Positions 1 to 64,000 of a stretch of 64,000 nucleotides of DNA are shown here, one piece after another (position 1 is the stretch's first letter; the number at the start of each line of letters is the position of its first letter). The stretch lies in assembly GCA_016783455.1 (NCBI GenBank), contig JADHWN010000002.1, forward strand, positions 51,115 to 115,114. The letters run 5' to 3'. Source of the DNA: Candidatus Bathyarchaeota archaeon. GTDB taxonomy: Archaea; Thermoproteota; Bathyarchaeia; TCS64. Position numbers and translations under genes: made by a program. Under the pieces are notes generated by a model, which saw only the letters and a list, made by a program, of their open reading frames with translations, did no database searches and was not told where the DNA came from.

Positions 1-866
1 TCCACCTCCCCCGTACGCGCTGCCGAAGCCGCAGATCACACCTGTCGCTCCAGGGGGTGCTTTTAACCAGAAGCTGATGGTGAGGGCCCCGGTCGCCGGG
101 ATGGTCTTGGTGTAGCCCGTCTGCATGCGCGAGCTTGACCCGTTGAAGAGGAGGCAGTATCCCTCTTTGCCTCCAGCACTCCAGGCCGTGTTTACCAGGT
201 GGGCGTGTCCTCGATTCTTGCTCAGATCGTAGGCGTGGCCTCCCGTGGCCTCGTTAAGCAGGTAGCGTCTCTCAGTGACTCCGAGCATGACGTCGTTTAG
301 GATCTTCATGTTGAGGCTGCTTACTCTCACCGTCGTTTGAAGGTCGACCACGAGCTTCATGATCTCGTTGGGGATCAGCGGGGGATTCTTCCCTAGAACG
401 GCGTAGTCGTAGTCAATGTAGGCTGTTGAGGATGCTGTGCTACTCTTTGCGTAGAGCTTGACGTATTTTACTGTCTTTCCTGTTATCAGCTCGATTCCGA
501 GGGTTTCTGGGATAACCGGGGCGTCTAGCCAGCCTGTCCCGTTTGAGCTGGTGTCTGTGTATTCGACCTCCAGCTTGTATCTAGGCGTGGTCCCTCTGCC
601 TCTGAGGCGAACCCTGAGACGGGGGTAATCGTCCGTGCTCAGGGCCAAGCTGCTTACGTCTATTCGGTAGCCGCAGCCGCTCGGGGTCCCTCCCTCAGTC
701 ACCGCCATTTCAGCCAAGTCGCCGGATATGCCTGAGTCGGGGGTGAAGCTCTCGGAAGCTGCTGACTGAAACTTCGTCCATAGACTGCTCCTGAAGCAGT
801 CGTCCAGCCACCCGGGGGCCTCGTGTATCTCCACGTGGCATCGAGCCCAATCTGGTGTAGGCGTCT
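1..866 (-). CDS. LamG-like virion/tail protein (partial, runs off left edge)
   Basis: The minus strand is open from just after the tape-measure-like gene to position 1, although the ORF track does not list it. My translation begins near 'IETPTPDWARCHVEIHEAPG' and ends in a stretch with 'GALTISFWLKAPPGATGVI', the pattern of a laminin-G/concanavalin-A-like beta-sandwich. Such domains are common in phage tail and adsorption proteins, so a distal-tail or host-binding role is inferred. I see no in-frame ATG at the start. A GGAGGGG purine run ends at the previous stop codon, so a near-cognate start around 866 or an internal GTG is likely. The gene is the continuation of the leftward structural operon, and its C-terminus lies outside the window. 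Confidence 0.6.
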
Positions 867-1529
867 CTATCCCCTCCTGGCCTCTTCGAAGAGCCTGGGC
901 CCCAGGGACCTCACCCACGCGTCGACGTCCAGGCCTTCTCTGGGTTGCTTCTCGAACGTGATGAAGATCGGGCCGAAGGATTGAACGGTTCTGGGGCTGA
1001 CATATTCCCTTCGAGTGTAGGATCGATGGATAGGCAGGACCTCCTCCCCCTTGTGGAGCAGGTAGGGACCCGTCTCTGGGACCAGGCCGCCCATCTGCAT
1101 GCTCTTTATCTTGGAGTAGACTACGGCGCCGGCAGCGAGGGCGAGAGGTATGATCCACCACCTGCCCGTGAGGACTGCGAGAATGGCCTGTGCTGCTGAG
1201 GCCGCCCCGGTCGATGTTTTGAGCATCGTCATGAGGGCTGTCAGGTTCCTTACCACCTGGATCATATTCAAGAAGCCGTACATGGCTGCTCTGGGGTCCA
1301 GTTCGAGAAACGCCTTCGATGTCTGCTCGACCGCCAGCCTGGCGGCGTTCACGGATCGGACGCTCATCAGCATCATGGGGAGGGTGCGCGACGCGCTCTG
1401 GCGGGCCCCGGTTAGTGCCAGGGAGGCCTGGTCCGCGCTTCTGCTGGCGTCATCAGCCATAGCCTGGGCTTGGTTTAGGCCTGAGACCGTGACCAGGTAG
1501 TCGATGTACTCCTTATCGGCAGCAGCCAT
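867..1529 (-). CDS. Short tape-measure-like tail protein
   Basis: This 220-aa protein lies after the tail chaperone and gp10-like genes, where tape-measure genes normally sit. It has an Ala-rich helical N-terminal half, a hydrophobic segment around residues 120-140 (WWIIPLALAAGAVV), and then 'MGGLVPETGPYLLHKGEEVLP'-type sequence. That Gly/Pro-rich motif is typical of the C-terminal region of phage tail tape-measure proteins. Tape-measure length normally sets tail length, and 220 residues is very short for the family, so the tail may be stubby or this may be a reduced relative. It overlaps the upstream gene by 1 nt. An alternative is a generic tail protein sharing only the motif. Confidence 0.6.
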   Translation of the reverse strand: MAAADKEYIDYLVTVSGLNQAQAMADDASRSADQASLALTGARQSASRTLPMMLMSVRSVNAARLAVEQTSKAFLELDPRAAMYGFLNMIQVVRNLTALMTMLKTSTGAASAAQAILAVLTGRWWIIPLALAAGAVVYSKIKSMQMGGLVPETGPYLLHKGEEVLPIHRSYTRREYVSPRTVQSFGPIFITFEKQPREGLDVDAWVRSLGPRLFEEARRG

Positions 1530-1906
1530 CAGGTCGCCTCCGCTGTCCTCTCAAGGATCTCGCCTCTGAGCCTATGCTTCTCGGCTAGAATTGCCTGAAG
1601 TAAGAAGGGCCTGGGAGGCATTCTGCTTGATCCGTCGTGGACATGCCTCGCATAGTCGACGGGTCGACCTGTCCTCGGGTTGATGTATTGCTCGCCCCCG
1701 GCGACCAAGGCCACGGAGTAGGGGCCCCTGCGCTCCTCTCGTATCGAGTCCATCAGGGCCCCCGTGTCGACCGGGCAGAAGGCCTTTGCAGCGGCGACCA
1801 TGTAGGGTACATTCAGGCTGTCCTGGACTGCTTGGGCCATCTTCTGGGGTAGCATTCGGAGCTCTATGGCCAGGTCCTCGAGGCTGACCGTTTTCGTTAT
1901 TCTCAT
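1529..1906 (-). CDS. HK97 gp10-like tail completion protein
   Basis: This 125-aa protein resembles the HK97-gp10 family of small neck/tail-completion proteins. The recognisable parts are 'CPVDTGALMDSI' near residue 45 and the later 'VDYARHVHDGSSRMPPRPFL', both hallmarks of the family (the 'DTG-L-S-I' and 'YA-xxV-E/H-G--PRPF' patterns). It overlaps the GT-part ORF by 4 nt and the tape-measure-like gene by 1 nt, so translation is probably coupled. Its place after the chaperone pair instead of next to the tail terminator is slightly unusual, but the family is mobile in gene order. Confidence 0.7.
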   Translation of the reverse strand: MRITKTVSLEDLAIELRMLPQKMAQAVQDSLNVPYMVAAAKAFCPVDTGALMDSIREERRGPYSVALVAGGEQYINPRTGRPVDYARHVHDGSSRMPPRPFLLQAILAEKHRLRGEILERTAEAT

Positions 1907-2115
1907 CTTCCCCTGCTCCTTAAGCGAGCAATTTCGTCCTCGAAACGTCTCCGCTCCCGGGCCTCCTTGTCTCCTATCGCGTCCATGTAGACCCGCAGCT
2001 TCTCCACGAAGCGCGCCGGCTGTCTCATGAGCTCCTCGTACGTCCAGCCCATGTGAACGCAGAGAGAGACGTCGTCCAGTAGCGGCTCAGACTTCTCGCG
2101 CTTCACTGCCGCCAC
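1903..2115 (-). CDS. Tail assembly chaperone, downstream (T-type) ORF
   Basis: This 70-aa ORF lies directly downstream of the 108-aa chaperone ORF in the -1 frame; the upstream TAG and a GTG codon share one base (TAGTG). It reads 'MGWTYEELMRQPARFVEKLRVYMDAIGD', helical and charged, as in the T part of lambda gpGT-like proteins. By analogy it is made mainly as a C-terminal extension of the upstream protein by -1 frameshifting, giving about 179 residues. Independent initiation at the GTG is possible. The G and GT forms coat the tape measure during tail tube assembly and are absent from the virion. Confidence 0.65.
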   Translation of the reverse strand: MAAVKREKSEPLLDDVSLCVHMGWTYEELMRQPARFVEKLRVYMDAIGDKEARERRRFEDEIARLRSRGR

Positions 2116-2126
2116 TATTTTTTTCT
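2113..2126 (-). promoter_or_regulatory. A AAA AAA slippery heptamer for -1 frameshifting
   Basis: On the minus strand the zero-frame codons AGA AAA AAA TAG contain the heptamer A_AAA_AAA (2124-2118), which fits X_XXY_YYZ in the correct phase. A -1 slip continues as ATA GTG GCG GCA, straight into the 70-aa ORF. The stop codon follows the heptamer immediately. I did not find an obvious strong stimulator stem just downstream. Confidence 0.65.
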
Positions 2127-2441
2127 CTCTTCAACTGTCACTCCGTTTATTTTCTGGGTCTCGGCTATCATGGCCTCCACGAGCTCGGGGGGCTCGATAT
2201 TGTGGATGTTCTCGATGGTTATGGGTAGAGGCTGTCCGTCCTCGTCCTCGAGGTCCCATTCAACCAATGTCTGCGCGAGCATCATGTCGTTGAGGACCCA
2301 GGGGTCGACGTCCGGCTCAAGCGAGCCCGATGCGCCTCGTGTCCACGTGGTCGCCTTTCTTAGGGCCTTCTGCTTCATGCCGTAGTTCCAGGTTCGGAAC
2401 ACGGCCCTGTGGCCCATTAATTCGACTTCGTGTCTTGTCAT
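2115..2441 (-). CDS. Tail assembly chaperone (gpG-like)
   Basis: This 108-aa protein sits between the tail tube gene and the tape-measure region, the fixed position of siphovirus tail assembly chaperones. It contains 'FRTWNYGMKQKALRKATTW' followed by 'MMLAQTLVEWDLEDEDGQPLPI' and then a helical end, a pattern I recognise from gpG-like proteins that begin by describing small residue changes to a tail/T-tube-like domain. It ends in ...EERKK encoded by GAG AGA AAA AAA TAG, so the last two lysine codons form a slippery run just before the stop. Confidence 0.7.
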   Translation of the reverse strand: MTRHEVELMGHRAVFRTWNYGMKQKALRKATTWTRGASGSLEPDVDPWVLNDMMLAQTLVEWDLEDEDGQPLPITIENIHNIEPPELVEAMIAETQKINGVTVEERKK

Positions 2442-2446
2442 TCAGA

Positions 2447-3331
2447 TCAATCCCATGACGTGGTTAAGTATCGTCCCTCGAACTCTATTCGGCAGGCGAT
2501 CAGGTCCTCGGGCTTCAGCACGGGCTCGACGAGAGAGAACTTGCCTTTATTGAGCTTTATCCAGTTGGAGTTAGGCATCACGAGTTTCAGGTAGAGCTCC
2601 GTCTGGTCGACCAGGTAGTCCAGGAACGTGTTGCTCGTGAAGTTTACGGTGAGTCTCGCCGTCTGTATCTGCTCCATCTCCTCGAGGGTGGTGACTGTCT
2701 TGGCTCCTGCGGCGTTGAAGACGAAGTTGGGCTTCAGCCGGTTGTCGATTCGGAACTCCCAATCTGTGACGTCGGGGATCGTGGTCCAGTCTGCGTCGTT
2801 GAGGCTCGTCTGCACGTAGAAGTCCTCCCACTCGTCCGGCAGGCCTAAGGCAGCTCCGTAGCTGTGAATGGTCGAGTCCTTCGAGTCGAATGTCTTCCCA
2901 AGCAGATCAGCTTCGAAGACTACGTCCTCTCCGACGCTCCCGCGAATTGTGAGGACGTCAAGCTTTAAGCCCGTCCAGTAAAGGTAGACCTCGTCTGATC
3001 CCTTCTTCATTATGGCCTCCGCGAAGAAGTTCTCGCCCTCGACGAGCATTCTGTCTATCCAGTACTGAGCACTGTGACCCTGAAGCCACTTTAGTCTCAG
3101 GCCGACGTTCTCCCTTCGTCTCGTGAGGCTTACGGCTCTTCCGGCCTCGGCTTCTTCGCCTCTGAGAACGAAGACCCTGGACAGCTCGGGGTCGTACAGG
3201 GGCGTAAGCTCCTGCACGTGTCCGGCTCTGAAGAGCGTGGTCGGCGTGGCGCCGGGGCTGTTCCCGTAGAGGGCCTCGGTGTAGTTCTTGTACCCGAACT
3301 CGATTTGGTCCTTCCCTTTGTATCTGACCAT
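2447..3331 (-). CDS. Major tail tube protein
   Basis: This 294-aa protein is followed directly by the chaperone pair, as expected for a tail tube gene. The composition is beta-rich with repeated strand-like segments, for example 'FGYKNYTEALYGNSPG' near the N-terminus, 'NVGLRLKWLQGHSAQYWIDRM' in the middle, and 'LTVNFTSNTFLDYL' near the C-terminus. This fits the tail-tube/Hcp-like fold that polymerises into the tail lumen. Assignment rests on size, composition and position more than on a unique motif. The presence of a tube protein and no visible sheath gene suggests a non-contractile tail, at least within this window. Confidence 0.65.
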   Translation of the reverse strand: MVRYKGKDQIEFGYKNYTEALYGNSPGATPTTLFRAGHVQELTPLYDPELSRVFVLRGEEAEAGRAVSLTRRRENVGLRLKWLQGHSAQYWIDRMLVEGENFFAEAIMKKGSDEVYLYWTGLKLDVLTIRGSVGEDVVFEADLLGKTFDSKDSTIHSYGAALGLPDEWEDFYVQTSLNDADWTTIPDVTDWEFRIDNRLKPNFVFNAAGAKTVTTLEEMEQIQTARLTVNFTSNTFLDYLVDQTELYLKLVMPNSNWIKLNKGKFSLVEPVLKPEDLIACRIEFEGRYLTTSWD

Positions 3332-3339
3332 ATTACCTC

Positions 3340-3747
3340 CTACTTGTAGTATCTGACCTCGAGGCGCAGCCGGCTCCTGTAGAGTCGGGGGTGCGTCTCT
3401 CCCTCATCGAGATCCCGCCAGTTGGAGGTCTCGATGAAATCCAAGCCGCCTCCTGGGTCACTGCACTTGGATTGGATGATCCGGTCCACCTCTTCGATCA
3501 TCCTGTGTCTCTTCTCCTGGTCTCCCTTGCTCCAAACATCGATGGCGTATGTAGACGTGACCCTTCTCTGCTGGTTTGGCAGGTCCTCGTGAAACCCCAT
3601 GAAGCGGGGTTGCGTGAGGACATGGGAGACCACGACCTGGGGCATTTTCTGCTTGGCCTCGTACCAGTCGGTGCTGAACTGAGGCGTGAAGTCTACACCC
3701 CAGTCTTCCTCGAGGAGGGTCATCAAAATGACCTTGACGTCTGTCAA
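3340..3747 (-). CDS. Tail terminator / tail completion protein
   Basis: This 135-aa protein lies between the head-closure gene and the tail tube gene, the usual location of the tail terminator that caps the tube and joins it to the head. The sequence shows a start like 'VKVILMTLLEEDW', then 'MPQVVVSHV', 'YAIDVWSKGDQEKRHRMIEEVDRII' and a final 'RLYRSRLRLEVRYYK' strand, a layout seen in gpU/gp17-like minor tail proteins. It overlaps the upstream gene by 4 nt. The function is inferred mainly from synteny. Confidence 0.6.
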   Translation of the reverse strand: MTDVKVILMTLLEEDWGVDFTPQFSTDWYEAKQKMPQVVVSHVLTQPRFMGFHEDLPNQQRRVTSTYAIDVWSKGDQEKRHRMIEEVDRIIQSKCSDPGGGLDFIETSNWRDLDEGETHPRLYRSRLRLEVRYYK

Positions 3748-4130
3748 TCTACCTTTCTCACCGCCTCGAGCATCAGGTAGGCGTCGGTCTTGATTGAGGC
3801 CTCGACGTGGTATCGAATGCCCTCGATCTCCACCTCGTAGCCACCCTCATCGACCGCCGCCCATAGAGCCAGGTAGATCCTGACCGTGTCCAGCTTCAGG
3901 ATACCCGGGGGCTCGTTTCGCTCCCGGCCTCTCCTTTCGATGAAGGCCTTCTCCGTGTGGCTTGTCTCGGAGTAGACGGGCTGTCTGTAGCTGTCAACGC
4001 CTGTCTGCGTGAGTTCGATGATTGTCAGGTTCGTGCCTCGATTCTTTACGGCCTCATCGAAGTGCATGGCTGATTCTGGGGGCCAGGACCTTAGGAAGCC
4101 CGTCCCGAACTGACCGTATTGAAAGCTCAT
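3744..4130 (-). CDS. Head-closure / head-tail joining protein
   Basis: This 128-aa beta-rich protein precedes the tail terminator. Segments such as 'LTIIELTQTGVDSYRQPVYSETSHTEKAFIERR' and 'VEIEGIRYHVEAS' are typical of the SPP1 gp16/HK97 gp7-type head-closure fold, in which a short beta barrel plugs the connector. Position between the connector/spike block and the tail terminator supports this. No catalytic motif is expected. Identity is inferred from pattern and order; a profile search would settle it. Confidence 0.5.
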   Translation of the reverse strand: MSFQYGQFGTGFLRSWPPESAMHFDEAVKNRGTNLTIIELTQTGVDSYRQPVYSETSHTEKAFIERRGRERNEPPGILKLDTVRIYLALWAAVDEGGYEVEIEGIRYHVEASIKTDAYLMLEAVRKVD

Positions 4131-4134
4131 GGGA

Positions 4135-4449
4135 TTATCCCCACGCGCAGTAGTCGTAGACCTGCTCGTTCACGTTGATGTTGTCGTTTCCGACTGTGAA
4201 CCCGTCGGCGTCGAGGCTCTTGATTCGGTTCGCCCGGTTCAGGTGGTAGCTGCTATAGTGAGTCGTACACCGATCCGCCGCATGCCGATCGGTCTTCACG
4301 AAGACCCACGAGTCGCCGTCTCCGTCGAGATGCTTCACAATCTCTACCCTCTTGGGCTGGAATCCGACGCCAGTAATGGCTTGTGTGGCCTGACCGTCCC
4401 CGGTGAACGTCCCGGTCTTGAAGCCTACATGAAATTCTTGTTTGCTCAA
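4135..4449 (-). CDS. Small beta-rich virion protein (DUF7483-like), probable spike/decoration accessory
   Basis: The track ORF begins at a TTG at 4467, but a second TTG at 4449 (MSKQEFHVG) has a GAGG run eight bases upstream and is my preferred start. The protein shows 'FKTGTFTGDGQATQAITGVGFQPKRVEIV' and ends with 'DADGFTVGNDNINVNEQVYDYCAWG'. That 'GFxP-----DGFTVG-----N--YxYxAW' layout is the repeat-like domain found at the ends of many phage tail fibres. It directly follows the beta-helix spike gene, suggesting a detached tip or partner of that spike. It has three cysteines (N-terminal KLS region excluded). Confidence 0.5.
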   Translation of the reverse strand: MSKQEFHVGFKTGTFTGDGQATQAITGVGFQPKRVEIVKHLDGDGDSWVFVKTDRHAADRCTTHYSSYHLNRANRIKSLDADGFTVGNDNINVNEQVYDYCAWG

Positions 4450-4459
4450 CTTACATACC

Positions 4460-5728
4460 TCACGCAATTATGTTGTGGGCCGACTCCGTGTTCGTGCCCC
4501 CATCGATGATAGCGCCCACAGGGGAGCCCGTGTACTGATAGCAGTGATTACCTAAACAGAGAGTCCTGTCAGCGGTGCCCATGATTTCAATGGCGTATTT
4601 ATCGCAGTTGTCAAGCCGATTTCCCACAACCGCGTTTCTATCCCCAGCTACCAGAATGCCGCTGTAGGTCGCGGCGTCGAGAGAGTCGATGTCGACCAGT
4701 GAGTTCCCCTGGATCGTGCTATCCCTGAAGAGAGCGGCGACGTAGACCCCGTGCTTCTTGATCTTGCGGATGGAGTTACCGTTAATTGTGATGTAAGCCC
4801 CATCCTCGCCGTAGATCCCGTATCCTGCTGTGAGCTCGATTGTGTTCCCGCAGATCGTCCCGATTGAGCACTCCGCCTCGATGTGGATACCTGAGGTAGT
4901 CATGTCACTGACATCGTCGGCTCCGGTGATCAAGTTCCCCGTCACATTGAATCGATCCAAGCTGTAGAGAGATATCCCATCCACTCGATTATTCTCAAGT
5001 ACGTTCCCGACTATGGCCACGTTCGCCCCGCCTTGAGCGGCGATGCCCTGCCTGTTGTTGTAGCAATGGTTCCCGATCACGAGAACGGATCCTGTCGGGT
5101 TGGTCATATAGCCTACCTGAATGCCGTTCCAGGAGACCTGATCATGACACAGGTTCCCCCTAACCAGGATCCTATCACATTCCGGCTCGATGTTGATCCC
5201 GTCGTACTCGCTGTCCCAGCAGTCGTTCTCGGTATACCTGCAATCGTCCCCCGCGCTACATATCCCGTGTGCTGCAGCTGATTTTATCCAGCAGTGATCG
5301 ACTTGGATGAACGAGCATGTGGAGCTTACTCTGACACAGTCTCCCTGGTGCTCTAAGGGGTAATACCCCGTCCTGCCGAACTCCTGGTTCAGTCGGTTGC
5401 CGTCGACGAGGAGGTTCGTGATCCGGATGTTCTTTGATGTGCCCGTGACGTAGAACGTGCTGTGACAGGTGTAGACCCGTCCATTGTCGGCGACCTCGTA
5501 CTGGTTCGCCAGGTCGTTGACCATCGTGAGCACGTCGCCGTTTATCTGGGAGATCTCGTTGACCTCAGAGGCAGAATCGTCTCTCACGCAGACGTGCTGG
5601 CCCACTTCGAAGCTGCCGCCTACGGCGACCTGGACCTCTTTCTGGGATGCGGCCGCGTCACTCGCTATGAGCTCCTGTACTTTGTTGGCTGTCTTGAACC
5701 TGGTGGCTTTTCCGACGCCTCTGATCAC
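4460..5728 (-). CDS. Right-handed beta-helix tailspike-like protein, main part (5' end frameshifted)
   Basis: This 422-residue ORF is a pectate-lyase-like right-handed parallel beta helix. It has many short repeats containing N-x-I/V strands, such as 'IRITNLLVDGNRL', 'ILVRGNLCHDQ', 'VLVIGNHCYNN', 'VAIVGNVLENN' and 'FNVTGNLIT'. Such proteins act as virus tailspikes that bind or cut surface glycans. The listed start is a GTG overlapping the stop of the 80-aa ORF. Reading upstream in this frame gives 'GVEDLVIRGVGKATRF', the normal beta-helix entry, so the true N-terminus is the 80-aa ORF in another frame. A -1 shift, mutation or assembly error near 5735 separates them. It is placed between connector and head-closure genes, unusual for a spike. 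Confidence 0.75.
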   Translation of the reverse strand: MIRGVGKATRFKTANKVQELIASDAAASQKEVQVAVGGSFEVGQHVCVRDDSASEVNEISQINGDVLTMVNDLANQYEVADNGRVYTCHSTFYVTGTSKNIRITNLLVDGNRLNQEFGRTGYYPLEHQGDCVRVSSTCSFIQVDHCWIKSAAAHGICSAGDDCRYTENDCWDSEYDGINIEPECDRILVRGNLCHDQVSWNGIQVGYMTNPTGSVLVIGNHCYNNRQGIAAQGGANVAIVGNVLENNRVDGISLYSLDRFNVTGNLITGADDVSDMTTSGIHIEAECSIGTICGNTIELTAGYGIYGEDGAYITINGNSIRKIKKHGVYVAALFRDSTIQGNSLVDIDSLDAATYSGILVAGDRNAVVGNRLDNCDKYAIEIMGTADRTLCLGNHCYQYTGSPVGAIIDGGTNTESAHNIIA

Positions 5729-5967
5729 CAGGTCCTCGACGCCTTGATCTCTATGGCCTTCGTCACGGTCTCAAGGCCTTTCTTAACCAGGATCTCCCCG
5801 GCGTCCGTGGTTTGCAGGGCGTCGATGGCTTCTTGAAGTGTGCTGTAGTCTCCCTTTCCGTTGAAGTCGACTATCAGGGTGGCGGCCTTACCTGCGTAGT
5901 TGTCGGCGAGGTCGTTCCAATCCTGGTAGGATATCTCGGTCGGTGGATAGGGCTTACTCAGAGGCAT
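5725..5967 (-). CDS. N-terminal part of the beta-helix spike (out of frame with the rest)
   Basis: The 80-aa ORF contains 'YSTLQEAIDAL' followed by 'AGEILVKKG', the standard opening of pectate-lyase-like domains ('DYxTIQEAIDAL-----G--I-V--G'). It ends abruptly with 'IEIKASRTW' and TGA, where homologous proteins continue '...IEIK-V--LVIRGVGK'. The other frame supplies exactly that (GVEDLVIRGVGK). This is strong evidence that the two ORFs are one gene. No slippery heptamer is visible at the joint (ATC AAG GCG TCG), so a frameshift mutation or sequence error is more likely than programmed shifting. It overlaps the connector gene by 14 nt. Confidence 0.7.
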   Translation of the reverse strand: MPLSKPYPPTEISYQDWNDLADNYAGKAATLIVDFNGKGDYSTLQEAIDALQTTDAGEILVKKGLETVTKAIEIKASRTW

Positions 5968-6319
5968 CTAACGCCTCCCCTGGATACCTGGTGTCCTCGT
6001 CGATGTGCCTGTACTCCGAGGCCTCCACCGAGACGCCTCCGTGGAGCCTGTAGATCCTCTCCATCTCCCTCTCCCAGACCTCAAGGGGGTTATGGGCCTC
6101 CTTCCATTCCCCGACTGCTTGGCTCTCGGGTTGTCGTGTCTTTATGGCGTGAGCCGCCAGCAGCATGCTCAGCTTCTTCACCAGCTTGTCCGATGCGCTC
6201 TGGACACCTATCCTCCTGTCGATCTCGGCGTCACTCATCTCGATGATGCCGGAGATCTCCGTGTCCGTGAGGCTGGTCGACACTATGAGCCGCACATCAG
6301 CAGCCGTGCAGTAAACCAA
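5954..6319 (-). CDS. Head-tail connector (gp6-like adaptor)
   Basis: This 121-aa, mostly helical protein begins 'MVYCTAADVRLIVSTSLTDTEISGIIEMSDAEIDRRIG', the pattern of gp6/gp15-type adaptor proteins ('T-xDV----------D--I--LI--A---I----G'), which form a ring beneath the portal. It follows the capsid genes as usual. The C-terminal 'YRHIDEDTRYPGEALDASE' is likely flexible and contacts the next connector. No enzymatic function is expected. Confidence 0.65.
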   Translation of the reverse strand: MVYCTAADVRLIVSTSLTDTEISGIIEMSDAEIDRRIGVQSASDKLVKKLSMLLAAHAIKTRQPESQAVGEWKEAHNPLEVWEREMERIYRLHGGVSVEASEYRHIDEDTRYPGEALDASE

Positions 6320-6321
6320 GT

Positions 6322-6549
6322 CTACTCCTCCTCAGCCCTCTTCTCCGGTTCCTCGACCTTCGTCTCCTGGACCTTGGACCTCTTGGGCTCCTTTTCCTTC
6401 GGCGGCCTCCTCAGAACCTTGAAGTCAAGCTGCCCCCCGAGCTCCTCCGCCACTTCGTCCTCGACCTCGAGGACCTCCCCCGGAGACCACATCCTCCTGG
6501 GCCTCAGGGTTCCGACTCGGCGGATACCGGTGAACCTTACTCTTCTCAT
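6322..6549 (-). CDS. Small charged virion-region protein, unknown
   Basis: This 75-aa protein lies between the major capsid gene and the connector gene. The N-terminal part reads 'VRFTGIRRVGTLRPRRMWSPGEVLEVEDEVAEEL', the 'G-----RRMWSPGEV-EV-DE-AEEL' layout of small phage proteins that often sit next to capsid genes (resembling the gp38-like or 'FluMu'-type). The C-terminal 25 residues are almost all Lys, Glu and Pro, so probably disordered. The role is unknown; a minor head protein or assembly factor is possible. It lies downstream of two hairpins that follow the capsid gene, so its expression may be lower than that of the capsid protein. Confidence 0.5.
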   Translation of the reverse strand: MRRVRFTGIRRVGTLRPRRMWSPGEVLEVEDEVAEELGGQLDFKVLRRPPKEKEPKRSKVQETKVEEPEKRAEEE

Positions 6550-6577
6550 CTCCTTCCTCCCTTGTTTAGGGGTGAAT

Positions 6578-6649
6578 ACGCCCTCTGAAACGGGCGTGGA
6601 CCTCTGTCGCTGACTTCAGTGTAGCCTCGGACCCCCAGGCTGAGGCTAC
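6578..6649 (-). terminator. Two tandem hairpins after the major capsid gene
   Basis: ACGCCC (6578-6583) pairs with GGGCGT (6592-6597). GTAGCCTC (6621-6628) pairs perfectly with GAGGCTAC (6642-6649), with the capsid stop codon inside the second arm. No U-run follows. They may lower read-through into the connector genes or protect the 3' end of the capsid mRNA. Function is inferred. Confidence 0.4.
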
Positions 6650-7575
6650 GTACATATCTTGTCGATGCCGTCGTCAAGCACAAGCTTGGGCTCAAGGTAC
6701 TGACGGATTATGTAAGCGTCGTAGCCGGCCTTCTCATCCCTGTACCTGGCCGCCTCCGTTGGACCCTGACCCAGGACGAGAGCAGGCGCCGAGGTGCTGC
6801 CAACCAGCGGGCCAAGGCTCGCCGTCGGCGTCTCAGTGAGAGCGTAGTCCACGAAGACCTTAACCGTCGGAAAACCGGGAAGCGTGAACTGCCCCCCGGC
6901 TGCTCCGATGGATGCGATGCCGGCGTGCACCAGATCTCTCACGTAGGTGTTCTGGATGAACTTCCCCCACAGCGTCGGGTGCAATGCCATGAAATCCGGT
7001 TCGTAGCCCTTGCCCTCGATGTACTGCAGGCTCGCCTGGATGGCCAGCATCGGGTTGGTGTCGCTTAAGCCGCTCGTAATGGCGCCCCAGTCGCTGTACG
7101 CTGTTCCGGCCACTTTCTCGGTGCAGGCCTCCGCGATCTCCACGATCTGCTTGTTCTCCATCCGGGCGAGGTCCCTCGCCGCATCGGAGACGTGCAGTCC
7201 GAGGATGTCGTGGGCCGCCTTCTTCCGAGCCTCGTCGCTGAGGACGACGTGGACAACGTTCTTCCAGAGGTCGAAGTCGACTACGGTGTACGCCTCAGCT
7301 GTGATCTCCGCCTCCACGAGGGCGGGGACCTTCTCCTGGCCTGCGAGAGCCGTGGCGACGTCGATCCTGGCGGTGAGGCTGTCCATCCGGATGGGCCGGC
7401 AGACTGGCCTGAGCTTGTACTGCGGCCTGGCGAGGCCTAGGACCTCGTCGAGGATGGTGACGGCCTCTATGTCGGCGATGTCTCCCGGCGTGATCATCTG
7501 GGCCTCGAAGACGGTGCTCCTGGGCTGCGTGTAGTAGCCTCCGTTAACCGCTGAACTGTAGATTCTTGGTTCCAT
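6646..7575 (-). CDS. Major capsid protein, HK97 fold
   Basis: This 309-aa protein follows portal, protease/scaffold and decoration genes, the canonical place for the capsid gene. The segment 'EAEITAEAYTVVDFDLWKNVVHVVLSDEARKKA' matches the E-loop-to-P-domain strand pattern of HK97-type capsid proteins. Other typical parts are the 'GQFTLPGFPTVKVFVD' strand and the C-terminal 'YIIRQYLEPKLVLDDGIDKI' strand of the A-domain. It has no long N-terminal delta domain, consistent with a separate or fused scaffold in the upstream gene. Several hundred copies would form the icosahedral shell. The ribosomal start is ATG with no ambiguity visible. Confidence 0.8.
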   Translation of the reverse strand: MEPRIYSSAVNGGYYTQPRSTVFEAQMITPGDIADIEAVTILDEVLGLARPQYKLRPVCRPIRMDSLTARIDVATALAGQEKVPALVEAEITAEAYTVVDFDLWKNVVHVVLSDEARKKAAHDILGLHVSDAARDLARMENKQIVEIAEACTEKVAGTAYSDWGAITSGLSDTNPMLAIQASLQYIEGKGYEPDFMALHPTLWGKFIQNTYVRDLVHAGIASIGAAGGQFTLPGFPTVKVFVDYALTETPTASLGPLVGSTSAPALVLGQGPTEAARYRDEKAGYDAYIIRQYLEPKLVLDDGIDKICT

Positions 7576-7583
7576 ATACTCAC

Positions 7584-7991
7584 CTACATGTATCCGAGCT
7601 GCACTTTCACGGCAGCGGCTCCGTCGGCGCCGGTTTCAAGAGCTGTGCCTACAACTTCGTCGAAGGTGGGACTGGACACGTCCACGATCCTTCCCTCCTC
7701 TGAGGTCTGCTCAGAGGGCATGACGTGTGTGAAGGCCGTGCATCCTGCTGCTCCAGGCAGGCAGTAGACAACGGTTGGCGCGATCGCCACCTCTCCGTCT
7801 TCGCCGTTGTCGATGTCCATGATGGCGACCCCGAAGGGCCCCGTCTCGGCTGCGGTGATGTCGGCGATGTTGGCGTCGACCAGCGTGACGACGTTGCCCT
7901 TCTTGATGTCCTCGGCTGCGGTGATGGTGATGATCCGCATTCCCTGTTCGACCGCTATGTCGCCGGCTTTGGTGGTCTCGATCCAAGCCAT
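7584..7991 (-). CDS. Capsid decoration protein (DUF2190-like)
   Basis: This 135-aa beta-rich protein sits between the scaffold and major capsid genes. It shows 'GMRIITITAAEDIKKGNVVTLVD' and 'GPFGVAIMDIDNGEDGEVAIAP', the pattern of DUF2190 and related cement proteins (GDV---A---G-V----G-VGVA---I--GE-G-V---G). Such trimers clamp capsid hexamers from outside. The stop codon of the protease gene overlaps its start (1 nt), suggesting translational coupling and stoichiometric production with the head proteins. Confidence 0.65.
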   Translation of the reverse strand: MAWIETTKAGDIAVEQGMRIITITAAEDIKKGNVVTLVDANIADITAAETGPFGVAIMDIDNGEDGEVAIAPTVVYCLPGAAGCTAFTHVMPSEQTSEEGRIVDVSSPTFDEVVGTALETGADGAAAVKVQLGYM

Positions 7992-8413
7992 CAGTTAGCC
8001 GCCTCCCTGCGGTGGCCGAAGAGGCGCTCCCTGGTGTCCTCGACGGCGGCCTCGAAGCTGCTTTTATCGTCCTTGGTGTACTTCGCCTTGGGGCCAGCGG
8101 GCTGAGCCTTCTCGATTCTCTCGGCGACCTTCCCAGCGTCCTCCGCCAGGAGAACGAGGGTCTTGTCGTCGAGCTCCTTCAGGCGCTCCGCCTCTTTATC
8201 CCCGTCCGCAACGAGGCCCGCTTTGAACCGAGCCTCCAAGGCTGTGTCAACTCGTTCTTGGTGTCTCTCAGCCTCCAGGGCCTCGACGCGCTCCTTGAGC
8301 TCGTCCTTCTCAGTCTGCACTCCGTTGAGGTTCTCGTTCTCCGCCTTCAGAGTGTCGATCTCCTTCTGTTTATCCGTCAGTTGCTGACGAAGCTCCTCTA
8401 TCTGAGCTTCCAT
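7991..8413 (-). CDS. Nested scaffold protein from an internal start
   Basis: Within the protease-scaffold gene, an in-frame ATG at 8413 (MEAQIEELRQQ) is preceded 11 nt upstream by a perfect AGGAGG (8430-8425), which is exceptional inside a coding region. Initiation here would give a 140-aa coiled-coil scaffold lacking the protease, as lambda Nu3 is made from within gene C. The nested product is inferred; the signal is directly visible. Confidence 0.5.
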   Translation of the reverse strand: MEAQIEELRQQLTDKQKEIDTLKAENENLNGVQTEKDELKERVEALEAERHQERVDTALEARFKAGLVADGDKEAERLKELDDKTLVLLAEDAGKVAERIEKAQPAGPKAKYTKDDKSSFEAAVEDTRERLFGHRREAAN

Positions 8414-9040
8414 TCCATTTTTTTCCTCCTTTTCATCGGGTTTCAGGTTGCCCTGGGGACCCTGGGCCCCGTCCATGTTGGACTGTGATGTGTAGAGTAC
8501 TCCCGGGCCCGCCATGTGGCCCACGGTGAGTATTCCTGCCTGGGGGTAGGCGGGGTCGGCGACGAAGTCCACCCGCTCGAAGGTGAAGCTCTCTATGACC
8601 TCGTGGCCCTCGCCGCTGGTGATGTGCTCGTCGGGGGCTCCTGTGATGTCCTCGCCGCAGACGCTGCAGGTCACCCTGAAGGCTCTGATCACGACGCTGA
8701 CGGGCCCCCATTCGCCGCCTGTGAGCTTCTCCCAGGCTGTCTCGTCGGTTATCTCGGCGGTGGCGAGGGCGTAGCCGTCGGGCTTCTCCACACGGACCCA
8801 CTTGCCCACCTCCAGGGGCTCGTGGACGTGGTTCACCCTGTACCCGGGTATGCAGCCTAATGGCTTCCCCAGCAGCCCGGGGTAGGCGTCCTCGAGGGCC
8901 TTGTCGGTGACCCTCCAGTTGTTCCTGTTCAGGCTGGTGTTCATCAGGTAGAAGGTGGCCAGCATATCCTCGTCCCCGGACTCGATGCTGTGCACCGCTG
9001 CCCAGAACCTCAGCTCTATTCCTTCACTCACTCTCCTCAT
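7991..9040 (-). CDS. Prohead protease fused in frame to a coiled-coil scaffold
   Basis: This 349-aa protein has an N-terminal assemblin-like protease (about residues 10-185) and a C-terminal scaffold. The protease core has a candidate catalytic His in 'YRVNHVHEPLEVG' and Ser in 'EWGPVSVVIRAF', followed by 'FERVDFVADPAYP', the usual end of the U9/U35-type fold. A C-x2-C plus two His (CSVCGED...EGHEV) are inserted between the Ser strand and the last strands and could bind zinc. After residue 210 come long heptad-like helices (IEELRQQLTDKQKEIDTLKAE). The protease cleaves scaffold and itself during capsid maturation. It overlaps the portal gene by 17 nt and the decoration gene by 1 nt. Confidence 0.7.
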   Translation of the reverse strand: MRRVSEGIELRFWAAVHSIESGDEDMLATFYLMNTSLNRNNWRVTDKALEDAYPGLLGKPLGCIPGYRVNHVHEPLEVGKWVRVEKPDGYALATAEITDETAWEKLTGGEWGPVSVVIRAFRVTCSVCGEDITGAPDEHITSGEGHEVIESFTFERVDFVADPAYPQAGILTVGHMAGPGVLYTSQSNMDGAQGPQGNLKPDEKEEKNGMEAQIEELRQQLTDKQKEIDTLKAENENLNGVQTEKDELKERVEALEAERHQERVDTALEARFKAGLVADGDKEAERLKELDDKTLVLLAEDAGKVAERIEKAQPAGPKAKYTKDDKSSFEAAVEDTRERLFGHRREAAN

Positions 9041-10262
9041 CCTCCAGCTCAGCGAGGTCCCAGCCCATCATCTCCCACGCCTTCCCCAGGCGGCCCCCTA
9101 TCGGCCCCTGGCCCCGCCCATGGAGAACCGCCACGGCCTTCGCCATCTCGTAGACGTCGGACACCCTGACGGGGTTCCACACGTGCTTCACCAGCACCGG
9201 GAGCTGCTCACCCTCGGGCACGGGCTGGCCCTCGTCCTCCAGTATGTTCCGGGTCCACCTGTCGTACCACTGGGCCTCCAGCTCCCGCTTGAAGTACCTC
9301 TGGATGTGGGTGACTGGCCCCTGCACGTAGGCCTCCAGCTCCGCGTAGGCGGTGGCCCTGTTCTCGATGGGCCTCCCCAGCAGGAACCGTGGGGTCCCGA
9401 AGTTCCCGATGATCGATTGGTCCAGCCGCTCAAGGAGCTCGTTGAGCCCCTTGATGTCCGGCGTCATGTCGACGACGGTGGGGGTAACGCTCTCGTTGAC
9501 CGCGATGCTCTTCCCGGCCCTGGCCACGGCCGCGAGGTCCTGAACGGCCCTGTCGGCCTCCTCCTTGCCGAGTCCTGAGGTGTCCGCCTGAAGTATCGTG
9601 TAGGGCGCCCAGATCGTCCGTACGATCTCAGGGAAGTTCTCCCGGAGGAGGTCGTGGCGGGCCTTGCAGATGTCCCTGATGGGCTCCACGTCGCTGAGTC
9701 CTTCCCGGTCTGCCTCCAGGGGCAGGTTGAGGAAGTACAGGAGCTCCGTGGGCTCGTAGAAGCCGTCCCTGCCCTCGTACTTGTAGCCCTGGAGCTCCCA
9801 GTCCTCGGAGAGGTTGGGCTTCAGCCTGGAGCTCTGCAACGAGAGGAGCCACGACGGGTACTCCTCGTCGTCCAGGACGATCTCGAACCCCGCCTTCCCG
9901 TATACGCTGCGCTTGACCTGGGCGACGAACAGGACCTGGTCCATGTTCACCCGCTTGTTGAACCCGTCGACGCCCTCCTCCACGAAGGCGTAATCCTCTA
10001 CATTATCGTCCTCGCCTACAGCTTCGAGGACAGTCTCAAAGCCGGCCGTCATGGTCGCAAAATAGGCATTTGTCACGACACACTTGCGGACGAGCTCGTC
10101 CTGGCGGAACCAGCGGTAGTCCTCGGGCATCCCCGCGTAATACGAGCTGGTCGTGGGCGTCGTGGTCTCCCCGTACCTCTTCGCCTTCGGCGCCCTGGCC
10201 TCCCCGTGGAGGAACCGCCTGAAAACGGGTATGATTCCGGGCCACGTCCTCCCCGACATCAT
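9024..10262 (-). CDS. Portal protein
   Basis: This 412-aa protein is the first large gene of the leftward structural operon. It has features of siphovirus portals: 'YYAGMPEDYRWFRQDELVRKCVVTNAYFAT' at the start, 'YGKAGFEIVLDD' in the middle of the wing, 'LLYFLNLPLEADREGLSDVEPI' and the crown/stem region 'GTPRFLLGRPIENRATAYAELEAYVQGPVTHIQRYFKRELE'. The dodecameric ring forms the vertex through which DNA is packaged. It overlaps the 43-aa ORF upstream by TGATG and the protease gene downstream by 17 nt. No terminase precedes it, which is unusual. Confidence 0.8.
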   Translation of the reverse strand: MMSGRTWPGIIPVFRRFLHGEARAPKAKRYGETTTPTTSSYYAGMPEDYRWFRQDELVRKCVVTNAYFATMTAGFETVLEAVGEDDNVEDYAFVEEGVDGFNKRVNMDQVLFVAQVKRSVYGKAGFEIVLDDEEYPSWLLSLQSSRLKPNLSEDWELQGYKYEGRDGFYEPTELLYFLNLPLEADREGLSDVEPIRDICKARHDLLRENFPEIVRTIWAPYTILQADTSGLGKEEADRAVQDLAAVARAGKSIAVNESVTPTVVDMTPDIKGLNELLERLDQSIIGNFGTPRFLLGRPIENRATAYAELEAYVQGPVTHIQRYFKRELEAQWYDRWTRNILEDEGQPVPEGEQLPVLVKHVWNPVRVSDVYEMAKAVAVLHGRGQGPIGGRLGKAWEMMGWDLAELEDEESE

Positions 10263-10390
10263 CTCTCCCTCGGGCCGCGCCTCGCCACGTCGAGGATCTT
10301 TACGCCCTGTCTCTCCCTGAGCCCCTTGAACGGGTCCTCTGGGTGTGACGGGGCCCTCTCCACGACGGCCTTAGGCGGATTTTTCGGCAT
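10259..10390 (-). CDS. 43-aa leader ORF of the structural operon
   Basis: This ORF is too short for the track. It begins ATG CCG AAA AAT at 10390, preceded by GAAGAGG at a good spacing, and ends TGA overlapping the portal ATG (TGATG). The product (MPKNPPKAVVERAPSHPEDP...) is basic and Pro-rich. The tight coupling with the portal gene suggests it is real. Function is unknown. Confidence 0.5.
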   Translation of the reverse strand: MPKNPPKAVVERAPSHPEDPFKGLRERQGVKILDVARRGPRER

Positions 10391-10505
10391 AGCTGAGCCT
10401 CTTCAGAATCTTGGATATCACTAGGAAAGTGGATCATAAAAAAGTGGGTGAGAAAAGTAGGAAATGTAGCAATAGATATATAATGTTCTGACGATTACTA
10501 ATTAT
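10391..10505. promoter_or_regulatory. Divergent promoter region between structural operon and RHH gene
   Basis: The AT-rich run AGATATATAATG near 10470-10481 is nearly symmetric and could serve as a TATA box in both directions. It is about 30 nt from the RHH start codon (leaderless mRNA likely) and about 80 nt upstream of the 43-aa ORF. Confidence 0.45.
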
Positions 10506-10691
10506 GTGATGGTTCTAAGAGAGGATAAAAAGGAGAAAATATCCATCTCGCTTTCTTCAGATGTTTTAGAACGTGTCAACGAAGATGTTAGAAGAGAGGG
10601 TAGAAAGAGGTCAACCTACATCGATTACATCCTGAAGAACCACTTCGGCCTCACCAAGACCTCCAAGCCCCTAGCCAGGAGCGCCCGATAG
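10506..10691 (+). CDS. Ribbon-helix-helix (CopG-like) regulator
   Basis: This 61-aa protein contains 'KEKISISLSSDVLERVNEDVRREGRKRSTYIDYILKNHF', the beta strand followed by two helices of RHH DNA-binding proteins. It starts GTG ATG; either could be used, and the ATG at 10509 lies about 33 nt after a TATA-like AGATATATAATG, so a leaderless transcript is likely. It is divergent from the structural operon and is a natural candidate for its repressor. The basic tail (KTSKPLARSAR) may add DNA contacts. RHH proteins bind as dimers to short palindromes. Confidence 0.75.
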   Translation: MMVLREDKKEKISISLSSDVLERVNEDVRREGRKRSTYIDYILKNHFGLTKTSKPLARSAR

Positions 10692-10779
10692 CCGGGACCG
10701 GAAAAGTATCGCGCGCGTTACTCCAATGTTCAGTTAAAATTGGCGTATGCTTTATGGGTGACAACGTCCCAATTAATGC

Positions 10780-10841
10780 TGGCTGAGGGGCCCGCACCTG
10801 TGTCCGCACGGACATTGGTACACTCCAAAACCCCTCAGCCA
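10780..10841. repeat. Long stem-loop with internal hairpin, contains a provirus repeat
   Basis: TGGCTGAGGGG (10780-10790) and CCCCTCAGCCA (10831-10841) are perfect 11-nt inverted repeats. Inside is a small palindrome GTCCGcacGGAC-like element and the sequence GGGGCCCGCACCTGTGTCC (10787-10805), which recurs with one insertion at 20792-20811. It could be a terminator for the RHH gene, a structured RNA or a replication/partition site. Confidence 0.5.
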
Positions 10842-10897
10842 CCCCCACGAATAATTTATTAATATATACGCCTAAATGTTAGACGGAGTGTACCAAT
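10814..10897. promoter_or_regulatory. 13-bp inverted operator pair around a TATA box
   Basis: ATTGGTACACTCC (10814-10826) and its exact complement GGAGTGTACCAAT (10885-10897) flank a TATA-like TTATTAATATATA (about 10856-10868). The second copy covers the start codon of the winged-helix gene. The symmetry suggests autoregulation by DNA looping or by two bound dimers. Confidence 0.55.
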
Positions 10898-11252
10898 GAA
10901 ACTGGATACAGATGAGACGGTACTAGAAGAAGTTATCAAGGAATACGAGCTAGCGATAATGAACCATCTCTTCAGCGTGAAGAAGCCAACGGGTAGCGGC
11001 ATTGTCTGGACCTGGATCAACGAGGGCTCCAAGTGGGGCCAGGAACCAGGGAACTCGATCAGCAGAGCCAGCGTCATCATGTTCCTCAACCGCCTCGTAG
11101 ACGAGGACCTCCTCACGTGGGAGGACGCCACGGGCAAGGGAGGCCACCACAGGCTATACGTGATGGAGTTGAGCCGACCCGAGTTCGCCAAAAAGGTGAT
11201 CGACAAGTTCCTCAACACGCTGAAGACGATAAAGGACCAGGAGAAAATGTAG
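10896..11252 (+). CDS. Winged-helix regulator (BlaI/MarR-like)
   Basis: This 118-aa protein has a winged-helix core: a helix around 'EYELAIMNHLFS', recognition-helix region 'ISRASVIMFLNRLVDEDLLTWEDATGKGGHHRLYVM' with the wing at 'GKGGHHRLY', then a C-terminal helix for dimerisation. This is the BlaI/MarR-type layout. It is transcribed from a TATA about 30 nt upstream with essentially no leader. Perfect 13-bp inverted repeats flank the promoter, so it probably represses itself. It lies beside the structural operon regulator and may control the lytic/lysogenic choice. Confidence 0.7.
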   Translation: MKLDTDETVLEEVIKEYELAIMNHLFSVKKPTGSGIVWTWINEGSKWGQEPGNSISRASVIMFLNRLVDEDLLTWEDATGKGGHHRLYVMELSRPEFAKKVIDKFLNTLKTIKDQEKM

Positions 11253-11288
11253 TATCCCGAAAAAGCCACTCTTTTTTTTCTTGTGCGC

Positions 11289-11453
11289 ATGACGCGTAGC
11301 ATGATGAGGGAGCTTGATGAGTTCTTCCTGTCCAGGGTTGAGATCCCTGCCATGAGGCATGAGAAAAATCAGGCCATAGAAATCCTAATCAGTGAAGAGG
11401 CCCTGCTTCTTGCGAAATATCTGAGAAATAAAATTATGACTTGGATCCCATGA
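11289..11453 (+). CDS. 54-aa ORF, unknown, possible gene remnant
   Basis: The ORF is below the track cutoff. It starts ATG ACG CGT AGC and reads as a helical peptide (ELDEFFLSRVEIPAMR, ILISEEALLLAKYLRNKI) ending at TGA 11453. Codon use shifts from GC-rich at the start to AT-rich at the end, where the AT-rich cargo begins. It may be a real small protein or the 5' remnant of a gene interrupted by insertion of the cargo block. Confidence 0.35.
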   Translation: MTRSMMRELDEFFLSRVEIPAMRHEKNQAIEILISEEALLLAKYLRNKIMTWIP

Positions 11454-11528
11454 ATATCATAAAGAAATTTTCTTTTGGTATTCTCTAATGATGGAAATCA
11501 TATTACATTTATTTTTCTAGCTAAGTAA

Positions 11529-14099
11529 ATGCTTTTAATAATTTTACTTAAAGATATAAATGATAATATGAACATCCCCGATCTAAGAATAATTGAGTTT
11601 CAAGGTCCATTACATTACATGCGCACACATTACCCGGAGCTTTTTTCAGATTCGAAAATAATTTCTGAACCTATACTGACAGAATCATTACTGGGATATC
11701 ATCTTGACACGTTAACTAATCGGAAACAGGAATTAGAGTTTGAGAGTTTTGCAACTAGGCTTGTTGAATTGGAAATATGTCCAAACATTAAGCCACAAAC
11801 AGGACCTGTTGGAGGTGGAGATGGTGGTTTTGATGCTTCGACTTATCCAGTTTCTCCTGAACTTAGTGAGAGAACATGGTGGGGTAATCCTAATCCGCCA
11901 ACAGATGAAAAATGGGCTTTTGCGATAAGCTGTAAGAAAAAATGGACTGATAAAGTACACTCAGATATAAAAAAAATATATGAATTAGATGAAAATTTCT
12001 CAAAAGTATTTTTTATTACAAACCAATATGCTCGTGCTGCAACTCGTGGAAAAAAAGAAAAAGAATTAGGAGAAGAATACGATTTTGAAGTTCATATTCT
12101 TGATCGCACATGGATTATTACGAAAGTTCTTGAAAACAAACATGAAGAAATGACAATTGAATTATTGGACCTTAAAGTAGAAAAAAGGGACAGGATAAAA
12201 TGGGGACCACTAGATACATCCAGAAATGAGGAACTAGAAAATCTCGAAAAAAAATTGGGTGATCCTAAAAGCTATTATGGTAATGATTTTTTACTAGCAC
12301 GAGATTATTTCAAAGCAGCAACTCTTGCTCGAGGTCTTGAAAAACCCAGGGCAACCATTGAAGGGTTATTTGTACGGTCTTTTCAAATAGCAGAAAAAGT
12401 AGGATTATCTGGTCAAATTATTGAAATTGGTTATGAATATGCTTGGACTTGTTTTTGGTGGTTTGAAGATTACGAATCTTTGAATAGAATTTATGGAGAA
12501 ATTGAGGAATACTTGAATCAGACAGATGATTCATATGACTGCGAATATTTTCTTAATCTTTGGATGCTACTTTTTGGTGCTGTAAATGGAGGTATATTAT
12601 CATCAGAATCTGTAGATTTATCGAATAGAATAAATGTCATAAAAAAATGGTTAGATGAAAACTCACAAGATGAAAGTCGACCAAATAACGCACTTTTTTC
12701 AAAGATATTATCCAGAACTGTTGATTTAATAGAATCAATAGGCGACTCCGATGAGATAGACGATATTTTTAAAGCGATTATTGAGGATTTGGAGGAGTCA
12801 GAAGGACTTGTTACATTCCCGTTTATGAAGATAATAAATAGATTCATTAACTTTGGTCAATTTTTTTCAAAAAATGAAGGATACAATTTATTATTTGAAA
12901 CAATTGAAAAACTTTCAATAGATAGAACTAGCGAAAATCAAAGAGGAGAATTATTTTATATTCGAGGAGTACAATGTCTTGAAAATGATCAATTAGAATT
13001 AGCTCTCAAATATTTAGGTCAAGCAAGAGTTTTACTAGCTAAAGAAGAAACAATAGTAAAAAGTATACGGGCATCATACGGGTGTTCAATTGCATATTTT
13101 GGGTTGGAGCATCATTGGGCTGCAAAGATGGAAGCGTTAATATCCGTTTTTCTAAGTACAAGTGGTAAAACATTGGATTCTATGCAGTTTCTTTTAGAAC
13201 ATTTTTTAGCGATAAAATTGTTATGTTGGGAAGAATTACGATTGGGGCAAATTAGGTCCTTTTCACAGTGGTATCGGTATAACTTGATCGTATTGGACTA
13301 TCTTGAAAAGGATGGACATGATTGCGAGAAATTTAAAGAAGAATTAATGATACAAGATTGTGTCCTTGGTTGTTTTCTGTTAAACATTTCTGATAGCAAC
13401 CTCAATGATTTAAAGCAGATACAGAATCGCTTAGAATCTAACGGTTTATTTATGAGCGAACTTTGTTTAAAATATCGAAATCAAGGTTTTCAAGGAGTAC
13501 AAGAAGAGTTTCCAGAGGAATTGAGTGCTGAAGAAAAAATATACGAATATTTTTATATGTTGAAACAGAATCCGGCTTCTGCTCAAATACCTGCTGAGTT
13601 GACTGACGAGTTTAAAGAGTATAAAAAAATTGACACAGAGATTATGGGAATCAAATATATCGTCACTACGAGGAATTTCTTAGGTACAATCTTAATCTCT
13701 GAAAATCTTTTAGGAGTCATTGAAGCTGCTTTATGTTTAGCAAAATGGGAGAATTTTGCATTTATAGTTGATGAAATACATTTTCTTGTGGATATACATG
13801 ATTCAGGCAATAATCCCCCATTGAACATTATTGCACAAGAAACTAATCCAGATGGTTATTTTTTAATTTGGAAACCTGATGTTCTTGAATACATAATAAA
13901 ATCACCAAAAGAGATTCGAGATTTTTTTCATAAATTCTTTTTCAAAATATTACTTGATTCCACCATAGATCCGAAAGAAGACTTACAAGAAGAATTTGAA
14001 AGATTACATTCAGAACATACGTTTAGTAGAGCAATGAGTTTTACTCCAACAGGGATAATGAACTTAACTATATTAGGAGAGAATTACTATGACATCTAA
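11529..14099 (+). CDS. PD-(D/E)xK-like nuclease fused to TPR-like helical repeats (putative defence effector)
   Basis: The listed start is 11529, but MNIPDLRII at 11568 sits about 25 nt after a TATA-like run and is a plausible leaderless start. Residues about 65-190 look like a restriction-endonuclease fold: 'TGPVGGGDGGFDAS' (acidic D98/D102), 'WAFAISCKKKW' (strand with Lys, S in place of the usual E/Q), then 'KVFFITNQYARAATR' and 'FEVHILDRTWI'. This pattern occurs at the N-terminus of large anti-phage proteins. Residues about 250-850 are helical with TPR-like pairs ('LELALKYLGQARVLLAKEE'). No NTPase motif is seen. It is strongly AT-rich compared with the flanking provirus genes and overlaps the next gene by 11 nt. 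Confidence 0.6.
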   Translation: MLLIILLKDINDNMNIPDLRIIEFQGPLHYMRTHYPELFSDSKIISEPILTESLLGYHLDTLTNRKQELEFESFATRLVELEICPNIKPQTGPVGGGDGGFDASTYPVSPELSERTWWGNPNPPTDEKWAFAISCKKKWTDKVHSDIKKIYELDENFSKVFFITNQYARAATRGKKEKELGEEYDFEVHILDRTWIITKVLENKHEEMTIELLDLKVEKRDRIKWGPLDTSRNEELENLEKKLGDPKSYYGNDFLLARDYFKAATLARGLEKPRATIEGLFVRSFQIAEKVGLSGQIIEIGYEYAWTCFWWFEDYESLNRIYGEIEEYLNQTDDSYDCEYFLNLWMLLFGAVNGGILSSESVDLSNRINVIKKWLDENSQDESRPNNALFSKILSRTVDLIESIGDSDEIDDIFKAIIEDLEESEGLVTFPFMKIINRFINFGQFFSKNEGYNLLFETIEKLSIDRTSENQRGELFYIRGVQCLENDQLELALKYLGQARVLLAKEETIVKSIRASYGCSIAYFGLEHHWAAKMEALISVFLSTSGKTLDSMQFLLEHFLAIKLLCWEELRLGQIRSFSQWYRYNLIVLDYLEKDGHDCEKFKEELMIQDCVLGCFLLNISDSNLNDLKQIQNRLESNGLFMSELCLKYRNQGFQGVQEEFPEELSAEEKIYEYFYMLKQNPASAQIPAELTDEFKEYKKIDTEIMGIKYIVTTRNFLGTILISENLLGVIEAALCLAKWENFAFIVDEIHFLVDIHDSGNNPPLNIIAQETNPDGYFLIWKPDVLEYIIKSPKEIRDFFHKFFFKILLDSTIDPKEDLQEEFERLHSEHTFSRAMSFTPTGIMNLTILGENYYDI

Positions 14100-14604
14100 A
14101 AATAAAAAAGCCCCATTACATAAATTATACGATGCAGAAAAATCACTAGAATATATAAAAAATAGATACATCAGAATTAGAGAGATGATGGAAAAACAGA
14201 TTACTGCGTTACAACAAGACCAAGAGTTTAAAAAAATATGTCAAAAGTATAATAAAGATGGATACCCTGATTGGGTAATTTTAAGTGCAATTATGAATTG
14301 TGTAATAAATACTAGAATGAAAGATTTACAATATGATGTATTAAGAAATCCAGAGAAATTCTTAGAAATCTCAGAAGAAATAAAGGAGTTAGTATATTCA
14401 CCAAAAAAAATTTTAAAGGATTTGGACAAGAACATAAAGTTACATGCTATAATATGTTTACCCACATATGGGTTTGAATTAAGAAGAAAGGATATTACAC
14501 CAGAAGTAGTTGAACGGTTCCTGAGAGAAAGAATGGTGCATTACTCTCATGATCTCCCTCATAATCCACTTTTTGGTGAGTCTGATGGAAATTGGCCTGT
14601 TTGA
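14089..14604 (+). CDS. 171-aa helical partner of the nuclease-TPR protein
   Basis: I do not recognise this protein. It begins within the 3' end of the nuclease-TPR gene (11-nt overlap), shares its AT-rich base composition, and so is almost certainly its translational partner. It is mostly alpha-helical and charged: 'AEKSLEYIKNRYIRIREMMEKQITALQQDQ' is probably a coiled coil, and the C-terminal third has several His/Tyr residues (RMVHYSHDLPHNPLFGE). It could be a sensor, an inhibitor or an antitoxin-like control on the nuclease. It has no transmembrane segment or known catalytic motif. Confidence 0.55.
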   Translation: MTSKNKKAPLHKLYDAEKSLEYIKNRYIRIREMMEKQITALQQDQEFKKICQKYNKDGYPDWVILSAIMNCVINTRMKDLQYDVLRNPEKFLEISEEIKELVYSPKKILKDLDKNIKLHAIICLPTYGFELRRKDITPEVVERFLRERMVHYSHDLPHNPLFGESDGNWPV

Positions 14605-14765
14605 TTCATGCGCGAGCGCGAAAATGCACACTGATTATTTGAAAGAGCATATAATTTTAGTTTGGTTGACTCTAAAACCATGATTAATAATACACGAATT
14701 AGGAGGTATAATCTTTTATAAATCGTGTTTGTGTTTGTGTATTTCAGAGGGTATTCTTACCAACA

Positions 14766-15302
14766 TCAGTAGCCAATGATCGTGATCGTGTAAGGTAACT
14801 TTACTCTCGTATTTCCGGACAGGGCATTGCAGATATCTACGCACTTTTCGAAATCCTTGGATATTATCTGCTTACTCTTGGATTTGTACCTATACTCATT
14901 TGCTACTGCGATCACGAGATGGTCAACATTCGTCATCACCATACCTAGGATCAAGTCTCTGTATATCGCATTTCCCATGACACCCCTACCAGCTTCTATT
15001 TCTAATCCGACTCGAGTCTTACTATTATAGGCGTCAATCTCGTACTTCAGCTGGGGATTGCCGTTAATACCAAACGTGACAGGTCGGAAAATTTTGTCAG
15101 AACTTTTCTTGGATTTTTCGACGTCAAATCCGATTGCTTCTAAGTCGGTTCGTATAAACCCAAGAACAACATCACTGCTTCCGGACATCCCTTGTACGGT
15201 AGAGATGGATGATTCATTTTTTCGCAAACACTCAACGACGTCTAACACGAATTGGGGTGGTTCGTGAGTTATTGGGAAATGTTGGAATCTAATATCTGAC
15301 AT
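14766..15302 (-). CDS. Restriction-endonuclease-like protein (PD-(D/E)xK family)
   Basis: This 178-aa protein is convergent with the two-gene module. The core 'KYEIDAYNSKTRVGLEIEAGRGVMGNAIYRDLILGMVM' has the D-x(n)-E-x-E pattern of PD-(D/E)xK nucleases of the BglII/DUF-type, with a following helix that carries an Arg-Asp pair, then the strand 'NVDHLVIAVANEYR'. No methyltransferase gene is nearby, so it is not a classic restriction pair. It may be a defence nuclease or an orphan homologue. Base composition is intermediate between cargo and provirus backbone. Its promoter region contains long TG and polypurine tracts. Confidence 0.55.
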   Translation of the reverse strand: MSDIRFQHFPITHEPPQFVLDVVECLRKNESSISTVQGMSGSSDVVLGFIRTDLEAIGFDVEKSKKSSDKIFRPVTFGINGNPQLKYEIDAYNSKTRVGLEIEAGRGVMGNAIYRDLILGMVMTNVDHLVIAVANEYRYKSKSKQIISKDFEKCVDICNALSGNTRVKLPYTITIIGY

Positions 15303-15342
15303 TTTTCTCGTGTTTTACCTTATTATCCTATGAAATAATCTT

Positions 15343-15423
15343 TGTGTGTGCGTGTGTGTACAGAGACTGAGTGAGAGGGAGAGTGAGAGAGGGGAGGAGT
15401 AGGAGAAGGGTTTGGGTTTGGGG
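15343..15423. repeat. TG tract followed by polypurine and G-run tract
   Basis: TGTGTGTGCGTGTGTGTA (15343-15360) is an alternating purine-pyrimidine tract. It is followed by a nearly pure AG stretch (15362-15410) and GGGTTTGGGTTTGGGG (15408-15423), which with the earlier GGGG could form a G-quadruplex on the plus strand. Confidence 0.6.
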
Positions 15424-15484
15424 ATTAAATTTAACTCCCGCATACTTGGGTTTGGATCGTATGCACGAGAGAATCATTCATACA

Positions 15485-15943
15485 TCATCGCCAGACCTTG
15501 ATGCCCTTCTCGTGGATGTAGTCCGCTGCGAGCTCCGCGATATCTGGGGCGTTGAAGGATATCCACCGGTTATCCTTGACGTAGGCCACGATCTCCCTGT
15601 AGGATATCTCCTTCAAGTGGCGGGGCTCCAGGTACTCAGTGAGCATCGACTGGGCGACCTCCCTCGCCAGCCTGTACTTGGGGCTCAAGGTCCTGTAGTG
15701 AAGGTTGATGGCCTTCGCCACATCCTCCGGGACGTAATGGCCACGGAGCCCCCAGACCTTGGGAATGGGTCCACTGCGCTTCATCCTCCGCCGGGGCATC
15801 TTGATGACCGGCTCCACAATCTCCAAGGCCATCAACTGCTTTAGGACGCGGTGGGAGGTGGTCTCGGGCATCCCGAGCTGGATCTGGAGCAGCCAGGCGG
15901 TGACCGCCCCGGTCCTGCAGAGATAGATGAAGGCCTGCCCCAT
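15485..15943 (-). CDS. Winged-helix transcription regulator (internal start preferred)
   Basis: The track ORF starts at 16099, but the only good TATA box (minus strand, 16065-16051) would start transcription near 16030, so the first codons are upstream of the promoter. I prefer ATG 15943 (MGQAFIYLCRTG), giving about 152 aa. The N-terminal half is a winged helix ('GAVTAWLLQIQLGMPETTSHRVLKQLMALEIVEPV') with a basic wing (RRRMKRSG); the C-terminal part has a second HTH-like segment (YREIVAYVKDNRW, APDIAELAADYI). Three AATACTGTC boxes flank its promoter, suggesting autoregulation. It lies at the downstream end of the early operon and may switch provirus gene expression. Confidence 0.65.
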   Translation of the reverse strand: MGQAFIYLCRTGAVTAWLLQIQLGMPETTSHRVLKQLMALEIVEPVIKMPRRRMKRSGPIPKVWGLRGHYVPEDVAKAINLHYRTLSPKYRLAREVAQSMLTEYLEPRHLKEISYREIVAYVKDNRWISFNAPDIAELAADYIHEKGIKVWR

Positions 15944-15974
15944 CCACTCTGAGCTGAAGATACGCCCACACGCT

Positions 15975-16080
15975 GACAGTATTTCACGATCAGTAGCTAA
16001 ACTATTTCTACTAATAATACTGTCATTTGATAGTATTATTCTAAAAGCCCTTATTATATATAATATGGGAATACTGTCAT
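15975..16080 (-). promoter_or_regulatory. Promoter with AATACTGTC operator cluster
   Basis: The minus-strand TATA box is 16065-16051. Boxes AATACTGTCAT occur at 16016-16026 and 16070-16080, and the inverted copy GACAGTATT at 15975-15983. In addition AATAATACT (16013-16021) and AGTATTATT (16032-16040) form a perfect 9-bp palindrome over the expected start of transcription. Confidence 0.6.
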
Positions 16081-16240
16081 GGCGTGGCAGTTTTACCATA
16101 GAAAATCTCCGTACAACTGTGTTCTCACATGTGGGTTCCCTTTAATTACCCTTTTTATTAACTGCATAATCGTCACATCCTGTGATTCCGGGAAACATAG
16201 GAGACGCGCACATATGGAATATCTAACATGATTACATGGC

Positions 16241-18097
16241 TCAGCTCTGAGCCTCCGGGAGCAGCAGGCTCACCAGAAACGTCTCTACCTGAGCGATGGC
16301 CTCCGAGTCGACCAGCCCTGTGAGCCTGTCCTCGAGGAACTCTCCCAGGCTCCAGGTGACGAAGCCGGTGTTCTTGGAGTAGGTCGCCAGGCGGGCCTCC
16401 TCAAGCCTGTGCAGCTGCTGATAGAAATTGCCCGGGATCCTACCAGTCTTCCCCCTCATAATGAGGTAGAGCTCCGACGTCTTCAGCGGAGTTCTCTCCC
16501 TGATGATTAGGGCGGCGCGTTTAGGCTCAGCCGAGAGGGCCCTTATCCTGTCAGCCGCCTCCGATATGAAGGCCTCCTTGAGCACATCCCGGGCAGCCTG
16601 GTCGACGTCGACGGTGACAACTCGGACCTCGGGCAGCTCCTGGAGGACCTGGGAGAGTCGACCGTCGACGATGGCCGTGACCTCGCTGGCGGCCATGGAT
16701 GGCGCCGTGGAGCCCCCCCGTTTGAAGTCGTCGCTGTCGAGCTGCAGTATCGTGATCAGGGCCTCCCGGAGCCCATTGACTGCGTCGACGCCCTGCATGA
16801 CGTTCGAGAGCTCCTCTCGGAGTTCGTCAACGGTTTTCTTGAGGGCGTCCACCTGGTCTAGGTCGGAGAGCTGCGCCTCCAGCTTGTCGACATCGCGCTC
16901 AAATCCCTCCTTCTCACCCTTTACGGCCTCTAGCTCCTCTCGGAGGGCTTCGACGTCTACCTCTGGTTCAGATCCCTCTTGGAGGACCTGCAACCGTTCT
17001 TTCAGTACCGCTATCTCTTCCTTCAGGGTTTCATTTTCCTGTCGATACATCTCCTCATCACCTTGAGCCCCGTCTTCCTTCATACTCCTCAGGTAGTCAC
17101 TCACGATGTGGACGGAGAGCTCCCCCACGGCCACCCTGCGCCCCATCTCCTCGGGGACGCCGGCGGGGAGGACGTAGACGTGGACCAGCTCGTTCCTCTT
17201 GTTCCTCAGGTAGAAGTGGCCCAACCTGAGGCCCTGGATATCCTCCACCTTCACCCGGTTCCCCAGGGAGACCCTGGTCCTCTTCGCCTCGTTCTCCTCC
17301 ACCTGAACCCCCAGCAGCCACGTCGTGCACTGCCCGATGAGCTCGTTGTCGACGCCCCTCAGGTCCTGGCTGTCGACCCAGATGTGGTTCCCGATCGAGG
17401 CTCCCTCCCGGGCCAACTCTATCGCAGCGGCCTTCACCGGCGTCGTCAGCTGGTAGGGCACGTACTTCCAGCCCTCGGGGAGCATCACGACGACGTCCCT
17501 CATCTTCTCCATGACGTAGGTTATGGTGCGCTCCATGACGAGGCAGCACATCTCGAAGGTGAGGGGCTCCAGATCCATGAGGTTGATCCCCTTCTCCAGC
17601 TTCAGGCTCGACGCGTACTCCCTCTCCTCCAGCTGGGGAAGGATTATGTCGAAATAGGCCGTCAGCTTCAGGTACTGGTTCTCGTCGATACCCCGCCGAG
17701 CATCCTCCTGGAGCCTCCTGATGTTCTCGTAGACGTCACGGAGGGCCCTGGCGCCGTCGCATGCCCTGATGATCCAGGCCTCCTCGAAGTTCATCGCCCT
17801 CCCCTGGCTCGCCTCGAGGATACTCTTCACGTACTGCCAGCTGATGTACCTGCTCCGCTGCGCCCGGGGCTCCCTGTAGAAGGGCTTCAGAATGTTGACG
17901 GCGTCGAAGGCCATCTCCCCGCGCTTGGTCCTGAAGGCTATAGCCCGGCGCCCCGATCGGCTTACCAGGGCGTTCAACGTCTCAGTCTTCCCCGCCATGC
18001 GGGTCTGACCCGTGATTATGGCGTGATCCGGATCTATGTGTACGGGCTTCCCGCTTCCCAGCTCGAAGCCCAGGAGTATCTCCGTCGGCTCCTTCAC
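16241..18097 (-). CDS. HerA/FtsK-superfamily ATPase with coiled coil and winged helix (mobile-element type)
   Basis: This 618-aa protein starts with a P-loop ATPase (about residues 1-330). The Walker A is an unusual 'GQTRMAGKTET' with one extra residue compared with GxxxxGK[ST], and the Walker B-like strand is 'DVVVMLPEGW'. 'NHIWVDSQDLRGVDNELIGQCTTWLLG' is the sensor region of HerA-like ATPases found in archaeal viruses and plasmids. Residues about 345-450 form a coiled coil (LKEEIAVLKERLQVLQE). The C-terminus is a winged helix ('TPLKTSELYLIMRGKTGRIPGNFYQQLHRLEEARLA'). It is probably a DNA translocase; it may act in replication, partition or DNA packaging. It overlaps the zinc protein gene upstream by 4 nt and starts at GTG. 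Confidence 0.75.
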   Translation of the reverse strand: MKEPTEILLGFELGSGKPVHIDPDHAIITGQTRMAGKTETLNALVSRSGRRAIAFRTKRGEMAFDAVNILKPFYREPRAQRSRYISWQYVKSILEASQGRAMNFEEAWIIRACDGARALRDVYENIRRLQEDARRGIDENQYLKLTAYFDIILPQLEEREYASSLKLEKGINLMDLEPLTFEMCCLVMERTITYVMEKMRDVVVMLPEGWKYVPYQLTTPVKAAAIELAREGASIGNHIWVDSQDLRGVDNELIGQCTTWLLGVQVEENEAKRTRVSLGNRVKVEDIQGLRLGHFYLRNKRNELVHVYVLPAGVPEEMGRRVAVGELSVHIVSDYLRSMKEDGAQGDEEMYRQENETLKEEIAVLKERLQVLQEGSEPEVDVEALREELEAVKGEKEGFERDVDKLEAQLSDLDQVDALKKTVDELREELSNVMQGVDAVNGLREALITILQLDSDDFKRGGSTAPSMAASEVTAIVDGRLSQVLQELPEVRVVTVDVDQAARDVLKEAFISEAADRIRALSAEPKRAALIIRERTPLKTSELYLIMRGKTGRIPGNFYQQLHRLEEARLATYSKNTGFVTWSLGEFLEDRLTGLVDSEAIAQVETFLVSLLLPEAQS

Positions 18098-18582
18098 GGG
18101 TCCTCCTCCACGTGACTCTTCATGTCGGGGCCTCTGGCGAGGGCATCCAGGATACCCAGATCCTTGGCGCAGCTGTCGCAGAAGTCGAGCTCTCCCCTCT
18201 CTCCCTCGTCAAGGTAGAGGACGATGGGTACCCCCACGACGAGCTCCTGACAGTGGAGGCACAGGGCGACGTTTGCCTTCGCCCTGAGGGGCATCCACTC
18301 GAAGCCGGCGACGGTCACCGACTCCTCGGCGTACTCCCAGCCTACGAGGTCACGTCGGTCCCAGCTCTCGCCCATGTCGTGGCCGTAGGGCCCCATCTCA
18401 AGGACCTCGGGGCAGTCCTCCTGATGGTGGCCCTTCACGAGGACGTCTCCCAAGTTCCCCTCATCGTCGACATATGTCACCTTGACCATGTAGGGGCCCT
18501 CGCAGACGGGGCACGTGTCGGCGGCCTCCATCCAGACGTCCCGGGGGAAGTCCTTGAGCCGTTTAAGCAGCCTTTGCTCCAT
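18094..18582 (-). CDS. Zinc-ribbon protein, unknown role
   Basis: This 162-aa protein has three cysteine pairs: 'CPVCEG' near residue 24, 'CLHCQ' near 108 and 'CDSCAKD' near 136. The last two probably form one zinc ribbon separated by about 25 residues; the first pairs with His/Cys in 'GHHQEDCPE'. The middle is acidic and aromatic. It overlaps the ATPase gene by 4 nt and the HTH gene by 20 nt, so it belongs to the same translational unit. It may be a DNA- or protein-binding adaptor for the ATPase. No specific family is recognised. Confidence 0.55.
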   Translation of the reverse strand: MEQRLLKRLKDFPRDVWMEAADTCPVCEGPYMVKVTYVDDEGNLGDVLVKGHHQEDCPEVLEMGPYGHDMGESWDRRDLVGWEYAEESVTVAGFEWMPLRAKANVALCLHCQELVVGVPIVLYLDEGERGELDFCDSCAKDLGILDALARGPDMKSHVEEDP

Positions 18583-18832
18583 GCTTCTCCCTCTCCCTGC
18601 TGTAGACCTCGCCGCGGCCCAGAGGCGACTTCATGCTCCGGACACGGGGGGCCTCCTGTATCCTCATGATGAGGCTGATCCACCGGGACACCGTCTCCCA
18701 GCTCGAACCCGTCCTGCGGGCGATCTCCTCGACGGTGACGTAGTTCCGGACGGGCAGGGCGTCCATTATCGCCCAGAATATCTCCTCATTTGACTTCTTC
18801 GACTTCCGCCTGCTCATGAAAACGGCCTCCAA
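18563..18832 (-). CDS. Small helix-turn-helix protein
   Basis: This 89-aa protein contains 'EEIFWAIMDALPVRNYVTVEEIARRTGSSWETVSRWISLIMRIQ', a clear winged-helix/HTH with recognition helix 'SWETVSRWISLI'. The start could be MSRRKSKKS (18817), which follows a better-looking purine run. The C-terminus is basic. It overlaps the zinc protein gene. Likely role: DNA-binding regulator or replication accessory of the provirus; inferred from context only. Confidence 0.6.
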   Translation of the reverse strand: MEAVFMSRRKSKKSNEEIFWAIMDALPVRNYVTVEEIARRTGSSWETVSRWISLIMRIQEAPRVRSMKSPLGRGEVYSREREKHGAKAA

Positions 18833-18982
18833 CCTCCCTGTGAGAGGGGTACGGCCTCCACTCTGAATGGGGTGAGTCTGGCTCTACAGCCCGACTGTCC
18901 CCCAGAATATTGAGTCTGGGTATCTTCACTTTCAGGAACATACCCTATTTTGGACACAGCTTACCCTCCAGACAAAGTGCGT

Positions 18983-19246
18983 TCATCTGACCTCCTCCAT
19001 GTGGGCCATCAGCTCATCCCTCCTGGTGGCGACGAACCCACACCTGCAGTAATAGGCAAGGCCGTGAGGGCCCCTGTGGCGTCTATGGCCTGCGGGCTTC
19101 CCGCAGATACAGCTCTCGTGTATGACGTTGATCTGCTTCCCGCACCCCCAGCAGTACTTGACGATTGAGGATACGACGGTCGCCTCATCTCCTGTCTTGC
19201 AGTGGGGGCAGGCCACGGTTAGGGGCATGGGCACGAGTACAGTCAA
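18983..19246 (-). CDS. Multi-zinc-finger protein
   Basis: This 87-aa protein has cysteine pairs 'CPHCKTGD', 'CWGCGKQ', 'CICGKPAGH' and 'CRCGF' followed by 'DELMAHMEE', which gives a C2H2-like end. The first two CxxC pairs are typical of a zinc ribbon; the second two with His make another finger. It overlaps the ParB-like gene by 4 nt, so the two are coupled. Small zinc-ribbon proteins of this sort are frequent in archaeal viruses as transcription or DNA-binding factors. No exact family is recognised. Confidence 0.6.
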   Translation of the reverse strand: MTVLVPMPLTVACPHCKTGDEATVVSSIVKYCWGCGKQINVIHESCICGKPAGHRRHRGPHGLAYYCRCGFVATRRDELMAHMEEVR

Positions 19247-20763
19247 CCAGCCGCCACCTCCGGGGCCTGGTCCTGGACGAACTGCTCAAGGGTCATCTGC
19301 GAGAACCGGGTGTCCCTCGCCAGCCTTCTGATGAGCACAGTATCGGCGCCGTGGCGCTTGCAGAGAGGGCAGAGGGTCGGAGGATCCCTGGAGTCCCCAC
19401 GCTCCACGTAGAGCTCCCTCTGTACACGCCTGACCAGCCCCCCAGCTTCGTATTCGGAGAGGCCGTAGGCCACAGCTATCTCCCAGACGTATACGTCAAG
19501 GTTCGCCTCGGGATGCTCCACGAGATACTCTCTGACGTACTCCTCCGCAGGCTGCTCCGGGGCTACAGGACCGCGAGGTTCGTGCACAGGTTCACTTCTC
19601 GGCTTCTCCGGGAGCATCTGAGGTTCGAGGGCGCCAAGATCCGCCTGCTGAACTACGGCCTCAGGCTCCTCGACGGAGTAGTCGATGTCCTTGATCTGGT
19701 TCCACTGCTGCAACGTGTTCCACTCACCCGAGCCCCTGTGAGGCCTCTTCGACTCCAAGCCGTAGGCGACCTCCCTGATCATCTCGTCGTTGATGGGCAA
19801 CCCCAGGAGGATCTCCGCCCTCTCGGGCTCCATGACCCGGTTATAGGCGGCGTAGAACAGGAGACCGTACTTGACGGCCCTCTGGATATCCTCCAGCTGA
19901 TCCCTGTGCTCCCTGCACCACTGCCTCACATCCCGGGCCTTCACAGTGGAGAGCCCCTGCCTCTCGGGGAGGGGTGGCCTGATCATGTTCTGGGCCTCGC
20001 TGGACCGCATCCTCAGGGGCTCAACCCTCCTGGTCAGGTCGTCGAAGTCCTTCACCGGCTCAACCTCGAATTCCTCCAGCTGCTCCTTGACCTCGGAGAC
20101 AGGCTGACGCTCCTGCCGCCTCATGAACTCCCGGCGCACCTCGCTGAACAGCATGGATATCTGGGTCGACGGAGGAAGATCCTCGTGGACCTTCACGTAG
20201 TGCTCTATCTCCCTGCCCAGCTCACAGAGCTCCTCCTGTGTGGCACCAAGGTTTAGGACGGCTTGGGCCTGTCTGAGACTCATACGGTGGACTGTCGCGC
20301 GCGACAGAACTTCCTCCAACCGGAGAATAGCTAGGCGACGTGAAACCCACTGCTCCCCAGCGTTACCAGGGCGCCCTATTCGTTCAGCTAGTTCCCTCTG
20401 AGAGTGGCCGTGCTCCTGGATCATGTGCCTCAGCCACCGCCCCCTGTCGTACTCTGAGAGGGGCAGCCGGTTCTCGTTCTCAGCCCACTGGGCAAGGAGA
20501 AACCTCTCCCCGTCCAGCTCCTCGACGATGGCGTTCACCTCATCGACACCTATGAGCTCCAAAGCCTCCAGCCGGCAATCACCGAACACAAGCTCGAAGT
20601 CGCCCTCAATCTCAGGGTGAGGCCTCACCTTGATGTCCGACTGCTGGCCATCCTCCCTCAGGCTACCGGCGAGGCGCTCGATCTCTTCGGCCGGCTTATG
20701 GCTCCGTATGACGAACTTAGGCCGGTGTATCCGGCTGATTGATACCCGAATAGACTGGCTCAC
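19243..20763 (-). CDS. ParB-like nuclease/CTPase-fold protein with zinc-finger C-terminus
   Basis: This 506-aa protein starts at GTG 20763, with GGAGG nine bases upstream. Residues about 5-95 form a ParB/Srx-like domain: 'RPKFVIRSHKPAEEIERLAGSLREDGQQSDIKVRPH' and 'FELVFGDCRLEALELIG' (the ParB 'GERR-xA' motif is here GDCRLEA). Residues about 110-175 are a HTH ('HSQRELAERIGRPGNAGEQWVSRRLAILRLEEVL'). The rest is helical and acidic, with a second HTH-like segment and a C-terminal 'CPLCKRHGADTVLIRRLA' finger. Together with the HerA-like ATPase it suggests DNA partition, replication or transcription control. No ParA gene is present in the window. It overlaps the zinc-finger gene by 4 nt. Confidence 0.7.
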   Translation of the reverse strand: MSQSIRVSISRIHRPKFVIRSHKPAEEIERLAGSLREDGQQSDIKVRPHPEIEGDFELVFGDCRLEALELIGVDEVNAIVEELDGERFLLAQWAENENRLPLSEYDRGRWLRHMIQEHGHSQRELAERIGRPGNAGEQWVSRRLAILRLEEVLSRATVHRMSLRQAQAVLNLGATQEELCELGREIEHYVKVHEDLPPSTQISMLFSEVRREFMRRQERQPVSEVKEQLEEFEVEPVKDFDDLTRRVEPLRMRSSEAQNMIRPPLPERQGLSTVKARDVRQWCREHRDQLEDIQRAVKYGLLFYAAYNRVMEPERAEILLGLPINDEMIREVAYGLESKRPHRGSGEWNTLQQWNQIKDIDYSVEEPEAVVQQADLGALEPQMLPEKPRSEPVHEPRGPVAPEQPAEEYVREYLVEHPEANLDVYVWEIAVAYGLSEYEAGGLVRRVQRELYVERGDSRDPPTLCPLCKRHGADTVLIRRLARDTRFSQMTLEQFVQDQAPEVAAG

Positions 20764-20791
20764 GGCCTACATCCTCCGAGCCGGCGCCCCT

Positions 20792-20811
20792 GGGGACCCG
20801 CACCTGTGTCC
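20792..20811. repeat. Second copy of the GGGG(A)CCCGCACCTGTGTCC element
   Basis: GGGGACCCGCACCTGTGTCC lies 29 nt upstream of the ParB-like start codon and matches 10787-10805 with a single-base insertion. It contains GGAC...GTCC half-sites. It is a candidate binding site for the ParB-like or other provirus protein, about 10 kb from the first copy. Confidence 0.45.
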
Positions 20812-20819
20812 ACACTTTT

Positions 20820-21134
20820 TCATGTCATGCACCTCGTGTGCAACCTACATATCACCAGGGACACCGGCTCCCGTATGGGGAAGTACCCCAGGGACTCGAA
20901 GTGCTCCCGCACGTCCCCGGGGATCCCTCCGAACTTTTCAGCGAGCAGCCTGAACATGGCGGCCTTCTGCTCCTCTGAGAGGCGGCCCAGGTCTCCCTCG
21001 AAGAACCTCCCCTGCCCGTTCCTGTGGGCCACGGGATGCTTGATGGGCATCCGCGCCTCAGGATCCACCTCAGCCCACATGTCATACCTGGGGTCCAGGC
21101 AGGAGACCATGGCCCAGCACTCGCACTCAGACAT
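20820..21134 (-). CDS. Small provirus protein, unknown
   Basis: The track start is 21167, but ATG 21134 (MSECECWAMV) overlaps the stop of the upstream gene (GATGTCTGA) and has GGAGG about ten bases before it, so I prefer it, giving about 104 aa. The sequence includes 'ECECWAMVSCLDPRYDMWAEVDPEARMPIKHPVAHRNGQGRFFEGDLGRLSEEQKAAMFRLLAEKFGG'. I do not recognise the family. Cys/His content (CEC, C, H) could bind metal. It is translationally coupled in the early operon between the 67-aa ORF and the ParB-like gene. Confidence 0.5.
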   Translation of the reverse strand: MSECECWAMVSCLDPRYDMWAEVDPEARMPIKHPVAHRNGQGRFFEGDLGRLSEEQKAAMFRLLAEKFGGIPGDVREHFESLGYFPIREPVSLVICRLHTRCMT

Positions 21135-21330
21135 CGCCCCGGGCCTCCTCGAGGCGGAACCTATCAATGAGAACCAGCCAGGCAGGCCGTAGCACCCCCT
21201 TGTTCTCGCCGTTCGCCAGCAGCCAGGCCTCCGCGAGCTTCCTCAGGAACTCGCTCTGACTCGGGTCCTCGGAGACCTCGATGGCGATCCTGTCCAGGAT
21301 ATCCGAGACCGAGGTGGGCTTTTCAGCCAT
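21127..21330 (-). CDS. 67-aa helical protein, unknown
   Basis: This small protein (MAEKPTSVSDILDRIAIEVSEDP...) is helical and ends '...VLIDRFRLEEARGDV'. It overlaps the 3' neighbour by 8 nt and the integrase stop by 8 nt, which makes it very likely to be expressed. The function is unknown. The position between integrase and ParB-like genes suggests an excision or control factor, but no HTH is evident, so this is only a guess. Confidence 0.5.
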   Translation of the reverse strand: MAEKPTSVSDILDRIAIEVSEDPSQSEFLRKLAEAWLLANGENKGVLRPAWLVLIDRFRLEEARGDV

Positions 21331-22492
21331 CCCGCAGAGCCTCCCAGGGCATGCACGTTCCGCTAAGCGTTGTCTGCACGGGGCCCTTGTTGATCCTGAG
21401 GAACGTCTTCAGGGCGAACACCCGGATCTCCTCATTCGGGCTGCCCATGAGGCCTCGCGCCGCCTCCAGGGCGTCCCGCGTGTATCCGTCCATGCGTCCG
21501 GTTACTCCCTCGAGGCGGAGGATAGCCGGTATATGGTCCTGGCCGCTGAGGTGAATGTACTTCGCCGCCATCTTGCTGTTCGGCGTCCACCCCGCGAACC
21601 TCTTCAGCACATACTCGCCGACCCCGGCCCGGGCCAGCTCCGTCAGCTTGGTGTGCCTGATCATGTGGGGCCTGATCCGCCTGACCCCAGCCCTGAGGCA
21701 GACCCTCTCGAAGGCCTTGTTAGGCGAACGAGGGTTCATGAAGCGGACGTCGCCGTCGTAGACCGTGGCGAACAGGGGAGCGCTGGGACGCGGGTCAGGG
21801 TGGGCGGCCAGCCAGTCCTGCAGTATCGGCACCGACCGGGTGAGGGGCAGAGTCCGCTCCCCGGTCTTCCCCATGACCCTGAGCTCCGCGTAGCCGGACC
21901 TCTCCGTCAGGTCCTTAACCCGGGCGCTGAGGAGCTCCCCCTTCCGGCACGCCGAGTCGTAGTCGACGGAGATGAAGGCCTTCAGCCTGGGACTCTCCAC
22001 GGCCTCCCACATCGCCGAGAACTCCTGAGGCATAACCAGGCACTCCCTGAACTCCTCCCTGAGCTTTATCTCCCGGCGGAGATCCCTGCGGGGCACGCCG
22101 TCCATGATGGCCTCCACCCGGCCCCGGGCCTCAGACTTCGCCAGGCCTCTGGTCCGCAGGGCGCGGTGGAGGACGTTCTCGATGTAGTAGGCGTAGAGGG
22201 CTATCGTGGAGGCGCTGAGGCCCCCGGCGTTGGCCCTCCTGTACCACGCCCTCAGGTCGAGCTCCCCGGCCTCCTCCAGGGGCACCACGGCGCCCTCGCT
22301 GAAGCTGAGGAGGGCGGCCCTGTACCCGTCACGGCTGCTGGCGCTCAGCCTGCGATCCCCGAGGAACCCGTCGAGAAGCACCTGATTCCTGCAGAGGACG
22401 CCCCCAAGCGCGACGTCTACTTTATGATGCTTAAAGTAGACATCTTCACCGGGCTCTGAAACGACTTGGACTCTTGAAGACCTCTTCACCAC
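21323..22492 (-). CDS. Tyrosine recombinase / integrase
   Basis: This 389-aa protein has the complete catalytic set of tyrosine recombinases: Arg in 'CRKGELLSARVKDL', Lys in 'RVMGKTGERTLPL', 'HMIRHTKLTELARAG' (HxxR), 'FAGWTPNS' (H/W position) and Tyr in 'AAKYIHLSG'. The N-terminal half is a SAM-like core-binding domain ('SRDGYRAALLSFSEGAVVPL...ASTIALYAYYIENVL'). It catalyses site-specific integration and excision of the provirus. It is intact and does not look split by integration (unlike SSV-type integrases). It lies second in the early operon after the RHH protein. The att site is not identified, though a palindrome-rich stretch lies just upstream of the operon. Confidence 0.85.
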   Translation of the reverse strand: MVKRSSRVQVVSEPGEDVYFKHHKVDVALGGVLCRNQVLLDGFLGDRRLSASSRDGYRAALLSFSEGAVVPLEEAGELDLRAWYRRANAGGLSASTIALYAYYIENVLHRALRTRGLAKSEARGRVEAIMDGVPRRDLRREIKLREEFRECLVMPQEFSAMWEAVESPRLKAFISVDYDSACRKGELLSARVKDLTERSGYAELRVMGKTGERTLPLTRSVPILQDWLAAHPDPRPSAPLFATVYDGDVRFMNPRSPNKAFERVCLRAGVRRIRPHMIRHTKLTELARAGVGEYVLKRFAGWTPNSKMAAKYIHLSGQDHIPAILRLEGVTGRMDGYTRDALEAARGLMGSPNEEIRVFALKTFLRINKGPVQTTLSGTCMPWEALRDG

Positions 22493-22501
22493 GAGGCCTC
22501 C

Positions 22502-22729
22502 TTACTGGGAAGCCTTGGCGGCGATGCGCGTGCCAGTCCGGGCCTGAGCCTCTCGGAGGTCCCTCACCATCACCTGATCCCAATAGGTGAGTAACCCCTG
22601 CACGACAGCCTCCCTGACGCTCTTCACGATACCCCGTCTCTTGAGCTCCTTCACTATCCTAGCAGGCTTTCCCTCAAGCTCGCACTTTACCCACACTATC
22701 TCAGTTTCTTCTTGAGACAAACAAACCAC
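22502..22729 (-). CDS. Small RHH-like protein, first gene of the integrase operon
   Basis: The 75-aa product reads 'ETEIVWVKCELEGKPARIVKELKRRGIVKSVREAVVQGLLTYWDQVMVRDLREAQ'. This is the strand-helix-helix layout of RHH regulators, with 'SVREAVVQGLLTYWDQV' as the second helix. It is separated from the integrase gene by 9 nt. It probably controls the integrase operon by binding near the promoter just upstream. The family assignment is by pattern; a helical dimer of other type is possible. Confidence 0.55.
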   Translation of the reverse strand: MVCLSQEETEIVWVKCELEGKPARIVKELKRRGIVKSVREAVVQGLLTYWDQVMVRDLREAQARTGTRIAAKASQ

Positions 22730-22947
22730 TTATAATACCGGAAAAAATGGGACTGAAACCGCCCAAAATGGGCAATTCTTAAAAATGCACCTTATAAATA
22801 TGTCGGAAAAGGGTTCTGTTAAGTCTGTGGGACCCAGACCTAGGTGTTAACTATCGGGACCTATACGCCCGCAGTAATTTACTAAGTATTGATAATCTTG
22901 GTTTTATAACGATAAAGTATTAAAGTAGTGTGATGATCCATAATTTG
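22730..22947. promoter_or_regulatory. Spacer upstream of the integrase operon: promoter and palindromes, candidate attP/operator
   Basis: It holds the minus-strand promoter (AT-rich run near 22730-22800) and, at 22823-22861, a near-perfect palindrome GTCTGTGGGACCCAGAC, the palindrome ACCTAGGT, and GGGACC repeated 26 nt apart. Such clusters beside an integrase operon can be attachment or operator sites. No tRNA gene is visible here. Confidence 0.35.
22902..22909 (+). promoter_or_regulatory. TATA box upstream of the three-way-junction RNA
   Basis: TTTTATAA lies about 25 nt before position 22930-22935, so transcription would start 13-18 nt upstream of the structure. A second TATA-like TTTTAAAA at 23003-23010 lies about 25-30 nt before the DUF3800 ATG and could give that gene its own leaderless transcript. 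Confidence 0.45.
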
Positions 22948-22998
22948 CGACTGGGAGGGCCGAAAGGGCTCGCTAAGGATAATATCCTTACCCGGTCG
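22948..22998 (+). ncRNA. Three-way-junction structured RNA upstream of the DUF3800 gene
   Basis: CGACTGGG (22948-22955) pairs with CCCGGTCG (22991-22998), with one G-U pair. Inside are two hairpins, GGGCC-GAAAG-GGCTC (22957-22971) and TAAGGAT-AAT-ATCCTTA (22974-22990). Only three junction bases are unpaired (A, GC), so 48 of 51 bases are in stems or loops of a compact junction. A TATA box lies just upstream and the DUF3800 gene 37 nt downstream on the same strand. From memory, conserved structured RNAs near DUF3800 genes have been described in bacteria (Rfam 'DUF3800' motifs); I cannot say whether this belongs to one. A DNA cruciform or operator is the alternative. Confidence 0.55.
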
Positions 22999-23034
22999 AC
23001 TATTTTAAAAGTCTATTAATACCATGTATTTCAA

Positions 23035-23775
23035 ATGCGCATTTTATATTTAGATGAGTCTGGCGGTCCAAATAGTTGGGACAATCAAAAAAACTTCGTA
23101 TTAGGAGGAGTTGCTGTTCATGAAGGGCAAATATATTCCTTGACGCGAGATCTAAATGACCTCCAAGAAAAATATTTTCCTGGCATTAGAATACCAATAG
23201 AATTTCATGTAAGACCCATAAGACAGGGGAAAGGACCACATTTCAACAAATTTAGCTATGAAGAACGTCACAATATTATTGATGAGGTTTATGAGATCAT
23301 CAGAACATGTGGTTTTCCGAATATAATTCCTTTCGCTACAGTACTTGATGTATCATCTGCCATTAATTCGAATCAAGTATGTCGTGATTGTTTTGAAGAT
23401 GTATGTAAAAATTTTAACCTGTATCTATTAGATCAATTTAAAAAAGGCTTTCCAAGCAAAGGCTTGTTAATTATTGATCGAGGTCGTGAAGGACAATATC
23501 GTCAACATTTTGGCGAATTAAAAAAGTCTGAGGCAGTCGAGGAATATTTGGGGAATATTGTTGACATCCCTTATTTTGCGGCATGTAGAGAAACGCGCAT
23601 GCTACAAATTGCAGATTTTATTTCTAATGCGGTTTTCAGATATTATGAGTGGAATGTTACAGACAATTTTGATAAAATAACCTCTCTATTTTTCAGGGGA
23701 TCATACCGTTTTCCTGTCAATGGATTAAATCATATAACAAAGGATGAATCGTGTCAATGCTGCGTTTGTAGATAA
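23035..23775 (+). CDS. DUF3800 domain protein (RNase H-like fold, putative nuclease)
   Basis: This 246-aa protein begins 'MRILYLDESGG' (acidic D5/E7-type first strand) and contains 'NFVLGGVAVHEG', 'EFHVRPIRQGKG', 'LLIIDRGREGQYRQHF' and 'MLQIADFISNAVFRYYEW', the typical DUF3800 order of acidic residues (D...D...D) of an RNase H-like fold. Function is not established in the family; nuclease or toxin-like action in mobile elements has been suggested. It is AT-rich and probably a transferred gene. It starts at ATG 23035, about 27 nt after a TATA-like box, and follows the three-way-junction element. The C-terminal 'ESCQCCVCR' is unusually cysteine-rich. Confidence 0.8.
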   Translation: MRILYLDESGGPNSWDNQKNFVLGGVAVHEGQIYSLTRDLNDLQEKYFPGIRIPIEFHVRPIRQGKGPHFNKFSYEERHNIIDEVYEIIRTCGFPNIIPFATVLDVSSAINSNQVCRDCFEDVCKNFNLYLLDQFKKGFPSKGLLIIDRGREGQYRQHFGELKKSEAVEEYLGNIVDIPYFAACRETRMLQIADFISNAVFRYYEWNVTDNFDKITSLFFRGSYRFPVNGLNHITKDESCQCCVCR

Positions 23776-23998
23776 AAACTTGAGCGTGACTCATGAGTTG
23801 TCATTGGTTCGCGTTTTGGATTAAAGTCAACCATTTATTCTCACCTTCTATCTCGATTCCACAGGCTTCCGCTGGGGTCTTGCCTTTGCGCGCGCGAGCG
23901 AATTCAATAATTATGGGTAAAATGGTTTTAATTCGTTTTTTATGATTTAAGGGCAGTTCTTGGGCGCATCATCGCTAAAAATTTACGAGCGCGCACTA

Positions 23999-25387
23999 TT
24001 AATTCCCTAATACGAAAATGTCATAGAGAGGAGCACCAACCCAGTATGAGCTTGTCTCATAAAATCCTTGATCAGTGTATTTAGTAATTTCAGCAAACTG
24101 AACGCTTACTTCATCTACTTCCAAATCTCCAAGTGGGTATCGTATCTCTATCGTGTAGATCCCGTCAGCTCCAGATTCTCCATCGCCTGTATGACTATAT
24201 TGAGAAACTGCTTCATATGTTGCCCACAAATTTTCGCGATATGGATTCTCAGTTGTCCAACGTATAGTAGTTCGGGGTTCACCGTTAAGATAAAGATAAA
24301 GGGCGTCTATCTGATAGTCTTCACTCAAATAGTCATCGGGGATAACTGCACAAACATAGAGATTGGAATCATTGATCATTGCAGAGATTTCCATGGCCTT
24401 ATTTTGTTTATCCCAAGCGGATAGTTCAGAACGAATTGAATTATGATAAGTGACATGATAAACTAGAGTCGTGTTCTTAAAAGGCGACCATTCACCGATT
24501 TCCACGAATCCATCTATATTAGGTATATCATATACGTCGATGTAAGCAGACCAGGAACCCCCTATCGTTGGAAGATTTGTAGTTATAGTGCCCAGAACCC
24601 AGATTTTATTCAGATCATCTGTTGACAGATAATATTCCACCTTAACAATACCCCATAGATGTTCTTGATAACCATAGTAATGTACTGATTCCTCTCGTGT
24701 TATGGTTATTCCTGAGCTGCCAACAAAATACCTCTCTTCTCCCCTTCGCCAAGCATGTCTCTGACAGACTCTATCACCACTGAAGTCAAGCGTAGCCTCC
24801 CAAATGATGCCATACTTTGGTATCAGAAACTCCCATGTCTTTGCAGTTCCAGCAGAAAAATTGTATTCAATGCTTTGAACATAGCTATCAATAACAGTTG
24901 AATCAAGGCAACTCAATAGGTCAGCATAGCTCTGATTTAAGCTTTCAAAAGACGCCTGGAGGACATCATAGTTTTTTTCGATTTCCACATATGCATCATG
25001 GAGTTCCTCATATTCACCTTCAATATATTCAATATAGTCTTGCAGGCTATTTATCTCCGCTTCAAGGTCCATAACAGATTGTTGAAGCACTAGATTTTCC
25101 TTATCTATTACAAGCATTTCCATGTATCGCTCTTCAAGAAGTGCAACGGCTCTCTGTTCCTCAACAAGCAGCTCCTGAGTAGAATCCAACTCGGCTGCAA
25201 GGCCTTGAAGGGTCAAATATAAGGAATCACATTCTGCCTCAAGTTGATCTCTCTCTTCCGTTAAACTCGATACAGGTGAATTGCCGACCATGTACCCGGC
25301 CCCGGCTCCTACGATGAGCGCGATGACGACGGCGATGGAGATAATCCTATAATCAAAAACGGTCCTCAAAGCATCATTCGATCCCAC
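23999..25387 (-). CDS. Membrane-anchored coiled-coil protein with CBM9/DOMON-like domain
   Basis: This 462-aa protein has one N-terminal transmembrane helix (about residues 14-34, 'IISIAVVIALIVGAGAGYMVG'), then a long extracellular coiled coil (about 40-165, heptads such as 'LEERYMEMLVIDKENLVLQQSVMDLEAEINSL'), then beta-rich domains. The C-terminus resembles CBM9/DOMON-type sugar- or ligand-binding domains ('MINDSNLYVCAVIPDDYLSEDYQIDALYLYLNG' and 'GIYTIEIRYPLGDLEV'). It likely projects from the cell surface. It has two cysteines only. The gene is AT-richer than core genes and sits among accessory genes. No operon partner is evident. Confidence 0.6.
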   Translation of the reverse strand: MGSNDALRTVFDYRIISIAVVIALIVGAGAGYMVGNSPVSSLTEERDQLEAECDSLYLTLQGLAAELDSTQELLVEEQRAVALLEERYMEMLVIDKENLVLQQSVMDLEAEINSLQDYIEYIEGEYEELHDAYVEIEKNYDVLQASFESLNQSYADLLSCLDSTVIDSYVQSIEYNFSAGTAKTWEFLIPKYGIIWEATLDFSGDRVCQRHAWRRGEERYFVGSSGITITREESVHYYGYQEHLWGIVKVEYYLSTDDLNKIWVLGTITTNLPTIGGSWSAYIDVYDIPNIDGFVEIGEWSPFKNTTLVYHVTYHNSIRSELSAWDKQNKAMEISAMINDSNLYVCAVIPDDYLSEDYQIDALYLYLNGEPRTTIRWTTENPYRENLWATYEAVSQYSHTGDGESGADGIYTIEIRYPLGDLEVDEVSVQFAEITKYTDQGFYETSSYWVGAPLYDIFVLGN

Positions 25388-25814
25388 GTTTTGTCACTCC
25401 ATTGTATGGGGTGCATCACCGATTAAGACTTACCGTACAATGATGATAATAGTTGACGCATTAACTCACTTCCCATATCCGCGCGCGCAGCAGGTTCTAC
25501 GGGTAGGAGTGTATCAGGTAGAAACGGAAAAGTCACTATCGAAGCTAATAATGACGAAATTTAAAAAAAAGGTACAATGGTTCTCAGAATAAAAATTAAT
25601 TCACTATAATTGTTCTGGTATAAGGGAGAAGTGCGCACGTAGGAGTTAGAGTCGCGCGCGCATGTTGAAAGAACATTAGGATTCAACGAGCAGGATCACG
25701 ATCAATACCCCGATGATCACAGGTGACAGGGTAGGAGCCGCCCGCGCACGCAGGCCTTATAGGGACTTCGATCACCGTTAATTTTAAATACAGAAAAAAG
25801 AAATTTGAACCAAA
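25388..25814. other. 427-nt spacer with CG/TG tracts, no intact gene
   Basis: It contains four alternating purine-pyrimidine tracts (25481-25490, 25631-25640, 25653-25664, 25743-25751) and the 7-nt inverted pair CATTGTA/TACAATG near 25393-25430. On the minus strand near 25680-25750 a short open stretch encodes a hydrophobic run (LSPVIIGVLIVILLVES) that could be a degraded membrane-protein or pilin-like fragment. A plus-strand TATA-like TTTTAAATA precedes the next gene. Confidence 0.4.
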
Positions 25815-26375
25815 ATGTCCGCACACAAAAGCACGAATATTGTAGTTCTTTTAATCCAAGGCTTAATAATTCTACTTGGATTGTTATTTTTCATATCAGG
25901 TTATTTACATGGCATAAAAGAAGTTCTAACATTTGGGATTGGTGAATTATCGATAGCACTAGGAACATTACTCCTAGCTCTCTATACATACAGGTTGGCT
26001 AATGTTGAAATTGAAGAAAACAGAAAAGATAGAGAACATAATAAAATACGTGAAAAATTATATTTTTATTCTGAACTTATATCAGGAATGCCAGAAGGTG
26101 ATATAAATTTAGAAGATTTAGAAAATATGTCATATACTATCAAATCTGGATATATTGATTTCCTCCGAAGAAACTCACATATTAACGTTAGATATCCGTT
26201 TTTATCGGAACCAGAACTAAATAAAGCATTATCACAAATTATGCCAAAAGTCACACATCCACGAACCTTACGAAACCAATTAACTGAAGAGGAAGAAAAA
26301 ATTCCGAACATCATTAAACTCATACATGAAGACTTCGAAAAATTAAAAAAAGGATATAACAAATTAAACGAATAA
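25815..26375 (+). CDS. Small two-TM protein with cytoplasmic coiled coil
   Basis: This 186-aa protein has two hydrophobic helices (about residues 9-31 and 37-58) followed by a charged helical C-terminal region ('LANVEIEENRKDREHNKIREKLYFYSELISGM', then '...ELNKALSQIMPKV...'). It is strongly AT-rich and isolated. Small membrane proteins of this type accompany some defence or toxin modules, but nothing here identifies one. Unknown function. An alternating CG/TG tract follows the stop codon. Confidence 0.5.
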   Translation: MSAHKSTNIVVLLIQGLIILLGLLFFISGYLHGIKEVLTFGIGELSIALGTLLLALYTYRLANVEIEENRKDREHNKIREKLYFYSELISGMPEGDINLEDLENMSYTIKSGYIDFLRRNSHINVRYPFLSEPELNKALSQIMPKVTHPRTLRNQLTEEEEKIPNIIKLIHEDFEKLKKGYNKLNE

Positions 26376-26419
26376 ATCATAATCATACTTTTTTGCTATT
26401 CGCGCGTGCGTGCGTCTCC

Positions 26420-26707
26420 CTAAACCTCAACGACCCAATAGAGATATCTATCATCCTGAGACACATACCTCCTCCCAAGCAGGTCCTTCAACGCCCTGTC
26501 GACGGTCATCCTCCCAATACCTAAAGACCGCCTTATTGATACGAACGTCTGGGGCTGGGTCTTCACCAAGTGCAGGTAGATCAGCTTCTCGGAGGGTGCA
26601 CGAATGGTCAGGATCCTCTCGTAGTGAGCCCTCCTCAGCTTCACGCTCAGGGCTGGAACCAGCGCCTCGGCGAGGCTCTCGACCAGGATACTCCACTCGC
26701 CCTCCAT
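26420..26707 (-). CDS. Small winged-helix protein
   Basis: This 95-aa protein contains 'RILTIRAPSEKLIYLHLVKTQPQTFVSIRRSLGIGRMTVDRALKDLLGRRYVSQDDRYLYWV', a winged helix with recognition helix 'GRMTVDRALKDLLG' and wing 'SQDDRYLYW'. Base composition is GC-rich like the provirus backbone. It is separated by about 50 nt from another regulator gene on the same strand. It is likely a DNA-binding regulator of mobile-element origin, or a host MarR/ArsR-like factor. It lies downstream of a CG/TG tract and converges with the two-TM gene. Confidence 0.6.
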   Translation of the reverse strand: MEGEWSILVESLAEALVPALSVKLRRAHYERILTIRAPSEKLIYLHLVKTQPQTFVSIRRSLGIGRMTVDRALKDLLGRRYVSQDDRYLYWVVEV

Positions 26708-26759
26708 CCTACATCAAGACCAGCTCAATGAATGTAACTGAGGTCGCAATACTCAGGCC

Positions 26760-27053
26760 CTAACCTAGACAGGCCTTCACCTTATCGATGAGAATCATGA
26801 AACTCCTCCCCTTCTCCGTCGGATAGAAAAAGGGCGGCCTCTCCGAGAGCAGCCCACGCTCGATCAACAACGCAAGGTAGCTCCGAATCACGCAGAAGTT
26901 CAGGTTCGCCCTGTAGACCATCTGGGTCTTCCTGGCTCCTCCCTCCGCCGCTCCGATGAGGTCGGCGCATATCTCAATATTACTCCGTCTCAAACCATCC
27001 ACGCCCCCATTCAGTGTTAGGGACAAATGCGGCAGCCCTCTCGGGTCAGTCAC
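26760..27053 (-). CDS. Winged-helix protein (archaeal HTH_45/ArnR1-like)
   Basis: This 97-aa protein has 'RRSNIEICADLIGAAEGGARKTQMVYRANLNFCVIRSYLALLIERGLLSERPPFFYPTEKGRSFM', a pattern I recognise from the small archaeal winged-helix family HTH_45 ('R--IEI--DIL--A--G--KT-IMY--NLN---L--YL--L---GLL--------Y--T-KG--FL'). These are common regulators in archaeal chromosomes and proviruses. It is GC-rich and paired with the 26420 gene. The target is unknown. Confidence 0.7.
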   Translation of the reverse strand: MTDPRGLPHLSLTLNGGVDGLRRSNIEICADLIGAAEGGARKTQMVYRANLNFCVIRSYLALLIERGLLSERPPFFYPTEKGRSFMILIDKVKACLG

Positions 27054-27376
27054 GCCTCATATCCCATCTCATTCCCTGAGTCGGCATGGACCCAGATTCC
27101 TAGAGATAAGTATCAATAAAATATAAAACCATAGGAAACCAGCGTCCATAGGAGAGAATCAGATACCTACGACCGCACGAGCATTCTGAACCCCGAGTAT
27201 GAATGACCTGACGTCTCCTCCGAATGCCTGTACATGCCCAAGATTAAGAAAATGATGCATGTGTGCCACGATGATAATGACTCAGTCTTTACACGTATCG
27301 ATAAATATTGACGAACCTGTCGACCTATCCCAGTCCACCACTTCTCCACGATACAGAAAAAAAGGGGTTTCTGGGA
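27054..27376. other. 323-nt spacer at the accessory/core boundary
   Basis: I see no convincing gene; the 60-aa minus-strand ORF (27167-27349) has no homologous look. It contains AT-rich promoter-like stretches (AATAAAATATAAAACC near 27112) and ATCGATAAATATTG near 27298. It may contain the right end of the accessory region, but no tRNA gene or duplicated att core is visible. Confidence 0.35.
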
Positions 27377-28588
27377 TCACTTCGGCCAGCAGGCCTCGAT
27401 GACCCGGAGCCCGTTGAGGCCCATGACCTTCGCGATCTCATCATCCGAGTATCCGTCGCGGACCAGACCCTTCGCGATGTTCCTGAACTCTGACGGGCTC
27501 TCCAACCCCTTGATGTAGTCGAGGTCCCTCACCATCTCCCCTGAGTCGAAGGCCTCAGGGAGATCAGCGGACTTTTCACGACTATAGCGCCCGTTTCCAA
27601 GTCTCGGCCTCACCGTGCCTATGGGTCCGCCGCGGTACAGCCCAGCGTGGTCTCCCCACAGGGTGTCCGGGCCGGCGCCGACGTAGTCGACTCCGAGGAG
27701 GTCAACGAGGTACTCCAGATGCTCCAGCAGGCACTCGATGGTCCCCTCAGGGTTCTTCTCGGTCCTCGGCGCGAAGCCGGCGACCTCCATGCCCACTACG
27801 CCGCCCTTCTTGGCCATGGCCTGGTAGACCTCGTCGGGGAGCATGCGTTCGTTGTCCGTGAGGGTCCTGGACCCGCAGTGGCTTATGCAGAGCGGCTTAT
27901 CGGAGGCCTCCACGACGTCCATGGCGGTCCTGTCCCCAGCGTGGCTCACGTCGATGACGATCCCCGTCTTGTTCATCCTCTTCACGGCGTCGTATCCCAG
28001 GTCGGTCAGCCCACCGTCGCCCAGCTCGCTCAACCCAGACCCCAGAGTGTTCGACTCGCTGTAGACGATCCCCATGGAACGGACGCCTAACCCGAACAGG
28101 AGGTCGATCCTGTCCACGTCCCTGTCGATGGCGGAGGCCTGCTCTATGGTCTGGATCACGGCCACCTTCCCCTCCTTGAAGGCATCGGTGATGTCGGCCA
28201 CCTTCAGCGCAGGCACAACGAAGCCCTGATGCGCGTAGTCACACTGGCGCATACCCAGGAAGTTGATCACCTGATCATATGTGCTGCACACACAGTTGTC
28301 GAAGACGGCGTCCATCCCCGAATAAGCGAGGCCCTCGTAGCCCGTGAAAGGGCGTCGCCTCACGCCCGGTGTCCTCTCAGCCGGGAAGACGTTGAGGTGC
28401 TCGTGGAGGCTGATGACGATGTTCTTCTCAAGGAGCGCCTCGACCCGCTCCTCCTGGGATTTGTCGAGGCCGAAGTCGTGGGGAGGCACCCGGTCAACCT
28501 GTTTCTCTAGGGGGTACTTCACGTAGTCTCTGTCGGCTTCAAGATAGCTCCAGGACGTGTAGCCGTCCCACTTCTTATTCCTACCCAA
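27377..28588 (-). CDS. Membrane dipeptidase family (peptidase M19)
   Basis: This 403-aa protein matches renal-dipeptidase-type metal hydrolases: 'NIVISLHEHLNVFP' (first metal-binding H-x-H, here HEH), 'VGVRSMGIVYSESNTLGSGLSE', 'GIVIDVSHAGDRTAMDVVEASDKPLCISHCGSR' (metal His residues) and 'LVDLLGVDYVGAGPDTLWGD' near the C-terminus. M19 enzymes hydrolyse dipeptides, often with D- or dehydro-residues, using two zinc ions. It is a stand-alone gene at the start of the chromosomal block. In archaea, related proteins are soluble. The first metal site reads HEH, not the usual HxD, so activity should be checked. Confidence 0.75.
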   Translation of the reverse strand: MGRNKKWDGYTSWSYLEADRDYVKYPLEKQVDRVPPHDFGLDKSQEERVEALLEKNIVISLHEHLNVFPAERTPGVRRRPFTGYEGLAYSGMDAVFDNCVCSTYDQVINFLGMRQCDYAHQGFVVPALKVADITDAFKEGKVAVIQTIEQASAIDRDVDRIDLLFGLGVRSMGIVYSESNTLGSGLSELGDGGLTDLGYDAVKRMNKTGIVIDVSHAGDRTAMDVVEASDKPLCISHCGSRTLTDNERMLPDEVYQAMAKKGGVVGMEVAGFAPRTEKNPEGTIECLLEHLEYLVDLLGVDYVGAGPDTLWGDHAGLYRGGPIGTVRPRLGNGRYSREKSADLPEAFDSGEMVRDLDYIKGLESPSEFRNIAKGLVRDGYSDDEIAKVMGLNGLRVIEACWPK

Positions 28589-28838
28589 ACCGGATCGAGA
28601 TGAGGTTCTGTCGCTTTGTCAATATAACGATAGTGACCTTATGCACGGCATCAATGAGAGTGATAGAATCAGGCAAGAGATCTGTTGAATCAGCCTAAAT
28701 AAAAAACCTCACAGAAGCAATATCTATTCAATTCGATTCTCTTAGCCCCTAGGTTCATCGGGATCCCCGCAGTCAACCAACAGTAACCTACTTATTTTGA
28801 CCAGTGCGTAAAGAGTTAAATTTGGAAAAATATAAGCC

Positions 28839-29390
28839 ATGCAGAATAGACCTTTGGCCACCGATAAACGAGGCTTCGGCACCCGAGACTGGGCGATAAT
28901 TGCGATTCTGAGCTCCCTCGGCGCGACCCTGAGCGTCACCGCCAACTACGCGGGGAACATCCTGAAGGCGATCCCGTTCCTCCCGTTTGGGTCGAAGCAG
29001 CTCATCGCGGGCATCCACGTCCTCTGGATAACCCTGGCCATATCCCTGACGGGCAAGACGGGCACGGGGACCGTGACGGGGATACTCAAGGGCCTCGTGG
29101 AGATGACCCTCTTCAGCTCCCACGGCGTAACAGTCATCATCATAAGCACTCTGCAGGGGATAATCGTCGACGTCGTGTATGGATTACTGAAGGACAAAAG
29201 GTATTCCATCTACATCGCTGGCGGCCTCTCATCTATGAGCAACGTGGCGGTCATCCAGTTCCTCCTCCTCTTCTCGTTCCCGAGCAGCGTCTTCGCCGTC
29301 ATGTACGCGTCAGCCTTCATCTCCGGTGTCCTCTTCTCCGGCCTGATAGGCGTCAGGGTGAAGAAAATCGTATCGAGGATGAACCTGTAG
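28839..29390 (+). CDS. ECF transporter S component, putative
   Basis: This 183-aa membrane protein has about five or six hydrophobic helices, starting at 'DWAIIAILSSLGATLSVTANYAGN', then 'IPFLPFGSKQLIAGIHVLWITLAI' and 'GTGTVTGILKGLVEMTLFSSHGV'. The pattern resembles YkoE/ThiW-type S components of energy-coupling-factor transporters that bind vitamins or precursors. No ATPase or T component lies nearby, so it would use shared A/A'/T modules. The substrate is unknown; a thiamine precursor is one possibility, since a TPP riboswitch occurs elsewhere in the window. TATA-like AAAAATATAAG precedes the ATG by about 10-15 nt. Confidence 0.6.
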   Translation: MQNRPLATDKRGFGTRDWAIIAILSSLGATLSVTANYAGNILKAIPFLPFGSKQLIAGIHVLWITLAISLTGKTGTGTVTGILKGLVEMTLFSSHGVTVIIISTLQGIIVDVVYGLLKDKRYSIYIAGGLSSMSNVAVIQFLLLFSFPSSVFAVMYASAFISGVLFSGLIGVRVKKIVSRMNL

Positions 29391-29399
29391 CGCCCTGGG

Positions 29400-29804
29400 C
29401 TAACTGAAGTCCTCGGGCTTGTAGCTGTAGATCTCGTGGATGTTCCCATCGGGGTCCGCTATGAAGGCGGTCTTCCGGCCCCAGGGCATCATCTCGGGCC
29501 CCTTGATCGGGGTCGCACCCCCGGCCACCACCTCATCGTAGACCCTGTCGACGTCATCTGGGTCCCCCACGGGGAAGGCAATCTCGAAAGCGTGGCTCCC
29601 CCTCTCCTCCCTGTAGCTCTCTTGACCGGTGGCCTCGTACATCACCTCCCGGGTGCAGATGGCGAAGCGGACTCCCGGGTTCCTGAACTCAACGTAGTTG
29701 CCGAGGTCCTCTATCACCTCGAATCCGAGGACATCAGAGTAGAAAGCCTTCATCGGCTCAAGGTCGCCTGTCAGTATCGTGACTAACCCTACTACGCCTT
29801 CCAT
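29400..29804 (-). CDS. VOC (glyoxalase/bleomycin-resistance) family protein
   Basis: This 134-aa protein shows the paired beta-alpha-beta-beta-beta modules of the vicinal-oxygen-chelate fold: 'VVGLVTILTGDLEPMKAFYSDVLGFEVIEDLGNYVEFRNPGVRFAIC' and 'HAFEIAFPVGDPDDVDRVYDEVVAGGATPIKGPEMMPWGRKTAFIADPDGNIHEIYSY'. The second half has the His/Glu positions common to metal-binding VOC enzymes. Substrate cannot be told from sequence. It is convergent with the ECF S gene and unlinked to obvious partners. Confidence 0.75.
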   Translation of the reverse strand: MEGVVGLVTILTGDLEPMKAFYSDVLGFEVIEDLGNYVEFRNPGVRFAICTREVMYEATGQESYREERGSHAFEIAFPVGDPDDVDRVYDEVVAGGATPIKGPEMMPWGRKTAFIADPDGNIHEIYSYKPEDFS

Positions 29805-29863
29805 GCTCTGTAAGAACGGGTTTGATGTATAAATAACCTAGAAATCTGCCATTGAACTGGCTG

Positions 29864-30052
29864 CTACGCCTTCTCGTACTTGTCGCATTCCCTGGGCATG
29901 AACTTCCGCATGTCACTCATCTTCTCCCCCTCAAGCTCAGGATGGGTACACTGCCACGTGAAGGGCGCGTTGGGGTCCACCCACTCGGTGTCGTCGAGGT
30001 GCTTCAGGTACCTGCAGGGGCTGCACCTCACCTTCTCAGAGTTGCCGCTCAT
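29864..30052 (-). CDS. Small cysteine-containing protein, unknown
   Basis: The 62-aa product has 'VRCSPCRYLKHLDD', 'WQCTHPELEGE' and 'PRECDKYEKA', four cysteines arranged as in small Fe-S or zinc proteins of archaea ('C--C------------C------C'). It is a conserved-looking short gene upstream of the reductive-dehalogenase-like gene on the opposite strand. No function can be given. Confidence 0.5.
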   Translation of the reverse strand: MSGNSEKVRCSPCRYLKHLDDTEWVDPNAPFTWQCTHPELEGEKMSDMRKFMPRECDKYEKA

Positions 30053-30202
30053 AAACGCTCAATGCTGAGGATGCACGGCACGTATAATCTATTTCGCCCC
30101 GTGAAGGGTAGAACCCATTCGGTGGAGACCTCCGAGGGTAATTTCTCGAAAGACTGAGAGAGGTTTTTTATTTCCCCCTGCTCCACTCCCAACGATAACC
30201 CC

Positions 30203-31369
30203 ATGCCGAGTGAACGCAGCTTCGATGAGACCTACCCCGCCAATGAAAGCTACGAGAGGTTCGACCAGAGGGACTCCGCCTTCGGCAGGCATCTGAAGAA
30301 GACGGGCAGGACTGTAGGCTTCGGCTCCGACGAGGAGAAGGCCGAGAGGATCAGGAAAGACCTGCCCGGGTACTCCCTCGTCGACTACGCGTTCAACTCG
30401 GCTGCGGGGATGTACGAGACCCTCCCGGGGGAGCACTACTCTCAGGGGACGGGCTTCTACAAATGGAGCTCACTGGGCGTCGCCCGCAAGCCCGAGGGGA
30501 TCCCCCGATGGGAGGGGACACCCGAGAAAGCCGCCAAGATCGTTGAAAAGGCGGCGAAGTACTACGGGGCAGCCGGCGTCGGCTTCTGTGAGCTTGACAG
30601 GCGCTGGGTGTACACTGCGACCCGCTTCGGGAAGCCCATCGTCTTCGAGGACATAGAGGAGGGGTACGTCAGCGAGGAGAAGGCGGTGATCCCGGAGAGC
30701 CACAAGTACGTCATCGCCCTCACGGTGCCCATGGAGTACGAGGAGACCCTCTACTCCCCGACCCGCCTCGAGGTCGCCACCGTCATGGGGTACAGCAGGA
30801 TGCACATCCTGGCGGGCCACGTCGCCGAGTTCATACGGGGCATCGGCTACCACGCCGTCCCCACCGGCAACGACACAGCCATGAGCATCCCCATCGCCAT
30901 CCAAGCCGGCCTCGGCCACCTGGGCCGCCACGGCAGGCTCATCACCTGGGAGAGGGGCCCCCTCGTCAGGATCCTCAAGATATTCACTGACCTCCCCCTG
31001 CCGGTCAGCCCCCAAGCCGCCGATGGGATCATCGAGTTCTGCGAGGTCTGCAAGAAGTGCGCGAAGCACTGCCCGAGCAAGTCCATCTCCGAGGGGCCGC
31101 GGACCTGGGAGGGGCCGAGTGCAGCCAACAACCCGGGAGTGTACAAGTGGTACACGGACGCCGAGGCGTGCCTTGAGTACTGGAACGAGATCGGGAACGG
31201 GTGCAACAACTGCTTCCGGGTCTGCAGCTTCACAAAGTCTCCCGGATTCCTCCACGACGCTGTGAAGTGGTTCATCCGGAACGTCCCCCAGCTCAACAGG
31301 CTCTGGGTCTGGGCCAACGACGCCATGGGCTACGGCAAAATGCCTGATCCCCGGAAGTACTGGGATTAG
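30203..31369 (+). CDS. Cytosolic reductive dehalogenase-like protein (corrinoid/Fe-S)
   Basis: This 388-aa protein has the C-terminal half of reductive dehalogenases: 'IQAGLGHLGRHGRLITWERGPLVRILKIFTDLPL' followed by two [4Fe-4S] motifs, 'CEVCKKCAKHCP' and 'C-x11-C-NN-C-FRV-C' (in GNGCNNCFRVCSF). The family uses a base-off cobalamin for reductive cleavage of carbon-halogen bonds, or in QueG for a related reduction. There is no Tat signal or RdhB-like membrane anchor gene next door, so it is probably soluble and not respiratory. It may process halogenated or other compounds in the cytosol. The N-terminal half is less conserved. Start is ATG with a TTTTTTATTT-like TATA upstream. Confidence 0.75.
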   Translation: MPSERSFDETYPANESYERFDQRDSAFGRHLKKTGRTVGFGSDEEKAERIRKDLPGYSLVDYAFNSAAGMYETLPGEHYSQGTGFYKWSSLGVARKPEGIPRWEGTPEKAAKIVEKAAKYYGAAGVGFCELDRRWVYTATRFGKPIVFEDIEEGYVSEEKAVIPESHKYVIALTVPMEYEETLYSPTRLEVATVMGYSRMHILAGHVAEFIRGIGYHAVPTGNDTAMSIPIAIQAGLGHLGRHGRLITWERGPLVRILKIFTDLPLPVSPQAADGIIEFCEVCKKCAKHCPSKSISEGPRTWEGPSAANNPGVYKWYTDAEACLEYWNEIGNGCNNCFRVCSFTKSPGFLHDAVKWFIRNVPQLNRLWVWANDAMGYGKMPDPRKYWD

Positions 31370-31393
31370 AGGAATCCTGTATCGAGATTGTCC

Positions 31394-31717
31394 TCAGTCG
31401 GGGATCTCTGCTATTGCTGTGATCTCTATCTCCCTGCCCATGAGCCCTGCCTGGACGCAGGTCCGCGTCGGCGGGTTCTCGGGGAAGAACTCCCTCCAGA
31501 GGGGGTTCAGGATAGTGGGCCTGTCATCGAGGTCCTCCAGGTAGACGGGGGCGTTGACCACGTGCTCCAGGGAGGAGCCATTCTCCTCGAGGGTCTCCTT
31601 GATCCTCTCGAAGGTGTTCCTGAAGCGGGTCTCCTTGTCATCTCCCCTGCCGATCATTCCACTGAGGAATAGGATGTTCCCCACGCGCCTCACCCTTGAA
31701 AGAAGAGGTTTCGACAT
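31394..31717 (-). CDS. RidA family protein
   Basis: This 107-aa protein has the RidA/YjgF signature: 'RVGNILFLSGMIGRGD', 'TFERIKETLEENGSSLEHVVNAPVYLEDL' and C-terminal 'PTRTCVQAGLMGREIEITAIAEI' with the Arg that binds carboxylates. RidA trimers hydrolyse reactive 2-aminoacrylate and other enamine/imine intermediates formed by PLP enzymes. The neighbouring PLP aminotransferases fit this role. It is convergent with the dehalogenase-like gene. Confidence 0.8.
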   Translation of the reverse strand: MSKPLLSRVRRVGNILFLSGMIGRGDDKETRFRNTFERIKETLEENGSSLEHVVNAPVYLEDLDDRPTILNPLWREFFPENPPTRTCVQAGLMGREIEITAIAEIPD

Positions 31718-31788
31718 TTCACATCAAACTCAGAGATGAAGGCATAGTAGTAATAAGACTATCGTGAACCTCTGCAAAGAGACAAATA

Positions 31789-32802
31789 ATGAAGAGGAGA
31801 ATAGGGACCACCATGGGCGACGAATCTCCGAAAGTGAAAGTGGCTGTCGTGCAGGCCGCATCCGTCCTATTCGATCGCGAGGCGTCCGTGGAGAAGGCGG
31901 TCCGCCTGATCGCTGAGGCCGCGGGGAAGGGGGCCAAGCTGATCCTGTTCCCGGAGGCCTTCATACCCGCATACCCCCGGGGGCTGGGCTTTGGCACCGT
32001 CGTAGGCGACAGGAAGCCCGAGGGTCGCCTGACCTGGGAGAGGTACTGGGCCAATTCGGTGGAGGTACCCGGTCCGGTCACCGAGAGGCTGGGGGAGGCG
32101 GCCCGTGAGGCCGGCGCCTACCTGGCGTTGGGTGTCATCGAGAGGGATAGCGAGTACAGCCGGGGCACGGTCTACTGCACCCTGCTCTACTTCAACCCTG
32201 ATGGTAGGCTCATGGGGAAGCACAGGAAGCTGATGCCCACGGCTGCGGAGCGCCTCATCTGGGGGTCAGGGGACGGGAGCACCCTGGCAACGTTCAAGAC
32301 GGAGATCGGCGTCATCGGGGGACTTATTTGTTGGGAGAACTACATGCCCCTGGCAAGGGTCTCCATGTACGGCAAGGGGGTCGAGATCTACCTCGCCCCT
32401 ACGGCGGACCAGCGGGAACGATGGCAGAGCACCCTCGTCCACATCGCACTTGAGGGACGCTGCTTCGTCCTCGGCTGCAACCAGTACGTGACGAAGAGCA
32501 TGTACCCCTCCGACCTCGCTGGGGTCGAGGACCTCGAGGAGCTGCCTGAGGTGATCTGCCGGGGAGGGAGCGTCATAATCTCCCCCCTGGGGGAGGTGAT
32601 AGCCGGGCCGCTGTACGACGAGGAGGGGATACTCTACGCGGACCTCGACCTCGCCAACGTGGTGCGGAGCCGCTTCGACTTCGACGCCGTGGGCCACTAC
32701 TCCAGGCCTGATGTATTTCAGCTGCACGTGGATGAGCGCCCCAAGCCTGAGGTGAACTACGAGAAGCCCACGAACATCAAGGGGTCCGATGAACAACAAT
32801 AA
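31789..32802 (+). CDS. Nitrilase/carbon-nitrogen hydrolase
   Basis: This 337-aa protein has the Glu-Lys-Cys triad of the nitrilase superfamily: E in 'LILFPEAFIPAYPRG', K in 'HRKLMPTAAERLIWGSGDGS' and C in 'IGGLICWENYMPLAR'. Length and 'AYPRGL' plus 'GLICWEN' place it with aliphatic nitrilase/cyanide-hydratase types, which turn nitriles into acids. The first ATG is listed; ATG 31813 (MGDESPKVK) is an equally good start because the leading residues are basic and non-conserved. It is followed by an MFS transporter gene on the same strand, possibly the same transcription unit. Confidence 0.8.
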   Translation: MKRRIGTTMGDESPKVKVAVVQAASVLFDREASVEKAVRLIAEAAGKGAKLILFPEAFIPAYPRGLGFGTVVGDRKPEGRLTWERYWANSVEVPGPVTERLGEAAREAGAYLALGVIERDSEYSRGTVYCTLLYFNPDGRLMGKHRKLMPTAAERLIWGSGDGSTLATFKTEIGVIGGLICWENYMPLARVSMYGKGVEIYLAPTADQRERWQSTLVHIALEGRCFVLGCNQYVTKSMYPSDLAGVEDLEELPEVICRGGSVIISPLGEVIAGPLYDEEGILYADLDLANVVRSRFDFDAVGHYSRPDVFQLHVDERPKPEVNYEKPTNIKGSDEQQ

Positions 32803-32868
32803 CTGATGAAAGGAGATCATCTCAACAGGCTACAGGGTTTTTTAAACGTACGAGCACCCTGAAGTTGG

Positions 32869-34056
32869 ATGGGCTCAGTGGGAGAAAAGAGGGGGCTGAC
32901 CAGGAAGGTTGCCCTCCTAAGCCTGGCGATATTCCTCGCCGACGCCAGCCACAGCACCGTGATGCCCATATTCCCCGGCTTCGCCCAAGGGATAGGGGCG
33001 AGCCTGAGCGTTCTGGGCTCCTACGGTTCCGTGGCGGCCTTCGCCATGCTGCTGCTCTCCCTTCCCTTCGGCAGGCTCTCCGATAAACTGGGGAGGAAGC
33101 GGATGATGACCCCGGGACTCCTCATCTTCATCGTCGTCCCCCTCTCCTACATGCTGGCGTCGAACCCCCTCCACCTCTACCCCATCAGGATACTGCTGGG
33201 GCTGGGAGTCGGGCTGATCTTCGGTAACGGTTTCCTCCTCATGACCGAGGTCGCCGAGCCCGTGTTCAGGAGCACCGCTCAGGGGATGTACATGACCTCC
33301 ATGGGGCTGGGCTTCACCGTGGGCCCCCTCCTGGGGGGCTTCACCACGAAACTCTACGGATCCGACGTTAGCTTCATGCTGAGCAGCGGCTTCGCCGTCC
33401 TGAGCATCATACTGCTCCAGTTCGTGGAGGAGAAGGAGAGGGGGGAGGCGAGGGAGAGCGTGGAGAGGCCGAGCATCTCCTCGATCATCGGGGACCCCCG
33501 GGTCCTTGCCGCGGGGTTCGCCAACTACCTCAACTCCCTCATGTTCAACGCCCTCACCCTGTTCTTCCCCGTCTACGGGGCGAGTATCGGGCTCGACGAA
33601 GCCGAGGTGGGCATCGGGTTCACGACGAGGGGGCTGGCGAGCACCGCCGTGAGGCTGCCCGTGGGCTCGTTGACCAAGCGGTTCAGGGTCCTCTACCTCA
33701 TGGTCTTCGGGCTGCTGATGTCGGCGGTCACGATCTTCAGTGTCTCCCAGTCCACGGGGCTGATCCTCGTGAGCGCCCTCCTGGGAATCCAGGGGATCGC
33801 CTACGGCATCTACCTGACCTCGGGCAACGTCTACGTCGCGCAGAGCTCGGGGGAGGAGAGCAGGGGGACGGCCATGGCGGTGTTCTCCATGTTTGGGAAC
33901 GTGAGCGGTATCATCAACCCCCTTATACTGGGCCTGATAGCGGAGATCCTCGGGGCCAGGGGGGCGCTGCAGTTCTCCACTGGGATGACTCTGGTGGGCT
34001 TGATCCTTGTCTTCTATTTGGCCAGCAGGGACCGTGAAGAGAGCCTACCCACTTGA
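32869..34056 (+). CDS. MFS transporter
   Basis: This 395-aa membrane protein has twelve predicted hydrophobic helices and the MFS motif A between TM2 and TM3 ('FGRLSDKLGRKRMM'). The middle has a cytoplasmic loop ('VEEKERGEARESVERPS'). Substrate is unknown. The location downstream of the nitrilase and directly upstream of the BCAT gene (9 nt) suggests uptake or efflux of an amino-acid-related or nitrile-derived compound. It is in tandem with the aminotransferase gene and probably cotranscribed. Confidence 0.8.
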   Translation: MGSVGEKRGLTRKVALLSLAIFLADASHSTVMPIFPGFAQGIGASLSVLGSYGSVAAFAMLLLSLPFGRLSDKLGRKRMMTPGLLIFIVVPLSYMLASNPLHLYPIRILLGLGVGLIFGNGFLLMTEVAEPVFRSTAQGMYMTSMGLGFTVGPLLGGFTTKLYGSDVSFMLSSGFAVLSIILLQFVEEKERGEARESVERPSISSIIGDPRVLAAGFANYLNSLMFNALTLFFPVYGASIGLDEAEVGIGFTTRGLASTAVRLPVGSLTKRFRVLYLMVFGLLMSAVTIFSVSQSTGLILVSALLGIQGIAYGIYLTSGNVYVAQSSGEESRGTAMAVFSMFGNVSGIINPLILGLIAEILGARGALQFSTGMTLVGLILVFYLASRDREESLPT

Positions 34057-34065
34057 AAGGGTACC

Positions 34066-35073
34066 ATGCAAAGACGGGAGGATGCTACCTATGAGGTTTT
34101 TAATGTCCTCGGTCATAGTTGGGTCGGTGGATTCTGGATGTCAGGTTTTCACGGAGCCAAGTACTGCTGGATGAACGGCGAGGTAAAGGAGACCAAGGAC
34201 GCCCTAGTCTCGGCCATGGAGCCCTTCCACTACGGGATATTCGAGGGGATAAGGGCCTACGTCGAGGGGGATATCCTCGGCGAGGGCGACCTCAACATCT
34301 TCAGGTGGCAGGCCCACGTCGACCGCCTCAGGAGGAGCGCCGTGGTCTGCGGCCTCGGGGTGCCCTACACCGACGAGGAGTTGCTGGAGGCGACCCGGGA
34401 GATCATCAAGCTCAACGGATACCGGAAGACGACATACATCATGCCTCGCATCTGGCCCAAGGCAGAGGCCGTCAGGAGACGGGGGCTGGCCGACGACTGG
34501 CACGTCGTCATCCCGGTCTGGGAGATGCCCACGAGGCTCGAGGAGGAGGCCTTCACAAGGGAGAGGCGGTACATGATCAGCAGCTGGAGACGACTCGCCC
34601 CCGACGCTCTCCCCACCCAGGCCAAGGCGTGGGCAAACTACGCCAACTCGGGGCTCGCGGGGAGGGAGGCAGCGAGGCTCGGCTTCGACGACGCCATATT
34701 CCTAGACAGCCGGGGCTTCGTCAGCGAGGCCACAGGGGCCTGCCTCATGACCGTGCGCAACGGGAAGGTGATCACCCCGCCCGTGACGGCCTCTATCTTG
34801 GAGTCGGTCACGAGGGACGCATTCCTCGAGTTCTTACCGGAGGACCTGGGGATCCCCGTCGAGGTGAAGGACATCACGCGGGTGGAGCTCTACGCCTCGG
34901 ACGAGGCCTTCGCATGTGGCACCGGGGGGGAGGTCACGCCGATAACCAGCGTCGACGACATCAGGTTCGGGGACGAGTACCCCGGCCCCATAACCGACGA
35001 GATAGCCAAGCACTTTATGAAGGTCCTCGGCGGGAACGTGGAGAAGCGCAGGGGCTGGCTCACCCCAGTCTAA
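34066..35073 (+). CDS. ilvE: Branched-chain amino acid aminotransferase (class IV)
   Basis: This 335-aa PLP enzyme shows 'YGIFEGIRAY', 'FRWQAHVDRLRRSA', the PLP lysine in 'QAKAWANYANSGLAGREA', 'SEATGACLMTVRNGKVITPP' and 'DEAFACGTGGEVTPI', all hallmarks of BCAT. It interconverts branched-chain amino acids and their 2-oxo acids. The first 25 residues precede the conserved 'MNGEV' strand and are non-essential. The gene follows the MFS gene by 9 nt and precedes a small unknown gene by about 20 nt, so an operon is likely. Confidence 0.85.
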   Translation: MQRREDATYEVFNVLGHSWVGGFWMSGFHGAKYCWMNGEVKETKDALVSAMEPFHYGIFEGIRAYVEGDILGEGDLNIFRWQAHVDRLRRSAVVCGLGVPYTDEELLEATREIIKLNGYRKTTYIMPRIWPKAEAVRRRGLADDWHVVIPVWEMPTRLEEEAFTRERRYMISSWRRLAPDALPTQAKAWANYANSGLAGREAARLGFDDAIFLDSRGFVSEATGACLMTVRNGKVITPPVTASILESVTRDAFLEFLPEDLGIPVEVKDITRVELYASDEAFACGTGGEVTPITSVDDIRFGDEYPGPITDEIAKHFMKVLGGNVEKRRGWLTPV

Positions 35074-35094
35074 GCGGATGAGGGGGGCTGAACG

Positions 35095-35532
35095 TTGCCC
35101 GAGATAGATGAGCGGAGCTTCAACCTGGGGAAGCAGGTCGGAGAGATCAAGGCCTGGTGCGAGGCCGCGAGGAGCGGCGCGAAGGATATGTCCCTCAGCG
35201 CGCCCTTCAGGCCCAAGGACTACGAGAGCATCCTCCCCCACATGGAGGAGCAGGCGGGGCGCAACGATGTCAAGTTCCACCTGGAGAGGAGCCTCATGGG
35301 CACCGACCTCTTCGGGGAGATGGACCTGTCCGGGATATGGATCTTCATCATATACGCCCAGGAGGAGGTGCTGGAGAGGTACCTAGCCCTCAAGGCCGAG
35401 AAGGAGATGCTCAAGGCGGAGGGAAAGTACGAGGGGGAAGCCAAGAGGAGTATCGCCATTGGATTGGGCAGGCTCCTCGGCTACAGCGAGGCGCACATCA
35501 ACAGGCGCCTCAAGATGAATTATGGGAGTTAG
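35095..35532 (+). CDS. 145-aa helical protein, unknown
   Basis: The start is TTG (ttgcccgag) with GGGGG-type purines upstream. The protein is helical: 'FNLGKQVGEIKAWCEAARSGAKDMSLSAP', 'HLERSLMGTDLFGEMDLSGIWIFIIYAQEEVLERYLALKAEKEML' and 'RSIAIGLGRLLGYSEAHINRRLKMN'. I do not recognise the family. It follows ilvE closely, so it may be cotranscribed with the amino acid genes, and converges with the class V aminotransferase gene (3-nt gap). Confidence 0.55.
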   Translation: MPEIDERSFNLGKQVGEIKAWCEAARSGAKDMSLSAPFRPKDYESILPHMEEQAGRNDVKFHLERSLMGTDLFGEMDLSGIWIFIIYAQEEVLERYLALKAEKEMLKAEGKYEGEAKRSIAIGLGRLLGYSEAHINRRLKMNYGS

Positions 35533-35535
35533 TCC

Positions 35536-36810
35536 TCACAGCCTCTTCATTACCTGCTTCTGGTACTCGACGAAGGCGTCGATCTCCCCCTCGGTGTTGT
35601 AGATGTGGGGGCTGACCCGTATCCCGCCGAAGCCCCCCTGGTACTTGACCGTGGGCCCCCCTATGGGCTTCAGGGGCCTGGCCCTCATCGCCCTTGCCGA
35701 GGCCTGATCCCCCTCGTAGCTCCCCGTCGAGTACATGATCAGCCCGTGCCTCAGGGTGTTGAGCGCCCCCTCCTCGGGGTCATCAGGGGTCTTCACGTCG
35801 CAGCCTATCTCCCTGAGCCCCTCCATGAGGTACCCCCCTAGGCCGTGAACCCGCTCCTCGATCTTCTCCTTACCGAGGCTGTTGAGCCACCTCAGGGCCG
35901 CATGCCAGCCCCAGAGCTGGTCAGTGGCGGTGGTCCCTGGTTCGAACCTCTGAGCGTTCCCTGGGAAGGAGGCGGGATAGCTCTCCAATGGGTCATGGTC
36001 CTGAGCTCCGAAGGGGAACATGTCCATCCCCGTCACCCCGGGCCCCCTGTCCACGTTGATGTAGGACCAGAAGGCGGGCTCAAGCCCCTCGCAGAGCTCC
36101 CTCCTGACGTATAGGATCCCCGCCTCGGGGGGTCCGCACTGCCACTTGTAGCTCCCGGAGACCAGGAAGTCGACGCCGTCCCGCTTGACGTCTATCACCT
36201 TCGCCCCCAGGGTCTGGATGGCGTCGTCGACGACGAGGGCCCCCGCCTCGTGGGCTATCGAGCAGACGGCCTCGACGTCGTAGGTGAAGCCGCTGCCGAC
36301 GCTCGTCCTGTTGATGCAGACGAGCTTCGTGCGGTCGTCAACGGCGGCCTCCATGTCCTCCCGCATGATACGCCCGTTGACGTTCCCCACCTTCCTGAGT
36401 TCGACCCCCATCCTCCGGAGCGCCAGCATAGTGTGCCCCGTGGAGGGGTAGGCCTGGTCTGTGAGGACGACGTTGTCCCCCTTGGCCCAGGGGTCGTTGT
36501 GGCCTATGATGTCCCTCACCATGTTCAGGCCCTGGACGACCCTTGAGACGAAGCAGATGTCGTCGGCGTCCGCGTTGATGAGCCTCGCGGCCTCCTCCCT
36601 GCATTGGACCGCCTTCTCAGAGAACCAGGCGTGGCCCGTCCCCTCCAGGTCGCTCCCCCGCCTCCTCCGGTTCCAACAGTCCATCACTGCGTCGTAGACG
36701 ACGAGGCTGAAGGGGGCGGAGCCTGCTGCGCCCAGGTAGATCATCCCGTCGATGTGGGGGAAGACCCCCCTGATCTCGTCGAGCTTGCTTTCTAGACCCA
36801 AATGGTCCAC
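35536..36810 (-). CDS. Class V PLP-dependent aminotransferase
   Basis: This 424-aa protein has 'VVDDAIQTLGAKVID' (PLP-contacting Asp), then 'VDFLVSGSYKWQCGPPEAGILYVRREL' with the Schiff-base Lys in SYKW. The layout resembles isopenicillin-N epimerase and cysteine-desulfurase-like proteins. It lacks an obvious cysteine-rich mobile loop typical of desulfurases, so an aminotransferase, lyase or epimerase activity is more likely. The N-terminal 'PHIDGMIYLGAAGSAPF' is the common glycine loop. Substrate unknown. Confidence 0.75.
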   Translation of the reverse strand: MDHLGLESKLDEIRGVFPHIDGMIYLGAAGSAPFSLVVYDAVMDCWNRRRRGSDLEGTGHAWFSEKAVQCREEAARLINADADDICFVSRVVQGLNMVRDIIGHNDPWAKGDNVVLTDQAYPSTGHTMLALRRMGVELRKVGNVNGRIMREDMEAAVDDRTKLVCINRTSVGSGFTYDVEAVCSIAHEAGALVVDDAIQTLGAKVIDVKRDGVDFLVSGSYKWQCGPPEAGILYVRRELCEGLEPAFWSYINVDRGPGVTGMDMFPFGAQDHDPLESYPASFPGNAQRFEPGTTATDQLWGWHAALRWLNSLGKEKIEERVHGLGGYLMEGLREIGCDVKTPDDPEEGALNTLRHGLIMYSTGSYEGDQASARAMRARPLKPIGGPTVKYQGGFGGIRVSPHIYNTEGEIDAFVEYQKQVMKRL

Positions 36811-36902
36811 CGGATTAGATAGAGCGTTTTCTCCTTATATCGTCGCGCTGTCGAATCCTGCAGTTTTATATCGCTCGATGGGCATCATCGAATTGGTGTC
36901 AG

Positions 36903-37103
36903 ATGTTCCCGGAGCTGACGGTGATGATCGTCGAGGAAGAGGCCACCCTCCGGGAGCTCGTGGAAGGCCTTGGGAGGAATTACCTCTACGCCTTCGATAA
37001 GGGCGTCATCGGAGTCACCGTCAACGGGAAGCGGCTCTGGCCCTCGGCAGTGCTCAAAAAGGGGGATAAGGTGGTCATCTACCCCATCATAACGGGGGGC
37101 TGA
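36903..37103 (+). CDS. ThiS/MoaD/SAMP-like ubiquitin-fold protein
   Basis: This 66-aa protein has the beta-grasp pattern 'TVMIVEEEATLRELVEGLG', 'VIGVTVNGKRLWPSAVLKKGDKVVIYPIITGG' and the C-terminal Gly-Gly needed for activation by an E1-like enzyme. It may be a sulfur carrier (ThiS, MoaD) or archaeal protein modifier (SAMP). No ThiF/MoeB, ThiG or MoaE gene lies nearby. The promoter TATA-like TTTTATATC is about 35 nt upstream. Confidence 0.75.
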   Translation: MFPELTVMIVEEEATLRELVEGLGRNYLYAFDKGVIGVTVNGKRLWPSAVLKKGDKVVIYPIITGG

Positions 37104-37110
37104 CCCGCCC

Positions 37111-37857
37111 TCAGTCCTGGACTATGCCGGGGAAGAAGAAGTCCAGGGCGTCGGGGATCGCCTTCAGAGGAAGGTTCGAGTGATCAGCGTCCTCGTAACG
37201 CTTGTAGCTCCAGGCGAAGTCCTCGCGTGGGTTCCCCTTTAGGACCCCTATTAGCTTCACGATGCGATCCTCTATCTCCGTCCTGGCGATGGGCTCGTGG
37301 GCGACGTAGAGCATCTTCGACTCGGGTGGCCCCTCCTTCAGGTGGGCCTCGACCTTGGATATGAGGGCGTCATCGTCCTCCCCGAACCAGGGGCTGCATG
37401 CGATGTAGGCCCTGAAGAGCTTGGGCTTGGCCACCGCGGCGTGGACCGCGAAGAGGCCTCCCAGGGAGTGGCCGATGAGGACCCTGTAGTCCCTCGTCGG
37501 GTACTTCTCCTCCACCACGGGGAACAGTTCCTCTGAGAGGAATGCGAGGAACTTGTCAGCGCCTCCCCCTGAGGGCTCTCCTCCCCGCCATCCCACCCTC
37601 ACGGTGGGGGTGAAGTCCCGCATCCTGTCTGTGCTCGCGATGCTCACCACTATCATGGGTGGTATCCTGGCCCTCCCCGAGTAGTGCTGCACGAAGCTGG
37701 ACACCACGTTGTGAAGGCTGTGGCCGTCAAGCAGGTAGATGACGGGGTAGATCTCCCCCGACTCCTCGTAGCCCGGGGGCAGGTAGACGTAGATCTCCCT
37801 CTCCTCGCCCAGTATCTTGGAGTCGATGATGAATGAGTCTCCTTTCAATGGATCCAT
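37111..37857 (-). CDS. Alpha/beta-hydrolase esterase (Fes/IroE/S-formylglutathione type)
   Basis: This 248-aa protein has 'EREIYVYLPPGYEESGEIYPVIYLLDG', the nucleophile elbow 'VLIGHSLGGLFAVHAA', and a C-terminal His in 'DADHSNLPLKAIPDAL'. This is the esterase D/enterochelin-esterase-like group. No signal peptide is present, so it acts in the cytosol. Substrate unknown. It is convergent with the ThiS-like gene. Confidence 0.8.
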   Translation of the reverse strand: MDPLKGDSFIIDSKILGEEREIYVYLPPGYEESGEIYPVIYLLDGHSLHNVVSSFVQHYSGRARIPPMIVVSIASTDRMRDFTPTVRVGWRGGEPSGGGADKFLAFLSEELFPVVEEKYPTRDYRVLIGHSLGGLFAVHAAVAKPKLFRAYIACSPWFGEDDDALISKVEAHLKEGPPESKMLYVAHEPIARTEIEDRIVKLIGVLKGNPREDFAWSYKRYEDADHSNLPLKAIPDALDFFFPGIVQD

Positions 37858-37995
37858 GACAATACGATCCTCCTGGAGATATTGGGGCTCTATGGGTATA
37901 AGACAGATCTCATCGACTTCTAGTCTTCCTCACGTCGCGAGGGGGGAGCATGAAAGAGGGTCGGAGGCTGCTCCTCACATCTATGAGGCTGCAGT

Positions 37996-38715
37996 TCATC
38001 GGGGGACGTCCTCCCGTCTTCTCCGCCTCATCGTAGACTTCAGGTCCTTCAGCGAATCGGCCACCTCCTTGGCGATCCTCGGGCCGAGGTTCCTGAGCTC
38101 CTCCGGCTCAATGATACCTCCTTCGTCGATGACCAGCCTCTTCCCACCGGGACCCCTGATTGAGACTCTACCATCGTCCACCATCACGTAACTTTCGTCG
38201 CTCAGGGTGTAGACGGTCTTGTCCTTGACGAGCACCTGGCTGCCCCCCTTGGCCGTTATGACGTTCTTCTTCACCCCGTCGTCGGACCAGATGACGACGC
38301 CCTCCCCTAGGCCCCCGGAGGAGCTAACGTTGCTGTCATTGTGCAGGTTGTGCAGGCCAAGTGCTCCACACACGCCCTCGATGAAGTCCTCTGCACTGGA
38401 GAAGTCTCTGGTCAGGAACTCCTCGTGTGAGGCGGCCCTCGACGATCCCTGGAGGTCGGTGCCGCCCACGTAGATCTTGAACCCTCCCATGTCGCCTCTG
38501 AAGCTCTTCCCCAGGGCTCCCTCCTCAGTCTCGGCAATGGCGTCGAAGGCGTACTCGGCGGGTCCCTGAATAACGGCGCCGACATGTCTTCCATCCTGCA
38601 TCAGCTCGGTCCAGAGGCAGCCGGGTTGGACTTTGACAAGGACCTTCTCGGTGGAGATGACCTCGATGGGGTCCACGACGACCTTGACCCCTGCATGGGG
38701 GTTGACCTCGATCAT
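37996..38715 (-). CDS. Unknown protein, paired with the ArsR-like gene
   Basis: This 239-aa protein ends one base from, and overlaps, the start of the upstream regulator's stop, so the two are cotranscribed. It appears to begin with beta strands (VKVVVDPIEVISTEKVLVKVQPGCLWTEL), has a central repeated beta-like part (NVITAKGGSQVLVKDKTVYTLSDESYVMVDDGRVSIRGPGGKRLVIDEGG) and a basic C-terminal helix rich in Arg. I do not recognise the family. The pairing with a regulator suggests it is either a co-regulator or a target. Confidence 0.5.
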   Translation of the reverse strand: MIEVNPHAGVKVVVDPIEVISTEKVLVKVQPGCLWTELMQDGRHVGAVIQGPAEYAFDAIAETEEGALGKSFRGDMGGFKIYVGGTDLQGSSRAASHEEFLTRDFSSAEDFIEGVCGALGLHNLHNDSNVSSSGGLGEGVVIWSDDGVKKNVITAKGGSQVLVKDKTVYTLSDESYVMVDDGRVSIRGPGGKRLVIDEGGIIEPEELRNLGPRIAKEVADSLKDLKSTMRRRRREDVPR

Positions 38716-39368
38716 CAGTACCAGCCCTCCAGGTCGGCCTCATCATCGTCCCGGTATCTCCGCCCCTCCATCTCGCTCTCAAGGCGGCTTGTGAGCCACT
38801 GGGAGAGGCGGTAGGCGAGGCTACCCTCCACGGTGACGTAGTAGGTTCCCCGTACCTCGCCCTTGATGACGTAGCCGGCGTTGACGAGGGGGTTGAGGTG
38901 GTGGGTGAGGGAGCTCCCCGTCCGCCCCGTGTGCTGCTCCAGCTCGTTGAACGTCTTGCCGCCTGACTTTAGGTAGTCAAGTATACGAAGCCTCTCCTCG
39001 CTCCCCAGGGGACCTATGAACGCTGCCACGCGCTCCGGGGGGATGGCCTCGACCTCGGAGTCCCTCACCCTGGGGCGGTCCCTGCCCGCCGTCCTGAATA
39101 TCCTCTTCTCCCTGATCCTCTCCTTCGCGTCATGCAGGTTCCCAAGTGAGTCCTGGATCTGCTCGCCGATATCCTCCATCATAACTTCCAGACTCTCCGT
39201 CAGGCCGCTGAGATCCACCACCGGCGTCTCGATGTGAACCTTCCTCCTGTACTTCTGACTGGGGCTGTCTCTGCGGAGGTCCGATATCTCAGCCTTGAGG
39301 CTCTCCTTGAGCTGCCTGACCTCCTCGAGCTCCTTCCTGAGGTCCCTCAGCTCCTCTTCGTCATACAT
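38715..39368 (-). CDS. ArsR-like winged-helix regulator with N-terminal coiled coil
   Basis: This 217-aa protein has an N-terminal coiled coil ('LRDLRKELEEVRQLKESLKAEISDLRRD') and a second helical part, then at about 110-200 an ArsR-type winged helix ('LGSEERLRILDYLKSGGKTFNELEQHTGRTGSSLTHHLNPLVNAGYVIKGEVRGTYYVTVEG'). It lacks the metal-site cysteines of ArsR metal sensors. It overlaps the downstream gene by 1 nt. An imperfect palindrome TGTTCATaaATGTACA overlaps its own expected transcription start, which suggests autoregulation. Confidence 0.75.
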   Translation of the reverse strand: MYDEEELRDLRKELEEVRQLKESLKAEISDLRRDSPSQKYRRKVHIETPVVDLSGLTESLEVMMEDIGEQIQDSLGNLHDAKERIREKRIFRTAGRDRPRVRDSEVEAIPPERVAAFIGPLGSEERLRILDYLKSGGKTFNELEQHTGRTGSSLTHHLNPLVNAGYVIKGEVRGTYYVTVEGSLAYRLSQWLTSRLESEMEGRRYRDDDEADLEGWY

Positions 39369-39371
39369 CTA

Positions 39372-39406
39372 TGTTCATAAATGTACATTACTACATTATA
39401 TATAAG
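39372..39406 (-). promoter_or_regulatory. Promoter and operator of the ArsR-like gene
   Basis: The minus-strand TATA box is within ACTTATATATAAT (39406-39394). The palindrome TGTTCATaaATGTACA (39372-39387, one mismatch) lies just upstream of the ATG and over the expected transcription start. Confidence 0.45.
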
Positions 39407-39455
39407 TATTCGGTTATTCTACAGTAACTGACCCTGCTTATAAAAAAAGGGGAGA

Positions 39456-41225
39456 TCAGGCCCTCCTCAGGACCCTGCCGGGAGTCGCTCCGGTATGCCT
39501 ACACTCCTCAACCACGGGGACGCCGTTCACCAGGACGTACAAGATGCCCCCCGGGTGCTGCCTCGGCTCAAGCTCGGTGCTCCGGATCTCCAGGTTCTCG
39601 TAATCCATTAGAACGATGTCGGCGTAGCCGCCCTCGGCGATGACGCCCCTGCCCTCCAGCTTGTGGACCTTGGCGGCCCTCGTGGAGGTGGCCTGCACCG
39701 CCTCCTGGAGGGTGAGGACCTTCTCCTTTTTGACGAACCTGTCGTAGATGATGGGGAACCCGCTGTAGTAGTTGATCCCAGGGATGCTCCTGGTGGGCTC
39801 GGGGCTCTCCCTCTTGTCGTCGTAGAACACCGTATCCAGCCCCAGCATGCCCGAGGGGTGCTTGTAGTACATGTAGTAGTGCTTCTCGTTCATCATCATG
39901 AAGGTCACCCCCCGGGTGTCCGGGTCCTCGGCGATGATGTCGAACCATGTATCAACGGGGTCGTTTTCCCTCTCAGCGGCTATCTGGGCCAGGGTCTTCC
40001 CGTCCAGCCCCGGGCTCTTGCTCTTGAGGACGACTATCCCCTCAGCGAACTTTGGGTTGATGTAGGGGTTGGAGGCTCGGACATAGAGCTTCCCCGTCTT
40101 GAATGCGTCCTTTATCTCCTCCCTGAAGTCCTTGACCTTCAGCCACTTCCCCAGGGCCTCCCTGGAGCCCAGCTCCCTGAGCCAAGGTGCCAGGCTGCTG
40201 CAGAGGTAGGGCATCACGCTGAAGCCCCCCCGGACCATGAAGGGGATGGCGTCCCAGGTGATATCCAGGGGATCCTTCGCCGCCCCGACGGTGGCGTCGA
40301 AGGTCGCCTCGAGGACCGACTTGGCGATGCTGTCTGGGGGTCTGGGCCTCACGTCCCATCCGGTCGTGAGGTGTGCGAAGTGGAGGCGGACCCCCGTCGC
40401 CTTGTGGGTCTCAACCTCGTCCAAGATACCCTGGATCCTGTCGGGGACGGGCGTGCTGGCGGTGACCCCGATGCGTCTTCCCGTTCTGAACCAGTGGGGG
40501 CAATAGATCCCCCCGTACTCCTTGAGCTGGGCGACGGCCTCCGTTATCTCTTCCCTGGAGGCGAAGACGTCAGGGTCGTAGTCCATCCCGGTGCTCATGC
40601 CGATGCAGCCCTCCTTCATCGCCTGGTGGATATACTCGTGCATCTCGCCCCGCTCCTCCTGGGTGGAGTGACGCTTGTAGTCTTCCCCCATGACGGCGCT
40701 CCTGATGGAGCCGTGGCCCACCAGGGGGGCGTAGTTGATGCTCACCCCCTTCGCCTCGACGGTCTCGAAGAACTCCCCCATGGTCCTGTAGTCGATGGTC
40801 CAGCCGAACTTTTCCTTCATCCACTCGTTGACCTGCTCGAATGGGAACCTCCTGGTCTCGGGGCGGTACTTGTAGGGAGCGAACTCTATCATGTAGTCGC
40901 TCAGGAGGCCGGGGAGGCCCACCTTCTCGGCTATGGGAGCAGGCGAGCCGCCGCACTGGCCTCCGACGAAGGTGGTGATCCCCTGCATTATGTGGCTCTG
41001 GGCAAGGGGATAGAAGAGGAGCATGCGCTCGGCGTGGCTGTGGGCGTCGATGAAACCGGGCAGCGCCTTGAGGCCCTTCGCGTCTATGGTGCGGACGGCG
41101 TCGCCCTTCACGTCGCCAACTGCGGCGACCTTGTCGGCCTTGACGCCGATGGAGCCCTTGTACTCTTTCTTCCCCGTTCCGTCGATGATCGAGGCGTTCT
41201 CGATTAGGATATCAAACTCAGCCAT
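39456..41225 (-). CDS. N-acyl-D-amino-acid deacylase / amidohydrolase
   Basis: The track start is TTG 41279, but a TATA-like AATATATTTTTAAT (about 41270-41255) lies inside that extension and GAAGAGG precedes ATG 41225 (MAEFDILIEN), which I use. The protein of 589 aa has the amidohydrolase N-terminus 'ASIIDGTGKKEYKGSIGVKADKVAAVGDV', metal-binding 'GFIDAHSHAE', 'LHFAHLTTG' and 'LDTVFYDD' further on. This is the D-aminoacylase subfamily (also dihydroorotase-like), which cleaves N-acyl-D-amino acids. It fits the D-/dipeptide metabolism suggested by the M19 gene. It is divergent from the thioredoxin gene. Confidence 0.75.
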   Translation of the reverse strand: MAEFDILIENASIIDGTGKKEYKGSIGVKADKVAAVGDVKGDAVRTIDAKGLKALPGFIDAHSHAERMLLFYPLAQSHIMQGITTFVGGQCGGSPAPIAEKVGLPGLLSDYMIEFAPYKYRPETRRFPFEQVNEWMKEKFGWTIDYRTMGEFFETVEAKGVSINYAPLVGHGSIRSAVMGEDYKRHSTQEERGEMHEYIHQAMKEGCIGMSTGMDYDPDVFASREEITEAVAQLKEYGGIYCPHWFRTGRRIGVTASTPVPDRIQGILDEVETHKATGVRLHFAHLTTGWDVRPRPPDSIAKSVLEATFDATVGAAKDPLDITWDAIPFMVRGGFSVMPYLCSSLAPWLRELGSREALGKWLKVKDFREEIKDAFKTGKLYVRASNPYINPKFAEGIVVLKSKSPGLDGKTLAQIAAERENDPVDTWFDIIAEDPDTRGVTFMMMNEKHYYMYYKHPSGMLGLDTVFYDDKRESPEPTRSIPGINYYSGFPIIYDRFVKKEKVLTLQEAVQATSTRAAKVHKLEGRGVIAEGGYADIVLMDYENLEIRSTELEPRQHPGGILYVLVNGVPVVEECRHTGATPGRVLRRA

Positions 41226-41322
41226 TAGAATCCTCTTCCAGTAGCCGGAAGATGTATTAAAAATATATTTGTCGTCCAACCATGGGAAATTTTAAAACGC
41301 TATATCAACGAGATTCACAGAC

Positions 41323-41655
41323 ATGACGTTGCCTGTCAAAGTTGACGAGGACCAGCTCGACAAGTTCGTGGGGGAGAACCCCGTTGCCGTCATTGACTTC
41401 TGGGGGGTCACCTGCATGCCGTGCAAGGCGATGGCACCCCTCATCGAGCAGCTGGCCGACGAGTACTCCGGTCGATGCGTCTTCGGGAAGTTCAGGGTGG
41501 ACGGGAAGTGGAAGCTGGTAGGGAGGAAGTACAACGTGATGAGCGTCCCCACCCTCCTCGTCTACAAGGACGGGAGGAACGTGAAGAGGTTCACAGGCTA
41601 CTCCCCCACATCCACCCCCAGTAAGCTGAGGGAGACCATCGAGGAACTAGTATAG
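41323..41655 (+). CDS. Thioredoxin
   Basis: This 110-aa protein has the thioredoxin fold with active site 'WGVTCMPCKAMAPLIEQLADEY' (C-M-P-C in place of C-G-P-C), the cis-Pro in 'VMSVPTLLVYKDG' and 'FTGYSPTSTP'. It reduces disulfides in the cytosol. The CMPC loop is unusual and may alter redox potential. A TATA-like TTTTAAAACGC lies about 30 nt upstream of the ATG, giving a short leader. Confidence 0.85.
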   Translation: MTLPVKVDEDQLDKFVGENPVAVIDFWGVTCMPCKAMAPLIEQLADEYSGRCVFGKFRVDGKWKLVGRKYNVMSVPTLLVYKDGRNVKRFTGYSPTSTPSKLRETIEELV

Positions 41656-41673
41656 GAAAAAAAGGTTGAGGTC

Positions 41674-42636
41674 CTAGTCCAGGACCACCAGGCCGACCAG
41701 GGGCTCCCCGCAGTTGACCGAGTAGAAGACCCTCAGGAAGCTTACCGTGGAGTCCTCCGGGGCCGTGAACGCCTCCAGCTCGCGTCCGAACAGGTCGGTC
41801 ACATTCCCCAGCTCCTCCCCAGCCTTGACCTCCTGCCCCAACTCGACGTAGGAGTGCCAGATACCCCCCTGCTCCGCGTTGTAGCGGTATCGCTTAGGGG
41901 CGACCACGGGCTCAACCATCTCGGGCTCGCCCTCGATGATGCCAAAGTACTTCAGGACGTTCATGATGCCCTCGTAGTGGAACTCGACGTGGCGCTCCCT
42001 GACGTTGTGGGGGGTCCCCGCCTCGGATGTGACGCAGGGAATGCCGTACCTCTTCTGGGCCGACATGGAGAGCCCCGACTCCTGCACGGGGAACAGCGTG
42101 ATGTACTTCGTCGGGAAGCAGGATGCCATGTCAACGGCCACCTTGTTGACCTCCTCGTCATCACCCTTCCCCGCGAGGACCATGTCATCGATGTCCTCGG
42201 TGATATCCCCGCCGTGGCAGTCCACGAGGGCGTCGCACTGGGAGACGACCTCCGAAAACACCACGTAGGCAGCCCTGTGGCTCAGGGTCCCATTGGGGTC
42301 ACCGGGGAAGACCCGGTTCTGATTCAACTGGTCGAAGGGGCTGAGGAAGGCGGATCTGTGCTCGAATTGGGGACCGTTGAGCACCGGTATAGCGAGGAGC
42401 CTGCCCTTCATCTCCATGGGGTCAAGGTCCTGGATGGCCCGGATCACCGCCTCGATGCTGGCGAACTCGACACCGTGGGTGCCCCCTATGACTCCGAGGG
42501 TCTTCCCCGGCTCCGCGCCGTTGAGGACGGCCACGGGTATGCTATATGTGCTGACGGATGTCGTCCCAACCTCCAGGAATCCGAAGGCTTTCTCCCCCGG
42601 TCCAGCCTGGACCCCCTTGACTTCAGCTAATACCAT
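41674..42636 (-). CDS. Succinylglutamate desuccinylase / aspartoacylase-like zinc deacylase
   Basis: This 320-aa protein has zinc-site 'GGTHGVEFASIEA' (H-x-x-E) and a later His in 'DCHGGD', with 'NRVFPGDPNGTLSHRAAYVVF' containing the substrate-binding Arg residues, the pattern of the M14-related AstE/AspA family. It probably removes an acyl group from an N-acyl amino acid or similar compound. The C-terminal beta domain follows ('YVELGQEVKAGEELGNVTDLFGRELEAF'). It is convergent with the thioredoxin gene (19-nt gap). Confidence 0.75.
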   Translation of the reverse strand: MVLAEVKGVQAGPGEKAFGFLEVGTTSVSTYSIPVAVLNGAEPGKTLGVIGGTHGVEFASIEAVIRAIQDLDPMEMKGRLLAIPVLNGPQFEHRSAFLSPFDQLNQNRVFPGDPNGTLSHRAAYVVFSEVVSQCDALVDCHGGDITEDIDDMVLAGKGDDEEVNKVAVDMASCFPTKYITLFPVQESGLSMSAQKRYGIPCVTSEAGTPHNVRERHVEFHYEGIMNVLKYFGIIEGEPEMVEPVVAPKRYRYNAEQGGIWHSYVELGQEVKAGEELGNVTDLFGRELEAFTAPEDSTVSFLRVFYSVNCGEPLVGLVVLD

Positions 42637-42681
42637 TGTATCACAAACCTGAGATCACTCTGTCCACTCTAGATTTATGGT

Positions 42682-42903
42682 TTACCTCTGCCCGTACCAC
42701 GCGTGGAGCTCGGGTCTGGAGAGGGCGTGGTGCTCACCAGGAGGGCAGATCATGAGGTACTGCTCCTCGCCCCTGGTCACGACCTCCCATACGAGCCCCA
42801 TCTCCGCGACCTTCTCGGTGACGCAGTCGAAGCTCCCATCGTTCACGGCTCCGACGTGTATGAGCACTAGGAGGTCCCTGCACCAGCTTGAGGCCCTCTC
42901 CAC
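42682..42903 (-). CDS. Small hypothetical protein, start uncertain
   Basis: The 73-aa ORF starts at GTG 42903, but the frame is open upstream for about 30 more codons (…EWLRALLNEIAECNPEFRDLGLSVFVE), with no ATG or GTG, so the true start may be a rare codon or the track start. The protein has 'DLLVLIHVGAVNDGSFDCVTEKVAEMGLVWEVVTRGEEQYLMICPPGEHH'. No family is recognised. It lies between the AstE-like and TldE genes. Confidence 0.4.
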   Translation of the reverse strand: MERASSWCRDLLVLIHVGAVNDGSFDCVTEKVAEMGLVWEVVTRGEEQYLMICPPGEHHALSRPELHAWYGQR

Positions 42904-43069
42904 GAAGACGGAGAGGCCCAGATCCCTGAACTCGGGGTTGCACTCGGCGATCTCATTCAGTAGTGCTCGCAGCCATTCCCCGTCCAGTCTTCACCCTAGT
43001 GGGCGCTCCGCTGCGCCGTTATATTCAATCCGCAGAAAGAGAGGGGTGGGAGGCCCCTGTAAATGGGAT

Positions 43070-44431
43070 TTACTCCCTTGCGATGACTTTCATGTCCTCG
43101 CAGACGATCTCAGGTCCGATGAGCCCCTGGAGCACCAGAGGGGTCTTGGCTACGTCCACCACCTGCTTCATGAGGTCGAAGACGTTCCCTGAGACCATGA
43201 GGCCGTGGACTGCCCCCTTCATCTCACCGTCCTCGATGAGAACGGCCGGGTTCCCGACGATGCTGAAGTCCCCAGACTCGGGGTTGGAGCTGTGGGCGCC
43301 CTGGACGTCCCGCACCAGGTAGCCGTGCTTCACCTCGGAGACAAGGTCCTTGATGTCGCGCTTACCCGGTTCCACTACGACGGTCGAGGGAGAGAGCTCT
43401 ACCTGCCCCTGGCGCATGCTCCTGCTGGCGTTCCCCGTGCTCTCCACTCCCATCTTGCTTGCCCAGTAGGAGTCCCAGATGAAGGACCTGAGAACCCCCT
43501 TCTCAATGATGGGAGTCCTCCTCCGTGGCACCCCCTCGTCGTCCGCCATGGAGGTGGCCACCCCCTCAGGGATGGTCCCATCGTCCACGATGGTCACAAG
43601 CTTCGAGGCGATGGCCTCACCGATCTTGTCTGCGATCATCGACTTGCCTCTGGCGACATTGTCTCCCCGGATCGATTGGATAAGCGTGTAGAACAGCATC
43701 TGCTGGTAAGCGTCTGGATGGAAGATGACCGTGTGGCTCCCGCTAACCCCCTCTGAAGTTCTCTTGCAGAGCCTGATCATGGAGACTATGTCCTCGACGA
43801 CCCAGTCCAGGTCGAACTTCAGGTCACGCCTTATGTCATAGGATCCGATGGCCGGGGTCACCCCCGACTCTATCTGAGCGATGGCCGCGAGGAAAACGTA
43901 GGCTGTAGTCCCCCTCTCGGCATGCTCGATCCCGTTGCTGTTGGCATAGGCGGAGTGTTCCGTACCGGCGCCAGAGCCTCCATAGGCCGGCATGAGCCCC
44001 GGTTCAGCCCCGATCGCCCTCGACATGTACTCCTCAGCGAACTCCACAACCCTCGCCGAGTCGCAGTCGGCCACGGAGTCGTGCCAGAGCCCTTTGATCG
44101 CGGGGTACTTGGCCGGCTTGGGGAGGGATGTCCAGTCCTCGTCGGGTGTCGACGCCTTCGCAGCCTTGAGGGCTAGGGAGAGGGCTTCGTCGACAGTCTT
44201 CTTGGTGGGTATGTTGGTGAATGCGCTGCCCATCCTCTGGCCCACAAAGGTCCGGATGGCGATCCCGTCCAGGTCCTTTCTGTTGACGCTGCTTATCTGG
44301 GACAGTTCGATGTTGGACTCCACCTCGGAGGTCGAGCTCGCCTGCGCCTCGACGGCGGTGGCCCCCATCCTCTCACCGGAGGCTACTATGTGCCTGCATA
44401 GCTCCAGCAGTGTTCTCTCGTCTGTCATCAC
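43070..44431 (-). CDS. tldE: TldE/PmbA-family protein (partner of TldD)
   Basis: This 453-aa protein is the non-catalytic subunit of the TldD/TldE protease. It has the TldD/PmbA layout with 'ARVVEFAEEYMSRAIG', 'LMPAYGGSGAGTEHSAYANSNGIE' and 'DDEGVPRRRTPIIEKGVLRSFIWDSYWASKMGVESTGNA', but lacks the HExxxH zinc motif of TldD. It lies 9 nt downstream of tldD in the same operon. The complex degrades unfolded peptides and matures some peptide products in bacteria; in archaea the role is not settled. Confidence 0.85.
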   Translation of the reverse strand: MMTDERTLLELCRHIVASGERMGATAVEAQASSTSEVESNIELSQISSVNRKDLDGIAIRTFVGQRMGSAFTNIPTKKTVDEALSLALKAAKASTPDEDWTSLPKPAKYPAIKGLWHDSVADCDSARVVEFAEEYMSRAIGAEPGLMPAYGGSGAGTEHSAYANSNGIEHAERGTTAYVFLAAIAQIESGVTPAIGSYDIRRDLKFDLDWVVEDIVSMIRLCKRTSEGVSGSHTVIFHPDAYQQMLFYTLIQSIRGDNVARGKSMIADKIGEAIASKLVTIVDDGTIPEGVATSMADDEGVPRRRTPIIEKGVLRSFIWDSYWASKMGVESTGNASRSMRQGQVELSPSTVVVEPGKRDIKDLVSEVKHGYLVRDVQGAHSSNPESGDFSIVGNPAVLIEDGEMKGAVHGLMVSGNVFDLMKQVVDVAKTPLVLQGLIGPEIVCEDMKVIARE

Positions 44432-44440
44432 ATCACACTC

Positions 44441-45829
44441 CTATCCCTGGCCTCCGAATGTTATCCCGCCCTTGCCGAACCGGATGTCCGGTCCGCCAGA
44501 GGCGACGAAGGCCTCCTGGCCCTTCCCGCATCTCCCCAGCTCGTAGGGGAACTCCTCCTTGGAGATGCCCTCTATCTTGAACAGGGAGTCAGTGGCGATC
44601 CCCGAGATGGAGAGGTCCCTCACGGGCCCCCCCATCTCCCCGTCGACGATCTCGTAGGCCTCCTGGATGCCCACCTGGAAGCTGGCGTTCATCTGGGCCT
44701 GCCCTCCCCTGAAGTCGGCCAGGTAGTAGCCGAAGTCGATGCCCTCGAAGAGCTCCTCGAAGGAGTGGTCCCCGGTCTCGAAGTAGGTGTTCCTCATCCT
44801 GATGATGGGGGGGTGGAGGTAGCTCTCCGCCCTGGCGTTGCCCGTGAGCCTGAGGTCCGACTTGGCGGAGTACTCCCTGTTGCTGAGGAGCTCCGTTAGC
44901 ACCGAGTCCCTTATGATCTCGACCTTGCTTGAGGGCACCCCCTCGTCGTCGTAGCGCGACGTGCCCAGGTTGCCCGGGTCTGTGCCGTCGTCTATCATGT
45001 TGACCCCCTCGGAGGCGACGACCTTCCCCAGCTTCCCGTTGAAGGAGCTGTTGATTGTGAGGTCCGCCTCGGCCAGGTGGCCCAGGGCCTCGTGGGCCAG
45101 GACGCCTATTACCCTCGGCCCGGTGATGCAGGGGAAGGATCCGCCCTTGGCGGGGACGCCCTCAAGCTGTAGCTTCACCCGCTTCGCGACCTGCTCGGCC
45201 ATGTGCTGCGGGGTGGCGACCTCGTCCATGTACTCCCACCCCCGATGGGTTGAGGCCTCCTCGTGGCGCGCGGCGCTGAGCTGGCCCTTCTCCTTCCCGG
45301 TGACCCAGGGGTAGCTCCAGACAAGCATTATGGGGGAACGGATGCGGGCCCCGTCGGAGGTGACCAGGTACTTGCTCCCCGAGGCCGTCCTGACCTTCAC
45401 GGTCACGGCGGTGATCCTCTCGTCGTAGTCCCTGATGGCCTTGGTCATGTCCTGCATGTAGGCGATCTTCTCCTCGATGGGGACGTCCCGGGGATCCCGG
45501 TCCACCTTTAGCTCGATGACCTCCCGGTATGCCTTCACGTTAGCTAGGCTGATCTTATCCTTCCGCGTCCGGGCTGCGGCCTTCGCCATGGAGTATGCCT
45601 CCTTCACGGCCCCATCAAGACCATCCAATTTGCCCGTCGAGACGAATCCCCACGCCCCGTCAGCCAGGACCCTGATGGCGACGCCCCTCTCTATCCTCTG
45701 TGTGAGGGCATTCACCCGCCCGTCGTCCATCTGGAGGAACTCCAGGAATCCGTCTTCGCCCCTCAGCTCGACGTAGGAGGCACCTAGATCCCTGCCCCTC
45801 TCGACGGCTCGTTCAAGTCTGTCAAACAA
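44441..45829 (-). CDS. tldD: TldD metalloprotease subunit
   Basis: This 462-aa protein has the zinc-binding 'HEALGHLAEAD' (HExxxH), followed by 'DGTDPGNLGTSRYDDEGVPSSKVEIIRDSVLTELLSNREYSAKSDL' and C-terminal 'FEELFEGIDFGYYLADFRGGQAQMN', which are TldD hallmarks. It forms a heterodimeric channel protease with TldE that threads unfolded peptides to the active site. It is the first gene of the tldD-tldE unit. The start is upstream of a short AT-rich spacer shared with the divergent hydroxyacid dehydrogenase gene. Confidence 0.9.
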   Translation of the reverse strand: MFDRLERAVERGRDLGASYVELRGEDGFLEFLQMDDGRVNALTQRIERGVAIRVLADGAWGFVSTGKLDGLDGAVKEAYSMAKAAARTRKDKISLANVKAYREVIELKVDRDPRDVPIEEKIAYMQDMTKAIRDYDERITAVTVKVRTASGSKYLVTSDGARIRSPIMLVWSYPWVTGKEKGQLSAARHEEASTHRGWEYMDEVATPQHMAEQVAKRVKLQLEGVPAKGGSFPCITGPRVIGVLAHEALGHLAEADLTINSSFNGKLGKVVASEGVNMIDDGTDPGNLGTSRYDDEGVPSSKVEIIRDSVLTELLSNREYSAKSDLRLTGNARAESYLHPPIIRMRNTYFETGDHSFEELFEGIDFGYYLADFRGGQAQMNASFQVGIQEAYEIVDGEMGGPVRDLSISGIATDSLFKIEGISKEEFPYELGRCGKGQEAFVASGGPDIRFGKGGITFGGQG

Positions 45830-45952
45830 TCTTTCCTTCAGCTCCCAGAAAATATCCCAATAAATTCAATATTGTCGCTCAGCCTAATAAATCCGAAGCA
45901 GGTCCAAACAGTAAAAGAATATATTTAAAACGTCCATTTATAACCGAGGATC

Positions 45953-46954
45953 ATGATGGTCAAGCCCAAGGTCTACGTAACGAGGCAGCTGTTCGACGAA
46001 GCGATAGAGATTCTGGAGGAGCAGGCAGAAGTCGAAGTCTACGAAGGGGTGGACGACGCCATCCCCCGGGAGCTGCTCCTGGAGAAGGTGGCCGACGTCG
46101 AGGGGCTCCTGCCCCTCCTCACGGAGAGGATAGACGCCGAGGTGATGGACGCCGCGGAGGGGCTCAAGGTGATCAGCAACTACGCCGTGGGCTACAACAA
46201 CATCGACGTGGCCGCTGCCACCGAGAGGGGCATCTACGTCACCAACACCCCTGGGATTCTTACGGATACCACGGCTGACTGCGCCTTTGCACTGCTCATG
46301 GCCGTCGCCAGGCGGATACCTGAGGCCGATAGGCACGTGAAGGAGGGGGGATGGGTGCACGCCTGGGGTCCGAGGATGTTCGCCGGGACCGACGTCCACG
46401 GGAAGACGTTGGGCATCATAGGTTTAGGCAGAATCGGGTCTGCGATAGCAAGGCGTGCCAAGGGCTTCGACATGAATGTCATCTACTATGACGAGCACCG
46501 GAGGAGAGACCTGGAGAGGGAGCTCGGCGTGCGGTACGCCCCCCTCAAGGAGCTCCTCACCGATTCCGACTACGTGAGCCTCCACGTCCCCCTCACAGCC
46601 TCGACCCGCCACATGATAGGGAAGAGAGAGCTAACCATGATGAAGGAGACGGCCTTCCTCATCAACACATCCAGGGGCCCCGTCGTTGACGAGGACGCCC
46701 TCTACAAAGCCCTCAGGGATGGGGACATCGCGGGTGCAGGGCTTGACGTCTTCGAGCGTGAACCGCTCAGCCCAGATAGCCCCCTGAAGGGGCTTGACAA
46801 CGCGGTTATCACGCCCCACATCGCCAGCGCGAGCGTGGAGACAAGGACTAAGATGGCCACGACAGCCGCCATCAACCTCGTCAGCGTCCTCCAGGGGAGG
46901 GAGCCTCCGAACCTGGTAAACCCCGAGGTCCTGAAGATTAGACCTGTTGGGTAG
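45953..46954 (+). CDS. D-isomer 2-hydroxyacid dehydrogenase (glyoxylate reductase-like)
   Basis: This 333-aa protein shows the Rossmann 'LGIIGLGRIGSAIARRAKGF', the catalytic Arg in 'INTSRGPVVDEDAL', Glu in 'GLDVFEREPL' and His in 'VITPHIASAS'. The full layout matches archaeal glyoxylate/hydroxypyruvate reductases. It reduces 2-oxo acids with NAD(P)H. A TATA-like ATATTTAAAAC (about 45922-45932) precedes the ATG by about 20-25 nt, so the leader is very short. Confidence 0.85.
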   Translation: MMVKPKVYVTRQLFDEAIEILEEQAEVEVYEGVDDAIPRELLLEKVADVEGLLPLLTERIDAEVMDAAEGLKVISNYAVGYNNIDVAAATERGIYVTNTPGILTDTTADCAFALLMAVARRIPEADRHVKEGGWVHAWGPRMFAGTDVHGKTLGIIGLGRIGSAIARRAKGFDMNVIYYDEHRRRDLERELGVRYAPLKELLTDSDYVSLHVPLTASTRHMIGKRELTMMKETAFLINTSRGPVVDEDALYKALRDGDIAGAGLDVFEREPLSPDSPLKGLDNAVITPHIASASVETRTKMATTAAINLVSVLQGREPPNLVNPEVLKIRPVG

Positions 46955-47024
46955 TTTTTCTCATTTTTTTTAGGCTAACTTAAATATTCATTGATTATTG
47001 TTATAGCAATTCGAGGCAGCCTGC

Positions 47025-47787
47025 ATGGACATGCTGACACCCTTCCTGATGAGCCTCATCGCAGGCTCCGCCTCCGGCATCGGGGGGCTGGTCGTCTACC
47101 TCTTCGGGGAGGTCGAGGACAGGGTGCTGGGCTTCCTCATGGGCTTCGCAGGAGGTGTCATGCTCATCGTCTCGTTCCTCGAACTCTTCGTGAAGTCAAT
47201 GACCCTTGTGAGTAATGTCGACGCCACCATCGCATTCACAGTAAGAGCCCTCATCATGATGGCGATCGATCTCAGTCCCCCACATGGAATCCGGCCGGTG
47301 GGAGACGGGGATCGCGAATCCCCAGATGCTGAAGACGGGGCTCATCGTAGCCATCGGCATCTCAATCCACAACTTCCCGGAGGGGCTCGTCGTTAGCGCC
47401 AGCTACACCCACCTACCAAAGCTGGGCTTCCTCGTGGCGACAATGATCTGCCTCCACAACATCCCGGAGGGCATAGCCACTGCGACCCCCCTGACCGTCG
47501 CCGGTGTGAGCAAGAGACGGGCTCTCACGATTGCGTTCCTGTCGGGGATGACGGAGCCCATCGGGGCCCTTGTCGGGTCATGGTTCCTCCTCACCATGGG
47601 GGGTAGCACATACATCATCGGGATGGGCCTGGGCTTGGCCGCAGGTGTGATAACATACATAACCGTCGACGAGCTCATCCCCGTAGCACACGAGTTCTGC
47701 ACCGCATCCAGCAAGCACTACATCTCAACGGGGCTACTGGCCGGGATGATATTCGGTCAGCTACTCTCAGTCGTATTTAACGTCTAG
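47025..47787 (+). pseudogene. ZIP-family metal transporter split by a frameshift
   Basis: The track gives two overlapping ORFs (47025-47396 and 47284-47787). Together they encode one ZIP transporter: the first has the N-terminal helices ('GSASGIGGLVVYLFGEVED', 'FLMGFAGGVMLIVSFLELFV'), the second has the metal-binding helices 'GISIHNFPEGLVVSASY' and 'ICLHNIPEGIATATPL' and the C-terminal helices. Removing one C from the C5 run at 47277-47281 joins them as '...MAIDLSPHMESGRWETGI', matching the normal ZIP loop. It may be a true pseudogene, a sequence or assembly error, or slippage-dependent expression. ZIP proteins import Zn or Fe. Confidence 0.75.
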
Positions 47788-47846
47788 CCGAGGGTCAAAC
47801 CCTAAAAACCCCTAGCGTAGATCAGATGTAATAGAAGGCGTGGCTG

Positions 47847-48041
47847 ATGCCCTCGTACAGGTGCGAGCTCCCAGGTCTCTGCGGGGAGATGGTCAAGGTG
47901 GCTGTCTGGAACGACAGGTTCATCCTCGAGTGTGCACGGGGAGGGTTCGAGGAGACCACCCAGGGGAAGATCACGATCCCCTACGTTAAGGAGGTCAGGA
48001 TGAGGTGCCAGAGCTGCCCCGAGAGCTCCATCGAGGGATGA
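47847..48041 (+). CDS. Small cysteine-containing protein, unknown
   Basis: The 64-aa product (MPSYRCELPGLCGEMVKVAVWNDRFILECARGGF...) has C-x5-C near the N-terminus, an internal C, and a C-terminal 'MRCQSCPESS' pair, which could bind one zinc ion. It is similar in design to the 29864 gene. It lies between the ZIP gene and a flavin-binding gene. No function is recognised. Confidence 0.5.
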   Translation: MPSYRCELPGLCGEMVKVAVWNDRFILECARGGFEETTQGKITIPYVKEVRMRCQSCPESSIEG

Positions 48042-48097
48042 GAGGTCGCACTGTAGAAGGTTTATAATCGTTTACTGGTCAGCCATACAGGAAAATT

Positions 48098-48583
48098 ATG
48101 AGCTACCACGTGAGGCGGAAAGACAAAGAGATCACAGACGAGTCCGTCATGAGGAAGATCCTCAAGACTGCCAAGTACGTTACCCTCGCCCTGTCCAAGG
48201 ACGACGTCCCCTACATAGTCTCCCTCAGCCATGGATACGACGAGGAGGGGCACTGCATCTACTTCCACGGCGCAAGCGAGGGGAAGAAGTTAGACTACAT
48301 GAGGGCCAACAACCTGGTCTGGGGACAGGCCCTGCTGGACCATGGATACGTCGAGGTGGAGTGCAGCCACAACTATGCTACAGTCGTCTTCTCCGGGAGG
48401 GTCACGTTCCTGGAGAGCCTCGACGACAAGTGGCACGCCATGTCGCTGATGACGAGGCAGCTGGACATTAACGCCGAGAGCATGATCGCCAACAGGAAGC
48501 CGGAGAGCCTAGAGAACACCGTCGTGGGCAGGATCGACATCGAGTACATGTCCGGCAAGAAGTCCCAAGAAGTAGACGTCTAG
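48098..48583 (+). CDS. FMN-binding split-barrel protein (pyridoxamine phosphate oxidase/NimA-like)
   Basis: This 161-aa protein has 'MRKILKTAKYVTLALSKDDVPYIVSLSHGYDEEGHCIYFHGASEGKKLDYMRANNLVWGQAL', the split-barrel pattern of NimA/PNPOx-like flavoproteins, with the His that ligates or contacts flavin in 'YFHGASEGKK'. The family includes oxidoreductases and reductases with F420 or FMN. Activity unknown. A TATA-like TTTATAATCG lies about 40 nt upstream. Confidence 0.75.
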   Translation: MSYHVRRKDKEITDESVMRKILKTAKYVTLALSKDDVPYIVSLSHGYDEEGHCIYFHGASEGKKLDYMRANNLVWGQALLDHGYVEVECSHNYATVVFSGRVTFLESLDDKWHAMSLMTRQLDINAESMIANRKPESLENTVVGRIDIEYMSGKKSQEVDV

Positions 48584-48693
48584 ACTTTATCCTTATTCTC
48601 CTCTCGGGAAGAATCGCAGAGATACTGCGTGGAGCCTCCAAAGTTTAATTATATCTACGTTCTTTAGCTCTCGTTACGGAAAGACTGAACGCA

Positions 48694-49689
48694 ATGACTC
48701 CCAGTAAGGTCAGGATAAGCATAGGCACCGCTGCAGTGCTCGGATTGAGAGAGCTGAGGCTGGACGCCAGACCTACCACCGCCTACATGATGCTCTACAC
48801 CGAGACGGGCTGCATCGCCAACTGCCTCTTCTGCACCCAGGCGAGGGAGAGCAACTCCGAGAGGTCCCATCTCTCCAGGGTGATGTGGCCAGACTTCCCG
48901 ACGGAGACCGTGCTCAGAGGGTTCAGGGAGCCCAAGTTAGATGTCCTGGAGAGGATCTGCATCCAGATAATCAACTACCCTGGGTTCGTCGACGATACTA
49001 TATCTCTCCTGAAAGCGTTGAAGGAGACTACGGAGCTCCCCGTCTCGCTGGACACATGCCCCATCAAGAGGGAGGAGATGGAGACACTCAAGGAAGCTGG
49101 CATCGAGAAAGTGAGCATCCCCCTCGACGCCGCGACGCCCAAACTCTTCGACGAGATAAAGGGCATGACCACGGGTAGCCCCTACAGGTGGGAGACCCAC
49201 ATGGAGGCCCTCGGTGAGGCTGTCGAAGTGTTCGGCGTTGGAAACGTCATGTCGAACCTGATCATCGGGCTTGGCGAGACGGAGGAGGAGGCCGTCGCGG
49301 TCATCCAGCGGCTGATGGACATGGAGATCAAGGCCGTGCTCTTCGCCTTCACGCCGATACCCCACACGCCCCTCGCCGATAGGCCCCAGCCACCCCTTGA
49401 ATCATACAGGCGGATCCAGCTCGCGCGCCACCTCATCACCGAGGGAAAGGGCAGATCCGAGGAGATGAGGTTCGAAGAGGGGAGGCTGGTCAGCTTGGGT
49501 GAGGAGGTCGACCTCGACGAGTTGGTCGCGGATGGCACGCCGCTGAAGACCACGGGCTGCCCGGGATGCAACCGCCCATACTACAACGAGAGGCCGTCGG
49601 GGCCCCTATACAACTACCCCAGGGACCTCACTGAGGAGGAGCTGCACAGAGAGAAGGAGATGTTAACGAGGTTGATGAAAGATGACTGA
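48694..49689 (+). CDS. Radical SAM protein, probable lipoyl synthase subunit (LipS-type)
   Basis: This 331-aa protein has the radical-SAM cluster motif 'CIANCLFCTQAR' (CxxxCxxC) in a biotin/lipoyl-synthase-like context, then 'VSIPLDAATPKLFDEIKGM', 'MSNLIIGLGETEEEAVAVIQRLM' and a C-terminal C-P-G-C pair ('TTGCPGCNRPYYNERPSGPLYNYPR'). In some archaea lipoate is made by two radical-SAM proteins, LipS1 and LipS2. The gene overlaps lplA by 8 nt and a second radical-SAM gene is 3 genes on, so a LipS role is likely. Which of LipS1 and LipS2 it is I do not assign. Confidence 0.75.
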   Translation: MTPSKVRISIGTAAVLGLRELRLDARPTTAYMMLYTETGCIANCLFCTQARESNSERSHLSRVMWPDFPTETVLRGFREPKLDVLERICIQIINYPGFVDDTISLLKALKETTELPVSLDTCPIKREEMETLKEAGIEKVSIPLDAATPKLFDEIKGMTTGSPYRWETHMEALGEAVEVFGVGNVMSNLIIGLGETEEEAVAVIQRLMDMEIKAVLFAFTPIPHTPLADRPQPPLESYRRIQLARHLITEGKGRSEEMRFEEGRLVSLGEEVDLDELVADGTPLKTTGCPGCNRPYYNERPSGPLYNYPRDLTEEELHREKEMLTRLMKDD

Positions 49690-50449
49690 GACATGGAGGC
49701 TCATCGACATGAGGATCGAGGACGCCCCCACACAGATGAGCATAGACGAGGCCATCGCCCTCGCGAGGCCCAAGGGTGAGACGCCCAACACGGTTAGGCT
49801 CTACCGCTGGAACCCCTCTGCTGTGTCTATAGGTTACTTCCAGAGCGTGGAGAAGGAGGTGAACCTGGAGGCATGCGAGGAGAAGGGCGTGGACGTCATA
49901 AGGAGGATCACTGGGGGAGGTGCGGTCTACCATGACTACAACGGGGAGATCACCTACAGCCTGGTAGCACCAGAGAAGGATCCACGTATTCCCCGGGACA
50001 TCCTTGCTTCCTACGAGCTCATCTGCGGGGCCATCGTCAGGGGCCTGGAGGAGCTGGGCGTCGACTGCGAGTTCAAGCCCGTCAACGACATCGTGGCGGG
50101 GGACAAGAAGATCTCCGGGAACGCCCAGACCCGGCGCCACGGCGTGGTGCTCCAGCACGGCACTGTCCTCGTCGACAGCGACATCAGGACCATGTTCCAG
50201 GTGTTGAGAGTCTCGGACGCCAAGATAAGCGACAAGCTCATCCAGGCAGTGGAGGAGAGGGTAACCAACGTTCGCCGCTACCTGGGAAGGGAGGTCCCCT
50301 TCGAGGAGGCGAGGGACGCCCTCGTGAAAGGCTTCGAGGAGACCTTCGACGTCGTGCTCGAGCCGGGGGAGCTCACGGAGCGCGAGGAGGGGCTCGTGAG
50401 GGAGCTCCACGAGAAGTACAGCTCCAGGGAGTGGGTGTTCCAGAGATGA
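49682..50449 (+). CDS. lplA: Lipoate-protein ligase, large domain (LplA-type)
   Basis: This 255-aa protein has the lipoate-ligase signature 'DVIRRITGGGAVYHDYNGEITYSLV' and 'VNDIVAGDKKISGNAQTRRHGVVLQHGTVLVD', which binds lipoyl-AMP and the acceptor Lys. It lacks the C-terminal accessory domain, which is supplied by the next gene, so this is the two-part archaeal enzyme. It overlaps the radical-SAM gene (8 nt) and lplB (4 nt). It attaches octanoate or lipoate to H-protein or E2 domains. Confidence 0.85.
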   Translation: MTETWRLIDMRIEDAPTQMSIDEAIALARPKGETPNTVRLYRWNPSAVSIGYFQSVEKEVNLEACEEKGVDVIRRITGGGAVYHDYNGEITYSLVAPEKDPRIPRDILASYELICGAIVRGLEELGVDCEFKPVNDIVAGDKKISGNAQTRRHGVVLQHGTVLVDSDIRTMFQVLRVSDAKISDKLIQAVEERVTNVRRYLGREVPFEEARDALVKGFEETFDVVLEPGELTEREEGLVRELHEKYSSREWVFQR

Positions 50450-50718
50450 AGCGAGCAGAGTACAAGGTCCCCGGGGGCAAGCTCCTGGTCGCTGATACCG
50501 AGGTCAAAGAGGGCGTCCTGACGACAGTGAAGGTTATGGGGGACTTCTTCATGCATCCCGAGGAGGCGATAAACGATCTCGAGGACGCGCTAAGTGGGAA
50601 AGATGCCTCCCAGATCGATGAGATCGTGGAGGAGTTCTTCGGGGGGAAAGAGATCACCCTATTCGGAGTCTCCGCGAAGGACTTCGCCCACGTCCTCAAG
50701 CTGACGCTGGATTCATGA
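50446..50718 (+). CDS. lplB: Lipoate-protein ligase small subunit (LplB-type)
   Basis: The track ORF starts earlier, but ATG 50446 overlaps the lplA stop (ATGA), giving about 90 aa (MKRAEYKVPGGKLLVADTEVKEG...). It matches the C-terminal domain of lipoate ligases ('YKVPGGKLL---------G-I---KI-GDFF--PE-AI--LE--L'), which in archaea is a separate protein needed for lipoyl-AMP formation. It ends 6 nt inside the stop of the convergent radical-SAM gene. Confidence 0.85.
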   Translation: MKRAEYKVPGGKLLVADTEVKEGVLTTVKVMGDFFMHPEEAINDLEDALSGKDASQIDEIVEEFFGGKEITLFGVSAKDFAHVLKLTLDS

Positions 50719-51627
50719 CCTGAGGGCCCGCCCCTCCAGCCGTTCAGGGATAGTACAGCATCCGTCGATGACCTTGACAGCGTAGCCCCGTTCTCTGGCC
50801 CATTCTAGTGTCGAGCGTGACGCCACGGCGATCCTGGAGGCACCCGCCTCTATGGCCCTCCTCTCCATCTCCTCCTTGTCCTGTCTGCTCCTCATGCAGC
50901 CCAGGGAGACTGCAGCCCTCGGGAACCTCTCCACGGCCGCAGCGATGATCTCAATGACGTCGTCTATCTCTGGAGGAGGCACATCCGCCATCTCGGTCCC
51001 AGGAGTCGGGATCAGCCCGAGGAAGACTATCACCTCAGGATCGATATGACCAATAATATCAAGGGAACGAAGCTCACCCCGTAACTCGCCGAAATGGAGC
51101 CCGACGCAGACGTGGGGCGCCACCGTGGGGACACCCGCCTCCTCGAGGTATTTTAGGGTATCCCCGTAGTCCTCGACCGAGGCATCTAGGCCGTAGACCT
51201 CCTTGAGGGTCTCGTCGCTGCCCACGACGTCAACGGAGACTATATCTACACCCGTGGCCGCTATCTCCTCGGCCTCATCCATGTCGAGCATCCCCGTGTG
51301 GAGGTTCACGATGAGGTCCGTGTTCTCCTTGACCCACTCCAGCGTAGGCAGGAAAGGCCTCAGCGGGACCCTGCCCTCCAGCGTGGAGCCTCCGCTCACC
51401 AGAAGACCGGCCCCACCCCTCGCCTCGAGGCCCACGCAGAACTGCTTGAGCTTCTCCGGCGTGCTGACGTCGGCCATGCCCTCCAGGTAGTGGCCTCCGC
51501 AGTGCTTGCAGTTCAGCGCGCAGCCTCCGCCGGTCACCGAGACGGCGGGGAAGCTGGGCTGGGGGTAGTAGAACCTAAGGACCCTCTCAGAGCTGGACTC
51601 TCCGGTCGTATTGTCGGCCTCCGTCAT
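50713..51627 (-). CDS. Radical SAM protein, second probable lipoyl synthase subunit (LipS-type)
   Basis: This 304-aa protein has 'GGGCALNCKHCGGHYLEGM' (CxxxCxxC) near residue 35, then 'GAGLLVSGGSTLEGRVPL', 'VDIVSVDVVGSDETLKEVYGLD', 'LGLIPTPGTEMADVPPPE' and a C-terminal 'VIDGCCTIPERL'. It is the COG1856-like type that in Thermococcus works with a second radical-SAM protein as lipoyl synthase, as far as I recall. It is convergent with lplB (6-nt overlap) and close to the other radical-SAM gene. Confidence 0.75.
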   Translation of the reverse strand: MTEADNTTGESSSERVLRFYYPQPSFPAVSVTGGGCALNCKHCGGHYLEGMADVSTPEKLKQFCVGLEARGGAGLLVSGGSTLEGRVPLRPFLPTLEWVKENTDLIVNLHTGMLDMDEAEEIAATGVDIVSVDVVGSDETLKEVYGLDASVEDYGDTLKYLEEAGVPTVAPHVCVGLHFGELRGELRSLDIIGHIDPEVIVFLGLIPTPGTEMADVPPPEIDDVIEIIAAAVERFPRAAVSLGCMRSRQDKEEMERRAIEAGASRIAVASRSTLEWARERGYAVKVIDGCCTIPERLEGRALRS

Positions 51628-51704
51628 TCTTACGGTGATTGGTGTCTGAAAAAGATGGTCTTTCAGACGTAAGACATTAGTCCTCGAGGGTACAACGTGG
51701 GGGT

Positions 51705-52403
51705 ATGAACGGGGTTGTCGTGGTGGTCTCCGCCGACACCGAATGGAGGGTCATGCAGGAGATCATGCCCGATGTGGAGCTGCAGGCCTCGCCCATGGGG
51801 CAGTGGTTCCAGCATGATCTTGCTATAGGCAGTAGGAATGAATCAGTCATCTTCTTCCACGGGGGCTGGGGGAAGATCGCGGCAGCTGCCTCGGCCCAGT
51901 ACGTCATCGACAGGTGGTCTCCCCGCCTACTGATGAACATAGGGACATGCGGGGGGCTTGAGGGCGAGATAGAGAAGGACGCCATCGTCCTCGTCGAGAA
52001 GACCATCGTCTACGACATCGTGGAGCAGATGGGTGACTCCGATGAGGCTATAGACCACTTCTCCACGGAGATTGACCTCAGCTGGCTGGGGGACGACTAC
52101 CCCATCGAGGTCCACAGAGGGTTGCTGGTCTCAGGTGACCGCGACCTCGTGGCAGACGAGGTGCAGGGCTTGAAGGAGAGGTACGGTGCGAGGGCCGGGG
52201 ACTGGGAGTCGGGGGCCATAGCCTGGGTTTCGGCGAGGAACAGCACGAGGTGCCTCATACTCAGGGGAGTGACGGACCTCGTCGGAAGCGGCGGCGGGGA
52301 GGCCTACGAAGGGAACATAGACATCTTCGTGGAGGGAACTAGGAGGGTCCTGAGGCGGCTGGTTGACTCCCTCCCGGATTGGATAGCCAAGTCACGTCAA
52401 TAG
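51705..52403 (+). CDS. Nucleoside phosphorylase / MTA-SAH nucleosidase-like protein
   Basis: This 232-aa protein belongs to the PNP_UDP_1 family: 'VVVVSADTEWRVMQEIM', 'IFFHGGWGKIAAAASAQYVIDRWSPRLLMNIGTCGGLEG', 'VVLVEKTIVYDIVE', 'GDWESGAIAWVSARNSTRCLILRGVTDLVG'. The family cleaves nucleosides such as MTA, SAH or adenosine. Closeness to the lipoyl/radical-SAM genes fits clearing of 5'-deoxyadenosine or MTA, but this is only proximity. Start is ATG 51705. Confidence 0.75.
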   Translation: MNGVVVVVSADTEWRVMQEIMPDVELQASPMGQWFQHDLAIGSRNESVIFFHGGWGKIAAAASAQYVIDRWSPRLLMNIGTCGGLEGEIEKDAIVLVEKTIVYDIVEQMGDSDEAIDHFSTEIDLSWLGDDYPIEVHRGLLVSGDRDLVADEVQGLKERYGARAGDWESGAIAWVSARNSTRCLILRGVTDLVGSGGGEAYEGNIDIFVEGTRRVLRRLVDSLPDWIAKSRQ

Positions 52404-52542
52404 CCCGTTATGGCTCCCGTTTCTAAAAATCAGGATATTTTGAGATACGCCCTCTGTTTATCAGAGAAAATTAAATCTGTTTTAGTGATATTAATCCGAT
52501 TTAAGATTCTTTTATAAACTTCAACAGATAAAGAAGCTGAAT

Positions 52543-53958
52543 ATGGTCATCCGCACAAAGGGACACGTGGCTGTCTGTGCTCTCTTTGTCCTCGTCTTCA
52601 CCCTATCATTGCAGGTCCGTGTGTTCGGGGCCCTCGACGACGTGACGCCGGCGACCTTCGAGGCGAAGCTCGCCCCCCACGAGGAGACGTCCTTCAACAT
52701 CACGATCTCCAGCGAGGCCATCAGGGAGGCCATGACAGCGATGAATGTAAGCGAGCTGGAGGAGGTCTCCCTGGACGCAACCCTGGAGGAGCAGGAGTAC
52801 ATCTTCTGGGAGCCCCACGCCTACGACGGGGTCGGCCCGCACGATGACCTTGTCTTCACCATCTTCGCCTTCACCCCCTGGGACCAGGAGTCCCCGGCTA
52901 CCATCAACGTCCATGCGGTCGTCGTGGCGGGGGACTACGAGCTGGGATGGACCAACGTGACACTCTACATCGAACCTTTGGAGGACGACTTGGACACCGA
53001 TCACAGCTTCCACCCTCACAGCCAGGTATACGCTGAGCCGGGTGAGGTGGCGGTGACCACGGCCATCGCGACCGTTGGGAGCATCGGCGCAGGGGTGGCG
53101 ACCGGTGGCCTGGGGAACACCCTGGACCTGGGCCGGGTCTCGGAGGGGATAAGGAAGAGGAGGAAGGTGAACGTCTCACGCTTCAGCCAGCTGAGGACCC
53201 TCGTACTGAGCACGGCCCTGATCGGGCTGGCCTACGCCTTTCTGACCTCAGCGATCATCTCCCTGGGGCCCGTCTTCGAGCTTCCGTTCAGCCTCCCCTA
53301 CATCGGCTCGTCACTGCCGGTGAGCTACATCTCGGGGATAAACTTCACGGCCTTCATCGAGGCAGCGCCGGTGATAATGGCCTGCTCGGGGATCGTCTTC
53401 CTGTGGCGCTACATCTTGGAGGTCCTCACGGCCCGGATCCTCGGGCTCAAGGTGGCCCTGGCGGCGAACAACATCGGGGCGGTCTCCCTGTTAGGCACCA
53501 CCGTCTTGACCCATCCCTACGGTTTCCCCATGACCTCTGTGGTCGAGGGGCACACCACGAATAGAGATAGGGGCTACCTTTCGTTCATGAAGAATTTCGG
53601 GCTCCTCGCTCTGGTTCTGCCATTCTCCTACGTGCAGCAGGAGATGCTCTTGGGTGACGTGAGCTTCCTCGTGGGCACTTCGGGGACCCTCATAGCGTTG
53701 ATGACATTCTTCTACACGTCCATACCCTACCAGGGGGAGGGGATCGCCATCTTCCGCTGGAGCAAGCTCCTCGACATCGCCCTCATCGTCTCGGGGCTGG
53801 TGCTCTACTTCGGCTACAAGACCTCGATGCTCCCCCAGTGGGTCTTCATGGGGGCGGGGGCAGCGGCGACCCTGATCACCTTCGTGGCCCTGATCCGGCT
53901 GCAGATGAAGCGGAAGGATATAAAGGATGAGCGCTTCTTCGAGGAGGTCCACCCCTAG
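52543..53958 (+). CDS. Polytopic membrane protein, unknown (site-2-protease-like C-terminal half?)
   Basis: This 471-aa protein has an N-terminal signal/anchor (about 8-27), an extracellular beta domain with many Thr/Asn (about 30-150), and then about seven hydrophobic helices from about 225 on. The C-terminal half has 'TVLTHPYGFPMTSVVEG' and 'YQGEGIAIFRWSKLLDIAL', which faintly resemble the substrate-loop parts of site-2-protease-like (M50) proteins but without a clear HExxH. It may be an inactive relative or an unrelated membrane protein. No operon partner is evident. Confidence 0.5.
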   Translation: MVIRTKGHVAVCALFVLVFTLSLQVRVFGALDDVTPATFEAKLAPHEETSFNITISSEAIREAMTAMNVSELEEVSLDATLEEQEYIFWEPHAYDGVGPHDDLVFTIFAFTPWDQESPATINVHAVVVAGDYELGWTNVTLYIEPLEDDLDTDHSFHPHSQVYAEPGEVAVTTAIATVGSIGAGVATGGLGNTLDLGRVSEGIRKRRKVNVSRFSQLRTLVLSTALIGLAYAFLTSAIISLGPVFELPFSLPYIGSSLPVSYISGINFTAFIEAAPVIMACSGIVFLWRYILEVLTARILGLKVALAANNIGAVSLLGTTVLTHPYGFPMTSVVEGHTTNRDRGYLSFMKNFGLLALVLPFSYVQQEMLLGDVSFLVGTSGTLIALMTFFYTSIPYQGEGIAIFRWSKLLDIALIVSGLVLYFGYKTSMLPQWVFMGAGAAATLITFVALIRLQMKRKDIKDERFFEEVHP

Positions 53959-54035
53959 GGGCTTCCCCCCGGGGAAGAGTGGTGCTCCGATGCGAAACTG
54001 TTTAGAGTCCTGAATCCAACTCATTATCGATTACA

Positions 54036-54923
54036 TTGAAGCGAATAGGATTCGTCGGTCTGGGCCTCATGGGAACCGGGATGTCCAAGAACCTCCTCAA
54101 GGCGGGTTACCCGGTCACCGTCTGGAACAGGACAGCGTCCAAGATGGAGCCCCTAGTCGAGGCGGGGGCGAAGGCGGCTGGAAGCCCCAGAGAGGTCGCA
54201 GAGAACAGCGATGTCGTCATTGACATCGTCACCGACTCCCCCGACGTGGAGCAGGTGCTCCTCGGCCCTGACGGGGTGATCCACGGGGCCAGGGAGGGTA
54301 TGATCTGCATCGACATGAGCACCATCAGCCCCATCACGACCAGGGAGATCTCCGCTAAGCTGGCGGAGAAGGGGGTGAAGATGCTGGACGCCCCGGTGAG
54401 CGGCGGGGTCATAGGGGCCAACAACGGCACCCTGAGCATCATGGTGGGAGGCGACGAGCGGGTCTTCGACGAGTGCCTGCCCATCTTCGAGGCGATGGGG
54501 AAGACCATCACCCGGGTGGGGGGCATCGGGGACGGCCAGGTCACGAAGGCCGTGAACCAGATCCTAGTGGGGACCACTATGCTGGGGGTCGCCGAGGCGC
54601 TTGTGTTCGCCAAGAAGGCGGGGGTGGACATTGAGAAGTGCCACGCGGCGGTCTCGGGTGGTGCCGCTGGGAGCTGGCAGCTGACCAACAACGGGGGCAG
54701 GGTGCTGAGGGGCGACATGGAGCCGGGGTTCAAGATCAAGCACTACTTGAAGGACCTGAGGATCATCATGGAGACGGCTGAGAGTATCGAGATGCCCTTG
54801 CCGGCTACGTCGTTGGTGCAGCAGATGTACCGGGGCATGCAGGCGGAGGGGCTCCTGGAGAAGGGGACCCAGGCCGTTAGCATGATGGTCGAGAAACTGG
54901 CGAACGAGAAAATCGTAGGCTAA
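54036..54923 (+). CDS. 3-hydroxyisobutyrate dehydrogenase-like reductase
   Basis: This 295-aa protein starts at TTG (ttgaagcga). It has 'IGFVGLGLMGTGMSKNLLKAGYPVTVWNRTASKM', 'DAPVSGGVIGANNGTLSIMVGG', 'GIGDGQVTKAVNQIL' with the catalytic Lys, and 'HYLKDLRIIMETAE', all hallmarks of beta-hydroxyacid dehydrogenases (HIBADH/GLYR). It oxidises or reduces 3-hydroxy acids using NAD(P). It fits branched-chain amino acid or glyoxylate metabolism. Confidence 0.85.
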   Translation: MKRIGFVGLGLMGTGMSKNLLKAGYPVTVWNRTASKMEPLVEAGAKAAGSPREVAENSDVVIDIVTDSPDVEQVLLGPDGVIHGAREGMICIDMSTISPITTREISAKLAEKGVKMLDAPVSGGVIGANNGTLSIMVGGDERVFDECLPIFEAMGKTITRVGGIGDGQVTKAVNQILVGTTMLGVAEALVFAKKAGVDIEKCHAAVSGGAAGSWQLTNNGGRVLRGDMEPGFKIKHYLKDLRIIMETAESIEMPLPATSLVQQMYRGMQAEGLLEKGTQAVSMMVEKLANEKIVG

Positions 54924-55012
54924 CACTGTGGACGGAGAATCTGAAACTCGGACCATCACCTCATTTAAAATCCCGCGTTAGTTTTTTTATTCGGTTTCTA
55001 TTAGATACACAC

Positions 55013-55711
55013 ATGGAGCACCCATACGAGGATAGATACAAACGCGTCTACGCTGCAGGGGCTAGATTCTGGGAAACCCCCATACCCACTGAAGAACTAG
55101 TGAATTTCCTCGATGAGTGGAAACCAATCAGGGGGAAGGTGGTAGAATTTGGGTGTGGTGAGGGCAGAGATTCGATCTTCTTGGCACGTTCAGGTTACGA
55201 TGTTACTGGGATTGACATAGCGCCTTCCGCAATTGATAGAGCCAGGGAATGGGCGAGAGAGGAAGACGTGGAGATCGACTTCCGTGTGGGCGACGTCACG
55301 GCTCTCAGCGGTATCCCGGATAATCACTTTGACCTGGGGGTCAACATAGGGTGTCTCCAGATGTTTCCTGACCCGGGAGATAGGATCAGGCATCTAAATG
55401 AGGCTCGGAGGGTCCTGAAACCCGATGCGTTATACTTTTTCCTCAACATGGGCGGAGGCACCAAGGAAGAGGCAGTTGAGAGATTTGGGCCAGATTGGAC
55501 GCCCCCAATGGTCGGAGAGTTGAGGCCAAGGAAGATCATGGTTGAGGGGGGAGAGAAAGAGATCATGCTGCCTATCATTGCAGGCCATGGCTTTCAGAGG
55601 GAGGAGTTAGAGCGAGAGTTTTCGGCTTCAGGCTTCACGATTGCAGATATTCAACGAAAGAAGACACGCCCCCATGGAACATGTTGGCAGGTAATCGCAG
55701 TGCATTCATGA
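55013..55711 (+). CDS. Class I SAM-dependent methyltransferase
   Basis: This 232-aa protein has motif I 'VVEFGCGEGRDSIFLARSGYDVTGIDIAPSAIDRAREWA' and motif post-I/II 'DVEIDFRVGDVTALSGIPDNHFDLGVNIGCLQMF'. It resembles small-molecule methyltransferases of the UbiE/Tam type. Substrate unknown. It is more AT-rich than its neighbours, and a TTTTTTATT-like TATA is about 30 nt upstream. Confidence 0.8.
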   Translation: MEHPYEDRYKRVYAAGARFWETPIPTEELVNFLDEWKPIRGKVVEFGCGEGRDSIFLARSGYDVTGIDIAPSAIDRAREWAREEDVEIDFRVGDVTALSGIPDNHFDLGVNIGCLQMFPDPGDRIRHLNEARRVLKPDALYFFLNMGGGTKEEAVERFGPDWTPPMVGELRPRKIMVEGGEKEIMLPIIAGHGFQREELEREFSASGFTIADIQRKKTRPHGTCWQVIAVHS

Positions 55712-55720
55712 CAAGTGGAT

Positions 55721-55797
55721 TGGTGGACTGGGGGGGATTTGAACCCCCGACCTCTCGGTTGCGAACCGAGCATTCATACCAGCTGAACTACCAGCCC
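55721..55797 (-). tRNA. tRNA-Ala(CGC), CCA encoded
   Basis: The cloverleaf is complete on the minus strand: acceptor GGGCTGG/CCAGTCC with the G3-U70 pair that marks alanine tRNAs, D-arm GTTC...GAAT, anticodon arm CTCGG-TTCGCAA-CCGAG with anticodon CGC, T-arm GGGGG-TTCAAAT-CCCCC, discriminator A and a genomically encoded CCA. No intron is present. Confidence 0.95.
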
Positions 55798-55914
55798 GCA
55801 CATCCATCCTAAGCCCCCAGCCTCTTTTAATCCTTTACTGAGGGCACCGTAGGCGGAGATCTGGGTCCTCCACGCGTTAGACTTATCCCTGTCTCTTCCC
55901 CTCTCTGACCTGAC

Positions 55915-56418
55915 ATGAGTGAATGCATGACGATATCGTCTAGGCTGAAACAGTCTTACGCGAAGGTGGACGAGCATGGGCCGACCCTGGAGGGGGGCGC
56001 CTGGCACGGCCCTTCTCTGATGGAGTCCCTTAAGGGGGTCGACGTCGAGCAGGCTGCTGCCCGACCTATTGAGGGGCGGCATACCATCTGGGAGATAGTC
56101 AACCACTGCACCTACTGGATGGAGTCCGTCGACAATGCCCTCCACGGGAAGGTCATGGAGAGCATCCCGGAAACGGAGGACTGGGTGGGCATGGGTGAGA
56201 TAGCGGAGGATTGGAAGAGGGATCTAGGGCGGATGGACGAGATTTACGGGAAGCTCCAGACCACGATCGCGGGATTCGACGCGGGGAACCTCGATGCGAT
56301 GGTGGGAGCCCAGTTCGGGGAGAATTTCTTCCAGTTTACCAACAGGAAGATGCTCCACGGGGTCGCGGATCACAATATCTACCATGCCGGCCAGGTCTCC
56401 ATCCTGAAGAGGAAGTAG
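55915..56418 (+). CDS. DinB-family protein
   Basis: This 167-aa four-helix-bundle protein has 'HTIWEIVNHCTYWMESVDNALHG' and C-terminal 'GVADHNIYHAGQVSILKRK', with the three metal-binding His positions of the DinB/YfiT-like family. These proteins bind Zn or Ni and often act as thiol-dependent transferases. Substrate unknown. It lies between tRNA-Ala and the CYTH gene, both on different strands or units. Confidence 0.75.
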   Translation: MSECMTISSRLKQSYAKVDEHGPTLEGGAWHGPSLMESLKGVDVEQAAARPIEGRHTIWEIVNHCTYWMESVDNALHGKVMESIPETEDWVGMGEIAEDWKRDLGRMDEIYGKLQTTIAGFDAGNLDAMVGAQFGENFFQFTNRKMLHGVADHNIYHAGQVSILKRK

Positions 56419-56447
56419 CCACGGCAATATCATGAAGGACGATATCC

Positions 56448-56960
56448 ATGAAGAGCAACCTGATCGAGATCAAGGCCAGGGTCAGCTCCCTTGATCCGAT
56501 ACGTGAGAAGATCCTGTCATGGGGGACCAGGCTTCAGGGGACGTACCTGCAGACTGACACCTACTTCAACACGGTCTCTGACAGGCTGAAGATGAGGGAG
56601 GTGGACGGGGAGCCCACGGCGATGCTCATCTACTACGACAGGGAGGACATCCCGGACCCGAAGCGGAGCGACATCCTCATCGTCGAGACGGGGGAGCCCG
56701 AGACACTGAAGGCCATCCTGGGGCGCTCCATCGGCGTGAAGGTCACCGTCGAGAAGACCCGGGAGATCTACCAGCACCAGGGGACCCAGGTGCACCTCGA
56801 CGAGGTGGAGGACCTGGGCACGTTCATCGAGTTCGAGAGGCCGGTCACTGACCTGCCCGAGGACAGAAGGGTCCTTGAGGACCTGATGGAGGAGCTGAAC
56901 ATCAAGGCAGAGGACCTGGTCACAGTCTCCTACAGCGATCTGAAGCTTGAGAAGGCGTAG
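56448..56960 (+). CDS. CYTH-domain protein (class IV adenylate cyclase-like)
   Basis: This 170-aa protein has 'LIEIKARVSS' (the ExExK-like E-I-K start), 'LQTDTYFNTVSDRLKMREV' and 'VEKTREIYQHQGTQVHLDEVEDLGTFIEFER', the strand pattern of CYTH tunnels that bind triphosphates. Archaeal members act on NTPs or thiamine triphosphate; true cyclase activity is not certain. It lies next to the TPP-riboswitch region, though on the opposite strand, which makes thiamine phosphate metabolism an open possibility. Confidence 0.8.
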   Translation: MKSNLIEIKARVSSLDPIREKILSWGTRLQGTYLQTDTYFNTVSDRLKMREVDGEPTAMLIYYDREDIPDPKRSDILIVETGEPETLKAILGRSIGVKVTVEKTREIYQHQGTQVHLDEVEDLGTFIEFERPVTDLPEDRRVLEDLMEELNIKAEDLVTVSYSDLKLEKA

Positions 56961-56961
56961 C

Positions 56962-57195
56962 TCAGGAGGTCACGACCATGGTCAGCGTGGACCTCACACC
57001 GGGGAGGCTCCGAATAGTCTTGCTCACGATGTTCTTCAGCTCGACCATCGACTCGGCCTCCAGCCTGGCGATGATGCTGTACACACCGGAGACGGCGTAG
57101 GCGTCTCTCACGTTCCCCGTGTTGCGCAGGACCTGCAGGACCTCCTCCTGGCTGTCGATCTCCGTCGTAATGAGCACGAAGGCGCTCCCCATCAT
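56962..57195 (-). CDS. Stand-alone RAM-domain protein (Lrp/AsnC effector domain)
   Basis: I use ATG 57195 (MMGSAFVLITTEID), which follows GGAGGGAACG; the track's GTG start lies within the leader. The 77-aa protein is the alpha-beta-sandwich effector domain of Lrp/AsnC regulators ('SAFVLITTEIDSQEEVLQVLRNTGNVRDAYAVSGVYSIIARLEAESMVELKNIVSKTIRSLPGVRSTLTMVV') without the HTH. Such stand-alone RAM proteins oligomerise and bind amino acids. It is the first gene downstream of the TPP riboswitch core on the same strand, about 120 nt away. Confidence 0.8.
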   Translation of the reverse strand: MMGSAFVLITTEIDSQEEVLQVLRNTGNVRDAYAVSGVYSIIARLEAESMVELKNIVSKTIRSLPGVRSTLTMVVTS

Positions 57196-57315
57196 CGTTC
57201 CCTCCGCGCGTCGCTGGACCACCCATAGTCCATGCTCGCTTCATTACCAAACAGGCTGGAGACTAGGCCAGGATGCAATCCTGAGAACTCGAATATTCCG
57301 TTTCTTCTATCCATT

Positions 57316-57405
57316 CATGTTTCCTCCGCCGGCATTATCCGGATCAGGTTCAAAGGGTCGACGACATCCGTCCTCTCAGCCGAGCCTACGCCCAGCTCCC
57401 CTTTC
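57316..57405 (-). promoter_or_regulatory. TPP (THI-element) riboswitch core
   Basis: On the minus strand, GGGGAGC...GCTGAGAGG...ACCCTTTGAACCTGATC-CGGATAATGCCGGCGGAGGAAAC matches the thiamine-pyrophosphate aptamer: CUGAGA, CCUUUGAACCUGAUC and GGAUAAUGCCGGCG are the conserved core. I could not find a convincing P1 outer stem, so it may be slightly degenerate. The next gene downstream (57195) encodes a RAM-domain protein, not a thiamine gene. Confidence 0.85.
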
Positions 57406-57650
57406 GATTCAACCCCCCCCAAGAGGCTAATAAGCTTAACCCCGCGGAGGGTGGACCGAAAAAGTAGTCCACCCATTATTTATAGACACATGTCGATACC
57501 ACATCGGCGGACATTTAAAAGGGATAGAACCTTCATGTTTATCCTCAAGCGGTCCGCCATCTTCTCCATAATATATTCAGACTCAGAAACTACACGCGAA
57601 TGTGCGCGCGTTGTTTAAAATAGCGAGATTATCTGATAAGGTGAAGAATT

Positions 57651-57965
57651 ATGAGTGAAGAACCAGACGATAATGATGCGGAACTGATTATCATAGACGC
57701 GATGCCAATTTGGAAAGACGGACGTATCTTGAAGGAAGTGAAAGAGATTATCGAATATATCGACACATACATGAAGCCATCTTCACTTGATGATCAGGAA
57801 AATCCTGAAGAGATGTGGATGATACTACGTGCACATTTAATGCACATGTATTTAGCGACTCAAGAGGAGCGTGCGGAAGCTTTTGAGGAGGCATTATCCA
57901 GTAAGGTCGATTATGGGCTCTGGATGGTAAAGAGGATGCAGGAGAAATTTCCTGAGTATTGGTAG
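57651..57965 (+). CDS. Small acidic helical protein, unknown
   Basis: This 104-aa protein (MSEEPDDNDAELIIIDAMPIWKDGRILKEVKEIIEYIDTYM...) is AT-rich and acidic with two or three helices ('MWMILRAHLMHMYLATQEERAEAFEEALS'). I do not recognise the family. A CG/TG tract and TTTAAAATAG-like TATA lie upstream. It is isolated between the riboswitch region and the thermosome gene. Confidence 0.5.
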   Translation: MSEEPDDNDAELIIIDAMPIWKDGRILKEVKEIIEYIDTYMKPSSLDDQENPEEMWMILRAHLMHMYLATQEERAEAFEEALSSKVDYGLWMVKRMQEKFPEYW

Positions 57966-58374
57966 CGTTGTACCGCTCTAAAAATATCGTGAGCATTTAT
58001 AATTAATGCAAAATGTTTTGATGAGGGTTGCACTCGCGCAAACCACCATTTAAACCAAAGCTCATATTTTTATCAAGTAGACTGGCTGCGCGCGCATCGG
58101 CTCACGAAAACCAAGCCATACAACGGAAGAAACCCGAAAAACGCTCCAACCCGATCCCATTCCAAGGGTACAAGCGTGAGGGGGGAGGGGGGGGTCATAC
58201 CGTCAAAGCGTGAAAAGCAAGCCAAACATCGAAAGCAACCGCAAAAACGTCCAATCACCACCCCGTTCACACTAAAGGGAGTACCCATGCAGACCCAGAA
58301 ACCGCTATCCTAAGCCAGCCGCATATGCCGTTAAAAGAGAACAAGGGTCCGAAGACCCCAACAAAGATAGGAGG
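57966..58374. other. 409-nt spacer without a convincing gene
   Basis: It holds a CG tract (58087-58096), a long G-rich stretch (GAGGGGGGAGGGGGGGG near 58178-58195, G-quadruplex potential), and AT-rich runs. The ORFs seen here (58028-58213 plus, 58073-58288 minus) are low-complexity and look like shadows. It follows the thermosome stop codon on the minus strand, so it may include its 3' UTR. Confidence 0.4.
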
Positions 58375-60015
58375 CTACTCGTCGTCCATGTCGGGCATGC
58401 CGCCCGGACCACCCGGACCGCCCATCCCCCCGGACGAGGTCGCAGCCAAGACATCATCGATCCTCAGGATCATCGACGCCACCTCCACCGCCGACTTCAC
58501 GGCCTGCAGCTTCACAGCCATCGGCTCCACAACCCCTGCCTCCAGCATGTCCACGACGCCGCCGTCGAAGACATTAACACCGGACGACCAGCCCCCCTCC
58601 CCCTCATGAGCCGCCTTAAGCGCCACAAGGGTATCAAGGACATCAAGCCCAGCATTATCAGCCAGAGTACGAGGCACCACCTCCAAAGCGTCAGCGAAGG
58701 CCTCGATGGCCAGCTGCTCCCGACCCCCCACGCCAGCCGCGTAGGACCTCACAGCCCGGGACAGCTCCATCTCGATAGACCCGCCCCCAGTCACCATCTT
58801 AGAAAGCCCCACGACATCGCTGATCACATACAGCGCGTCATTAAGCGCCCTCTCGGCCTCATCCAGCATCCGACCCAACCCGGCCCGCACGAAGATCGCA
58901 ACAGCCTTAGGATCAGTGCAGCCCTCGACGAAGATCATTCTATCGTCGCCCACACGCCTCTCCTCCACAACGCTGCATGAGCCCAGGTCAGCCGCTTTCA
59001 GGTCACCCAAGTTACTCACAGACCGGGCACCCGTCGCCTTCGCCAGCTTCTCCATATCCGACTTCTTCACCCTAAGAGCGCAGAGGACACCCTCCTTCGC
59101 CAGGTAATGCTGAGCCACGTCATCGATCCCCTTCTGAGCAAACACGACATTCGCCCCGGAACCCACGACCTGATCCACCAGCTTCCTCAGCATATCCGCC
59201 TCCGAGTCAAGGAACGCCTGGATAGCATCAGGGCTACGGATCCTGATCTCAGCGTCGAACTCCGTCTTCTCAACCTCCAGGGCGACGTCGATGAGCGCGA
59301 TCCGCGCATCCTCAACCCTCCTCGGCATCCCGGCGTGAACGATCTCCTTATCGATGATCAGACCACGGATCAGCTCTGTCTCGTCGAGCCCCTTACCCTC
59401 CTTCTTAACGATCTGGACATTATCCACGTCCGCCAGCGTCTCACCGTCCCGCTCCTCCCGCACAAGCAGGATCGCGTCGATGACGATGCCCGAGAGATGA
59501 TCCCTGGCGCTGGAGACCGCCTTACTCCTCATCGAGGTGTTCGCCAGCTTCATCAGAGTCTCCCTGTCATCCAGGTCGACCTCCAGAGCCAGCCTCTCCA
59601 ATGCCTCAAGGGCGACCTCAGAGGCCTTCTGATAGCCGCCGATGATAATCGACGGATGAACATTCTCATCCATCAGTTCGCCCGCCTTCTTCAGGATCTC
59701 ACCGGCGAGGATGACCGACGTAGTCGTCCCATCCCCCACCTCGTCGTCCTGGGTCTTAGCGACCTCGATCATCATCTTCGCCGCGGGATGCTGGACATCG
59801 ATCTCATCCAGCACAGTGGCGCCGTCGTTTGTGATCGTGATATCCCCGAGGCCGTCAATGAGCATCTTATCCATGCCCCTGGGCCCCAGGGTCGTCTTTA
59901 GAATCTCCGAGATGACCTGGGCGGCCATCATGTTCGCCTTCCTGGCGTCTCGGCCGCGACTCCTCTCCGTCCCCTCCTTAAGGATGATAACGGGCTGTCC
60001 TGTCAAGTATGCCAT
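58375..60015 (-). CDS. Thermosome subunit (group II chaperonin)
   Basis: I use ATG 60015 ([15 protein letters not shown]), which follows GGAGG at 9 nt; the track start is a TTG further up. The protein of about 546 aa has group II chaperonin motifs: '[32 protein letters not shown]', '[19 protein letters not shown]', '[19 protein letters not shown]' and the Gly/Met-rich C-terminus '[18 protein letters not shown]'. It folds proteins in an ATP-driven double ring. Confidence 0.95.
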
Positions 60016-60122
60016 GCAATCTGCCTCCAAATCCGAATATGAACTACATCACTCAGCTATGATCACAATATAAATGTTATCCAGGGCGAGAGTCCTTGAA
60101 TAAAGAGAAATTGTCTGGCTTT

Positions 60123-61313
60123 TCACCGGAGATATGCCTGCATGAGTCTTATGATGCCACGTGGTGCACGTGTCACGAGCTTGGCCAATGTGCGTCCTAC
60201 GTTCGTTCCATTCGCTATGTTGAGGATGTCATCACTCGATAATATACTGGCCAGAGTGTTCAGGTCTGCATCTTCGAACTTGTCAAGCATCTCAACTATC
60301 TTCCTGCTGTCTGTGATAGGCTTGCCCCATATATCATCGAATCTATGGACGTATCTCTGAAGCTTTTCAGCGGATGCATCTCCTTCCTCGACCGCTTCAG
60401 CTGCAACCTCTCCTGCCATCTTCCCCGCCATGACTGCTAAGTGGATGCCAGCACCAGTCAGCGGGATGAGCTGACCCGCAGCGTCCCCAACGAGCATTAC
60501 GCCGTTATCGACGATCCTATCAATCGTACCCGATGTTGGACACAAGCCCCCATTGACAAGAAGTATCTCAGCGTCTCTGAAGCGAGGATCGGAGTCCACG
60601 AATTTCCTCAAGTAATCGATGGAGGGGCCGTCGTTATACCTCCTGACCCCTACTCCTACGTTAGCTATCTCACTCGACTTCGGGAAGACCCAGGCGTACC
60701 CTCCCGGAGCGATCTTCCTGCCTATATAACACTCATTGATCTCAGGATTTTCTAGTTCCAGTCCTCCTAGTCTAAACTGAGCACATGGTGTGACATCGGG
60801 GAACCATCTGAGGAAGCCTGATCTGATTCTCACAATGGATGCGTGTCCATCGGCCCCGATTACTACTTTCGACTTGACCTCCAATGATCCGTCGTCGTCG
60901 AGGGCTCTGACTCCTACGATCTCATCGCCCTCCCTTATCACATCGGTCACCTTCGTGCTCGTCCTGAGCTCTACGCCAGCCATGACAGCCTTTTCAGCTA
61001 GAGCGCTGTCGAAGGCATCTCTGTTTAGAGTGTATCCCTTCCACCCGGAGCTTGTCAAATCGACGTAGTTCTTATCCGGTGCGTAGACTCTGGCTTTGAG
61101 AATCTCTTGACATACAATGGGGGGCTTCGGCTCGAGTCCGGCATCCTCTATCCCTTTGAGGCTTAACCCCTCAGCGCAGAAGACCGGTAGACCAACCTTC
61201 GGATGCTCCTCGAGAAGAAGTACATGAACCCCGTTTTCTGCAGCGGTCCTGGCCGCCAGGCTTCCGGCAGGTCCAGCTCCAACCACAACTACGTCGGAAC
61301 TGATATGACGCAT
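60123..61313 (-). CDS. Geranylgeranyl reductase (archaeal ether-lipid saturase)
   Basis: This 396-aa flavoprotein has the FAD motif 'DVVVVGAGPAGSLAARTAAENGVHVLLLEEH', 'VFCAEGLSLKG', 'GYAWVFPKSSEIANVGVGV' and 'MLVGDAAGQLIPLTGAGIHLAVMAGKMAG', the full pattern of digeranylgeranylglycerophospholipid reductases. It saturates the isoprenoid chains of archaeal membrane lipids. Paralogues exist, so which substrate it prefers is open. Confidence 0.85.
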   Translation of the reverse strand: MRHISSDVVVVGAGPAGSLAARTAAENGVHVLLLEEHPKVGLPVFCAEGLSLKGIEDAGLEPKPPIVCQEILKARVYAPDKNYVDLTSSGWKGYTLNRDAFDSALAEKAVMAGVELRTSTKVTDVIREGDEIVGVRALDDDGSLEVKSKVVIGADGHASIVRIRSGFLRWFPDVTPCAQFRLGGLELENPEINECYIGRKIAPGGYAWVFPKSSEIANVGVGVRRYNDGPSIDYLRKFVDSDPRFRDAEILLVNGGLCPTSGTIDRIVDNGVMLVGDAAGQLIPLTGAGIHLAVMAGKMAGEVAAEAVEEGDASAEKLQRYVHRFDDIWGKPITDSRKIVEMLDKFEDADLNTLASILSSDDILNIANGTNVGRTLAKLVTRAPRGIIRLMQAYLR

Positions 61314-61353
61314 CCTGCCCCAACATATGACGCCGGGTGCACGCTATATTACC

Positions 61354-61569
61354 CTATCGCTCTAATACCTTTAAGGCCGCTATCTCGATGTCCCTAGCTT
61401 TGACCGTCTTGCGACCAGCATGCTTGGCGTAATCGATGGCCTCACTTGCGACCTTGACACCGATCTCCTCAAGGGCCCTCCCTAGGGCAATGGCGCTCTC
61501 CTCGCTCACCCTCGAGGCACCCGCTCTCTTGATCAGCTTATGCATCGGCGCGACTTTGATTTCAGTCAT
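61354..61569 (-). CDS. Archaeal histone (HMf-type)
   Basis: The track start is 61602, but the promoter TATA-like AAATATTT is close to it and GAAGG precedes ATG 61569 (MTEIKVAPMHKLIKRAG), so I use 71 aa, near the HMf length. It has the histone fold 'APMHKLIKRAGASRVSEESAIALGRALEEIGVKVASEAIDYAKHAGRKTVKARDIEIAALKVLER' with the 'RVSEESAIALG' and 'GRKTVKARDIEIA' DNA-binding segments. It packs DNA as dimers and longer hypernucleosomes. Confidence 0.95.
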   Translation of the reverse strand: MTEIKVAPMHKLIKRAGASRVSEESAIALGRALEEIGVKVASEAIDYAKHAGRKTVKARDIEIAALKVLER

Positions 61570-61939
61570 GCTAAATCCTTCTAATTCCAGTCTCTTCGCC
61601 AAATATTTAATACTTACGCCTTATTCACCCAAGAAGAATCGCTTACAGCCTCTTTCAAAAGGGGATTTCCTAAAGCGATAATGACCACTGAGAAAACCCC
61701 GGATACACGATGAGAACATCTATAATCCCGATCATATAACCCTCGAAGTAAAATGGATGGATAAATGGACACATTACGATTTAAACGAGTTATTTCTTAC
61801 CGACATCGGTTTTACGAACGAATCTTGACTTCGAGCCCCCTTCACCATGGTGATAAATTTCCCATCTTAGCGGGCCATTAAAAAGTAATATTTAAAACAT
61901 GGAGACGACTCCATATCAGCGCTACAACAGATAGAACAG
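61570..61939. other. Spacer between histone and S17e genes
   Basis: It contains the histone promoter (AT-rich near 61600-61612) and the S17e promoter region (TTAAAAAGTAATATTTAAAAC near 61878-61898). I saw GATGAGA and CTGA-like words but not a properly spaced box C/D RNA. No ORF is supported. Confidence 0.4.
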
Positions 61940-62179
61940 GTGATAAGAATAGGGAAAGTCAGGACAGAGATGATAAAGCGTCTCTCCAACGAATTAGTTG
62001 ATAGGTACGAGAAGAGCTTAACCATTGACTTTGAGCAGAACAAGCAGTTCCTCAAGGAGATAGGACTCGACGTGTCAAAAAAACTAAGGAACAAGATAGC
62101 AGGTTATGTTACGACACTGATGAAGATAGAGCAGACTATCATAGAAGAGGACGAGTTAGAACAGCCTCAGATACTCTAG
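61940..62179 (+). CDS. rps17e: Ribosomal protein S17e
   Basis: The 79-aa product starts at GTG (GTGATAAGAATAGGG). It reads 'KVRTEMIKRLSNELVDRYEKSLTIDFEQNKQFLKEIGLDVSKKLRNKIAGYVTTLMKIE', the S17e pattern ('R-T-IKR--RELL--Y---FT-DFE-NK--------V-SK--RNKIAGYVT---'). It is a small-subunit ribosomal protein of archaea and eukaryotes. The acidic C-terminal tail is an extension. TATA is about 40 nt upstream. Confidence 0.9.
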   Translation: MIRIGKVRTEMIKRLSNELVDRYEKSLTIDFEQNKQFLKEIGLDVSKKLRNKIAGYVTTLMKIEQTIIEEDELEQPQIL

Positions 62180-62341
62180 TAGTTCTGAACACTACACCTG
62201 AACGTCATAGAACGTGATTATCTCATTATCGGATATTGGATAACCCGTAATTTCATTAATTCTTCTTTTACGTGTTTTGGGGTGGACGTCGCAATGAAGA
62301 AGAGTATAAGCCTTTTAGAGATATTGGTTCGTCTTCTCTAG

Positions 62342-62905
62342 CTACTTTCGATAGAAGCCAAGTCTCATCAGTTCCTTTTTTAAATTCGATGAGCTTAACC
62401 CCTCGAGTTTTAATTTCTCGGTCATGGAGGATAGACCCTCCACGATCTCCCATGGATAGATTATCCACGATTCGACTTCGGAAGCTGAAAAGTCTGGTCG
62501 GTAAGTGGTCCATGGCTTGACATGAAGAGTTGCGACCCGCACCTCCGATGCCCCTCGTTCGAGTACATGATTCCTGGCCACCCTCAGAGAGTCTCCTGTG
62601 TCTGAGACGTCATCTACAACAAGAATTGACTTGTTCGGAACATCTGCGTTGAGCGGGAACACAATCTCTGGAGTGCTGCTACTTTCATTGATATCCCTAT
62701 AGTATTCTATCTGGAGGCTTGCCAGCCTCTTAATACTCAGTTGATCGCAGAGGATCCGGGCTGGGTCGAATCCACCCCTGCTCACTGCGACTATCACATC
62801 GGGCACGTACCCGCTTTCCCGTATCTGTCTGGCTACTTCCTCCGTCAACGACTGGACATCGTCCCAGCTAAGATGTAGCAGCTGAAGTCCTTTTTCACCC
62901 TCCAA
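62342..62905 (-). CDS. Phosphoribosyltransferase (xanthine/hypoxanthine type)
   Basis: This 187-aa protein has the PRPP motif 'SILVVDDVSDTGDSLRVARNHVLERGASEVRVATLH' and 'PDVIVAVSRGGFDPARILCDQL'. The start is TTG 62905 in the track; a later start is possible. It is the archaeal group of purine-salvage or related phosphoribosyltransferases. The base specificity is not clear from the sequence. It ends shortly before a spacer with no other gene. Confidence 0.8.
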   Translation of the reverse strand: MEGEKGLQLLHLSWDDVQSLTEEVARQIRESGYVPDVIVAVSRGGFDPARILCDQLSIKRLASLQIEYYRDINESSSTPEIVFPLNADVPNKSILVVDDVSDTGDSLRVARNHVLERGASEVRVATLHVKPWTTYRPDFSASEVESWIIYPWEIVEGLSSMTEKLKLEGLSSSNLKKELMRLGFYRK

Positions 62906-63161
62906 TGTTTGACGCCTCTCACGTTCTATTTTGGTCGTTCTTCTTTACGTTTATTATATGCGTGATTGGAGCGGATGTATAATACATTTTTTGAAATTAC
63001 CTCATTGTAGCGTACGGGGGTTAAATTTTATCCCCAAATCCAAACCCACACACATGCGCGCAGCGCATAGGCTGTCCGTGTCCCGAGCGCACGTTGAAAA
63101 AATATTATATTACATTGGAATACTGAATATCTCAAACAAAGGATAAGAGTCGTTTAATCTT

Positions 63162-63977
63162 ATGTCGGTTGTCGAGGACTTTGCAGGCTCCACTGCTGCC
63201 TGGCTGAGCCAGAATGCTGGCAACATCATCTACTCAGCTTTGGCCACTATAGTGCTTTTTGTCTTCTATAGATTTTCGAAACGACAGATCGACAAGTTAG
63301 AGAAGCAGAGTCTTCTGGATAAAACTGCGTCCTTCATCCTCAAGAGGGTGTTCCAGTGGGGTTCATTCCTCGTTCTCGTAGCCTTTGTCATCGCCCAGTT
63401 CGGTATACAGATCGATCTGATCGCTGGCCTCCTGGTCCTCGCAGGAGGCACGGTAATAGGTTTCGCGGCCATGAACACCCTGGGGAACGCCATCGCAGGC
63501 CTCATAATTATGACAAGCCGGCCATTCAAAATCGGCGACCGCGTCTTCTTCGACAGCAAGTTCGCGGATATTGACGAGATTAATCTTATCTACACCAGGA
63601 TGGTGACCCCAGACAATGTAGTCATCTCCGTACCCAACCAGAAGCTGCTGCAAACGGAGGTCGAGAACTACGGGAAGGACAATGTTGTGAGGAGACGCTT
63701 CTCGATAACTGCGGGGTACGAGGAGGATCCGGAGAGGGTGAGGCAGGCTCTGCTGGAGGCTCCCGGGGCGGTGGATGGTGTCTTAAGCTCCCCAGAGCCC
63801 TATGTCTGGATGACGGACTTCCAGAACTTCGCTATGGAGTATACTCTGTTCATCTATATCGACAACCCGCAAAAAATTCAGATGATTGACGCTTCAGTGC
63901 GCGAGGCCATCTTCGAGTCTTGTCGACTAAACGGGATCGATATAAGTACGCCCACTTTGATCAGGTCCGTTGAATGA
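63162..63977 (+). CDS. MscS-family mechanosensitive channel
   Basis: This 271-aa protein has three N-terminal hydrophobic segments; the third has the pore-lining Gly/Ala pattern ('LVLAGGTVIGFAAMNTLGNAIAGLIIMTSRPFKIGDRVFFDSKFADIDEINLIYTRMVTPDNVVISVPNQKLLQ'). This is the MscS TM3-beta domain, with the C-terminal alpha-beta domain following. The channel opens on membrane tension to release osmolytes. It follows a CG/CA tract and an AT-rich promoter. Confidence 0.9.
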   Translation: MSVVEDFAGSTAAWLSQNAGNIIYSALATIVLFVFYRFSKRQIDKLEKQSLLDKTASFILKRVFQWGSFLVLVAFVIAQFGIQIDLIAGLLVLAGGTVIGFAAMNTLGNAIAGLIIMTSRPFKIGDRVFFDSKFADIDEINLIYTRMVTPDNVVISVPNQKLLQTEVENYGKDNVVRRRFSITAGYEEDPERVRQALLEAPGAVDGVLSSPEPYVWMTDFQNFAMEYTLFIYIDNPQKIQMIDASVREAIFESCRLNGIDISTPTLIRSVE

Positions 63978-64000
63978 AAGTGCGTGCGGGGACACGGCGA

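Follow-up and report, generated by a model that had tools for sequence, protein, structure and literature searches.

A small structured RNA encoded directly ahead of a protein gene may be a leader of that gene's mRNA, a discrete partner of the protein or a chance fold, and an archaeal locus raises this question in a compact form. In a 64,000-nucleotide stretch of a Candidatus Bathyarchaeota archaeon genome (contig JADHWN010000002.1; hereafter the window), a short three-way-junction RNA precedes a DUF3800 gene. A reading of this DNA from its sequence alone (hereafter the sequence-only reading) had proposed that the two form a pair, with the RNA as partner, substrate or regulator of the protein.

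The DUF3800-VI RNA and its protein in the window

RNAfold of positions 22948-22998 (+ strand) gives a three-way junction with an 8-bp closing stem and hairpins of 5 and 7 bp. The stems are P1 (22948-22955/22991-22998), P2 (22957-22961/22967-22971) and P3 (22974-22980/22984-22990), and the junction bases left unpaired are A22956, G22972 and C22973. This is the tight junction described in the sequence-only reading, which correctly placed one G-U pair in the closing stem and missed a second in the 5-bp hairpin. The predicted energy is -25.4 kcal/mol (z -3.96), and 1 of 200 shuffled sequences folds equally well. When the entire window is searched with cmscan in Rfam 15, the DUF3800-VI RNA (RF02915) is placed at exactly 22948-22998, with 40.8 bits against a curated cut-off of 35. 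The match spans model positions 1-52 of 52; along the whole model, and in lying upstream of DUF3800, the window RNA is like the family, with no difference in any feature tested. The structured RNAs near DUF3800 genes to which the sequence-only reading pointed are an existing Rfam family, and the cmscan proposed for this region recovers it. The window RNA is a real structure and an archaeal member of an already described family. A chance hairpin was considered and rejected; the shuffle z-score, the RF02915 match and the covariation described below all argue against it. The source genome holds one RF02915 RNA and one DUF3800 gene.

The open reading frame at 23035-23775 (+ strand) begins 36 nt after the RNA ends and encodes a 246-residue protein. 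It matches DUF3800 (Pfam accession PF12686, E 1.6e-12), which agrees with the gene assignment made from sequence alone. The AlphaFold2 model of this protein has a mean pLDDT of 93.9 and a pTM of 0.92. Good Foldseek matches in the PDB are limited to RNase HII and RNase H2 (best E 7e-5, probability 1.0), with TM-scores of 0.34-0.47. These low scores suggest that the predicted structure is a rearranged version of the RNase HII fold. A Cas12-linked DUF3800 has likewise been reported to adopt an RNase H fold that is catalytically rearranged (PMC10910872). Searches for the protein in PDB sequences and in NCBIfam returned no relative and no match, respectively.

Acidic residues are strongly conserved in an alignment of 28 family sequences. 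D7 (23053-23055), E8 (23056-23058) and an acid at position 177 (D or E; D177 in the window) are present in 28 of 28, D194 (23614-23616) in 27 and D148 in 14. The protein is a putative nuclease. A C-terminal H-x6-CxCxxC motif (23731-23769, + strand), a possible zinc knuckle, occurs in most of the family and is missing from the proteobacterial plasmid and phage branch. In the protein tree, a supported clade unites the window protein with other archaeal sequences and a few bacterial ones, and at least two label changes are required among the archaeal rows. This suggests, and does not prove, transfer between domains.

The DNA around the cassette is AT-rich (about 35-40% GC, versus about 60-65% to the left of it), and the cassette adjoins a gene for a tyrosine-type phage integrase (21323-22492, - strand; PF00589, E 2.4e-18; phrog_1, E 4e-27). 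We counted the integrase as context, outside the cassette. Positions 2000-22730 form an archaeal provirus-like stretch of about 60-66% GC with a scaffold-like gene (7991-9040), a portal-like gene (9024-10262, just under the Pfam cut-off), a ParB-like gene (19243-20763) and the integrase gene. The cassette sits just outside this stretch or at its integrase end. Around the window cassette we found no convincing terminal repeats, and in comparison with the same-genus genome G556 synteny is lost, leaving no insertion border that can be mapped. The window cassette is best read as cargo carried by a Bathyarchaeia genome next to an integrase of provirus type, in keeping with the archaeal element supposed earlier. 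Elsewhere in the window, we observed a reductive dehalogenase-like gene with 4Fe-4S domains (30203-31369, + strand) and a TPP riboswitch (RF00059, 65.8 bits; 57303-57412, - strand). A TPP riboswitch also lies near a Bathyarchaeum cassette (L012, 4335-4445).

Conservation, covariation and linkage of the RNA to DUF3800 genes

Relatives were gathered with a query alignment of three archaeal proteins. This protein alignment identified 46 loci, in Thermoplasmata, Bathyarchaeota, Chloroflexota, Acidobacteriota, Gemmatimonadota, Pseudomonadota and others. Single-sequence protein scans of genome and viral contigs had returned no relatives, and the alignment query found them in genomes and none in viral contigs. 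Three well-scoring viral contigs were instead found by DNA pattern, and all three carry DUF3800. Another 10 of the 13 viral stretches recovered with loose RNA patterns score at most 19.3 bits or not at all and lack DUF3800; we discarded these as chance matches. The RNA-DUF3800 pair occurs in Archaea and in many bacterial phyla, on plasmids and in Pseudomonas phages.

The RNA is tightly linked to the gene. A model built from ten of the RNAs has 31 matches in 516 kb, all 31 on the coding strand and 5' of DUF3800. A second model has 38 matches in related loci, and every significant one again precedes DUF3800 on the coding strand; the two of 38 that lie elsewhere have E values of 0.16 and 0.57. 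A search that did not depend on the protein found RF02915 in 6 of 398 genomes of the phylum, and a DUF3800 gene adjoins it in 6 of 6. In a further Bathyarchaeia genome, what follows the RNA is a degraded DUF3800 gene, represented by its first ~24 codons. Within the same class, DUF3800 proteins that are 21-30% identical to the window protein have no RNA match alongside, and the RNA thus belongs to one DUF3800 subfamily.

The alignment of 31 RNAs has changes on both sides of 20 of 20 base pairs. Paired cells make up 94.5% of this alignment, versus 73.6% after shuffling and at most 44% in slid alignments. The covariation score is 0.774 versus 0.356, and none of 500 shuffles scores as high; the alignment was fitted to the model and is biased toward the structure, yet the margin is large. 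The analysis was also run on 38 sequences. Copies on E. coli plasmids that the model missed have the same topology, with an 8-bp P1, a one-base J1/2, P2 and P3, and no base in J3/1. The RNA structure is under selection. On the possibility that conservation and covariation might be lacking in homologous loci, which the sequence-only reading had named as telling against it, the answer is plain: the RNA is conserved and covaries. With DUF3800 beside every well-scoring locus, the proposed pairing of RNA and protein is strongly supported.

The DUF3800 gene is often broken by stops, frameshifts or deletions (L002, L015, L017, L035, L036, L039, L041, L042, L046, L047, L050 and L072). The upstream RNA is intact in most of these loci, a pattern compatible with the loss of a costly protein such as a toxin, but also with ordinary decay.

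Promoters, terminators and the product of the cassette

We scored promoters in 26 bacterial loci as the best -35/-10 pair with a -10 element ending 3-14 nt before the RNA. A sigma-70 promoter scores better than dinucleotide shuffles in 22 of the 26 (p < 0.05), and in 24 the pair is better than at other positions of its own locus. The -10 element usually ends 6-8 nt ahead of the first P1 base, and transcription is therefore expected to start at the RNA 5' end. For six archaeal relatives, a scan of the expected range puts the start of the best TATA-like box between -27 and -33. The window has two candidates on the + strand. The strong box TTTATAAC (22903-22910, predicted start near 22933) is the one noted in the sequence-only reading, and would start transcription about 15 nt ahead of the RNA. 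The weaker GTATTAAA (22917-22924) lies at -31, within the spacing of the archaeal relatives, with a predicted start on the first base of the RNA; about 5% of other positions are as good.

A termination signal lies between RNA and gene in 21 of the 26 bacterial loci. In 14 loci a significant U-tract follows P1, and P1 plus U-tract then acts as the terminator; in seven more a separate GC-rich hairpin with a T-run stands between the RNA and the ORF. A Shine-Dalgarno match is absent from 13 of the 14 U-tract loci and present in six of the seven separate-hairpin loci. Termination signals are weak in archaeal loci, including the window, where a short T-run (TTTT, 23003-23006, + strand) is a possible archaeal U-tract terminator that is weak taken alone (4% of other positions are as T-rich). 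With a promoter at the RNA and a terminator before the ORF, transcription is expected to yield mainly the short RNA, with the DUF3800 mRNA arising by read-through.

These observations can be accommodated in several ways. We favour, at a probability of roughly one half, a reading in which the RNA is discrete, acts in trans and is the partner, probably the antitoxin, of an RNase H-like nuclease. The cassette would then have two parts: a discrete RNA of ~51-60 nt with a promoter to itself, and the gene for an RNase HII-like DUF3800 protein, which follows and is reached through read-through of the termination signal. Abundant RNA would bind the protein via the conserved junction and keep it inactive, and the nuclease would be released when the RNA is lost or on infection. 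The archaeal copy would be expressed like its bacterial relatives. ToxI, which holds ToxN inactive, is a model for such inhibition of a protein by an RNA. In the DUF3800-VI cassette, RNA-protein binding, nuclease activity, toxicity and neutralisation are all putative. The single-copy RNA and the weak archaeal terminator count against an antitoxin.

Alternatively, the RNA may be a cis-acting leader, a 5'-UTR attenuator of the DUF3800 mRNA that binds a ligand or, in autoregulation, the DUF3800 protein, and alters termination or translation. Rfam presently labels RF02915 'Cis-reg', the RNA always immediately precedes the gene in the same orientation, and in one group P1 plus U-tract is a terminator with the ORF following 15-25 nt later without a Shine-Dalgarno match. 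We nonetheless consider a leader unlikely. Seven loci have a separate, unrelated terminator hairpin between RNA and ORF, the spacing between the two ranges from 15 to 544 nt among relatives, and the RNA is the first transcribed feature, with no evident alternative partner for P1. On the present evidence, a discrete RNA is preferable to the Rfam label.

A quite improbable reading is that of an active ribonucleoprotein, in which the nuclease would depend on the RNA as a cofactor to act on invader nucleic acid, as with the partner RNAs of retron, TnpB or Cas systems. The obligate pairing of RNA and protein and the RNase H-like fold are consistent with such a complex. DUF3800 is also associated with some Cas12a2 loci (PMC10910872), and 14 of 28 family proteins match the PADLOC candidate-defence family PDC-M04A weakly. 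Against this, the RNA loops are variable, and the RNA has no room for a guide because it is almost fully base-paired and ends at P1. The Cas12a2-linked protein shares with the window protein a DUF3800 domain with a rearranged RNase H fold, but is fused to TPR and lies next to CRISPR, whereas the window DUF3800 is stand-alone with its own RNA.

Mobility and relation to toxin-antitoxin systems

Cassettes on mobile elements bear on the proposed antitoxin role. In the temperate Pseudomonas phage FBPa47 the cassette lies within 3667-4845 of the analysed locus (L057), beside the repressor region. Phages U7 and U9 carry a module with a YafO toxin in the same slot. In E. coli, the cassette occurs on small plasmids only (11 of 5426 genomes contain most of the query, none on a chromosome). 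On plasmid NZ_CP104685 (L054), two directly repeated sites bound it (1433-1460 and 2464-2491), which we take to be cer/Xer-like from the cer core. A nearly identical 2.6-kb plasmid (L107) lacks the ~1.03-kb cassette segment and keeps one site, and is the excised form. The cassette, flanked by direct Xer-like repeats, thus behaves as an exchangeable Xer module. A sister plasmid with the NZ_CP104685 backbone has HigA and a RelE/ParE toxin in the cassette slot. At two independent mobile-element slots, the RNA-DUF3800 cassette therefore stands in place of a toxin-antitoxin module, an exchange that is circumstantial because such slots can hold other cargo. Together with the layout, this interchange lends circumstantial support to the toxin-antitoxin-like or defence pair of the sequence-only reading.

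A Bathyarchaeum locus has ~1.75 kb containing the cassette (L013, 4480-6233) that is absent from the same-genus genome G087 (L102, about 3509-3515). This stretch carries at its ends an inverted repeat of 10 bp, GATACTGTTA, in turn bracketed by a direct repeat of 10 bp, ACAGAAACAG, in a transposon-like arrangement. Inside it lies a tRNA-like sequence near 6022-6100, where ARAGORN finds no tRNA gene. A search for an empty site corresponding to L072 found none, and in genomes G130, G094 and G459 homology to the L006 locus ends before the cassette. In Ottowia the cassette (L038, 1753-6217) lies between an isoleucyl-type tRNA synthetase gene (ileS) and lspA, and the DUF3800 stop overlaps the lspA start. 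The genes ileS and lspA are normally adjacent in one operon. On another reading, the cassette would be a transposon-like element in its own right, with its mobility enzyme in the RNase H-fold protein. This would accord with the Bathyarchaeum stretch and the position in Ottowia but is very improbable, as loci share no common ends and none were found around the window copy, there is one copy per genome, host recombinases at the Xer-like sites explain the movement in E. coli, and G087 could equally be a deletion.

The closest worked precedent is RCd22/AbiF of C. difficile. There a structured motif RNA (RF03085) has its own SigA promoter, and the toxin gene with its RBS lies beyond a Rho-independent terminator; RCd22 binds AbiF directly and thereby neutralises it, both in cis and in trans (PMC12373285). 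Both systems have a promoter, a structured RNA, a Rho-independent terminator (for DUF3800-VI, in the bacterial relatives) and a protein gene, and both are phage-borne. They differ in the protein, which is Abi_2 in AbiF and DUF3800/RNase HII-like here (DUF3800 alone in Pfam), and in the RNA, which has two hairpin motifs in AbiF and one three-way junction in DUF3800-VI. The antitoxin role is demonstrated for the AbiF RNA, whereas for the DUF3800-VI RNA we infer it.

Type III toxin-antitoxin systems are recognised by a promoter, repeats, a terminator and a toxin (PMC8860590). ToxIN, CptIN and TenpIN share with the bacterial DUF3800-VI cassettes the order of RNA gene, terminator and nuclease-type gene, and occurrence on plasmids or phages. 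The promoter is present in 22 of 26 bacterial relatives, with TATA boxes in archaea, and the terminator in 21 of 26, with only a short T-run in the window. No tandem RNA repeats of the ToxIN kind occur, each locus having one significant model match, and neither PDB sequences nor Foldseek gave a match to a ToxN-, CptN- or TenpN-type toxin (RNase HII/H2 only). We therefore do not file the cassette as type III, lacking as it does the repeats and the toxin fold; by analogy, it probably works like one.

What is new here may be the case for a discrete trans-acting RNA with a toxin-antitoxin-like role. Tentatively, DUF3800-VI could be a new class of RNA antitoxin and nuclease toxin, or of abortive infection, in which a single-copy three-way-junction RNA would neutralise a toxin of RNase HII fold, with a distribution across Archaea, bacteria, phages and plasmids. 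The promoter and terminator layout and the swap with toxin-antitoxin modules provide a concrete and cheap functional test in E. coli. If the proposal is true, an RNase H-type toxin with an RNA antidote would join the known systems, such RNA-protein pairs would extend to Archaea, and by extension the remaining orphan RNA motifs of DUF3800 genes would rank as sister classes.
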